A model generated the notes under the pieces. It made no database searches, was not told the origin of the DNA, and worked only from the letters and a program-made list of their open reading frames with translations. Shown in pieces: positions 1 through 41,907 of a DNA stretch of 41,907 nt. The DNA is from Acidobacteriota bacterium (lineage in GTDB: Bacteria; Acidobacteriota; UBA6911; JACOSC01). The stretch is from the NCBI GenBank assembly GCA_016179055.1, contig JACOSC010000169.1, positions 1 through 41,907 on the forward strand, written 5' to 3'. The stretch's first letter is position 1; every line of letters begins with the position of its first letter. The position numbers and the translations under genes were made by a program.

Positions 1-1783
1 CGCGCACCCAAAGCATGTGCCCGGGCAGCGCCTGCAGAAGCGCACCCGTTTCGGCATTCCAGAGATTAACTTTCCAATCCTCCGATCCGCTGGCAATCGT
101 CGACCCATCGGGCGACCAAGCCACCGACCACACGGTGTCGGTATGTCCGTTGAGCGTCTGCCCGAGCAATCCGCTTTCCAGGTCCCAAATTTTTACCGAG
201 TGATCACTTGAACCACTCGCCATCTTCAACTCGTCGGGCGACCACGAAATTGACGTTACACGCCCTTTCTCCACAAGGGTCCCGACAACGGCGCCTTTGG
301 CCACATCCCAAAACTTAATCGTACCATCCATAGATCCGCTGGCTAGTATCGACCCGTCCTGCGACCAGACCAGAGAGCTTACATAAAGCGCGTGGCCGTT
401 CAAGGTTTGAATCAGCACGCCGGTCTCGGCCTCCCAGATCCTGATCCCGAGAAACCCGCCCGCGGCGATTTGTGAGCCGTCGGGGGACCAGGCGAGAGCC
501 TCCGCCTCATTGTCCGGCATTGTTCTTAACAGCGTTCCGGCTTCTGCATCCCAAATCGTAATGGGCTCCGCCTCTGCGGCACTAACGATCTTTGAGCCAT
601 CCGGAGACCAGGCCAGAGAGGTCACGGCCACCCCCCTCCTATCGACTCCCGCCAAGATATGAATACGGCGGCCCGTTTCCATGTCCCATACATGGACCTG
701 CTTCTGCGTGTCACCGCCGGCAATCCTGGAACCATTCGGGGACCACGCCAGGGACATGATCACATCTGTGTGCCCAAACAAGGCTTTGACGAGCTCGCCC
801 GTTTCGGGCTTCCAGATCTCGAGGTCTACAAAGGAAGCGCTGGCGATCTGTGCGCCCTCGGGGGACCAACTGACGTAAAAATTAGCCGCGGTTTTCCCCG
901 CCTCCCGAGTCCGTATCAGACGACCGGTGGCCGCCTCCCAGATAATGGCGCGTCCATCCCAACCCCCGCTGACGATCCTGGTGGAATCGGGAGACCAGGC
1001 CAGGGACCAGATGGCCGCGAGATGGACCCGCGAGGTCCAAAGCAGGTCGCCGTTTTCAGCATCCCACCCCCGGACCGTCCAATCTTCAGAACCGCTGGCG
1101 AGTTGCTTGCCATCCGGGGACCACACGACCACCCGCACCATGCTCACGTGACCGCGCAGGGTTCGCAAGTCTTCGCCCGTGGTTGCCTTCCAGATTTTTA
1201 TAACAATGTCCCCCGCACTGGCAATTTTGGAACTATCAGGCGACCAAGAAACTGAAGTTACCCAGTCGTTGTGTCCCACCAGTGTTCGGATCAATTCGCC
1301 GGTGGAAGCGTCCCAGATCTTAACCGTGCGATCATAAGAGCCGCTGGCGATCCTCTTACCGTCCGGCGACCACGCCACCGAATGCACCCAATCCTTGTGG
1401 CCCTGAAGGGTTCGAATCAGCGATCCCGTGTCGACCTGCCATATTTTTATCATATGATCCGTTGACCCACTGGCAATCATCAAGCCGTCCGGAGACCATG
1501 TTACGGCCACCACGGCTGCCCGGTGGCCTACCAGTACCCGCTCTACTTCTCCCTTCCGGAGATTCCAAATGACCACTCCACCTGCCCCGCTCGCCACGGC
1601 TAATTTGTTGCCTGTTCTATTATAATCGAGCCAATAGATTGGTCCGAGCCCTAGCATCTTCAACTCTTCCAAGTTACCTTTACTCTTGCAGGCACCAAAG
1701 GCAAGCAAATGTGTTATCGATCCCGATATTCCCAGCCAAATCCACGCGGCTATAACGGCGACTCTCATTAGGTCTTGCTTCAT
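1..1783 (-). CDS. WD40-repeat protein, partial (3' end beyond left edge), possible lipoprotein/secreted N-terminus
   Basis: Reverse complement from the ATG at 1783 reads MKQDLMRVAVIAAWIWLGISGSITHLLAFGACKSKGN..., then about 12 clear WD40 units such as 'VHSVAWSPDGKRIASGSYDRTVKIWDASTGELIRTLVGH'. Open to position 1. Confidence 0.93.
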   Translation of the reverse strand, partial: MKQDLMRVAVIAAWIWLGISGSITHLLAFGACKSKGNLEELKMLGLGPIYWLDYNRTGNKLAVASGAGGVVIWNLRKGEVERVLVGHRAAVVAVTWSPDGLMIASGSTDHMIKIWQVDTGSLIRTLQGHKDWVHSVAWSPDGKRIASGSYDRTVKIWDASTGELIRTLVGHNDWVTSVSWSPDSSKIASAGDIVIKIWKATTGEDLRTLRGHVSMVRVVVWSPDGKQLASGSEDWTVRGWDAENGDLLWTSRVHLAAIWSLAWSPDSTRIVSGGWDGRAIIWEAATGRLIRTREAGKTAANFYVSWSPEGAQIASASFVDLEIWKPETGELVKALFGHTDVIMSLAWSPNGSRIAGGDTQKQVHVWDMETGRRIHILAGVDRRGVAVTSLAWSPDGSKIVSAAEAEPITIWDAEAGTLLRTMPDNEAEALAWSPDGSQIAAGGFLGIRIWEAETGVLIQTLNGHALYVSSLVWSQDGSILASGSMDGTIKFWDVAKGAVVGTLVEKGRVTSISWSPDELKMASGSSDHSVKIWDLESGLLGQTLNGHTDTVWSVAWSPDGSTIASGSEDWKVNLWNAETGALLQALPGHMLWVR

Positions 1784-1906
1784 ATCAGATCTCCATTGAA
1801 TAGGATCAGGTCGAAGATTAAATCCTAGAACCATTGACCACAATTATTAATCCAACAGGCTGCTGGCATAGAGGGGCCGCTACAAATCTACCACAACAAT
1901 CTCTGG

Positions 1907-1936
1907 TTGACAATGAACCTTAAGCAAAGGTATTCT
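1907..1936 (+). promoter_or_regulatory. Candidate sigma70 promoter upstream of the plus-strand WD40 gene
   Basis: TTGACA (1907-1912), 18-nt spacer, TATTCT (1931-1936). Confidence 0.45.
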
Positions 1937-2038
1937 ATCAAAGTCTGTTACCTTAAAGTTTATGTGAGCAAGCTCAAACAAAGGGCTAAGAGGGAGCTAG
2001 ATCAAAACTTCAGCTTAAATGAGAAGGAGGATATCTGG

Positions 2039-3263
2039 ATGTCAAATCGTCGGTTAATTCTCTTCGCGGTTATAGGGCTCATTCTTACGAGCCAGGTCGG
2101 TGTGCCGTTGGCGGGTGTAGTGTGTAGCAATCCTGCCAACTGGCAATCGACACGGTTAGTACAACTGGAAGGCGCAACGGCTGGTGTCACCGCGGTGTCC
2201 TGGGCGCCATCGGATCCCATCACTCCTAACTAATGTACAGATCGCCACCGGTTCTGATGATGGTTTCGTCAGAATCTATAATATCACTGATCTCGAATTC
2301 TTAAATCCGAGTCAAGAGCTCCAGGTCGGGTCGGTGGGGTCATGTCGTATTAAAGCGGTTGCATGGTCTCCAGACCGGACGCGGATAGCCATCGGTACTT
2401 GGAATCCAAATAGTCCTGCGGTTACCTGTGAGCCCCAAGGTAGTAAGCTCGTGATATGGACCCCAGCGACAAATGCGACAGTTGTCGCCTACGAACCTGG
2501 CGGTGGTGTGAACGGCTTAGCCTGGTCACCAGATAGCCGGTTTCTTACCAGTACCGTCCAGCCCGGTCCTATTGCGGATGCCTACAAGATTCGGATATGG
2601 GATACGCAGAATATGGGACAACCGACCTACAGCGCGAATTCGTATTGCGAGGTAATGGTAGGGATAGCCTGGTCGTCGGATGGCGTACATATTGCGAGTG
2701 CTGGTACATCTTGCTTTCCAGGCTATATTACTTGCGGCGGACAAGTAGTTGGCACGAGTGGTCGGCAGGTAATACTGTGGAATGGTAACATCAACCCACC
2801 CACCTGCGGCTCTTTGCTTGGTCCGCGCCACAATGTCTCTTTAATATCTGTAGCGTTCTCACCAAAAGCCGACCTAGTGGCGGCCGGAAGTGCAGGAGGC
2901 CGTCCCCTGGATGATCCTTCGAAGATAGATATCTATAATGTCGCAACCGGCGCTTTGCTCGCCACATTGCCGGGGCACTCCGAGCGCAGTAATGTGCAGT
3001 CTTTGGATTGGTGTCCGGATGGGAGCTTACTTGCCAGCGCAGGCTTTAGCTCAGTTGAAGGATACGCGGACAGGCTCATTAAAATCTGGAACCCTGCAAG
3101 TCCAGACCCGGTACGCCAACTCACTGGCGACAACTGCTGTTATGGCGTGTACTCGGTGGCCTGGTCCCCTGACGGTAAGTTTCTCGCCAGTGGAAGTTCT
3201 GACGGGAAGGGTAAGATTTGGGGTGCCTATGAAAATTTAAACCCACTGAGGCGTCTCCGTTAA
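2039..3263 (+). pseudogene. WD40-repeat protein with signal peptide, apparently frameshifted near 2215-2235
   Basis: ATG at 2039 preceded by GAGAAGGAGG. MSNRRLILFAVIGLILTSQVGVPLAG... 'VTAVSWAPSDPITPN*' ends at 2233, while the next frame continues 'LLTNVQIATGSDDGFVRIYN...' through further WD40 repeats to 3263. Confidence 0.75.
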
Positions 3264-3412
3264 AAGAGGGCTGAGGAAAAACAGAAATCTTTGATCTGAG
3301 TTGTGTTTATGGATGTGCCCGTCGAGCCGCCGGTTTAGCGGTTGCGGGCGTGCACTGATCGGCACAACCATCGACGCAGAAGGATCCACCACGGCCGTCA
3401 AAACCATTACTA

Positions 3413-3700
3413 TCTGACAAGATGAGATTGTGCTGATACGGGCAAAATATTTTTTGTAGGTCGGGTTTCGTCCTTTATTCATGCGAGTATTTGACGGGTT
3501 TGAAGCCCCTCCAACATGGCCTCTCCCTTCTCACCACAGAGGCACAGAGTCCATCGAGGAATACGGCCGTCATTCAATCTTTCATTTGTTCTGTGATTTT
3601 GTTCAAATCCATTTCTTGGCTTCTCAGTGGGCACTGTGTCTCTGTGGCGCCTACTCACCTCGCCACCGCTCAGACCAGCACTCTTGTCACAGTCTCGATA
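3413..3700 (+). repeat. Dispersed intergenic repeat, copy A (contains ACCACAGAGGCACAGAG...CTCTGTGGCGCC inverted ends)
   Basis: Shares 'tctgacaagatga', 'aaaatatttttt', 'ctttattcatgcg(a/g)gtatttgacgg' with 5824-5922. Shares 'ctccaacatg(g/c)cctct(c/t)ccttc(t/a)caccacagag' and 'cctctgtggcgcctactcacctcgcc' with the reverse complement of 18620-18790. Confidence 0.75.
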
Positions 3701-3701
3701 G

Positions 3702-5330
3702 CTAACTAATCTTGAAATTTGATTCGGTCTCGACTTTCTTGCCGGTAATGTTGTCGGTGACTACGATCCGTAATCGATATTCCCCAGAACCCAGATCGGT
3801 TAATGGCAACGCCTTAACCACAACCACACGACTGGCCGAAAAGAATTCGATCGACTTTCCCTCCCGATCCTCAATCTTCTTAACTACTCGGCTCCCCTGG
3901 AGAATCGAATATTCAATCGCCATGACCGGCGCCGATTTGGATTGATCAATGCTCATGTTATACACTTGCATATAAACTGGTAGGTCACTGTTGGGGAGAA
4001 AATTGGCGGACACGTTGGGGATAACTTTCAAATCGCCGATGACAAACTGCTCTTTTTGCGATGAAATCAGGTTCCGTATAGATTTGATGCTGGAGGCCAG
4101 AATCACGGAGCTGGCGCCGAGATCGGTCTCCGCCAATTTGGGAACCAGTATCAACTGTTCATCGGTGGTCGTATTACCGCTGTTGACGTCTTTGATAACT
4201 AAATCCAAGCGGTAACGGCCGGGACGCAACGAAAGCATTTTCTGGTAAACCGATTTGGTTTGGCGACCTTGCTCAATGGTCCGCGCGTCATAGTCAGCCG
4301 TGATGGTATCTTCAAACTCCGCCTCGATTCGGCCGGTAAGGCCTTTTACGGCGCCGTATATATTGACAATGCCGCGATGCGTGGTTCCTTCGACTTTGAA
4401 CTGCAGGTCGCTGTTGCGCAGCTCGATGGTAAAGGGCACCAGCGTTTGTTGCGAATTGACTCGAATCATGTCGATGCGAGACAGGAAGGGCAACTGTTTG
4501 AAGCTGATCCTGGCGGTGACGGCGGCTTGCAGATCTTTGAACTTGATGGCGGGCGGGCGCTGCAAATTGACGTATTGCGCCAATCGTTCAAAAGGCATAT
4601 CTTTCTGACGCAAGCTATAGAGCTGTGTCTGCGGATCGGCCGTGGGGTTAAAGTACGGTCGTTGCGCTTTAGTAGTCATGCCCATCATCTCCGACTCTGT
4701 CAACCCGGCGTTCGGCACAAATAGGAGAGCATCCTTCTCATCCGGCGAGAGCGCGATACGGTACTCGCCGCTCATCGATTTGTCGACGAACTCTATTTCC
4801 ACATCGTCGCCCACGCCGTCAATGTGCCGGTACCGCCACACCTCGAAGGGAAACGTGGACGTGCTGCCGCCACCTTCGTAAAATTTGCGCTGGTAGCTGC
4901 CGCCGGAAGGGTGGGATTCAATCTCATCCGGCTTTCCGAACGTAATGTAAATGCGGCCGCGGTCGGTTTTCCATCCGGGGATGCCGGAAGCAAATCGCTC
5001 GTTGGCGTAGGTGATGCGCCGATAGTGCTCCTCTTTGAATTCGTTTTCCGATGTGCCTTGGGATGGCGCGCGACGCATCCAAAAATTCTCGATGAACCGT
5101 TCTTTCTCATCGTTGGTCGTGAGTTTCTTGAACACGTCTTTTTCATCAGGTGTGATAATATACGTGATCTCTTCGTTGAGCCACTTGTCAAAGTAGCGGT
5201 CCGATTCGGTCCGTTTTTCTTTCTTGACTTTTCCGGTCTTTCCGGCCGCGGCCATTTCAGGAAAGTTGTATCCCAACGTGGCGATGAGCGCGAAGATAAG
5301 TCCCCTAATAAGACAATTTCTAAGTGCCAT
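3702..5330 (-). CDS. GWxTD domain-containing protein with signal peptide
   Basis: Internal start MALRNCLIRGLIFALIATLGYNFPEMAAA at 5330, preceded by AGAAGGAGGG. Motif 'ERFASGIPGWKTDRGRIYITFGKPDEIESHPSGG' is the GWxTD signature. Confidence 0.88.
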   Translation of the reverse strand: MALRNCLIRGLIFALIATLGYNFPEMAAAGKTGKVKKEKRTESDRYFDKWLNEEITYIITPDEKDVFKKLTTNDEKERFIENFWMRRAPSQGTSENEFKEEHYRRITYANERFASGIPGWKTDRGRIYITFGKPDEIESHPSGGSYQRKFYEGGGSTSTFPFEVWRYRHIDGVGDDVEIEFVDKSMSGEYRIALSPDEKDALLFVPNAGLTESEMMGMTTKAQRPYFNPTADPQTQLYSLRQKDMPFERLAQYVNLQRPPAIKFKDLQAAVTARISFKQLPFLSRIDMIRVNSQQTLVPFTIELRNSDLQFKVEGTTHRGIVNIYGAVKGLTGRIEAEFEDTITADYDARTIEQGRQTKSVYQKMLSLRPGRYRLDLVIKDVNSGNTTTDEQLILVPKLAETDLGASSVILASSIKSIRNLISSQKEQFVIGDLKVIPNVSANFLPNSDLPVYMQVYNMSIDQSKSAPVMAIEYSILQGSRVVKKIEDREGKSIEFFSASRVVVVKALPLTDLGSGEYRLRIVVTDNITGKKVETESNFKIS

Positions 5331-5341
5331 GAGCAGCCGCC

Positions 5342-5395
5342 CTCCTTCTCTGAAATACCTGGGAGCGCCGGCATCCCTGCCGGCGAGTCTCGTCG
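5342..5395. repeat. Leader-associated hairpin repeat, copy 1
   Basis: CTCCTTCTCTGAAATACCTGGGAGCGCCGGCATCCCTGCCGGCGAGTCTCGTCG, close match to 14861-14916. Confidence 0.7.
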
Positions 5396-5823
5396 TACAC
5401 TGTGAATAGTTCAGTGCGCTCTGTGGTTTCATAAAAAGCCTGAATAGTTACAAATATTAATACATTGGCCGGTTGCCGTCAATGCACGCGCCGGCCGATC
5501 TCGGCGGGGACGCGAGTAGGCCGCGATCCCTACAATCAGACGCGAATCGATTTACTTTGATTCATGCGATCCGCTTTATATTGGGTAAACCAAAAAATTT
5601 GTTATAATGAAGGACCCTGGGAGGGAACTCGACGCTCTGGAACGCCACAGGGGAGGCCGCACCGGGGAGGCCAACGCCGATGCTCACCCGCAGAGCCTGC
5701 TGATTCATCATGAAGTTATGGTTCTCATTACTAAACTAACGGCGGTCTCGATGGCTGACCCGGGCAGCGGATTTACTTTGCCGAGTTTGATAGGCAACGG
5801 TGGAAGCGCCCGGTGACATATTC

Positions 5824-5922
5824 TCTGACAAGATGAAATGGTGCGGAAACGGGTAAAATATTTTTTGGAGTAGCCTTTCATGCTTTATTCATGCGGGTAT
5901 TTAGACGGTTTTCCGAGCCCTC
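5824..5922 (+). repeat. Dispersed intergenic repeat, copy B (partial)
   Basis: tctgacaagatgaaatggtgcggaaacgggtaaaatattttttgg...ctttattcatgcgggtatttagacgg, aligned to 3413-3510. Confidence 0.65.
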
Positions 5923-6008
5923 AACTTTTGAAATTTGCCGGTTGGGCTCCGGCGCGCCCGAGTTAGGGCTGGTCATTACCCAAGGATTGCCGCTAAACCT
6001 AAGCCTGG

Positions 6009-6289
6009 ATAAACCGGCCGCGTAGAGGCCGAATGACTTTAGCCGTGCCTTTCAAGGCAAAGTAGATCCGGCGGCGGAAATTGCTTCCGTCCCGACGCTG
6101 TCGGGACGATTGAACCGTACCGCATCGTCGAGCGTTATTTATGGGACTGAATTTTCTAGGGGGCCGGTAGAACGCCAGGATCGGCGGAATCAATCGTCGC
6201 TGACGTGACGGGGCTTGTGGCGGGGCCATGGGAGCCGTGCCCTAAAGGACACGGCTAAAGTCATTAGGCCGCTACGCGGCCGGTTCATA
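6009..6289. repeat. Short non-coding element bounded by ~40-bp inverted repeats (MITE/REP-like)
   Basis: 6009-6048 GATAAACCGGCCGCGTAGAGGCCGAATGACTTTAGCCGTG vs reverse complement of 6250-6289 TATGAACCGGCCGCGTAGCGGCCTAATGACTTTAGCCGTG. Internal hairpin CGTCCCGACgctGTCGGGACG. Confidence 0.7.
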
Positions 6290-6448
6290 GTTTAACCTGG
6301 TTGGTTCCGGCTCGTCCGGGTTAGGATTTAAGTTATGGGAAAATGAAACCGCCGTCCACCCACCACTAATATGCAATGGTTTCCCCGGCCGGCGCCGATC
6401 GTTCAAAGGGCGCGCTGAGGAATTTGGATCACTCAAGGAGGTTCCTTA

Positions 6449-7984
6449 ATGGTTAATCAACTGTTTGCAAGGAAGCCACTCAAAGTCTTGCTGGAAGAAA
6501 TGGCCGGCGAGCACCGGCTGCGCCGCGTGTTGGGCCCGGTTACTCTGACTAGCCTCGGCGTGGGGGCGATCATTGGGGCGGGCATCTTCGTTTCCACCGG
6601 TACGATCGCACGACAGACTTCCGGACCGGCACTCATGCTCTCTTATGTGGTCTCCGGCCTGGCGTGCATCTTTGCCGCGCTCTGCTATGCCGAGTTCGCT
6701 TCTATGGTGCCGGTAGCCGGCTCCGCCTATACCTATGCGTACGCCACGTTGGGTGAGCTCTTTGCCTGGATTATCGGTTGGGATCTCATCTTGGAATATG
6801 CTATTGGTTCAGCCACGGTCGCCAATGGCTGGTCCGGCTACTTTCAGTCGGTCCTCAAAGTCTTTAATATACATCTGCCGACGGCGCTGAGCGGTCCATT
6901 CTTCAAGTATGCTCCCCATTCGGCCTTCGGTCTGGAGCCTACGGGAACCAGTCTCATTAACTTACCCGCGGTCATGATCATTGCGCTGGTCACGGTCGTT
7001 TTAGTGATTGGCATCAAGGAAAGCGCTCGCTTCAATGCGACGATGGTGGGTGTCAAAGTCGTCTGCGTTCTCTTTGTCATTTTTGCCGGGGCGCTGTATA
7101 TCAAAGCGACCAACTGGACACCCTTCGCCCCTTACGGCTATGGCGGCCTCAGCTTCTTCGGAAACACCGTGTATGGACAGACCGACGTGGGTGGAAGGCC
7201 GCTGGGAATGCTGGCCGGCGCCGCCTTGGCCTTTTTTGCCTATATAGGTTTTGATTCTGTCTCTACGCACTCGGAAGAAGCTCGTAATCCGCAGCGCGAC
7301 GTTCCGATTGGAATTATCTGCTCCCTGGTGATTTGTACGGTGCTTTATATTGCCGTCGTGGCCGTGCTTACCGGCATGGTTAATTATTCCAAGCTGGACA
7401 TCGATGCACCGGTCGCCGATGCCTTCAAGCAAGTAGGGCTCGTATGGGCGCAGTTCCTGATTGCCGTCGGGGGCGTCACTGGGATCACGTCCGTGTTGCT
7501 GGTAATGCTACTGAGCCAACCGCGGGTTTTGCTGGCCATGTCGCGAGATGGACTTTTGCCTCCGTCCTTTTTCGGCGCAGTGCATGAGCGCTTCCGCACG
7601 CCTTGGAAATCAACGATCCTCACCGGCATCTCGGTAAGCGTGTTGGCGGCCTTTATGCCGATTGATGAACTTCTGCAACTGACCAGCATTGGAACGCTGC
7701 TCGCCTTCGTCATCGTGTGTACGGCCGTGCTGATTATGCGCAAGACCCATCCGCAGGCGGAGCGGCCCTTTCGCGCACCTTTCGTTCCAGCCGTGCCCAT
7801 CCTCGGTATCTTTACTTGCTTGATGTTGATGTTCTCCTTGCCCGCACATAATTGGCTGCGCTTGATGGTTTGGCTGGCTATTGGATTAGTTATATACTTT
7901 AGTTATGGTAAGAAGCATAGCTTTTTGGGAAAGGCCGGCCATGATGTAGCCTCAATGTCAGGCGCTCCTCCGTTAAAGAAATAG
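6449..7984 (+). CDS. APC-superfamily amino acid permease (cationic amino acid transporter-like)
   Basis: RBS AAGGAGG upstream. 'LTSLGVGAIIGAGIFVSTG', 'LCYAEFASMVPVAGSAYTYAYATLGELFAWIIGWDLILEYAI', 'AFFAYIGFDSVSTHSEEARNPQRDVPIGI'. Multi-TM. Confidence 0.93.
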   Translation: MVNQLFARKPLKVLLEEMAGEHRLRRVLGPVTLTSLGVGAIIGAGIFVSTGTIARQTSGPALMLSYVVSGLACIFAALCYAEFASMVPVAGSAYTYAYATLGELFAWIIGWDLILEYAIGSATVANGWSGYFQSVLKVFNIHLPTALSGPFFKYAPHSAFGLEPTGTSLINLPAVMIIALVTVVLVIGIKESARFNATMVGVKVVCVLFVIFAGALYIKATNWTPFAPYGYGGLSFFGNTVYGQTDVGGRPLGMLAGAALAFFAYIGFDSVSTHSEEARNPQRDVPIGIICSLVICTVLYIAVVAVLTGMVNYSKLDIDAPVADAFKQVGLVWAQFLIAVGGVTGITSVLLVMLLSQPRVLLAMSRDGLLPPSFFGAVHERFRTPWKSTILTGISVSVLAAFMPIDELLQLTSIGTLLAFVIVCTAVLIMRKTHPQAERPFRAPFVPAVPILGIFTCLMLMFSLPAHNWLRLMVWLAIGLVIYFSYGKKHSFLGKAGHDVASMSGAPPLKK

Positions 7985-8056
7985 GTAGCCGGTCGCGAGA
8001 ACGCTCAGGCCAAGAGGGCAGACGCTCGACACTTCCCTTTAGCCAGGTGCATTATA

Positions 8057-9625
8057 ATGGCATCGGAGCTTTGGTTAATGAAATCATTCACGCCCCTCCC
8101 TGCGGAAGCGAGTCCGTTGGCGCCAGGCCGTCCGCGCCGACTTGGTTTAACTGATTTACTTATGCTGAGTTTGGGGGGCCTCTTGGGCGCGAGTCTTTTT
8201 GCCGACCTCGTCGTGTGCGGGGGGGACGCCGTGCTGGAGGGCGGCTCCTTTTTGTTTATCGGGCGTACGGCCTCTCGCCATGCCGGTCTCACGGTCGTCT
8301 TTTCCATAGGGCTGGCCGGCCTTGGCATGAGTCTGGTGGCGTTATGTTATTCAGAAATGACCGCGATGTTCACGCGTGCGGTATCTCCGTACAAGGCCGC
8401 CGGCGTGGCCTGGGGAAGATTTTTCGCTTGGCTGCTCGGCTGGATCCTTATTCTTGAATACATGTCGGGGGCCATGGCCCTAGCCATTGGTTGGTCGGCT
8501 ATGTTCCAAGCCTTATTCCGTAACCTATGCATGACTATTCCGCCCCAGTGGGCGACGTCGCCTTTTTCCATGGCGAGGCTCAGCGACGGCCGCCTCGTGG
8601 CCGGTTTCCTCAATTTTCCGGCCATGCTTATTGTCCTGCCCCTGTCGGCTATGCTGTTGGTCGGGATAAAAGGGGCCTCGAATTTGAATGTGGCGTTGGT
8701 GGGCACGAAGATTAGCTCCTTGTTGATTTTCCTCGTGGCGGGACTGGCCTATATCAAACCAGCGAACTGGACCCCTTGGGTTCCCAAGAACATGGGCTCG
8801 CTGGGAGCGCTCGGCTGGAGTGGCGCAACGGGCGGGGCGGGCGTCGTCGGATTTGCCTTATTGGGCTTCGACTCGGTCGCCACACTTTCGTCGGAGGCCA
8901 AGAATCCGGCACGCGATCTGCCGCGCGCCATACTGGGAAGCTTATTAATGGTCATGGTTTTACTGGTCGCGGTGGCGCTCGTGTTTACCGGCCTACTTCC
9001 GCTCCATAAATTAAATAGCTCCGACCCTATGCACACGCTACTAGATGAAGGAACCAAATTGATTTGGCTCGAACCGTACTTGCAGCTCGGCGCCTTGGCT
9101 GGGTTAGGATCATTCATTACGGTTCTTTTGATTAGTCAATCTCGCCTTTGCCTTTCCTTGGCGAGCGATGGTTTGCTGTGGCTCTCCTTGGGCAAACTCG
9201 ATAAACGATTCCAAGCGCCGCACGTTGCTATTCTGGCCGGCGGTTTCCTCATAGCGCTGGGCGCCGGCATAATTCCAATTCATGTTGTAGGTCGGCTGGC
9301 TTGCGCGGCGGTTCTATGCGCGCTGGCGGCGGCCTGCGCGACGGTTCTTCACTTGCGGTATTCCAGGCCGGATATCCATCGCCCGTTTCGAACGCCATGG
9401 GTCCCACTGGTACCCATACTGGCCGTAATAGTGTGCATCTCCATGGCAACGCTTATCCCGGTCGCCACTTGGCGACAACTGATCGCGTGGGTAATCTTGG
9501 GCATGGCCGTGTATCGGCTTTACGGACATCAGGGACATCGGCGTGTGGTTTCTCCGGAGGCCATTCCGCGCCGTAGGGCTAACGTTGACGAGGCGGCCGA
9601 CAACAATCGGCGAGGTGATATATGA
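8057..9625 (+). CDS. Divergent APC-superfamily permease paralogue
   Basis: Colinear with the preceding permease: 'LCYSEMTAMFTRAVSPYKAAGVAWGRFFAWLLGWILILEYMSG', 'GFALLGFDSVATLSSEAKNPARDLPRAI'. TM1 glycine motif changed to 'SLGGLLGASLFADLV'. Confidence 0.9.
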   Translation: MASELWLMKSFTPLPAEASPLAPGRPRRLGLTDLLMLSLGGLLGASLFADLVVCGGDAVLEGGSFLFIGRTASRHAGLTVVFSIGLAGLGMSLVALCYSEMTAMFTRAVSPYKAAGVAWGRFFAWLLGWILILEYMSGAMALAIGWSAMFQALFRNLCMTIPPQWATSPFSMARLSDGRLVAGFLNFPAMLIVLPLSAMLLVGIKGASNLNVALVGTKISSLLIFLVAGLAYIKPANWTPWVPKNMGSLGALGWSGATGGAGVVGFALLGFDSVATLSSEAKNPARDLPRAILGSLLMVMVLLVAVALVFTGLLPLHKLNSSDPMHTLLDEGTKLIWLEPYLQLGALAGLGSFITVLLISQSRLCLSLASDGLLWLSLGKLDKRFQAPHVAILAGGFLIALGAGIIPIHVVGRLACAAVLCALAAACATVLHLRYSRPDIHRPFRTPWVPLVPILAVIVCISMATLIPVATWRQLIAWVILGMAVYRLYGHQGHRRVVSPEAIPRRRANVDEAADNNRRGDI

Positions 9626-10581
9626 CGACGCTCTTGGCTCGATTTCAAGGGGCCTTTATGGGTTTGGCTATCGGCGACGCTTTGGGTATGCCGGCAAAGT
9701 TCCTCAGCCGTGAGCAGATCAAAGAATACTATGGGGGCGAGATACGCACGTATCGGCGGGCGCACCGCGGTCACTCCAGCAGCCACCTTGATCCCGGTTG
9801 CTATACGGATGAGACACAGCTTAATCGCATTGTTGCCGAATCCCTTGTTCAATGCGGGCGACTTGAACCATTCCACGTCGCGGAACGCCTGGTTGAGTGG
9901 TTCCACTCGGAAGATTGTCGGGGGCCTGGGCCGACCGTGTCCGCGGCCTTGAAGCATTTGGCGGCCGGCGTCCCCTGGAATAAAAGCGGAGTCCATGCGG
10001 CCGGCTGTGGAGCCGGGATCCGCGCACTACCCATTGCTTTGCTGTACCATCGCGATGAAGAGGAGCTTCGAGAAAATACTAAACTGTGCAGCTTAATCAC
10101 GCACAACGACTCTAAGGCCATTGCCGGGGCTGTGGCCGTGGCCTACCTGATAGCCCGATTACTGCATACCGAAGAATTAAGCGTCTCGGGGTTAATACGG
10201 GGGACGGCGCACTCCATTGAAGAACTAGATGGGGAACTGGCGGCGCAATTGCGATGGGTACTCAGCCTGCTGCCCTTGCCCACCGAAGAAGCATTGGCGG
10301 AGATCGGCACCAGCGGCTATATCCTTGAAACGCTGCCGGCCGCGGCTTATTGTTTTATCAAAACGCCGACGGATTTCTCAGCGAGCGTACTCAGCGCGGT
10401 CAACGCCGGGGAAGACGCCGATTCTGTCGCTTGCCTTGCGGGGGCCTTTTCCGGCGCGTACAATGGCGTGGGCCGTATCCCGCCCGATTGGATTACTCAA
10501 CTCGAGGATCGGGATTGGCTAATGAATCTGGCCAGCAGTCTTTGTGCGCTCAGCACTAATCAAATCCGACCGGCGATGTAA
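9622..10581 (+). CDS. ADP-ribosylglycohydrolase family protein (DraG/ARH-like)
   Basis: 'FQGAFMGLAIGDALGMPAKF', 'CYTDETQL', 'SLITHNDSKAIAGAVAVAY', 'SAVNAGEDADSVACLAGAFSGAYNG'. Start overlaps the upstream stop as ATGA. Confidence 0.87.
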   Translation: MTTLLARFQGAFMGLAIGDALGMPAKFLSREQIKEYYGGEIRTYRRAHRGHSSSHLDPGCYTDETQLNRIVAESLVQCGRLEPFHVAERLVEWFHSEDCRGPGPTVSAALKHLAAGVPWNKSGVHAAGCGAGIRALPIALLYHRDEEELRENTKLCSLITHNDSKAIAGAVAVAYLIARLLHTEELSVSGLIRGTAHSIEELDGELAAQLRWVLSLLPLPTEEALAEIGTSGYILETLPAAAYCFIKTPTDFSASVLSAVNAGEDADSVACLAGAFSGAYNGVGRIPPDWITQLEDRDWLMNLASSLCALSTNQIRPAM

Positions 10582-11500
10582 GCCTCGCCCTACGATGATC
10601 GGCGTTGTAAGATTTAGCAATTCCCAACAGCCTTTCCTGCTTGCGAAACTGCTTCCACCGGTCAAAGTCGGCCGGCGTCTTTCGATCAAAGAAACCAAAG
10701 AAATAGCGATCGGTAAAGCGGTTAAAAAGTCCGGTCGTTACCAAGGCATCGAACAGTCGATCGTCAATTCTCTTCAGCCGGCGAGCCGTACACTGGGACT
10801 TAAGACCGACTTCCGACGAGAGGTAAAAGCAAAAGATTATGAGCATGCCTAAGTAAGGCACTGGATGAAAATAGGTAATCAACTGATTGGAACTAACCGT
10901 TCTCAGCCACCGGTAACCAAAGTTCAATATGAAACTGGCGGCCAGGCCGAGACTAATGCCTTTCAGGTGGTTGTCGATCGAAACTCGAAAAACGATCACC
11001 AATGCGCCAAATATGGTCAGCAATAGCATCTGGGCCGCCGTAAAATACTGCTCAATACAATAGGTAACGTGGGCTAATACATCCCTTGATCGGCAAGGAC
11101 AAGCGCCCGTATGAGGAACCGTCGAAAAATACAGCAAAAAGATGGCTATCGTGACCAGAAAAACCAGGAGAAAGCTAAATCGAACGGAAGGATAATCCCG
11201 AGAAAAGAGATACCAGAACAGCCAGCAAATGACGAGAAACTTAAATAGAATCAGCGGGGCTTTGGAAAAATAAAAAGAATACGAATAAAAGTTAGAATTA
11301 ATGCCGAAGACCCAAAGCGCCAGGGCGCCTAAGCCTGTGCACAGGGTCGCCGCGAATAAATACATATATAGGATGGTATAGTGGCGAAAGAAACCCTTGT
11401 AGGCGGCTATGAGGATAAGATAGCTTGGTAGACTTACCGCAGCAATGACACCCACAAGACACGACACTGAACTTCCACTCAACGCCAACGTGTGAGTCAT
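10556..11500 (-). CDS. Multi-pass (about 7 TM) membrane protein of unknown function
   Basis: Start MTHTLALSGSSVSCLVGVIAAVSLPSYLILIAAYKG at 11500 with GTGGAGG upstream. Several hydrophobic helices, basic C-terminus. Confidence 0.7.
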   Translation of the reverse strand: MTHTLALSGSSVSCLVGVIAAVSLPSYLILIAAYKGFFRHYTILYMYLFAATLCTGLGALALWVFGINSNFYSYSFYFSKAPLILFKFLVICWLFWYLFSRDYPSVRFSFLLVFLVTIAIFLLYFSTVPHTGACPCRSRDVLAHVTYCIEQYFTAAQMLLLTIFGALVIVFRVSIDNHLKGISLGLAASFILNFGYRWLRTVSSNQLITYFHPVPYLGMLIIFCFYLSSEVGLKSQCTARRLKRIDDRLFDALVTTGLFNRFTDRYFFGFFDRKTPADFDRWKQFRKQERLLGIAKSYNADHRRARLTSPVGFD

Positions 11501-11834
11501 GTAGCCTCCACTTCTGACAACGCAAAACGAGTTTACATGAAATTTAACCGAAATGCAACAACAATTTTTTAAAAAATTAACCCCTCTGAGGCGGGCGCTC
11601 CTATCACCCTTGGCGAACATAGGCGGCGACTAAGTCAATCCTCCGTCCGGTTGACAACCGCGGTGGATGAAATCCTCGCATTTGGTTTTATGAATTCCGT
11701 ATACGGTCCGCGGATTCATGACGGATTATGCGGTTTTGAAATTTCTCGTAGATGGCGGCTTGACGGAGGGAGACATAGGACCGGGCGCCGTAGGGTCACC
11801 TTTTGTCGATAGGCTCATCAAAGGCCGCAGCCCA

Positions 11835-13271
11835 TCAGCCTTTGACTACACCCAGCGGCCTTAGCTTGGCCACCTTTCGACTCACGCCGGCATGATGCAT
11901 TACGTCTACGACGCGTGTAACGTCCTTGTAGGCTTCCGGCCTTTCTTCGGCCAATGTACGCTTGCCCGTCGACATGACGATGATCCCGCGCTCGGCCATC
12001 TCCCCGCAAAGATCGCGCCCGCCCGCCTCCTTTAAGGCCTGATGTCGACTCATCACGCGACCGGCGCCGTGGCAACTGCTGCCGAAGGTCTGTTCCATGG
12101 CCGCGGCCGTGCCAACTAGGACATAAGAATTCGTGCCCATGTCGCCCGGGATTATTACTGGCTGCCCGACGGAGCGATAGGCCGGCGGCACTAAAGGATG
12201 TCCGGGAGCAAAGGCGCGCGTGGCGCCTTTGCGGTGCATGCACACTCGGCGCGGTTGCCCATCGATAACATGCTCTTCAAACTTTCCAATGTTGTGGCAG
12301 ACGTCATACACCAGCCGAAAGCCCAGTTGCGCGGGAGAGATCGCGAGACTTTCAAGAAAGGCTTGTTCAGCCAGGTGCATCATGACTTGCCGATTGGCCC
12401 AGGCGAAGTTGGCGGCGCCGTACATGGCCCCAAAGTACGCGGTGGCTTCCGGGGAACCCAGGGGCGCGCAGGCCAATTGGCGGTCCGGCAGATGCAGGTC
12501 ATAGTTCCGCATGGCTTTTTCCATCACATGCAAGTAGTCGTCACAAATCTGATAGCCAAAGCCACGCGACCCGGAGTGGATCATGACGCAAATTTGATCC
12601 TGGAAAAGCCCGAAGGCTCCGGCGGCCGGCTCGTCAAAAATCTCCGCGACGGCGTCGATCTCAAGGAAATGATTTCCCGACCCAAGTGTGCCTACCTGGT
12701 GCGCCCCGCGCGCATAAGCTCGGTCGCTGATCGCGTCAGGATCCGCGCCGGGCAAGCAACCGTATTCTTCCATGTACTCCAGATCCGTGGCCGAGCCGTA
12801 ACCTTGTTCAATAGCCCAGCGCGCGCCTTTGGCGACGACGGCGCTGACTTCCTCGCGTTTGAGCTTGCGGATGGCGCCCTCAGACCCCACGCCGGCAGGA
12901 ATCCGTTTGAACAAGTGAGTCACCAGCGACCTAAGGCGGGGCATGGCATCCTCGATCACCAAATTACTGCGCACCAGTCGTACACCGCAATTGATATCGT
13001 AGCCCACGCCGCCCGGTGAAATGACGCCGGCACTGGCGTCTATCGCCGCGATACCCCCGATGGGAAACCCATAGCCCCAATGAATATCCGGCATGGCCAG
13101 GGAATACTTTAGTATGCCCGGCAAATGCGCGACGTTTTTTACTTGGTTAAGGCTCTCATCGAGCTTACCCTCGCGCAGCAGATCGGCGCTGGCGTAAATC
13201 CGTCCGGGCACGCGCATGCCACCGCTCTGGGGGATCTCCCACAAGTAATCCGTCAGCTTCTTGATTTCCAT
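11835..13271 (-). CDS. rtcB: RtcB family RNA ligase
   Basis: 'SLAMPDIHWGYGFPIGGIAAIDASAGVISPGGVGYDINCGVRLVRSNL', 'GTLGSGNHFLEID', 'MIHSGSRGFGYQICDDYL', 'CMHRKGATRAF', 'GSSCHGAGRVMSR'. Confidence 0.97.
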   Translation of the reverse strand: MEIKKLTDYLWEIPQSGGMRVPGRIYASADLLREGKLDESLNQVKNVAHLPGILKYSLAMPDIHWGYGFPIGGIAAIDASAGVISPGGVGYDINCGVRLVRSNLVIEDAMPRLRSLVTHLFKRIPAGVGSEGAIRKLKREEVSAVVAKGARWAIEQGYGSATDLEYMEEYGCLPGADPDAISDRAYARGAHQVGTLGSGNHFLEIDAVAEIFDEPAAGAFGLFQDQICVMIHSGSRGFGYQICDDYLHVMEKAMRNYDLHLPDRQLACAPLGSPEATAYFGAMYGAANFAWANRQVMMHLAEQAFLESLAISPAQLGFRLVYDVCHNIGKFEEHVIDGQPRRVCMHRKGATRAFAPGHPLVPPAYRSVGQPVIIPGDMGTNSYVLVGTAAAMEQTFGSSCHGAGRVMSRHQALKEAGGRDLCGEMAERGIIVMSTGKRTLAEERPEAYKDVTRVVDVMHHAGVSRKVAKLRPLGVVKG

Positions 13272-13360
13272 TAGATGAGTCCTCACGGCGTTTGGCTGTA
13301 CATCGCGTGATCGGCAAAATGCGATCAAGCCGCGGCTCGCTCAACCATGCCGGGTCCAGG

Positions 13361-14854
13361 TCACCGCCTTCGAGACCGCGCCTTTTCGTAAACCTCGATA
13401 TATTTTTTGGCCGAGAGAACCCAAGAGTAATCTTCGGCCATGGCGCGCCGCATGAGCCTGGTCCAGGCGGCTTTGTCGGCATGGAACAACTGCACCGCGC
13501 GACGCACCGCTTCGTACAGGTCATGAGCGTTATAGTCATAGAAACAAAATCCATTGCCGTTATCGCTGTTCGGGTTGTATTCGGTAACGGTATCGGCCAA
13601 TCCTCCGGTTGAACGGACGATCGGAATCGTCCCATAGCGCAAGCTATACATTTGATTAAGACCGCACGGCTCGTAGCGCGAGGGCATCAAAAACATGTCA
13701 CTGCCGGCTTCGATCATATGCGCTAACCGATCATCGTGCGTAAAAAACACACTCATTTGCTTGGGGAAGATCTGTGCCATGCGCGAGAAGAGATCATGAT
13801 AATTGGATTGTCCGGAGCCCAGCACTACCAGCTTCACGCCGAGAGCAAGGATAGCTTCAATTTTTTCGGCGATTAGATCAAAGCCTTTCTGGTTAACCAA
13901 ACGGGATACGATCCCGATGAGCGGCTGCTCCTCGGCCAAAGATAATCGCGCTTCCTTGAGCAGAGCTAATTTATTGTCGCGCTTTCCAGCCAGATCCTGA
14001 GCGGAGTAATGGCGCGCAATTAGCCGGTCGGTTTCGGGATTCCAAACGGAATAGTCAACGCCATTCAAAATGCCGTAGAGATCCTGGCTCCGCGCACGCA
14101 AGATCCCCTCGAGCCCCATACCAAACTCGTAGGTGGTCTGGATTTCTTGCGCGTACCGCGCGCTGACGGTGGTGATCAAATCCGCAAAATAAATTCCCAG
14201 CTTCATGAAATTGACCTTGCCATAGAATTCATAAGGGCTGGTGGGATAAAAGACCCCAGGATCAAAGCCCAGCACGCTTAAAATCTCCGAATCATAAATC
14301 CCCTGGTACGCCAAATTATGAATCGTAAAAATTGTGGCGGTGTTTTGAAAAAAGGGATCGTTCCAATAATGCGACCGTAAGAAGGCGGGAACCAGCGCGG
14401 TCTGGTGATCATGACAGTGAATGATATCCGGTTTCCAATTCAGGGCCTTCAGCGCCGGTAAAACCGCTTTCATGAAGAATGCATATCGCTCGCCATTATC
14501 CCAATATCCTGATCGGCTGCGGGGATCGTCGTAGATACCGTCCCGACCGAAGTAATAATTGTTGCCGATCAGATAAACTTTAACTTGATCGTTCTGTGGA
14601 GACGCGCCTTGGTAAAGCGTTACCTCGGCCGTACGCGGTCCCATCGGCACCGTGAAAACGGGTACCGTCTGGCTGCGCTGAATGTTGAACTTTTCGTTAT
14701 CGATCAATTGATAGCTGGGTAAGCACAAGCGCGCCTCCGCCCCCAGTTCCTGCAGGGCCGGCGGCAGCGCGCCCACTACGTCGCCCAGGCCGCCGACCTT
14801 GGCAAAGGGAACCGCCTCGGCGGCAACCAATAAGATTTTCAAAGTATCGGACAT
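13361..14854 (-). CDS. glgA: Glycogen synthase GlgA (GT5)
   Basis: 'MSDTLKILLVAAEAVPFAKVGGLGDVVGALPPALQ', 'IIHCHDHQTALVPAFL', 'IGIVSRLVNQKGFDLI', 'MFLMPSRYEPCGLNQMYSLRYGTIPIVRSTGGLADTV'. AGGAG upstream of the ATG at 14854. Confidence 0.97.
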   Translation of the reverse strand: MSDTLKILLVAAEAVPFAKVGGLGDVVGALPPALQELGAEARLCLPSYQLIDNEKFNIQRSQTVPVFTVPMGPRTAEVTLYQGASPQNDQVKVYLIGNNYYFGRDGIYDDPRSRSGYWDNGERYAFFMKAVLPALKALNWKPDIIHCHDHQTALVPAFLRSHYWNDPFFQNTATIFTIHNLAYQGIYDSEILSVLGFDPGVFYPTSPYEFYGKVNFMKLGIYFADLITTVSARYAQEIQTTYEFGMGLEGILRARSQDLYGILNGVDYSVWNPETDRLIARHYSAQDLAGKRDNKLALLKEARLSLAEEQPLIGIVSRLVNQKGFDLIAEKIEAILALGVKLVVLGSGQSNYHDLFSRMAQIFPKQMSVFFTHDDRLAHMIEAGSDMFLMPSRYEPCGLNQMYSLRYGTIPIVRSTGGLADTVTEYNPNSDNGNGFCFYDYNAHDLYEAVRRAVQLFHADKAAWTRLMRRAMAEDYSWVLSAKKYIEVYEKARSRRR

Positions 14855-14860
14855 CGAGGT

Positions 14861-14916
14861 AACTCCTCCGAAAATACCTGGGAGCGCCCCGACTACCGTC
14901 GGGGCGAGTCTCGTCG
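14861..14916. repeat. Leader-associated hairpin repeat, copy 2
   Basis: CTCCTCCGAAAATACCTGGGAGCGCCCCGACTACCGTCGGGGCGAGTCTCGTCG. Confidence 0.7.
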
Positions 14917-15190
14917 CGGGCCGCGTCCACCTTTGACGGCAAGGGGATGCCGGCGCTACCAGGTGCGCCGTTGCAATTTTCATTCGCCGGGGCGCCCGGC
15001 AGGGCGCATGAACAACTCCCTCCATAAGCCTATCAGACGGTAGCGGAGCTGCCCCCGCACGGAGCTTGGATTTTCGCATCGACGCGTTTCTTATGATCGA
15101 ACTTCAGAAATTGTTATGAGGTTGAATGTCGGATGATGTTCCCGCTCGCCACCTTCTCTCGTTCTGGAAAAGCCACGCGGGTGATCGGCC

Positions 15191-16861
15191 TTAGCCACCG
15201 CTAACGCGGGGCGCCTGCAGGCCGGCATACCAGGCAATATCCGGATCAGGAAAAATCTCGCGGCAATATTCCAAACTACTGAGATAGTCCCAGTCGGATT
15301 GCGGCACGGGGCGGCCGTGCCCATAATCCCAGGCCATTTTAACCACGCGTTTGAAATCCTCGAAATGCTCCACCACGCGGCGTTCGGCATGATCGCGTGT
15401 GCTCCAGTTGGTTATCATAAATTCCCAGTCCGACGCTTGCAGGAAGAGCAGCTCGCGCACGGCATGATCGAGTATGCGGCGCAGCGTGGCATCATCTTGG
15501 TGGAACGCGAATTCTTCGGCCAAACGCTTAATCTCGTGCTCGGCCTGATGGACGCGATCCAGAACCCAATACACCTCCGGATTAATCCATGTACTGCTGT
15601 CAAAATGGTTTCCCCATGATGATTCCGGCAATGCCACAAAGTTAAAAGCCGGATCTCGCTTCACGTACTCGCGACAGGTGCACATGTCGATTTCCGGATC
15701 TTGGTTTATCCACTTGATTACATTGTATAGCCAAAGCGGGCCTTCGAACCACCAATGACCGAACAGCTCCGTATCAAAGGCGGTCATGGCCAGTTTGGCG
15801 CGGCCCGTATTGTAAAAATTGGCCTTGAGGCTTTCTTTGATAAGCCATTTGTAGTGGCCGGCGTGCTCGGGCACGCGATACTTCAAGGCATCGTCCGGAT
15901 AGTATATCTGTTTATAAGCCAAGTCCAAGTCGGCCGCGGTGATTTTCCAGTAGCGTAGGCGTCCGGCGGCATGTTTCTTATGGAAGTCCAAATAAACTCC
16001 ATCCCCCGGGTAACCCACTTGATGGCGCCAAACTTGAACCGAGAGCCCGGTATCGCGCGCAAAGATCGTCACCGGCTGCTTAGGGATTTGAGCGCCGCTG
16101 ACAAAGTAGGTATCGAAGGGGGTCTTGTTCAGGTCTGGCGGAAACGCTTTTTGGAGTTGATGATCGTCTACAACAAAATACGCAATGCCATTTTCGCTAA
16201 GAAACTCTTCGAGACCTTTCCGCCGGCGTGGCGGTTCGTCATGGCGCGCCGGAACCGGATTTTGCCACTGGCCGGGAGGCCGGTAACCGCACTCCGGCAG
16301 CCACATACCCTGCGGTGCGGTCCCAAACAGCCTTTGATAACTCTTGACGGCCATCTTCACTTGCGCTTGTATGCTTGTATCCTCACTCAACGCCGGCAAG
16401 TAAGGGTGCGTGGCGGCGCAACTCATAATTTCAATGTGCCCATCATCCTGTAAAATCTTGAACGCGTTAATCAGGTTTTCTTGGTAACGCTCTTTGAAAT
16501 AGCTGAGCGTTTTCGTATAGAACTTCTGCCAGCCGCGCGCCAGCTCGGCCATGAGCGGATTGCCCGACTCAAACTCTTTCTCGTCCTTCTGGGCGTAATC
16601 AATCTTACTTTGGCAATATTCCTTAAACCCGTGTATGAAATGCGGGTGAACCAACTGCTCGGCTAAAACCGGCGAAAGCCCGATGGTGACCTTGGGCGAA
16701 ATCCCTTCCTTGACGAGGCGATTAAATATATTTAGAAGCGGAATGTAGGTCTCAGCCGCCCCTTCAAAAATCCATTCCTCATCCATTCGATCATGTTTTA
16801 AGGCCAGTGGAAGGTGAGTATGAAGAACCAAAACGAAGCTACCGAAAAATTGTTCGCTCAT
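15191..16861 (-). CDS. Glycoside hydrolase family 57 protein, probable 1,4-alpha-glucan branching enzyme
   Basis: 'GSFVLVLHTHLPLALKH', 'MWLPECGYRP', 'AMTAFDTELFGHWWFEGPLWLYNVI', C-terminal 'LFLQASDWEFMITNWSTRDHAERRVVEHFEDF'. Adjacent to glgA. Confidence 0.92.
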   Translation of the reverse strand: MSEQFFGSFVLVLHTHLPLALKHDRMDEEWIFEGAAETYIPLLNIFNRLVKEGISPKVTIGLSPVLAEQLVHPHFIHGFKEYCQSKIDYAQKDEKEFESGNPLMAELARGWQKFYTKTLSYFKERYQENLINAFKILQDDGHIEIMSCAATHPYLPALSEDTSIQAQVKMAVKSYQRLFGTAPQGMWLPECGYRPPGQWQNPVPARHDEPPRRRKGLEEFLSENGIAYFVVDDHQLQKAFPPDLNKTPFDTYFVSGAQIPKQPVTIFARDTGLSVQVWRHQVGYPGDGVYLDFHKKHAAGRLRYWKITAADLDLAYKQIYYPDDALKYRVPEHAGHYKWLIKESLKANFYNTGRAKLAMTAFDTELFGHWWFEGPLWLYNVIKWINQDPEIDMCTCREYVKRDPAFNFVALPESSWGNHFDSSTWINPEVYWVLDRVHQAEHEIKRLAEEFAFHQDDATLRRILDHAVRELLFLQASDWEFMITNWSTRDHAERRVVEHFEDFKRVVKMAWDYGHGRPVPQSDWDYLSSLEYCREIFPDPDIAWYAGLQAPRVSGG

Positions 16862-17173
16862 AGTTGATAACCCGAGAATGGGATCCTTACTCGGCGCTTG
16901 ATCAAGCGCGACGCCTCAACAGATCCGCACGGCCTTCCTATACATAGGTTCCATATAACCCCGCGGAAACACCGGGCCTATTATAGTCGCAGGGATGAGG
17001 AAAGATCAATATGTCCACCGCTCGTTAGGCGGCCTTTACTGGCGCATTCCGTAACGCATCGCCGCCACGGAGAACCGGCGCCGAGCGGCGCTATCCTTGA
17101 ACGCGCACGGCATCGGCGATTTGGGTATAAGTCGTCGGCCTGCGCTCAGCCTACAAAAAATTCATGAAATGGC

Positions 17174-17202
17174 TTGACAAGTATTTAGCGTAAAAATATA
17201 AT
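17174..17202 (+). promoter_or_regulatory. Consensus sigma70 promoter for the HU gene
   Basis: TTGACA (17174-17179), 17-nt spacer, TATAAT (17197-17202), then AAGGAGG and a GTG start. Confidence 0.8.
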
Positions 17203-17228
17203 TGAATCACTAATTTAAGGAGGCTAAG

Positions 17229-17507
17229 GTGATCAAACAGGACATCGTTAACCTTATCGCATCGCGTATCGATACGACTAAGGTCAAGGCCGAAGATTCC
17301 GTTGAATGTGTACTGGAATCTCTGCGTCAAGCCATGAAGCGAGGAGAAAGAATCGAATTGCGAGGTTTTGGAGTATTCCTCGTTAAGCCGAGAAAAAGCG
17401 GCGTCGGTCGTAATCCTCGTAGCGGCCGCGTGGTTCCTATCCCCGCGGGAAAAACCGTTCGCTTTAAGCCGGGAAAAAGCATTAAGGCGGTCAAGCCCCA
17501 ACATTAA
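17229..17507 (+). CDS. HU/IHF-family DNA-binding protein
   Basis: GTG start. 'MIKQDIVNLIASRIDTTKVKAEDSVECVLESLRQAMKRGERIELRGFGVFLVKPRKSGVGRNPRSGRVVPIPAGKTVRFKPGK'. Confidence 0.95.
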   Translation: MIKQDIVNLIASRIDTTKVKAEDSVECVLESLRQAMKRGERIELRGFGVFLVKPRKSGVGRNPRSGRVVPIPAGKTVRFKPGKSIKAVKPQH

Positions 17508-17556
17508 GTCGACATGCGACCCTCGGTGCGAAAGAATTTAGGGATTTGTCATTGTT

Positions 17557-18570
17557 GTGAGTAGGCGATGGCCGGACGACCGGATTATTGACGAGACCAA
17601 AAACATCACCATTTCGAATACCCTCAATCCAAATAATCTCACACCAACGATCCGTCGTAAAGATTTGGTTTTGTCGGTTACTCTTTTCAGCTTGACCGTG
17701 TTTACCACATTGGTGCACGGCGCCTATTTGGCTCGTAATTTCCTGATGGAAGGCCACGCGTCTGCGAATCTATTGGATATTCCCTCACAATTGTGGCATG
17801 ATCCGTCAATTCTGCCGTTGGGCTGGCCGTTTTCGGCCACCATAATGCTGATTCTCTTAGCCCATGAAATGGGTCATTACTTAGCCTGCCGATATTATCG
17901 TATCAATGCCTCGTTGCCTTATTTCATTCCTATGCCTATTATTAGTTTGGTCGGGACGCTGGGTGCTTTTATTCGTATACGGTCTCCGTTTGCCGGTCGA
18001 CGCGCTTTGTTCGATGTGGGGATCGGCGGACCGCTCGCCGGTTTTGTCGTTCTGCTGCCGGCGTTGATTTACGGGATTAGCCATTCGACGATTGTTCCCA
18101 TTACCGCGACCGACAACATTTTATCGTTCGAAAATTTTGGCCAACCCATTCTATTTAATTGGGTCTGCCGGCTGACGCAACCTGCCTACCTTGAAACAAC
18201 TCACACGATCAACCTCCATCCCATTGGTTGGGCGGCATGGTTTGGCCTTTTGGCCACATGCTTGAACATGCTGCCGATTGGACAGTTGGATGGCGGACAC
18301 GTGACCTACGCGCTGTTTGGATTACGCTGGCACCGTAGCATCTCTCTGGCCCTGATTGGCCTGCTTTTATTCGCCGGCATCCCTAGCCTCATGAAGTGGC
18401 AGTTGCCCCCGTACCTGGTTTTTGTCATGGTTCTCGTTATATTGGGGCTGCGCCACCCGAGGACGCTGGATGATCAACAAGCCATGGGATTCGGGCGATA
18501 CCTCACCAGCCTTGTTGCGCTCGCCATTTTCCTTTGTTCCTTCATGCCGACGCCGATCACGCTGAACTAA
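17557..18570 (+). CDS. Site-2 protease family (M50) membrane metalloprotease
   Basis: 'LLAHEMGHYLACRYY' (HExxH) and 'NMLPIGQLDGGHVTYALFG'. Multi-TM. Confidence 0.93.
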   Translation: MSRRWPDDRIIDETKNITISNTLNPNNLTPTIRRKDLVLSVTLFSLTVFTTLVHGAYLARNFLMEGHASANLLDIPSQLWHDPSILPLGWPFSATIMLILLAHEMGHYLACRYYRINASLPYFIPMPIISLVGTLGAFIRIRSPFAGRRALFDVGIGGPLAGFVVLLPALIYGISHSTIVPITATDNILSFENFGQPILFNWVCRLTQPAYLETTHTINLHPIGWAAWFGLLATCLNMLPIGQLDGGHVTYALFGLRWHRSISLALIGLLLFAGIPSLMKWQLPPYLVFVMVLVILGLRHPRTLDDQQAMGFGRYLTSLVALAIFLCSFMPTPITLN

Positions 18571-18619
18571 CCCCGCGCACGTTAGGCGCCATTTCCTCGT
18601 CAACAACCATCGCCGCTCT

Positions 18620-18800
18620 TAGCGGCGGCGAGGTGAGTAGGCGCCACAGAGGCATAGAGGCTGCTGAGAAGCTATGACGGCCGTTTGCTCGGCGCACGCT
18701 GTGACTCTGTGGTGTGAAGGAAGAGGGCATGTTGGAGTGGTTTCCAAATCGTCAAACGCCCGCATGCATAAATAGGTGAAGTACGCTTTTTGGTGTTGAC
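18620..18800 (-). repeat. Dispersed intergenic repeat, copy C (inverted relative to copy A)
   Basis: Reverse complement: 'catgcgggcgtttgacgatttggaaaccactccaacatgccctcttccttcacaccacagagtcacagcg...gcctctgtggcgcctactcacctcgccgccgct'. Confidence 0.75.
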
Positions 18801-18840
18801 TCACTGAGCCGGAAAGCCGGTTTCAGAATTGCGGTCCTTT

Positions 18841-20268
18841 CTAATGTGGCAGGTTGGACCCTGCGCTGGTGGCTGGGCTCGATTCAAAGGGACGCAGGCG
18901 GTCATTTAGATGTTTGTCGATCCAGTGGGGGTCCCACCATTCTATCGGGTTGATCTGCACGCCGTGCAATATCATCGAAAAGTGCAGGTGATCGCCGCCG
19001 GCCAAGCCTGTAGCGCCGCTGCGACCGATGGCTTGCCCCTTTTTCACCGTGTCGCCGGCTTTGACGCCGAGCGCGCTCATATGACCATAGATGGAACATA
19101 ACCCGCACCCATGATCAATCACCACGGCCTGCCCATAGATCCCCAGGTAATCGGCAAAGATGACCTTCCCATCGTTGGCCGCTTCAATCGCGTAATGCTC
19201 GCGTGCCGCCAAGTCAAAACCAAGATGAACCTGCCGATCGACGGCTTCTCCTTTATAATAATAAGTTCGATGATCGGCAAACGCCGCTTCCACCTGCGAG
19301 TTGCTTAACTGCAAGAAAGGCTCTCGCCATAACCGCTGCGGCGCGGACCGCAAGGACAGTTCCGCCAACTTGCTATTGTTAAAGTGTCGCAATTTGCCGT
19401 TGATCTCAAGATACGAGTTAATTAAACTCTCCTGCTCCTTGATCTCCGGACTATACGAAAGGATTTCGGGAACTTTAGCGGTCAAAAAATTCTCGGTCAA
19501 ATAAAGGGTGTCCTGACGAAACTTCTTGGGGAAGATCTTATAAGAAAACGGCACTTGAATCTCATTACCGGCTTCATCGCGGGCCACGGCCCGTATCGGC
19601 GTCGAATCCGGCGACCCATCATATGAAAAGGCAAAAATGACGAACCGTAGGTTGGGGTCGGCGGCGAGTCGCTCGGCGCAGGGCGGAAATAAATGGTCCC
19701 CAACTCGAATACCGGAAGCTACCGCATCGGGCGATACTCGATACACTAAAACCTCGGACCCGCCCTGGTTAATGTAATGCGGGCCGGTCAGCACCTCCAA
19801 GCGCGGCGGGGTCAGATCAATTGTAAAGGCCTGTTGCCACTTCGCTACGTTGCCTTTCAAGAACTGTCGCCATGACCAATCGGTCGCGGTACCGGTCAAC
19901 GTGGCCTCGCCCTCTTTGAGCCCCTGCCTGCGCGGCTCGAACGTCGCTACCGTGATGGTTTGCTCTTTGGTTTGGCCGCTCATCCAGAACTTCCACAAGG
20001 GTGGGCCATCGCTATACTGCTGCTCAAACAGGGGGATGGTCTTGTCGCCTTGCGATAATGATAGACTCGCCGAACGGAGTCCCATGCCTAGATCGCGCAC
20101 CTTGACCTGAATCGTGTTGCTGCGTCCCAGATACTTGCCGTTTGGCGTCATCACCTGGAACACCGGCGGCTGACCCTCGAATCGTTTGATGAATACGAGG
20201 GCGAATATCAGCAAAAGGAAAAAAGGAATCAGAAATAAAATCAGTAAAGCCGAGCGTCCGTTGGACAT
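18841..20268 (-). CDS. M23 family metallopeptidase (LytM/peptidoglycan endopeptidase) with N-terminal TM
   Basis: 'HLGFDLAAREHYAIEAANDGKVIFADYLGIYGQAVVIDHGCGLCSIYGHMS...GGDHLHFSMILHG'. Confidence 0.94.
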   Translation of the reverse strand: MSNGRSALLILFLIPFFLLLIFALVFIKRFEGQPPVFQVMTPNGKYLGRSNTIQVKVRDLGMGLRSASLSLSQGDKTIPLFEQQYSDGPPLWKFWMSGQTKEQTITVATFEPRRQGLKEGEATLTGTATDWSWRQFLKGNVAKWQQAFTIDLTPPRLEVLTGPHYINQGGSEVLVYRVSPDAVASGIRVGDHLFPPCAERLAADPNLRFVIFAFSYDGSPDSTPIRAVARDEAGNEIQVPFSYKIFPKKFRQDTLYLTENFLTAKVPEILSYSPEIKEQESLINSYLEINGKLRHFNNSKLAELSLRSAPQRLWREPFLQLSNSQVEAAFADHRTYYYKGEAVDRQVHLGFDLAAREHYAIEAANDGKVIFADYLGIYGQAVVIDHGCGLCSIYGHMSALGVKAGDTVKKGQAIGRSGATGLAGGDHLHFSMILHGVQINPIEWWDPHWIDKHLNDRLRPFESSPATSAGSNLPH

Positions 20269-20278
20269 TTAGTTGCAA

Positions 20279-20311
20279 ACTCCTCCCTTGAAAAAACCTG
20301 GGAGCGCCCAA
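20279..20311. repeat. Leader-associated repeat, copy 3 (degenerate)
   Basis: ACTCCTCCCTTGAAAAAACCTGGGAGCGCCCAAGG, matching the 5' parts of copies 1 and 2. Confidence 0.6.
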
Positions 20312-20346
20312 GGGGCATGAACGACTCCCTTGAAAATAACTCAGCC

Positions 20347-20423
20347 AAACAGAACCGGGAGCGGTAGCGACCGGGTGCGCCGCGGCCGCGGCCACCCGCC
20401 CACAACCGCAGGCGGTTCTGTTT
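20347..20423. repeat. Long inverted repeat between the DUF885 and M23 genes
   Basis: AAACAGAACCG (20347-20357) pairs perfectly with CGGTTCTGTTT (20413-20423). GC-rich interior. Confidence 0.6.
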
Positions 20424-20434
20424 CATTCCTGGCG

Positions 20435-22264
20435 CTACCGCGGCACCCCCAAGATCGAATAGAATTCGCGAACCGGTATGGCCCCTTCCGAAAGGAGGGC
20501 GCTGTGATAGTTTGCCAAATTAAACGATGCCCCTTGATGGGCCTGCGCGCGCTTGCGTAACTCACGCCATTCGGTCCAACCCAAAAAGTAATAGCACAAC
20601 TGCGTGGAGGACAACTTGGCACGCTGCAATTTACCGACCGCTTCGGCATGCTCCTGAAAGGTGGTCTTCTCCATCAGATCCATGGCGGCGGCGTCGGTCA
20701 TGTTCATGCGGTGCATACGTATATCGAGAATCGCGTTGGCCAAGCCACGCAACTCCTCCTTGAGAAAAGTCAGCATCAGCCGAGGATCATGATTCAAAAA
20801 TCCTTCCAGGACCATGACCTCTTCCATATATTGCGCCCAACCCTCGACGTAGGGCCCGTTGCCAAATAATCCGCGCAAAAGCCGGCGCACCTCCGGCTTG
20901 ACACGGTTGGCATATTCGGCTTGCGTGTAGTGGCCGGGCACGGCCTCGTGCATGGTCAGCAGTTTAAACTTGTACACGTTGTACTCGCGCAATTTTGACG
21001 ATACTTGTTCCGGCGTCCACTCCGGCGGGACGGGCGTCACCCAGTAAAAAGCGCCAAGCGCCGGCTCCAGAAGCGGCGCCGGTTGGAAGCCGGCCACGCC
21101 GTAAACCCCCCGCATAAAGACCGGCGTGGGAATGATCTGCAAATTTTTCTGTCCCGTCAACGGCAGAATATTTTTCTCTCGGGTGAAGCGCACGCATTCA
21201 TCGAGGTCAAGCTGCGCCTGCGGCATCAACCGCTCCGGCGTTGTGTGATCCTGGGCGACGAGATTCAGGGCTTCCCGAATTAGAGCGGCCTTCTCACGCT
21301 GTGCGTTCCCGCTATGCGAGGCCGTGCGCTCCGCCTCCGGCTTTGAAAGTATTTGTCGGGCCAACGCCGTCATCTGGTTATAAATTTCTGGGATGCGCGC
21401 TTCGCAAATTCTGAGGAATTTCTCGGGCGTCATGTCGGTTTGCAATGTGTACTTGAACTTGAGATCGTACAACTCGGCCCCGAGTTGCCAGGATCGGCTG
21501 CCTCGCTTCGGCAAATCTTCGCGCAAAAACCGGGAGAGGTCCTCCAGGGCGGCCAGCGCTTTGGGCGCCGCGGCCTGGTAACGCTTCCGAGACTCCGGCC
21601 ATGCCTCCACCGTCTTGGCAATATCATTCTTGATCATGTCCGCATTGCCTTGATTCTCTTCAAGCGCCACTTTCGTATAAACCGGATCCGTGGTCTGCAA
21701 GTTCTCCTTGGCTTGTTGAACCGCTATGGGAATTTTCTCCAGCCGCTCCAGAATGTGATCCATGCGCGCACGCGGCGGCGCGTATTCCAGCATCAACGGA
21801 CCAAACAGCGCGTTGCCGATCATCTCGACGTATACCGTAGGGTTGTGCTTGTAACTTTGTAGGCGCTCGAGGTCGAGCCGAGTTGCCTCGCAGGCGTCCA
21901 TCATCAGTCGGTAATCGACCATTTGCGCGCGGCTCAACGTAGACTGGTTCCACTCGAGCAAGCGTTTCTGGAAAGCGGAATAAAATTTGATTTGCTTTTC
22001 TATGGCCGCGGCGCTGTAATTATCGAGCTCCCTGTCAAACTCCCTCATATGGCCGTCCATTCGTCGCCGGTGCAAGCCCTGAGCCGTGGCCGTCACCGGC
22101 GAAAAGGCCAAGATTTGATAAATGAACTCTTCGGTTAGCGATAAGAATTTTGAATCATCGTTGGACATAGGCTGAAGTTCCATCATGGATAATAACGCTA
22201 TAGCGACCAGAGTCAATCCCTGACGCCATCGCATAATGCTCTGCATAATCAAATCCTTTCTCAT
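20435..22264 (-). CDS. DUF885 family protein (putative secreted metallopeptidase-like)
   Basis: 'LLTMHEAVPGHYTQAEYANRVKPEVRRLLRGLFGNGPYVEGWAQYMEEVM'. Signal-like N-terminus. The start may be the internal ATG at 22246 (AAAGGA upstream). Confidence 0.9.
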   Translation of the reverse strand: MRKDLIMQSIMRWRQGLTLVAIALLSMMELQPMSNDDSKFLSLTEEFIYQILAFSPVTATAQGLHRRRMDGHMREFDRELDNYSAAAIEKQIKFYSAFQKRLLEWNQSTLSRAQMVDYRLMMDACEATRLDLERLQSYKHNPTVYVEMIGNALFGPLMLEYAPPRARMDHILERLEKIPIAVQQAKENLQTTDPVYTKVALEENQGNADMIKNDIAKTVEAWPESRKRYQAAAPKALAALEDLSRFLREDLPKRGSRSWQLGAELYDLKFKYTLQTDMTPEKFLRICEARIPEIYNQMTALARQILSKPEAERTASHSGNAQREKAALIREALNLVAQDHTTPERLMPQAQLDLDECVRFTREKNILPLTGQKNLQIIPTPVFMRGVYGVAGFQPAPLLEPALGAFYWVTPVPPEWTPEQVSSKLREYNVYKFKLLTMHEAVPGHYTQAEYANRVKPEVRRLLRGLFGNGPYVEGWAQYMEEVMVLEGFLNHDPRLMLTFLKEELRGLANAILDIRMHRMNMTDAAAMDLMEKTTFQEHAEAVGKLQRAKLSSTQLCYYFLGWTEWRELRKRAQAHQGASFNLANYHSALLSEGAIPVREFYSILGVPR

Positions 22265-22516
22265 GAAATTGCAAAACCCGTATTGCGGCCGACAAAATCA
22301 AGCTTTTTATCAAGCGCTCCAGCAAGGATATACCCGCACCGTTTTTTCTGAGCTTGAATGACTAAGTGCAAAAGCATACCATGACGACTCGGCCAAGCCA
22401 AGTATCGAGAGATCCGAAGAAGGATTTCTCAATAGCCGAACGCTAAGTAGCTTTCATTGGGTTCGGGTGATTCGCTTGTTTGGGTCTCGTGCGCATGGTA
22501 ATATAAGCGATTAATT

Positions 22517-23575
22517 ATGCTTATGGAAGAAAAAACAAACCTGCTTGGGCTAAGTCTGACAGAGTTGGAAACGGCCGTGATCGGTTTGGGCGAAAGACCT
22601 TTTCGTGCGCGTCAGATTTACCGTTCGATCTATCGACGACGACAATTTGAGATCGGCGAGATGACGGATTTAGCCAAGGATTTTAAGCAGCGCTTGACCT
22701 CGCAATTCACCGTGGCGCCGCCGCAGGTGGCACGCGTTTTTCAGTCCCACGATGGCACTCGCCGTTATTTGTTGACGCTGACGGATGGCCAAGCCATCGA
22801 ATCTGTATACATTCCGGAGGCGCGCCGGCGTACGATATGCATTTCGACGCAGGTCGGATGCGCCATGGGCTGCACGTTTTGCGTAACGGCGACGATGGGA
22901 TTGGTTCGCCATTTACAGGCGGGTGAAATAGTCGGTCAGGTTCTAATGATCCTTAATGATGTGGGAGAAACGCGTGACGGCTCGACCCGTTTAAACGTAG
23001 TGCTCATGGGGATGGGCGAACCACTCCACAATTATGATCAAACCGTCAAAGCGTTGGCCTTGATGGCGGATGTGCGCGGCATGAATATTTCCCCTAAGCG
23101 AATCACCCTGTCCACGTCGGGAGTCGTGCCGGCCTTAAAGAAACTGGCGGAAGAGCCGGTAGTGCCCAACTTGGCCATCTCGCTTAACGCGTCCAGCAAT
23201 GCGCAACGCGCCGCGCTGATGCCGATTAATCATCGCTGGAACTTGCAGGAACTCTTGCAGACTTGTCGTGATTTCCCCTTGCCTCCCGGCCGGCGGATCA
23301 CTTTCGAGTACGTCCTGATCGCCGGAGTTAATGACACGATAGCCGATGCTCATCGACTGACCAAGTTGCTAGGCGGACAACGAGTGAAAGTTAATTTAAT
23401 TCCACTCAATTGGGATCCGCGGCTGAACGGCGTGGCCACGCCGGCCGGCGATCGTATTTTGGCTTTTCAGCGGGTGCTGGCCGATCATCATCTCACGGCC
23501 ATGATACGGCGGCCGCGCGGTTTGGACATATCGGCGGCGTGCGGGCAATTAGTTGCTCGTCAGCAGGAGCATTAA
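22517..23575 (+). CDS. rlmN: 23S rRNA (adenine(2503)-C2)-methyltransferase, radical SAM
   Basis: 'RRTICISTQVGCAMGCTFCVTATMG', 'GMGEPLHNYDQTVKAL', 'ISLNASSNAQRAALMPINHRW', 'SAACGQL'. Confidence 0.97.
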   Translation: MLMEEKTNLLGLSLTELETAVIGLGERPFRARQIYRSIYRRRQFEIGEMTDLAKDFKQRLTSQFTVAPPQVARVFQSHDGTRRYLLTLTDGQAIESVYIPEARRRTICISTQVGCAMGCTFCVTATMGLVRHLQAGEIVGQVLMILNDVGETRDGSTRLNVVLMGMGEPLHNYDQTVKALALMADVRGMNISPKRITLSTSGVVPALKKLAEEPVVPNLAISLNASSNAQRAALMPINHRWNLQELLQTCRDFPLPPGRRITFEYVLIAGVNDTIADAHRLTKLLGGQRVKVNLIPLNWDPRLNGVATPAGDRILAFQRVLADHHLTAMIRRPRGLDISAACGQLVARQQEH

Positions 23576-23626
23576 TCAAGCCGGACGCACGCAGGCTCCG
23601 CCATAATGGCACGCCGATGACGACGC

Positions 23627-24547
23627 GTGCGTTTGATCAATACGCTCACTACGGGCCGTATGGCGGGATACGCGCTACGGGTGGTGATCTTTTTAAGACT
23701 GATATTTGGATACAACTTCACCATCGTCGAGGAGCAATTTTTCGTGGGACAAAAATCTGTTCGAAAGTCTGCCATAGAAGCGGCGCGCGCCGGAGGCGTC
23801 GTCTTGATGAAATATTTCGGAACCGGCGTTAAGGTGCATCGTAAAGGCGCCATAAACCTAGTCACCGAGGCCGACCTGCGATCCGAGAAACGGGTGACCG
23901 ATATCTTGCGGAACTATTACCCGGAGCATCAAATTCTCTCCGAAGAGACCACCTATCCGTCCAGCGCTTCGCCCTACAAATGGATTATCGACCCATTAGA
24001 TGGGACCACGAATTACGCGCATAATTACCCGTGCTTCTCCGTTTCGATTGGCTTTGAAAAAGCTGGAAAGCTTGAGCTGGGCGTTGTCTATAATCCGATT
24101 CTGGATGAGCTGTTCGTCGCCGAGCGGCATAACGGCGCTACACTCAATGGCCGGCGCATTCACGTATCTGCTGCGGCGCGACTGGCGGACAGCTTCCTCG
24201 CCACCGGTTTTCCGTATGATATACGGACCAACCCCAACAACAATCTCGATCATTTTGTCAACTTGGCCTTGCGGGCGCGGGCCGTTCGCCGGAACGGTTC
24301 CGCCGCCATCGATCTCTGCTATGTGGCGGCCGGTCGTTTTGACGGTTTTTGGGAATTGCGACTTTCCCCATGGGATATGGCCGCCGGAGCCCTCATATTG
24401 CAGGAAGCCGGCGGGAAGATTACCGATTTTCAAGGCAATCCTCTGAATATTTATCAGGAGCAAGTCGTAGCCTCGAATCGCAAGATCCACAACACGCTTT
24501 TGAATGTTCTTCAATTAGGTCGACAGCGAAGGATACGCAGTGGCTAA
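23627..24547 (+). CDS. Inositol monophosphatase family protein
   Basis: 'NLVTEADLRSEKRV', 'LSEETTYP...KWIIDPLDGTTNYAHNYPCFSVSIGF', 'LSPWDMAAGALILQEAGGKITDF'. The real start may be internal (e.g. GTG near 23744). Confidence 0.93.
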   Translation: MRLINTLTTGRMAGYALRVVIFLRLIFGYNFTIVEEQFFVGQKSVRKSAIEAARAGGVVLMKYFGTGVKVHRKGAINLVTEADLRSEKRVTDILRNYYPEHQILSEETTYPSSASPYKWIIDPLDGTTNYAHNYPCFSVSIGFEKAGKLELGVVYNPILDELFVAERHNGATLNGRRIHVSAAARLADSFLATGFPYDIRTNPNNNLDHFVNLALRARAVRRNGSAAIDLCYVAAGRFDGFWELRLSPWDMAAGALILQEAGGKITDFQGNPLNIYQEQVVASNRKIHNTLLNVLQLGRQRRIRSG

Positions 24548-24732
24548 AGTCATCCTGGCTTTCCCTTTTTTCACGGTTCAATCTGCGCAGTAAGGGTACT
24601 GTGCTGCGGAATGGGCGAGCGGAGGCGCCGGGAATCCAATCGGCGTCTCCCTGCTCAAAGCGGGTTTATAAACAACGCTTCCGGTACGAACGTGGCGGGG
24701 GCGTCAGAAACCCCAGCCCGGCTACGCATGAA

Positions 24733-24761
24733 TTGTTCTGGCTCGGCCAACGTGGTATAAT
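24733..24761 (+). promoter_or_regulatory. Candidate sigma70 promoter for bactofilin
   Basis: TTGTTC (24733-24738), 17-nt spacer, TATAAT (24756-24761). Confidence 0.5.
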
Positions 24762-24853
24762 GGGCTCGCAGATATCGTATTGTCAGGCCAAAATCCAGTG
24801 GGTCATACAGGCGAAATGGACCAACTTTTTTCTTGAATAAGGAGTGACTTATT

Positions 24854-25441
24854 ATGTGGGAAAAGAAAGACGCTAAAGCCAAAGTGCCGGATGTGAAACC
24901 TGCGGATAGTCGCGCGGCCGCTCCCGCAACCCCCAACTCTACGGCGGTTCCGCCCCCTGCGCCGTCCACCGTAGGTTATACCACTCCCCCTATGCCGGCC
25001 GCGTCGAAGCCCGGCAAGGACATCGGGCCGCTTCCTGCGGTTGGAAAGGAGGAAACGGTTAAAATCGGCCGCTCCATTATTCTTAAGGGAGAGGTTTCCG
25101 GGGCGCAGGATCTCATCATCGAAGGAACCGTGGAAGGGAAGGTTGATTTGCGTTCCAACCAAGTAACGATAGGACAAAACGGCCGCATCAACGGTGAGAT
25201 TATGGCGCGTCATTTAGTCATCTATGGGAAGATCACCGGAAACTGCTTTGCGGAGGAACGTTTGGAGATTCGAGCCAGTGGCTCCTTGCGCGGCGATATC
25301 ATCGCGCCAAGGCTAATCATCGAAGACGGCGCTTTTTTTAAGGGCAGTATTGAAATGGAGTCTAGAAAAGAAGGGTTGGCCAAGGACGTCGAGCGGCACG
25401 CAACGGTGACTTATGAAACGGTTGGCGAGGGCAAACGGTGA
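24854..25441 (+). CDS. Bactofilin family (polymer-forming) protein
   Basis: Hexapeptide-like beta-helix: 'SIILKGEVSGAQDLIIEGTVEGKVDLRSNQVTIGQNGRINGEIMARHLVIYGKITGNCFAEERLEIRASGSLRGDIIAPRLIIEDGAFFKGSIEM'. Confidence 0.93.
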   Translation: MWEKKDAKAKVPDVKPADSRAAAPATPNSTAVPPPAPSTVGYTTPPMPAASKPGKDIGPLPAVGKEETVKIGRSIILKGEVSGAQDLIIEGTVEGKVDLRSNQVTIGQNGRINGEIMARHLVIYGKITGNCFAEERLEIRASGSLRGDIIAPRLIIEDGAFFKGSIEMESRKEGLAKDVERHATVTYETVGEGKR

Positions 25442-25567
25442 ACGAAGCATGAATGATCCTCGGAGTCCCTAGCTGTGCGTCAATGTGGGATTTTTTATCT
25501 ACGGACCCGGTTCTACGCGATGACGGCACGGGCATAAGTTTTTAAGAACTCGGTTTGCAGCCTCAGT

Positions 25568-26176
25568 ATGTCAAATCCTCATCCACAAATCGAGCCATGG
25601 CTTGAACGCGGGCAAAGCTACACTACGATGGCGACCCAGGTCTTTGTGGAGGAGTTACGCGCCGATGGTCGACCGCGTGTACTGGATTTGGGTTGTTTGT
25701 GCGATACGAACATTCACTTTCTCACCGAGTTGGGGTGCCACGTTTTTGTTGATGATGTTCTGCAACTAAATACGCAGATCCCCAAAGGGTCCCATGCGAC
25801 CGCGGCGAAGGACGTTTCTCAGTTCATATCCGAGCATGACTACTCGCCAAATTTCTTCGACGGCATTCTCTGTTGGAACCTCTATGATCACTTGGAGGTC
25901 GAAGCCGCCCAACGGCTAAGCCATATTATCTGGTCCCTGCTGAGAATCACGGGCTGCGCGCTGGCTCTCCTTCGCCCCGAAGGATCCACGGCGTCCAACG
26001 TGCTTCGCTATCGTATTTTGAATCGCGGCGAGCTCCTCTATGAAACACTGCCGTTGCCGCCGCTCCAAGGAAAAGCTTACCAAAGCCGCGATATCGCCGG
26101 TCTGGTAGCGCCGCTTGCCCTTAGTAATTCTTATCGACTCAAGAACGGTTGGCGAGAAGTCATCTTGCGCAAGTGA
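25568..26176 (+). CDS. Class I SAM-dependent methyltransferase-like protein
   Basis: 'RVLDLGCLCDTNIHFLTELGCHVFVDDVL', 'FFDGILCWNLYDHLEVEAAQRLSHIIWSLLRITGCALALLRPEG'. Confidence 0.65.
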   Translation: MSNPHPQIEPWLERGQSYTTMATQVFVEELRADGRPRVLDLGCLCDTNIHFLTELGCHVFVDDVLQLNTQIPKGSHATAAKDVSQFISEHDYSPNFFDGILCWNLYDHLEVEAAQRLSHIIWSLLRITGCALALLRPEGSTASNVLRYRILNRGELLYETLPLPPLQGKAYQSRDIAGLVAPLALSNSYRLKNGWREVILRK

Positions 26177-26303
26177 TCTGGCCCGAATTTTTTGCGCGAT
26201 TAGACTTTCTACAACGGCATGCCTGTGTCATACGCAGCGTTTGTCGGTTGTAGCCGCACACTAAATCGCTTTTATTACAAAAAGGAAGGGGGATATATCA
26301 ATA

Positions 26304-27293
26304 GTGAAGAGGGACAAAAATTATCCAAGTGGTCCGTGTGCCGCTAAACGGCGGCGTGATGTAAGACCCATGCCTTTCGTCCAACGGATAGACGCTGGTT
26401 TGGTCTCTCGACGGGTTGCGGTGAGTTTACTTATCGTTGCCATACTAGTCCTGGCCCGTCGAACGGGGCAAGGGGCCGCTATGTCTTCGGGGGTTGATCT
26501 GGAACGCGGGAAAAAGATTTACCGCCAGACCTGCCTCGAGTGCCATGGACCGGCCGGCCGCGGCGATGGACCGAAAGCCAAGAAGCTGGGTTTCCGCCCG
26601 AGGGACTTCAAGCTGGGGGCCTTCAAGTGTCGCTGCACTCCGAGCGGCCAATTGCCTACCGACGACGATCTGTTGCGAGTAGTCACCCGCGGTATGCCAG
26701 GGACACCGATGCCATCCCATGAGAAGACATTGTCGCTCGAAGATCGGCACGCGGTAATCCTGTATATCAAATCGCTCAGCCCTGGCTTCGCCGCGGGATC
26801 GGCGCTTCCGTGTATATCGATTCCCGATCCCCTCCCGGTCACTCCGGAATTGGTGGCCGAGGGAAAGCAGATCTACCGGATAATGAGTTGCTGGAAATGC
26901 CACGGCGTGGCAGGACGCGGTGACGGGCCTGCGTCGAAGGGTCTCAAGGATGATTGGGGCAATCCGATCAATGCGTACAACTTCACACTGAAAGGGAAAC
27001 TCAAATGCGGCGGGGATGCGCGCGATTTTTATCGCACCCTTCATACGGGGATGACCGGATCGCCGATGCCTTCATTCGATGCCGCATTCCCCTTTGCCCG
27101 TGATAGCGTGACCAACTTCACGGCTTTTCAAGGCGCCTTCACGGCCGCGGAGGTGCAGGACCTCAAAGGCTATTTGCAGCGTCAGCCGGACAAGGCGGCG
27201 CTGAGCTATCTGTCTCCGAAGGCCAGCCAGCAACTCGTCGAAAAGCGCACGTGGGCCCTCATATACTATTTGCGCTCGTTGCTTCTGCCATGA
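26304..27293 (+). CDS. Di-heme cytochrome c with duplicated class I-like domains
   Basis: Two heme motifs, 'CLECHGPAGRGDGP' and 'CWKCHGVAGRGDGP', with downstream Met ligands 'GMPGTPMPS' and 'GMTGSPMPS'. Confidence 0.92.
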   Translation: MKRDKNYPSGPCAAKRRRDVRPMPFVQRIDAGLVSRRVAVSLLIVAILVLARRTGQGAAMSSGVDLERGKKIYRQTCLECHGPAGRGDGPKAKKLGFRPRDFKLGAFKCRCTPSGQLPTDDDLLRVVTRGMPGTPMPSHEKTLSLEDRHAVILYIKSLSPGFAAGSALPCISIPDPLPVTPELVAEGKQIYRIMSCWKCHGVAGRGDGPASKGLKDDWGNPINAYNFTLKGKLKCGGDARDFYRTLHTGMTGSPMPSFDAAFPFARDSVTNFTAFQGAFTAAEVQDLKGYLQRQPDKAALSYLSPKASQQLVEKRTWALIYYLRSLLLP

Positions 27294-27404
27294 TGGTGAT
27301 CAAATCGACTGGCCGCTGTTCCCTCAAGCGCCGCGAGAGTTCGTTTTCAGCGGATCACGTTCGTAAGGTTTCGGTGACTCCGTATTTCTTCAAAATAGCC
27401 GGGG

Positions 27405-30400
27405 TTATGGGATTGCCTCGGTTAGGCCATTGCTCTCATAGTTAAGATTGGTCGACAACCACTTTTCTGCGCGGGCTTGGGTCATGCCTTTCCTCCGCGC
27501 GTAATCCTGCACCTGATCTCTGGCAATTTTTCCGAGGCCAAAGTATCTGGACTCCTCGTGAGCAAAGTAAAAACCGCTTACCGTCGCCGCTGGATACATC
27601 GCAAAACTTTCGGTCAAGTAAATGCCGGTATTTTTTTCGACGTCCAGCCATTCAAACAATAATCGTTTCTCCGTATGGTCAGGACAAGCCGGATAGCCGG
27701 GCGCCGGACGAATCCCCCGATATTGCTCCTTAATGAGCGCCGCTTTATCCAAGTTCTCGTCTTTCGCATAGCCCCAAAACTTCGTGCGAACCAGCTCGTG
27801 CATTCTTTCTGCAAAAGCTTCCGCCAAGCGATCGGCCAATGCCTTAAGCATAATGCTGCGATAGTCATCATGATCGCGCTCAAACCGCTTAACGCGCGCC
27901 TCGATGCCGAGGCCGGCCGTTACCGCGAAACCCCCAATATAGTCCTTGACGCCGCTCACTTTCGGGGCTATGAAATCGGCCAGAGCCAGGTTATATTGAC
28001 CATCGGCCTTGCGAACTTGTTGGCGCAGCGAATGAAATACGGTCAAGACTTTCGTCCGGCACTCATCGGCATAGACTTCAATATCATCATCATTAATAGT
28101 GTTGGCCGGAGACAGACCGACCACCGCTTTGGCCGTCAGCCATTTCTCCGCGATGATGGTTTGCAGAAGTTTCTGAGCATCATTAAACAGTTTTTGCGCT
28201 TCGCCGCCAACCACAGGATCTTTCAGGATGGCCGGGTACGTGCCGCGCAATTCCCAAGTATGAAAAAACGGCGACCAATCAATGTACCGGCTTAAGTCTT
28301 CCAGATCAAAATCATCAAATATCTTCTTGCCGAAAAAGGTGGGCTTGGTGATCATATCTTGGCGCCAATCCGTTCTTAGCTTATTGGCCCGCGCCGCGGC
28401 CAGCGGGAGAAAGGCGGCTTGCGCTTGTGCGCCGCGATTGGCTATGCGCAAACGTTCATACTCTTCGGCGATGCTCTGGGTAAAGCCCGCGAATAGCTCC
28501 GGTGATAGTAGACTGCTGACCACGCCGACGCAGCGGGAAGCGTCCAGCACATGAACCGTCGGCTGTTTGTAATTCGGCGCAATCTTTACCGCCGTATGAA
28601 TCCGCGAAGTTGTGGCGCCGCCAATGAGCAGCGGTATGCGAAACCCCTCCCGCTCCATCTCCTTGGCGACATGAACCATTTCATCCAAGGAAGGCGTGAT
28701 TAATCCGCTTAACCCAATCAGGTCGGCGCCCACCTCGCGAGCCGTCTTAAGAACTTTCTCGCAAGGCGTCATCACCCCAAGATCAATCACTTCATAATTG
28801 TTGCAGCCGAGCACAACGCCGACAATATTCTTCCCGATATCATGGACGTCTCCCTTGACCGTGGCCATAACGATCTTGCCGGCTTTTGAAGAGGCCTCGC
28901 CATCCACTTTTTCGGCTTCAATATAGGGCAAAAGATAAGCCACCGCCTTCTTCATCACGCGGGCGCTCTTGACCACCTGCGGGAGAAACATCTTGCCGGA
29001 GCCAAACAAGTCTCCCACGATGTTCATACCGTTCATCAACGGTCCTTCAATGATCAACAAGCCTTTGGCGTATTTGGTTCGGGCCTCTTCAACATCCTGC
29101 TCGATGTAATCCACGATGCCTTTGACCAGCGCATGCGCGAGCCGCTCTTCCACGCTTCCCTGCCGCCAGGCGTCATCTTTCACCGAGACTTTTCCGCTGC
29201 TTTTAACTTGCTCGGCAAAGGCCACCAGGCGCTCAGTGGCATCGGGCCGGCGGTTTAGCAAGACATCCTCCACAAGTTCCAACAAATCTGGTGGTATTTC
29301 GTCGTAGACTTGCAGCATGCCGGCATTGACAATTCCCATGTCCAACCCGGCCTTTACGGCATGAAATAAGAAGGCCGAATGCATGGCTTCCCTGACCACA
29401 TTATTTCCGCGAAAGGAAAAAGAAATGTTGCTCACACCGCCGCTGACTTTGGCAAACGGCAGATGAGCCTTGATCCAGCGCGTGGCGTTAATAAAATCAA
29501 CGGCATAATTATTATGTTCTTCCAGCCCAGTCGCTACGGTCAAAATATTGGGATCGAAAATGATGTCTTCCGGCGGGAAGCCAACTTCTTCCGTAAGGAT
29601 TCGATACGAGCGTTGGCATACTTCGATCTTTCGTTGGAAACTGTCCGCTTGACCTTTTTCGTCGAAGGCCATAACGATGACGGCGGCGCCATACCGCTTA
29701 ATTTTTTGGGCGTACTCCTTAAATTTTTCTTCACCCTCTTTCAAACTAATGGAATTGACGATGGCCTTGCCTTGTATGCATTTTAATCCGGCTTCGATGA
29801 CGGCCCACTTGGAGGAATCAATCATGAGCGGCCGTTTGGCAATGTCCGGCTCTGCGGCGATCAGGTGCAAGAACTTCACCATGACGGCTTGCGAGTCAAT
29901 CATGCCCTCGTCCATGTTTATGTCAATCGCCTGGGCGCCGCCGTCTACTTGTTGCCGCGCCACGGCCAAAGCGCCTTCAAAGTTTCCGGACAGAATCAAC
30001 TTGGCAAACTTGGGAGAACCGGTAATGTTGGTGCGCTCGCCGATGTTAACAAAATTGCTGTCCGGCCGTATGGTGAGCGGCTCAAGTCCGCTTAAACGCG
30101 TTAGGCGCGGAACCGGCGGAATTACGCGCGGCTTTCCGCGGGCGGCCAATTCAGCAATGATTCGAATGTGGGCCGGTGTAGTGCCGCAGCATCCCCCCAC
30201 CAGATTGACAAACCCGCTTTCAATAAAATCTCGTATATGCCGGCCCATGTCTTCCGGGCTTTCGTCGTACTCGCCAAACTGGTTGGGCAATCCCGCATTC
30301 GGATAGACGCTGACAAACAGCGGCGCGGTCTCCGCCAGCTCTTCCAGATAAGGGCGCATTTCTTTGGCTCCGAGGGCGCAGTTCAGGCCGATGCTCAACA

Positions 30401-31103
30401 GCGTAATATGAGAGACCGAGTTAAGAAAGGCCTCGGTGGTCTGGCCGGATAATGTGCGGCCGCTGGCATCGGTGATCGTTCCCGACACCATAATGGGAAT
30501 GCGACGGCCAATCTTCTCAAAATGCCGGTCGGCGGCAAAGAGGGCCGCCTTGCAATTCAGAGTATCAAAAACCGTCTCAATTAATAGCAAATCGACTTCG
30601 CCGTCGACCAGGCCGCGTACCTGCTCGTCATAGGCGTTGGCCAAATCATCAAAAGCCACGGCGCGAAAGCCGGGATCATTCACGTCGGGAGACATAGAAG
30701 CCATTTTGCTGGTAGGACCGATGGCGCCGGCGACGAAACGCGGTTTACGTGGATGGGCTTGCGCAAACGAATCCGCTGCCTTGCGGGCAATACGCGCCGC
30801 GGCCAGATTAAGTTCATAAGCCAAATCCTCCATGCGGTAATCAGCCAATGAAATCGCATTGGCATTGAAGGTATTGGTTTCTATGATATCGGAGCCCGCT
30901 TCCATATAGGCTCGATGGATTTCCTCAACGATTCTGGGCTGTGTGAGCGACAATAAGTCATTATTCCCTTTTAAATCGGCCGGATAATGCGTGAATCGCG
31001 CCCCGCGATAATCCGCCTCTTTCAATGAGTAGCCCTGGATCATCGTGCCCATAGCGCCGTCCAGCACTAATATTCTCTGCTTAAGTTCATTAATGATATC
31101 CAT
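27405..31103 (-). CDS. metH: Cobalamin-dependent methionine synthase
   Basis: Four-domain 1232-aa protein: '[11 protein letters not shown]', '[18 protein letters not shown]', '[32 protein letters not shown]', C-terminal activation domain '[17 protein letters not shown]'. Confidence 0.98.
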
Positions 31104-31141
31104 ATTGATTTTAGTATACCTGCTTTTAATAACCCGAGCTT

Positions 31142-31175
31142 ACGGAACTTTCCTTATTGGAATAAGGGTTTCCGT
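31142..31175. promoter_or_regulatory. Palindromic element upstream of metH
   Basis: ACGGAA-cttt-CCTTATT-gg-AATAAGG-gt-TTCCGT. Confidence 0.45.
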
Positions 31176-31286
31176 TGCCGAGTATTATACTACAAAACTC
31201 AAAAAAAGCCGACACGAAGCAGTACTCACGGCGACTCGGGTGTGGGAAAACACGCCATCAGAAATTTGGGGAAAGATATACGGAAA

Positions 31287-31321
31287 GTCTGGCGTCCACA
31301 GTCTGAAGTCCAGTGTCTGAA
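31287..31321 (+). repeat. Degenerate heptamer tandem array
   Basis: GTCTGGC GTCCACA GTCTGAA GTCCAGT GTCTGAA. Confidence 0.6.
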
Positions 31322-31674
31322 ATGGAGAAGAGATCCAGCAAGAGCCGTGGCGACCCACTACGAGCTCTCGCCGGGCCCCCGAGTGGAGGCAAGTCGTCGT
31401 CAAGAAATGGTGCGCTGACCGCCCACTTCTGGGAGTGGGTCGGAGAACTTAGGAATCGGCCTTCGGAGGCGTGTGTGTGGTTGCCATTTTTACTCTGGAT
31501 ATTTTGTTGAAAAAGGGGATGGCCGAACGCGCAAATAGGTTATCTCCGACAGGCTCCATAGCTCGAACATGAACATATTTAAGCCCATCACAAAACCGTC
31601 ACAATCCTTATTAAGGAACTACCGCTTATCAGGGAAAGGGGAATGGTTGAAAGCAATCAGTTGCTCAAAATCAA

Positions 31675-31772
31675 TGGCGGAGGTGCATGGGAATCGAACC
31701 CACCGATCCCGACTTCCGTCGGGACCCACTGGATTTGAAGTCCAGGCAGGACACCAGCCCCGATTCACCTCC
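31675..31772 (-). tRNA. selC: tRNA-Sec (anticodon UCA), with encoded CCA
   Basis: Reverse complement GGAGGTGAATCGGGGCTGGTGTCCTGCCTGGACTTCAAATCCAGTGGGTCCCGACGGAAGTCGGGATCGGTGGGTTCGATTCCCATGCACCTCCGCCA. Extended acceptor, CTGGACTTCAAATCCAG anticodon arm, long variable arm, GGTTCGATTCC T-arm. Confidence 0.96.
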
Positions 31773-31863
31773 GTATGAAGCGATGCAGGGCGATATTTTA
31801 GCACATGCAATGGTTTGCAGCCAGTCTCTGTTTTGTACTCCATACCACCTCAAAGGGCCAAAA

Positions 31864-32916
31864 TTAGCCGTGTAACACTTTTGTAACACTTTTTTCCGTT
31901 TCGGCTGCGTCGCACAGCAAATCGACCGCCTGCCGCTGTGAACTGCTGTGCGCGTAGCGCATCGTCATGGTGATTGTACTGTGCCCGAGCAGATCTTTGA
32001 TCGTAACGATATCTACACCCTTCGCGGAGAGGCGTGTCGCAAATGAGTGTCGCAGATCGTGTAGGCGTAGGTCTTCGATTCCAACCTGCTTGTAGAGCTT
32101 CTCAAAGTGATCGCGCAGGGTCTCTCGGTTGTACGGCTGGCCGTTGGTCTTGCGAAAGACGTAGTCGCTCGTAGCTTGGGCCTTCAGTTCCACTAAAACG
32201 GCATACGCCCGCGCATTGATCGGAATCAGTAACCGCTTTTTACTCTTGCAATTCGTAGCCTCCACCACGAGTTGCCGAAAGGATAAGCTCACATTGGACC
32301 ACTTGAGTGAGAGCAGCTCACCCCGGCGCAAACCGGTATTGAGTGCCAGAATGATAAGCGGCCGAAGATAAGCCAGCGATCCCATACACGCTTCGAGTAG
32401 GCGCGTTTCCTCCGGTTCGGTTAGTACGTGTGCGATCTGATTATCCTCTTTAAAGAACTCCACGCCTTTGACCGGATTCTTATCGGCCATACCCCACGCG
32501 ATGGCTTTGTTGTACAAGGTCTTAAGCAGGGCTAACTCTCGATTAACGGTAGCCTTCTTCACTTGACCGGCTCGCACCGCTTTGTAATCGACAATCTTTT
32601 TCTGATCGATAGCACTTAGGTAGTAATTCTTGAAGCGTGGGAGTAAGTGCTTGCGAATAGTCAATTCGTCACGCCACCCGGAGCGCTTTAATGTCGCATG
32701 TTTCTCAAGAAACACACGGCAGAAATCATCAAACCGGGTCCGCTTTGGACTATCTAATTTGAATTTTCCGCGCTCGGTATCCGCACAAATTACTAAATAT
32801 CGACGCTCAGCCTCGCGCTAATTATTTGTTTTCAGCGATAAATGTATTCGCTTCCCTTCAGTGGCATCAGACATATAACTCATCCACCAGTATTTTCCTC
32901 TATGGTAAAGTCCCAT
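31864..32916 (-). pseudogene. Tyrosine recombinase/integrase interrupted by one in-frame amber codon (32818-32820)
   Basis: ATG at 32916 with GGAGG upstream: MGLYHRGKYWWMSYMSDATEGKRIHLSLKTNN*REAERRYLVICADTERGKFKLDSPKRTRFDDFCRVFLEKHATLKR... Catalytic residues present: 'LNTGLRRGELLSL', 'LHDLRHSFATRLS', 'LGHSTITMTMRYAH'. Confidence 0.9.
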
Positions 32917-33148
32917 ATTTTTACCTCCATTCTTGATAATGCTTTAGATCTAAGCCAGAACTATCATGCTTGTCTTACCTCGATTGATACAAGAGTCAAA
33001 CGTGGATAACGATCCATCTGGGTGGTTCGTTCGAGCAATACACAATGATTCTTCCTCATTTGCAAACTTCCTCTGCCTTTGACTATCGAGCGCCAACAGA
33101 CCCTCACGTGACGGCCGCTCCACGCTTTCCTGCCCAACACGCTTGGCC

Positions 33149-33217
33149 CCGTGCCCACAGGCACGGAATACAGGATTCCCTGTATCGGGCCCCTGCGGAC
33201 ACAGCCCTCAGCGGGCC
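33149..33217. repeat. Three back-to-back hairpins in a non-coding control region
   Basis: CCGTGCC-CACA-GGCACGG (33149-33166), ATACAGG-ATTC-CCTGTAT (33168-33185), and imperfect GGCCCCTG...CAGCGGGCC (33188-33217). Confidence 0.7.
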
Positions 33218-33248
33218 GTGCGGTTAGGTTCTCGCAAAGACCTCTAGC

Positions 33249-33401
33249 CGACACAACTGACACAACCTCCTCTGCTGCACCTAAATTATTATTTTCTCGG
33301 TTGTTGTACCACTTTTCACGCGTTGACACAACCGCTGACACAACCCGGTTGTGTCAGCGCCCTTCCTCCATCGAAGGAGGTTGTGTCGGCTTTTGTCAGC
33401 G
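33249..33401. repeat. Iteron-like array of TGACACAACC sites with a perfect dyad
   Basis: Sites at 33249 (CGACACAAC), 33258, 33324, 33336 (forward) and 33347, 33379 (reverse), plus the partial TTTTGTCAGCG at 33391. CGCTGACACAACC-C-GGTTGTGTCAGCG is a perfect palindrome. Confidence 0.75.
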
Positions 33402-33478
33402 TCGGCTTTAGGGTCGCGTGGAAAAACGCGGTGCCGGAGAGGACGCGTCGTGCTCTGTCTCCATGGGGTCGCCTCTTC

Positions 33479-35482
33479 TTACGGGAGACCCGGTACGTCA
33501 CCGTCTTCACGCGACGTGTCCTCAGGAAATTCCTTAACGATCTGCTCCCAGGCGAGCCGTTCCGCGTCGGCCCGCGGCAGCCCGCCGTCGTCCTCCATAA
33601 TAGCCGCTCGTTCCTCCCACGCCAGGCGCTGATCCGCCGGCCAAGCGCGGACCTGCTCCTGGATAGGGACTTCGCGGGAGGCGCTCTCCAGGAAAGCGTC
33701 TGCTGCCGTCGATTCGGATGGGCTTACAGTGTCCATCGCACCCGACGCGGAAGTGCCCTCCGCGTGGGCCGCCGCGGCATTCGACGGATGGTGGGGGGCC
33801 GAGTTGGCATCGGCGGCCGAAGCGATGACAAAGAGGGAATACGGACGGCCGCCCTGGCACAACGGGCCGATTCGCTCGACCCGGACCAACCCGCGTTCCA
33901 CCAATAGCTGTAATTGCTCTTCCGCCTGCACGGCATCCCTATACTGCCGATTCGAACGCATCAATTCACGAACCGTAATCCGCCCCCCTTTCCGCTGGAT
34001 TAAATCCAGCAGTTGTCGTTGCAGACGTTCCTCGGGCGTTTCGGCCAAGGCGTAGTAGACGCGCCGGGCCTCCTGACCGAACCACTGGCTGAGCACCACG
34101 CCAGCGGTGATACTGGCCTTATCGACTTCGGTCTGGGATTCGAGCCCCAGGTCACCCGCCGCCCAGCGGATCCCGTGCACCACCAGCGCCAGCCGGGCGG
34201 CGTACCCTTCCAGCTTCGACCAAGCCGCCGTCAGATCGTGATCCAGAATATCGGCCTGCTCTTGGGCATGGGCATTATAGAACGCCACCCACGCGGCACG
34301 GGCTGAGGTGGTCATTGGAACCTTCACCGGCTCTACGGCCCCATCATCCAAGGTGTGGAAGGTCAAGCTCAGTAATCGGTCAAAAATTCGCGCCACACAC
34401 TCTTCGTGCCTCGGGTCCAGATCGGTCTCGCTCCACTGCTTGATTTGCCGGGGCGGCATCGCAAACAATAAACGGGCCGCCAACCCGTTCTCGAAATACG
34501 TGCGCCCCAACGACGCTTGGAGAATGTGCGGCTGAATGTTGCCGGTCACGCTGACGGCCGCCCGCGGTACATAAATAGTCTTTAGCGGCCCGGTTTTGCG
34601 ATCCACCAGCAGCGGGCCGGCGCGATGCAGTTCCAACCAGTGCGCTTCATCGACGCCGCTTTTCTTATACTGGTTGAACCCCTGCAGCCAGCCGGCCAAT
34701 TCATCCCGTACGATCAGCAATCCCCGCGGCGCATGCTTGAGCAACACCGCCAGTGCCTCCATCGTGGTATCGGAACAATAATACCGCTCCGCCAAGGGCT
34801 CTTCGGGTTTCGACGGCGGGACCTCGCCCGCTTGCCGTCCCGTTTTCTTCCACGCCGCCACCGCGCATTCGTATTCGAGGGCCTGATCTTGGTATTCCGC
34901 GACCGCCGCCTCATAACGCGCCAGCGCTTCGCTTTGTTTCCGCTTCAAGAGGCGCAGGGCCAAATCGAGCGCCGGGAATTTCAGCGTACCGGAATCGCTG
35001 ACCACGGCGGTCCATAGCACGGCCGGCTCGGTCCAGTTCCGTTTCAGTTGTATGCGACGCGTGTTGCCCATGGCCGCCGCCAGCGCCGCCAAGAGCGGTA
35101 AAGCAATGAAACTCGTATCGCAGCCGATGGTCTGGGTGCCCTCGATCACGAAGGAGCGAATCGGTTCCGGCAGTGCGTGGACCGGAAAGGGCCGGTACGC
35201 ATCGATCTCCCCGGCGGTCATCGCCGCGTCCGTTTCCGATGGGGCAAACGCCGGCGCCTCGGTCACGAGTTGTGCCAAGGCTTCCCGCGTGCCCCGCGGG
35301 CGAGCCAGTCGGAGACGTCGCCTTTCGGCGGTAGACCTGGTAATTCCACGATTCGGATTCGTTGCGCGTGGCCGTAGAGGCTTCGGGCGACCGCGTCCAT
35401 GTGGCGGACACTCGGCACATCTTGGTCGGGCAGCAGAACTACATCGGCCCCACGTAAGCACTCGCTGTAGGACTCGCGCCAC
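33479..35482 (-). CDS. DUF3987-type primase/helicase-like protein (C-terminal part of the CHC2-Toprim protein in another frame)
   Basis: 'AYRPFPVHALPEPIRSFVIEGTQTIGCDTSFIALPLLAALAAAMGNTRRIQLKRNWTEPAVLWTAVVSDSGTLKFPAL...LLIVRDELAGWLQGFNQYK'. The N-terminal ~60 aa of the listed ORF overlap the Toprim frame and are probably not real. Confidence 0.8.
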   Translation of the reverse strand: MARVLQRVLTWGRCSSAARPRCAECPPHGRGRPKPLRPRATNPNRGITRSTAERRRLRLARPRGTREALAQLVTEAPAFAPSETDAAMTAGEIDAYRPFPVHALPEPIRSFVIEGTQTIGCDTSFIALPLLAALAAAMGNTRRIQLKRNWTEPAVLWTAVVSDSGTLKFPALDLALRLLKRKQSEALARYEAAVAEYQDQALEYECAVAAWKKTGRQAGEVPPSKPEEPLAERYYCSDTTMEALAVLLKHAPRGLLIVRDELAGWLQGFNQYKKSGVDEAHWLELHRAGPLLVDRKTGPLKTIYVPRAAVSVTGNIQPHILQASLGRTYFENGLAARLLFAMPPRQIKQWSETDLDPRHEECVARIFDRLLSLTFHTLDDGAVEPVKVPMTTSARAAWVAFYNAHAQEQADILDHDLTAAWSKLEGYAARLALVVHGIRWAAGDLGLESQTEVDKASITAGVVLSQWFGQEARRVYYALAETPEERLQRQLLDLIQRKGGRITVRELMRSNRQYRDAVQAEEQLQLLVERGLVRVERIGPLCQGGRPYSLFVIASAADANSAPHHPSNAAAAHAEGTSASGAMDTVSPSESTAADAFLESASREVPIQEQVRAWPADQRLAWEERAAIMEDDGGLPRADAERLAWEQIVKEFPEDTSREDGDVPGLP

Positions 35483-36048
35483 TTGCCGGCCCCCATCGGG
35501 TTCGTGGTCGTCGCCAATCCCAGTACGGCCAGCGTGTCGGCATCCTTCTCACCCTCCACAATAAAAATCCTCTGGCCGGCGGACACGGCGGCCACCACCG
35601 CCGGTAGGTGGTACAGCACGTGCCGCGTCCCCTCCAGGTTGTGGATCCAGCCGCCGTGACCGTCGGGCCGGCGTTGCCTAAACGTTTTCTTTTTCTTACC
35701 GTGCCCGGTCCATTCGTAGCGCAGTGTTTGAAAGAGCAACGCGCCGGCTTCATCCACATACGCGTACACGGCCACCGGCGACCCCCAGCGGGACCCGCCC
35801 GGCGAAGGAGTCTGCGGAGCGGCCGGGAACAAATCCTTGGGCGACAAGCCCAGGGTGTGGAGAATGGTCTCCAAGCTACAACCGGCAAAGCACTTAATCA
35901 GCACTGTCCCGTCGGACGCTTCCTTAATCGAGAGGCTTGGCGTCCGGTCCTCATGCGCGGGACAGCGGGCTTGCCAGCCCGTCCCGGATCGTTTAAGACC
36001 CTGGAGGCTGGCCTGCAATTTTTCTATCGGACGACGAAACGTTTCCAT
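35263..36048 (-). CDS. CHC2 zinc-finger/Toprim primase-like protein
   Basis: 'GWQARCPAHEDRTPSLSIKEASDGTVLIKCFAGCSLETIL', Toprim 'IFIVEGEKDADTLAVLGLATTTNPMGAGKW...DVVLLPDQD'. Confidence 0.9.
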   Translation of the reverse strand: METFRRPIEKLQASLQGLKRSGTGWQARCPAHEDRTPSLSIKEASDGTVLIKCFAGCSLETILHTLGLSPKDLFPAAPQTPSPGGSRWGSPVAVYAYVDEAGALLFQTLRYEWTGHGKKKKTFRQRRPDGHGGWIHNLEGTRHVLYHLPAVVAAVSAGQRIFIVEGEKDADTLAVLGLATTTNPMGAGKWRESYSECLRGADVVLLPDQDVPSVRHMDAVARSLYGHAQRIRIVELPGLPPKGDVSDWLARGARGKPWHNS

Positions 36049-36063
36049 AGCACGCCCTTCGGC

Positions 36064-36276
36064 TCACTCCCCACGCGCCTTTTTTGACCGCCGGTCTTTT
36101 TCCGGCTGTGTCCAGGTTAGAATTTCCGAGTACAGGAACACGACCCGCGCGCCCACCTTGCGGAAGGGAATGCGCGCCTCCGAAACCATGGCATAGATGG
36201 TCTTCGGCGAGACGCGCAGAAGTTCGGCGCACTCGGCCACGGTCAAGAATTTGGTTTCATCCTGCGGGTTCATCAT
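36064..36276 (-). CDS. Helix-turn-helix (excisionase/AlpA-like) DNA-binding protein 1
   Basis: 'MMNPQDETKFLTVAECAELLRVSPKTIYAMVSEARIPFRKVGARVVFLYSEILTW'. GAGAGGAG upstream. Confidence 0.85.
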   Translation of the reverse strand: MMNPQDETKFLTVAECAELLRVSPKTIYAMVSEARIPFRKVGARVVFLYSEILTWTQPEKDRRSKKARGE

Positions 36277-36326
36277 GGTTGGGGCTCCTCTCTTAAGCCT
36301 TAAAACCGGCGAAGGGATTAACGCCC

Positions 36327-37310
36327 TCACCGCAATTCCAGCAACGCTTCCGTGACTCGTTCGGAGCCTTGCTCTTGGTCCACTAATTGGGCCAATACGA
36401 AAAGGGGCTGCCACAAGTCCCGTTCGCGATCGCGCGCACCTTTTAGACTCCACCCATACCGGGCCTGCGGGTAGCGCTCCGCGATCACGCCGGCGTAGTT
36501 CAAACCAAAGATGTAAAGACCGTCGGTAATCAACGATGTCCGATCGCGCGCGTGGACGCGCAGCCCTTCCCGGCTTATCGTTTCGGTGGGCTCCTTGCGG
36601 ACCATACCGATAGGAAGGGCTATATCCCATAGGGTCTCTCTGGCCGCATGACAGCCTACGATAACTTTGGGGCTATAGGTCGTGTAACGGCGCAATGCAA
36701 ATCCGTCGACCGCGGGTTCCCAGGACGGCACGACCAACCCGTCTCTAAACCCTGAGGTGAGCACCGCACGGCTCAAACGCGCCGAACGGAGTTCCTGCCA
36801 ATCGTCGATCAACAAGGTGACACCGCTATCGGCCAGACCACGGAGCGTGCCGCCGTGAAGATCCACACAGAACACGCCACTGAACACGAGCGGCTGCACC
36901 GTCTCCAGCAGCAGGGTCTTGCCGCAGCGCGGATGCAGGCCGTGGACCCAGAGATACGGATACGTGCGGAACAGCCGGTACAGGTAAGTCCCCAGGACCC
37001 AGAGCGCCACCAGGGTATAGTAGCTGTCGGGTATCAGCACCACGCGCGGGCGGACATACTGGCGCACCATCTGATAGACGGCCGCCGCCGGTACGTCTTT
37101 TCCGGTCATATAGTCCGACAATCCGTCCTGCGAAAAATCCGACGTCGGAATCCACGAGGAAACCCTATGTAGCCCCTCGTGTATCCAGTCGGCGGGGCTA
37201 AATACCGTGTGATCAGACCGGACTAAATGTCGCTCGTCGCCCACACGGACGCCGTAATACAGATGGCTATTCACGCAGTCTTGCGTTGGTTTGATGTTGG
37301 TTGGTCTCAT
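36327..37310 (-). CDS. P-loop ATPase/helicase-like protein of mobile-element type (DUF3631/D5-like)
   Basis: 'YPYLWVHGLHPRCGKTLLLETVQPL' (Walker A-like GKT), 'DSGVTLLIDDWQEL' (Walker B-like). Confidence 0.65.
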   Translation of the reverse strand: MRPTNIKPTQDCVNSHLYYGVRVGDERHLVRSDHTVFSPADWIHEGLHRVSSWIPTSDFSQDGLSDYMTGKDVPAAAVYQMVRQYVRPRVVLIPDSYYTLVALWVLGTYLYRLFRTYPYLWVHGLHPRCGKTLLLETVQPLVFSGVFCVDLHGGTLRGLADSGVTLLIDDWQELRSARLSRAVLTSGFRDGLVVPSWEPAVDGFALRRYTTYSPKVIVGCHAARETLWDIALPIGMVRKEPTETISREGLRVHARDRTSLITDGLYIFGLNYAGVIAERYPQARYGWSLKGARDRERDLWQPLFVLAQLVDQEQGSERVTEALLELR

Positions 37311-37419
37311 AGTGCAAACTCCTTACCGGTTATTTTTCTGCCGTGTGCTACGGGTCCTGCGGATCTGTGTCGTCGATGACCGTACCGTATCGCTTTTTTC
37401 CAAAGCCATGAACAGCCGC

Positions 37420-37644
37420 TTACGAAGCGTCGCTCGGCCGCTGGCGCTCCGCCGCCTTGTGCAACTCGATCCAACGGTCGAGGTCACGGACATCGAAGCG
37501 GAGGGACCGCCGATCGCGGCCGACCCGCAGCGAAGGCAGCCGCTTCGTCTTGGCATAGTCGTAAACGCTGCTGAGTGGCAGGCCGAGATACTCGGCCACT
37601 TCCGATGCGCTCAGCAAGCGGGGGGTAATAGTAGCTCGCTTCAT
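37420..37644 (-). CDS. Helix-turn-helix (excisionase/AlpA-like) DNA-binding protein 2
   Basis: 'MKRATITPRLLSASEVAEYLGLPLSSVYDYAKTKRLPSLRVGRDRRSLRFDVRDLDRWIEL'. AAGGAG upstream of the ATG at 37644. Confidence 0.87.
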   Translation of the reverse strand: MKRATITPRLLSASEVAEYLGLPLSSVYDYAKTKRLPSLRVGRDRRSLRFDVRDLDRWIELHKAAERQRPSDAS

Positions 37645-37854
37645 GCATAGGCTCCTTAGAAACTTCCCTAGTTTCATCGTTGTTCTGCGTGTCGTTAGAC
37701 AAGCTGGGGGACTCCTTTCTAGCTCTAGTCACGCGCCGCTTTTTGAAACCCTCGCCCGGCGGAGGACGCGTCTGCCCGTGGGGGAGGAAACGGAGGACCG
37801 TTGGGTTTCCCCTGGGCCACGCGCCGTCCGTCCGGGCGAGGTTCCGCTCCGCGT

Positions 37855-38214
37855 CTAGGCGATGAAGGACAAATCTATCCAGCGCTTGCACGAGCGGCAT
37901 TTGATCGAGAGCCGCCCCGTGCGATCATCTCGCCTCACCAGGCGCGCCTTCCACAACGTCGCCTGTGTGGATCGTTGCTGATACGCATAGCGGCAGTGCG
38001 GGCAGCAGCCCGGCAACGATTCGGCTTGCCCCTGAAAAATCAGGTCCTCCGCTTCCGGGCACTCGCCCCGCGCGCGGGCCACTTCTTGAAGGTAGCGTGT
38101 GGCGGCCTCGGCGGCCGCCTTCGCATAACCTCCCGGTGGGGATGCCGCGTAGGATGGTGCTACCGCCGACGCTTTTCGCTCGTGATAATTTTCATAAACT
38201 CTCTTCGCCTTCAT
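37855..38214 (-). CDS. Small zinc-ribbon-like protein A
   Basis: MKAKRVYENYHERK... 'GCCPHCRYAYQQRSTQATLWKARLVRRDDRTGRLSIKCRSCKRWIDLSFIA' (CxxC...CxxC). Confidence 0.6.
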   Translation of the reverse strand: MKAKRVYENYHERKASAVAPSYAASPPGGYAKAAAEAATRYLQEVARARGECPEAEDLIFQGQAESLPGCCPHCRYAYQQRSTQATLWKARLVRRDDRTGRLSIKCRSCKRWIDLSFIA

Positions 38215-38333
38215 GACTGTACCTCTCAGACTGCGTTTTATCGGATTCCTATCCGACCAGCCGGGTCTCGGGCTCGCCATAATGTTGTACCCAACGAGGG
38301 GCGACGAGGAGACAATCTCGGCCGGTCGGACTT

Positions 38334-38540
38334 TCAATTCAATCCCTGCAGGCCCCCGTCGCCCCTCCAGAGTCGGAGCGCCAGGAAACGGCGCAAGCTC
38401 CGCGCGGCGTGCGCTGGGCGGTTCAGCTGGGCGTCGAGAATTTCTACGCAGCCGGTGTGGCAATACGGGCACGGCGCCTGGGTGTCAGCGCTCGCCGAAT
38501 AACACCGCTGTTCGCACGTTAGACATCGAAACATGTACAT
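38334..38540 (-). CDS. Small zinc-ribbon-like protein B
   Basis: 'MYMFRCLTCEQRCYSASADTQAPCPYCHTGCVEIL' (CxxC...CxxC). AAAGGAG upstream. Confidence 0.6.
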   Translation of the reverse strand: MYMFRCLTCEQRCYSASADTQAPCPYCHTGCVEILDAQLNRPAHAARSLRRFLALRLWRGDGGLQGLN

Positions 38541-39012
38541 ACGCCTTCTCCTTTCCTATCCATCATTCGGGGACCCTGATTCTCGACCCCTCGTTAAGGC
38601 CCAGCCCGCGGACCGGTAGGGGTCCCACGGAAGAACCGTCTCGGGTCCCCGGACGACCCGACCATGGGGTCCCGGTGGGGAACTTCACCGCCATCGGCGC
38701 CTGCCGATCCCACGGGCTGGGAAACTCGTTTCGCGACGCGGCGCTTGATCCGCTCGTCTTTTGGGCATAAAAAAAGCCAAGTGTGGAAGATCTGCCGGAG
38801 CAGGGAACGTAAAGCTTTCCCGGATCCTGTCCAATGCTCTTCCAACCTGGCTTATGTCCTAGCCTGCCATGGGTGTCATCGAGACACCTGCAGGAACTCG
38901 CTTGCGACGTTGCCTTTTCTGGTTGGTCGCTGCCATTTTTTAGGCTATCTTACTATCCAGCTACCCGGTCTTATGTCTCTATGTCTCATGACCTGATACC
39001 TCTATTTTCTTT

Positions 39013-39049
39013 CGAGGCCCACCCGCGGGCCTCGTGGATCGAAGATCCA
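39013..39049. repeat. Two adjacent hairpins downstream of the anti-sigma gene
   Basis: CGAGGCCC-ACCCGC-GGGCCTCG (39013-39034), immediately followed by TGGATC-GAA-GATCCA (39035-39049). Confidence 0.6.
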
Positions 39050-39094
39050 TAGGGATCGATTCCGTCTGGACTATCCGTTCGGGCGCCCGTTCCA

Positions 39095-39757
39095 CTATTT
39101 CGTGCCGGGCACGGATTCCAGGGATTGAAGCCACGCTTCCGCCGGTCCCTTGTAGGGACTCGTCGACGCGGCTTCGTTGAGCAGCGCTTCTAAGATCGTT
39201 CGGCCCCGTGCGGCGTCGCCCATTTTCCAATACGCTTGCGCGAGATACCAGCGGCTCTTCTCACGAAGGGCGGCGCTCGGCGTGGTCTCTACTGAGCGTC
39301 GCAGTGGTTGGATGGCCTCCGCATACCGGCCTTGCTCATAGTGCAGTATTCCCATCTGGCAAAGATCCTCCGCCATAGACCCACCCCGAAGGGTAGGGAC
39401 TTCCGCTTCTTTTCCGACACCATAGCGGTAGGGCATCCATGCCACGCTGAGCAGCAGCACGGCCGCCGCCGCGGCGCTTACCGCCACCAACGCCCACGGT
39501 AAAAATCGCCGCCAGCGCGCGCGCCGCGCCTCGGCCCGCGCTTCGGCGAACCGCTCGATCTCGTCGATTACCTCCGGATGCGCGCGCAGCGTCTTCCAGA
39601 TCGGCTTAAAAAACGCCAACTGCTCTCGGCACGCCGCACAGTGGGCCAGGTGATTCTCTTCAAACGCCTGCTTCTCCTCCGGCGTCATCCAGCCCTGCTC
39701 GTAATCGATCTGATACATCCCTTCCTTTTTATTAAGGCACTTACTTTTTCCAAACAT
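39095..39757 (-). CDS. Putative anti-sigma factor: zf-HC2-like zinc finger, one TM, C-terminal TPR-like repeats
   Basis: 'FEENHLAHCAACREQLAFF' (HxxxCxxC), TM 'LPWALVAVSAAAAAVLLLSVAW', 'MGILHYEQGRYAEAIQPLRRSV'. AAAGGAG before the ATG at 39757. Confidence 0.83.
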   Translation of the reverse strand: MFGKSKCLNKKEGMYQIDYEQGWMTPEEKQAFEENHLAHCAACREQLAFFKPIWKTLRAHPEVIDEIERFAEARAEARRARWRRFLPWALVAVSAAAAAVLLLSVAWMPYRYGVGKEAEVPTLRGGSMAEDLCQMGILHYEQGRYAEAIQPLRRSVETTPSAALREKSRWYLAQAYWKMGDAARGRTILEALLNEAASTSPYKGPAEAWLQSLESVPGTK

Positions 39758-39827
39758 AAGGACTCCTTTCATTCCCTCGGGGATCGGCCTTCCGCGGCCG
39801 CCCACGCGTCGTTGCGCCGATCCCTAT

Positions 39828-40346
39828 TCATACCGCGTACCCTTCTGCCGCCAGGGCTTTTTGGAATCGGCGCTTGGCCCGCCACAGCTTCAAGCGCCAA
39901 GCCGCACCCGTCCGCACGCCTAACGCCGCGACGATCTCCTCACGGCTCGCGCCCTCCGTCAGCTTCTGGATTATCTGCTGTTGCTCCTCCGTCAGGCAAC
40001 GCATCGCTCGTGCTAAGGCGGCTGCACGCGCCTGCGCCTCCAGGTGTTCTTGCGGGCTGTGAGCGGCGGCGGGGCGTTCATCTATTTCCGGCGCTGCGTC
40101 GAGCGCCACCGTCCGCGCCCGTTCTCGCCGCGTGGCCCGGCGGTGGGCACCCGTCACGCGATGGAGCGCCTGGCTGGCCCAGCCCGTCAGATCCTTTGCG
40201 GCCATCTTCAGCGGCAGGCCTTTTTCTACGATCAGCAGCATTACCTTTTGCGTCAGATCGTCCGCCGCGTCGGGTCCGGCCCAGGAGCGGGCGAGCCTTC
40301 GCAACGTGTCGTCCAAAGTTTCAAATACCGTTTCATTGGTTGCCAT
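39828..40346 (-). CDS. RNA polymerase sigma factor, sigma-70/ECF family
   Basis: 'ETLDDTLRRLARSWAGPDAADDLTQKVMLLIVEKG...LTGWASQALHRVTGAHRRATRRE', region 4-like 'AMRCLTEEQQQIIQKLTEGASREEIVAALGVRTGAAWRLKLWRAKRRFQKAL'. Confidence 0.83.
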   Translation of the reverse strand: MATNETVFETLDDTLRRLARSWAGPDAADDLTQKVMLLIVEKGLPLKMAAKDLTGWASQALHRVTGAHRRATRRERARTVALDAAPEIDERPAAAHSPQEHLEAQARAAALARAMRCLTEEQQQIIQKLTEGASREEIVAALGVRTGAAWRLKLWRAKRRFQKALAAEGYAV

Positions 40347-40464
40347 ACGCTATACACCTCGTCATAAGAATTCTTGAGCGCAGCGCTTTCCGGCCTCCCC
40401 CGAGGGCCCCTTGCTTTCGTTCGTCGGCTCCGTGTTCATGCCCCTCTACATATATATGTCCGTA

Positions 40465-40490
40465 CCCCCCCCCCCGCCTCCCGCCCCCCC
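40465..40490 (-). promoter_or_regulatory. Poly-C tract / minus-strand G-quadruplex-type motif upstream of the sigma factor gene
   Basis: Plus strand C11-GCCT-CCC-G-C7. Minus strand GGGGGGGCGGGAGGCGGGGGGGGGGG. Adjacent palindrome ACATATATATGT (40448-40459). Confidence 0.6.
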
Positions 40491-40738
40491 AGCCTACGAC
40501 CGCGACCTACGCGTCGCCATCCCTGGCGCCGCGTTCGTTTCTTACTTAATGGCATGAGATGACCAAGCGTTCCCAAAAATCTTTCTCCGCGTGCATTTTT
40601 TCGCGCGCCACCTCCCACGATGGGTTCGTGGCGTTCATCGCGGCATCGGCGCTCGTGTTGTGGGCGGTGCGGGCGTAGCGTGATCGGCGGTAGGGTGCCA
40701 AGGCCATCACCGGTGGCTGAAAATTAGCCACATCACGG

Positions 40739-41428
40739 ATGCTCCTTATCCAGAAATTAAGCCCTTCGATCGGACCTTGGCGATTCGAAAGCGGTGGGCC
40801 GCACCCCGCGCGCCCGCCAACCCCGCGGGCCCGCGCCGTGCTGAGGGCCGTCTTCTTGGTTGATGCGTCGCTGAAAAGGTCCGTGGACTTTGGGGACCTT
40901 TTCCGCGACTTGGGGTTGGAGAGGAGGAGAGAAAAGGGATGGTCCTCGAAAACGAGCGCCGCACCCGTTCCGGGAGCCAATGTCCGGACCAAGCTCCTGC
41001 TCTACGAGGCGTTCGTCACGGCGCGCGGCGCGCCGCTGCGCCTGCTACCGGCGGCAGTGAATTACTACTTCCATCCCGTGCACCCGGCCATCGCGCCGCG
41101 TACGGTGTGGTCCTTGTACAACTCTGTTACGGAGGCACTCAAAAACATTGCCGCCCGTCCCGGCCTTCCAAAGCGCCGCGCAGGCGGGCCACTTCTTCGA
41201 GACGCGACTGGAGTAGCTGAAGGCGGAGACCTCGACGAGGAGTTCCCCCTCATCCAGCGCCCAACCCGGTGGTGTGGCCTGGGGATCGTTCCGAAATCAA
41301 TCGAACAACCCGTAAAGATTTCTCCGCGATTTTCCGTCTTTATTAAGGGTGAACATCCGTTTAAAAACTCCGAGGCCGAGCCCTGCGAACTCGGGCCAAT
41401 GGCGATTTCAACCGCCGTCCTATTATAA
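40739..41428 (+). CDS. Uncertain ORF; the middle portion looks protein-like (possible DUF932-type remnant)
   Basis: 'NVRTKLLLYEAFVTARGAPLRLLPAAVNYYFHPVHPAIAPRTVWSLYNSVTEALK' has a plausible protein character. Flanking parts look low-complexity and overlap a minus-strand ORF. Confidence 0.22.
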   Translation: MLLIQKLSPSIGPWRFESGGPHPARPPTPRARAVLRAVFLVDASLKRSVDFGDLFRDLGLERRREKGWSSKTSAAPVPGANVRTKLLLYEAFVTARGAPLRLLPAAVNYYFHPVHPAIAPRTVWSLYNSVTEALKNIAARPGLPKRRAGGPLLRDATGVAEGGDLDEEFPLIQRPTRWCGLGIVPKSIEQPVKISPRFSVFIKGEHPFKNSEAEPCELGPMAISTAVLL

Positions 41429-41559
41429 ATCCAGTCGTAGGCTCTGGAACTCTCAGACAGGTTAGCACCCCAAGGTAGAAGATCCCAGGGGGTTCCATCG
41501 TGCCGGACCCCGCCGCCGACCCTTCCCACTGTCTGAATTGCAGATTCCGCTAAAATTCC

Positions 41560-41588
41560 TTGACTTCATGTTTTCTGTGATTTAGAAT
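41560..41588 (+). promoter_or_regulatory. Candidate sigma70 promoter reading out of the right edge
   Basis: TTGACT (41560-41565), 17-nt spacer, TAGAAT (41583-41588). Confidence 0.45.
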
Positions 41589-41907
41589 TATGACGTTCTG
41601 TTGTACGAGAATGTAGGATTTTCAGCCCATGTCCCCTCTGTAATTCAGATCTCAATGGAGATCGTATTTTGCCCACTGGATTTCTACAGGGTTGGTTCAA
41701 AGCGTATGACTATTTAACCACTCTTCTGATGATTTTAACGCCTCCTGGTTGAATGCGAAGCCAGAGTAACTTGAGAGTGCCAAGTTGTCCACTAGCCGGC
41801 CAGTCGTAGACCCTCAGCCCTGCCTACATCTATCCGTTCGATGAGGAATTTTGTGAAAGGAGACCCCTGCCGGTTACCCACGAGAAATTCGGGAAGGCTT
41901 ATCCTGA

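Follow-up and report, generated by a model that had tools for sequence, protein, structure and literature searches.

What reads a dense cluster of short repeats that lies between a predicted helicase gene and an integrase gene of a mobile element in an Acidobacteriota genome? The window analysed here is a whole contig of 41,907 nucleotides, and its repeats lie in the gap that separates the integrase ATG (32916) from the stop codon (33479) of a gene of the DUF3987 family (PF13148). An initial annotation made from the sequence had offered three readings for them, namely an iteron-type replication origin, integrase arm sites, or an operator for one of the helix-turn-helix (HTH) proteins. As described below, we consider it probable that the array is a cis-acting recognition site, most likely a replication origin, read by the element's own DUF3987 helicase.

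The repeat array and the genes around it

The array comprises seven 9-bp copies of YGACAMAA[C/G] at 33249-33398, four on the plus strand followed by three on the minus strand, and its nearest copy lies 81 nt beyond the DUF3987 stop (Table 1). The initial annotation, which had reported at least six copies of a 9-10 bp word, was therefore right about the array; the repeat that it took for a half-site at 33391 is present as well, as a seventh copy that differs solely in its last base. The 13-1-13 palindrome that it described is perfect, and so are the mirrored outer arms (33246-33257/33380-33391 and 33259-33271/33375-33387), including the CCTCC and GGAGG pentamers noted beside them. Iterons are spaced by 9-10 bp in the outer arms and by 12 bp in the inner copies. 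The outer arms, 33249-33266 and 33380-33398, enclose a stretch of 80% A+T (33283-33302), compared with 35-37% in the flanks and the DUF3987 gene. Note that this stretch is off-centre and that extra inner copies are present.

Table 1. Coordinates of the repeats and genes of the element in the window
Feature	Position	Strand	Remark
Outer arm, tandem iterons CGACACAAC, TGACACAAC	33249-33257, 33258-33266	+	9-bp period
A+T-rich stretch, candidate unwinding site	33283-33302		80% A+T; role putative
Inner iterons TGACACAACC and TGACACAACC	33324-33332, 33336-33344	+	12 bp apart
Perfect 13-1-13 palindrome (one + iteron, one - iteron)	33333-33345/33347-33359		without terminator-type T run
Iteron TGACACAAC	33348-33356	-	word match
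Outer arm, iterons TGACAAAAG, CGACACAAC	33380-33388, 33390-33398	-	10 bp apart
DUF3987 (PF13148) gene, 595 aa	33479-35266	-	GTG start
Predicted C-terminal winged helix, proposed iteron-binding domain	33824-34036	-	AlphaFold2; binding putative
DnaG-type primase	35263-36048	-	CHC2 zinc ribbon; PHROG DNA primase
AlpA-like HTH_17 protein	36064-36300	-	domain match
ATPase-like protein	36327-37310	-	related to helicase part of primase-helicases of other genomes
Second AlpA-like HTH_17 protein	37420-37677	-	domain match
Tyrosine integrase	31864-32916	-	ATG 32916; in-frame TAG 32818-32820
tRNA-Sec	31675-31772	same as integrase	only Rfam match

The exact word GACACAACC is located at 33259, 33325 and 33337 on the plus strand and at 33347 and 33379 on the minus strand; these five copies compare with 0.23 expected in the window, and five were reached in 0 of 100 shuffles. 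The word had been expected to cluster only here, and counting it across the 5.3-Mb genome gave 29 exact copies, five of them in the array and 24 elsewhere. The tandem dimer YGACAMAACYGACAMAAC matched the genome only at 33249, and tolerating one mismatch added no further site. The locus thus has the properties of an iteron origin in that a short word is clustered in an array and rare elsewhere in the replicon, the array adjoins a predicted helicase gene which follows a primase gene, and the spacing is regular and helical (9-10 bp in the outer arms, with relatives having 9 or 18 bp).

Along the coding direction of the helicase gene, two AlpA-like genes with the ATPase-like gene between them come first, followed by the DnaG-type primase, DUF3987, the array, the integrase and tRNA-Sec. 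The GTG start of the DUF3987 gene and the primase stop share 4 nt (GTGA), and this overlap sets the start of the 595-aa protein. The integrase frame is interrupted by the TAG 32 codons past its ATG, and its remaining catalytic frame is open; the TAG may reflect a pseudogene, readthrough or a sequencing error. The tRNA-Sec gene lies just 3' of the integrase, so that the tRNA 5' end faces the element. Elements that target tRNA genes usually sit at the tRNA 3' end, and a 5'-end placement is unusual. A second, degenerate element in the same genome (contig C108, locus L057, 7446-9929) has an integrase with a disrupted frame, likewise beside the 5' end of a tRNA, here tRNA-Leu. It also contains part of a gene related to that of the window ATPase. 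A search for a displaced tRNA-Sec fragment at the other end of the window element gave no match longer than 13 nt, and the right end was not located.

Recurrence of the word at the 3' end of DUF3987 genes

We retrieved related loci by protein similarity alone. A search of genome contigs and viral contigs with a single DUF3987 protein found no relatives, and a 10-member alignment was too diverse, so that a profile of three DUF3987 proteins was used, which yielded 80 GTDB and 62 IMG/VR loci. The closest proteins (45-55% identity) were from Planctomycetota, and those at 28-33% were mostly from Alphaproteobacteria. Divergent viral loci were thinned by hand (35 of 62 kept) before the word and motif-free counts, and the word was counted in 111 loci with a readable DUF3987 stop, which came from Planctomycetota, Alphaproteobacteria and viral contigs. 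Within 250 bp of the stop, a zone set following an initial inspection of the data, YGACAMAAC had 105 matches, compared with 14 in the remaining ±3 kb. Of four control words, scrambled or reversed, three had no match in the zone and one had a single match; the frame-shifted register AACYGACAM had 56, as expected from tandem copies. Note that the canonical word was absent near the stop in 71 of the 111 loci.

With the window included, the consensus was AACYGACAMAACC, and same-strand copies were spaced by 9 bp (29 pairs) or 18 bp (19 pairs). Same-strand pairs 9-10 or 18-19 bp apart were found in 20 zones, again including the window, and nowhere else in 1.13 Mb. The forward arm preceded the reverse arm in 23 of 23 two-strand loci (window included), an order with a random chance of 4e-17 if the loci were independent, which close relatives are not. 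Shuffled zones contained two word copies in 1 of 2240 cases. When no motif was specified, some 10-mer reached at least four copies in 34 of 121 zones, compared with 56 of 1414 other windows and 2 of 121 shuffled zones. The array also appears in Mesorhizobium denitrificans (L171), whose protein is 30-33% identical, as TTTGACACAACTGACACAACTGACAAAACC...GGTTTTGTCAGTTGTGTCAGTTGTGTCAAA. Furthermore, the dimer was present in 12 of 15 whole alphaproteobacterial genomes with DUF3987, and all 25 dimer matches adjoined a DUF3987 gene, a second copy in one genome included; a reversed-pattern control had no match in the same 15 genomes. The initial annotation had held that an array without conservation in homologous elements would speak against its proposal, and the word, the phasing and the two-arm layout do recur in them. 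Because they recur at the DUF3987 3' end across phyla, the iteron origin is strongly favoured among the three readings first offered.

This recurrence also bears on the alternatives. Integrase arm-type sites, as parts of attP to which the integrase would bind through its arm domain, consist of short repeats that face both ways, and the integrase adjoins the array in the window. However, arm sites are disfavoured because the Pfam-identified integrase lies more than 3 kb away (3-4 kb) in three alphaproteobacterial elements (L171, L181 and L202), on the far side of the primase-DUF3987 pair, where the array stays at the stop codon. In addition, the tRNA-Sec gene is 1.5 kb from the array and shares no att-like repeat with it, and we regard this reading as very improbable. 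We also think it highly unlikely that the array is an operator through which an HTH regulator, AlpA-like or other, controls integrase or replication genes. The element does encode two AlpA-like proteins, and the array is upstream of the integrase along its direction of transcription. On the other hand, the position of the array is fixed at the DUF3987 3' end, with no downstream gene in common, a promoter scan found no sigma-70-like promoter at the array, and two to three phased iterons per arm would be unlike a single-dimer operator.

Inverted repeats right behind a stop codon could also suggest a transcription terminator of the primase-DUF3987 operon, the more so as the window strand folds strongly (z -5.7) and single pairs, such as ACAAAACCCC...GGGGTTTTGT in L215, resemble a bidirectional terminator. 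Loci with one copy per strand, such as L215, could indeed be terminators. For the array itself we give this explanation very little credence, since a terminator scan was negative at the window array, and a terminator could do without tandem copies at 9/18 bp and without a conserved GACA core. A search of IMG/VR for the exact palindrome found one contig (L056), with a single inverted pair just after a gene, which was judged to be a chance terminator-like hairpin.

Other words at the same position, and the word beside other genes

Other GAC repeats lie near the stop in many or most of those Planctomycetota relatives that are closest; GTWGACGTWGAC, for example, has 17 matches in 21 kb of zones vs 3 in 380 kb elsewhere. 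In the close Planctomycetota loci L132-L149, repeats of the GTTGAC, GTAGAC or GGTGAC type lie inside the last 250 bp of the DUF3987 gene and give repetitive protein tails, e.g. VDVDSVDT. Divergent viral contigs carry GTGTAAC-like words beside DUF3987, and DUF3987 plasmids (L069 of 7.6 kb, L070, L071, L107, L110 and others) have arrays of different words, of GTGGACT, TGACA and other types, at the gene 3' end. Some DUF3987 loci have no array. In the distant homologues L060, L062, L066 and L025 of other genomes, too, the helicase gene has dense arrays of other 10-mers at its 3' end, sometimes inside the coding sequence. Those of L060 (7503-7690), L062 (4907-5190) and L066 (5583-5722) are two-strand arrays inside the 3' end of non-DUF3987 primase-helicase genes, and CCGGAACA is common to L060 and L066.

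The word is not exclusive to DUF3987, because 21 viral contigs in which no DUF3987 is detectable have a longer tandem version of it, several of them as 9-nt coding repeats in reading frames. In four of these contigs (L276 at 3021-5106, L282, L289 and L294), it directly follows a phage prim-pol/AAA_25 helicase-primase gene, whose protein has no detectable similarity to DUF3987. A profile of the DUF3987 winged helix described below did not match the L276 AAA_25 primase-helicase, and the two-arm gapped pattern had no match in the viral contigs. In L284 (5691-6060), another viral contig, three tandem copies of the word adjoin the DnaA-box-like TTATCCACA in an intergenic region.

The four contigs with the word after a prim-pol/AAA_25 gene would fit sites for a host-encoded factor or a partition protein used by several mobile elements. 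However, DUF3987 groups differ in their word, as one would expect of arrays that are read by a protein of the element itself, and the dimer is confined to the element in its own and its relatives' genomes; we find a host factor hardly plausible. A further idea, tentative and in our judgement unlikely, is that a single iteron code (YGACAMAAC in convergent arms with a 9-bp period) serves across phyla for mobile-element initiator helicases whose cores are unrelated (DUF3987 and prim-pol/AAA_25) and which would have acquired a compatible DNA-reading domain. If true, satellites, plasmids and phages would have an origin language in common.

The predicted initiator and comparison with known systems

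To return to the proposed origin read by DUF3987, we modelled the window protein, aligned with 37 relatives, using AlphaFold2 (mean pLDDT 87.1). The model has a C-terminal winged helix of three helices and two strands at residues 411-481 (pLDDT about 93-96). A Foldseek search of the PDB returned MCM helicases as top matches (best E 3.2e-5, probability 1.00), with low TM-scores of about 0.3. We thus predict that DUF3987 is an AAA+ helicase of the MCM-like kind whose C-terminal part holds a winged helix. Its Walker A motif in the window, SDSGTLKF, has Phe in place of the Ser/Thr after Lys (codon 97), a position occupied by Ser or Thr in 37 of 37 relatives. This substitution and the in-frame TAG of the integrase suggest that the window element has decayed, and its copy of the array may no longer be active.

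The initial annotation had named the AlpA-like proteins, the ATPase and the integrase as candidate binders; the DUF3987 helicase, absent from that list, is itself the likely one. We infer the binding, helicase loading, opening and replication at the array as follows. The C-terminal winged helix would bind the 9-bp iterons (consensus AAC-YGACAMAAC-C), and the two convergent arms would load two helicase rings facing opposite ways. The A+T-rich spacer would then open, the primase encoded just upstream would prime the exposed strands, and the excised circle would be replicated by the host polymerase.

PF13148 is annotated as of 'unknown function', yet many phyla have it in small plasmids and integrated elements, and one paper predicts that DUF3987 acts as a helicase when mobile elements replicate (PMC5862659). 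In the open-access literature on DUF3987, we found no paper that links it to iterons. Paired with a defined iteron and a constant position of the putative origin, DUF3987 becomes directly testable as a self-loading initiator, and the design rules (9-bp iterons, convergent arms) could be tested in short synthetic origins. The iteron word may serve as a motif for finding such elements, and an origin at the DUF3987 3' end would indicate where to seek those of PICMI-like and CP4-57-like elements.

PICMI, satellites of Vibrionaceae, have a minimal set of int, alpA and a primase modelled by DUF3987 (PF13148) and DUF5906 (PMC10803314); that paper describes no iteron origin, and the word 'iteron' is absent from it. 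The window likewise has int, alpA and a DUF3987 gene together. However, PICMI integrate downstream of fis, whereas the window integrase is beside tRNA-Sec and the DnaG-type primase of the element is encoded by a gene of its own. E. coli CP4-57 (intA-alpA-yfjI) shares int, alpA and a DUF3987 gene; at the yfjI stop, the 10-mer array method found no clear iteron array, just an A-rich 10-mer.

In SCCmec, the C-terminal domain of Cch2 binds direct repeats just downstream of its gene (PMC7581432). The window resembles this arrangement in having an initiator-type helicase with repeats just downstream, although Cch2 is a Primase_Cterm helicase with three 5-nt iterons and CCPol-MP as partner primase. 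The C-terminal domain of SaPI Rep binds iterons directly downstream of its own gene, apparently as two hexamers (PMC7581432), and PICI origins, which drive plasmid replication, have two iteron sets around an A+T-rich region (PMC6092414). SaPI/PICI, phage-inducible chromosomal islands of staphylococcal and Gram-negative type, and the window element have in common an integrase, an AlpA-like protein, a primase and an initiator helicase (PMC6092414, PMC7581432), as well as an origin, putative in the window, immediately 3' of the helicase gene with iteron sets and an A+T-rich stretch. In the window, the array is immediately 3' of the proposed initiator gene, and two iteron sets flank the A+T-rich region. 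The two differ in that the window gene matches solely PF13148 in Pfam, whereas SaPI Reps are of the DUF927 or Primase_Cterm/D5_N type, in that the window primase is DnaG-type and those of SaPIbov1 and SaPI5 are AEP-type, and in the 9-bp YGACAMAAC iteron of the window. A self-loading initiator with downstream iterons is of a known kind, and the initiator family and its conserved iteron appear to be new.
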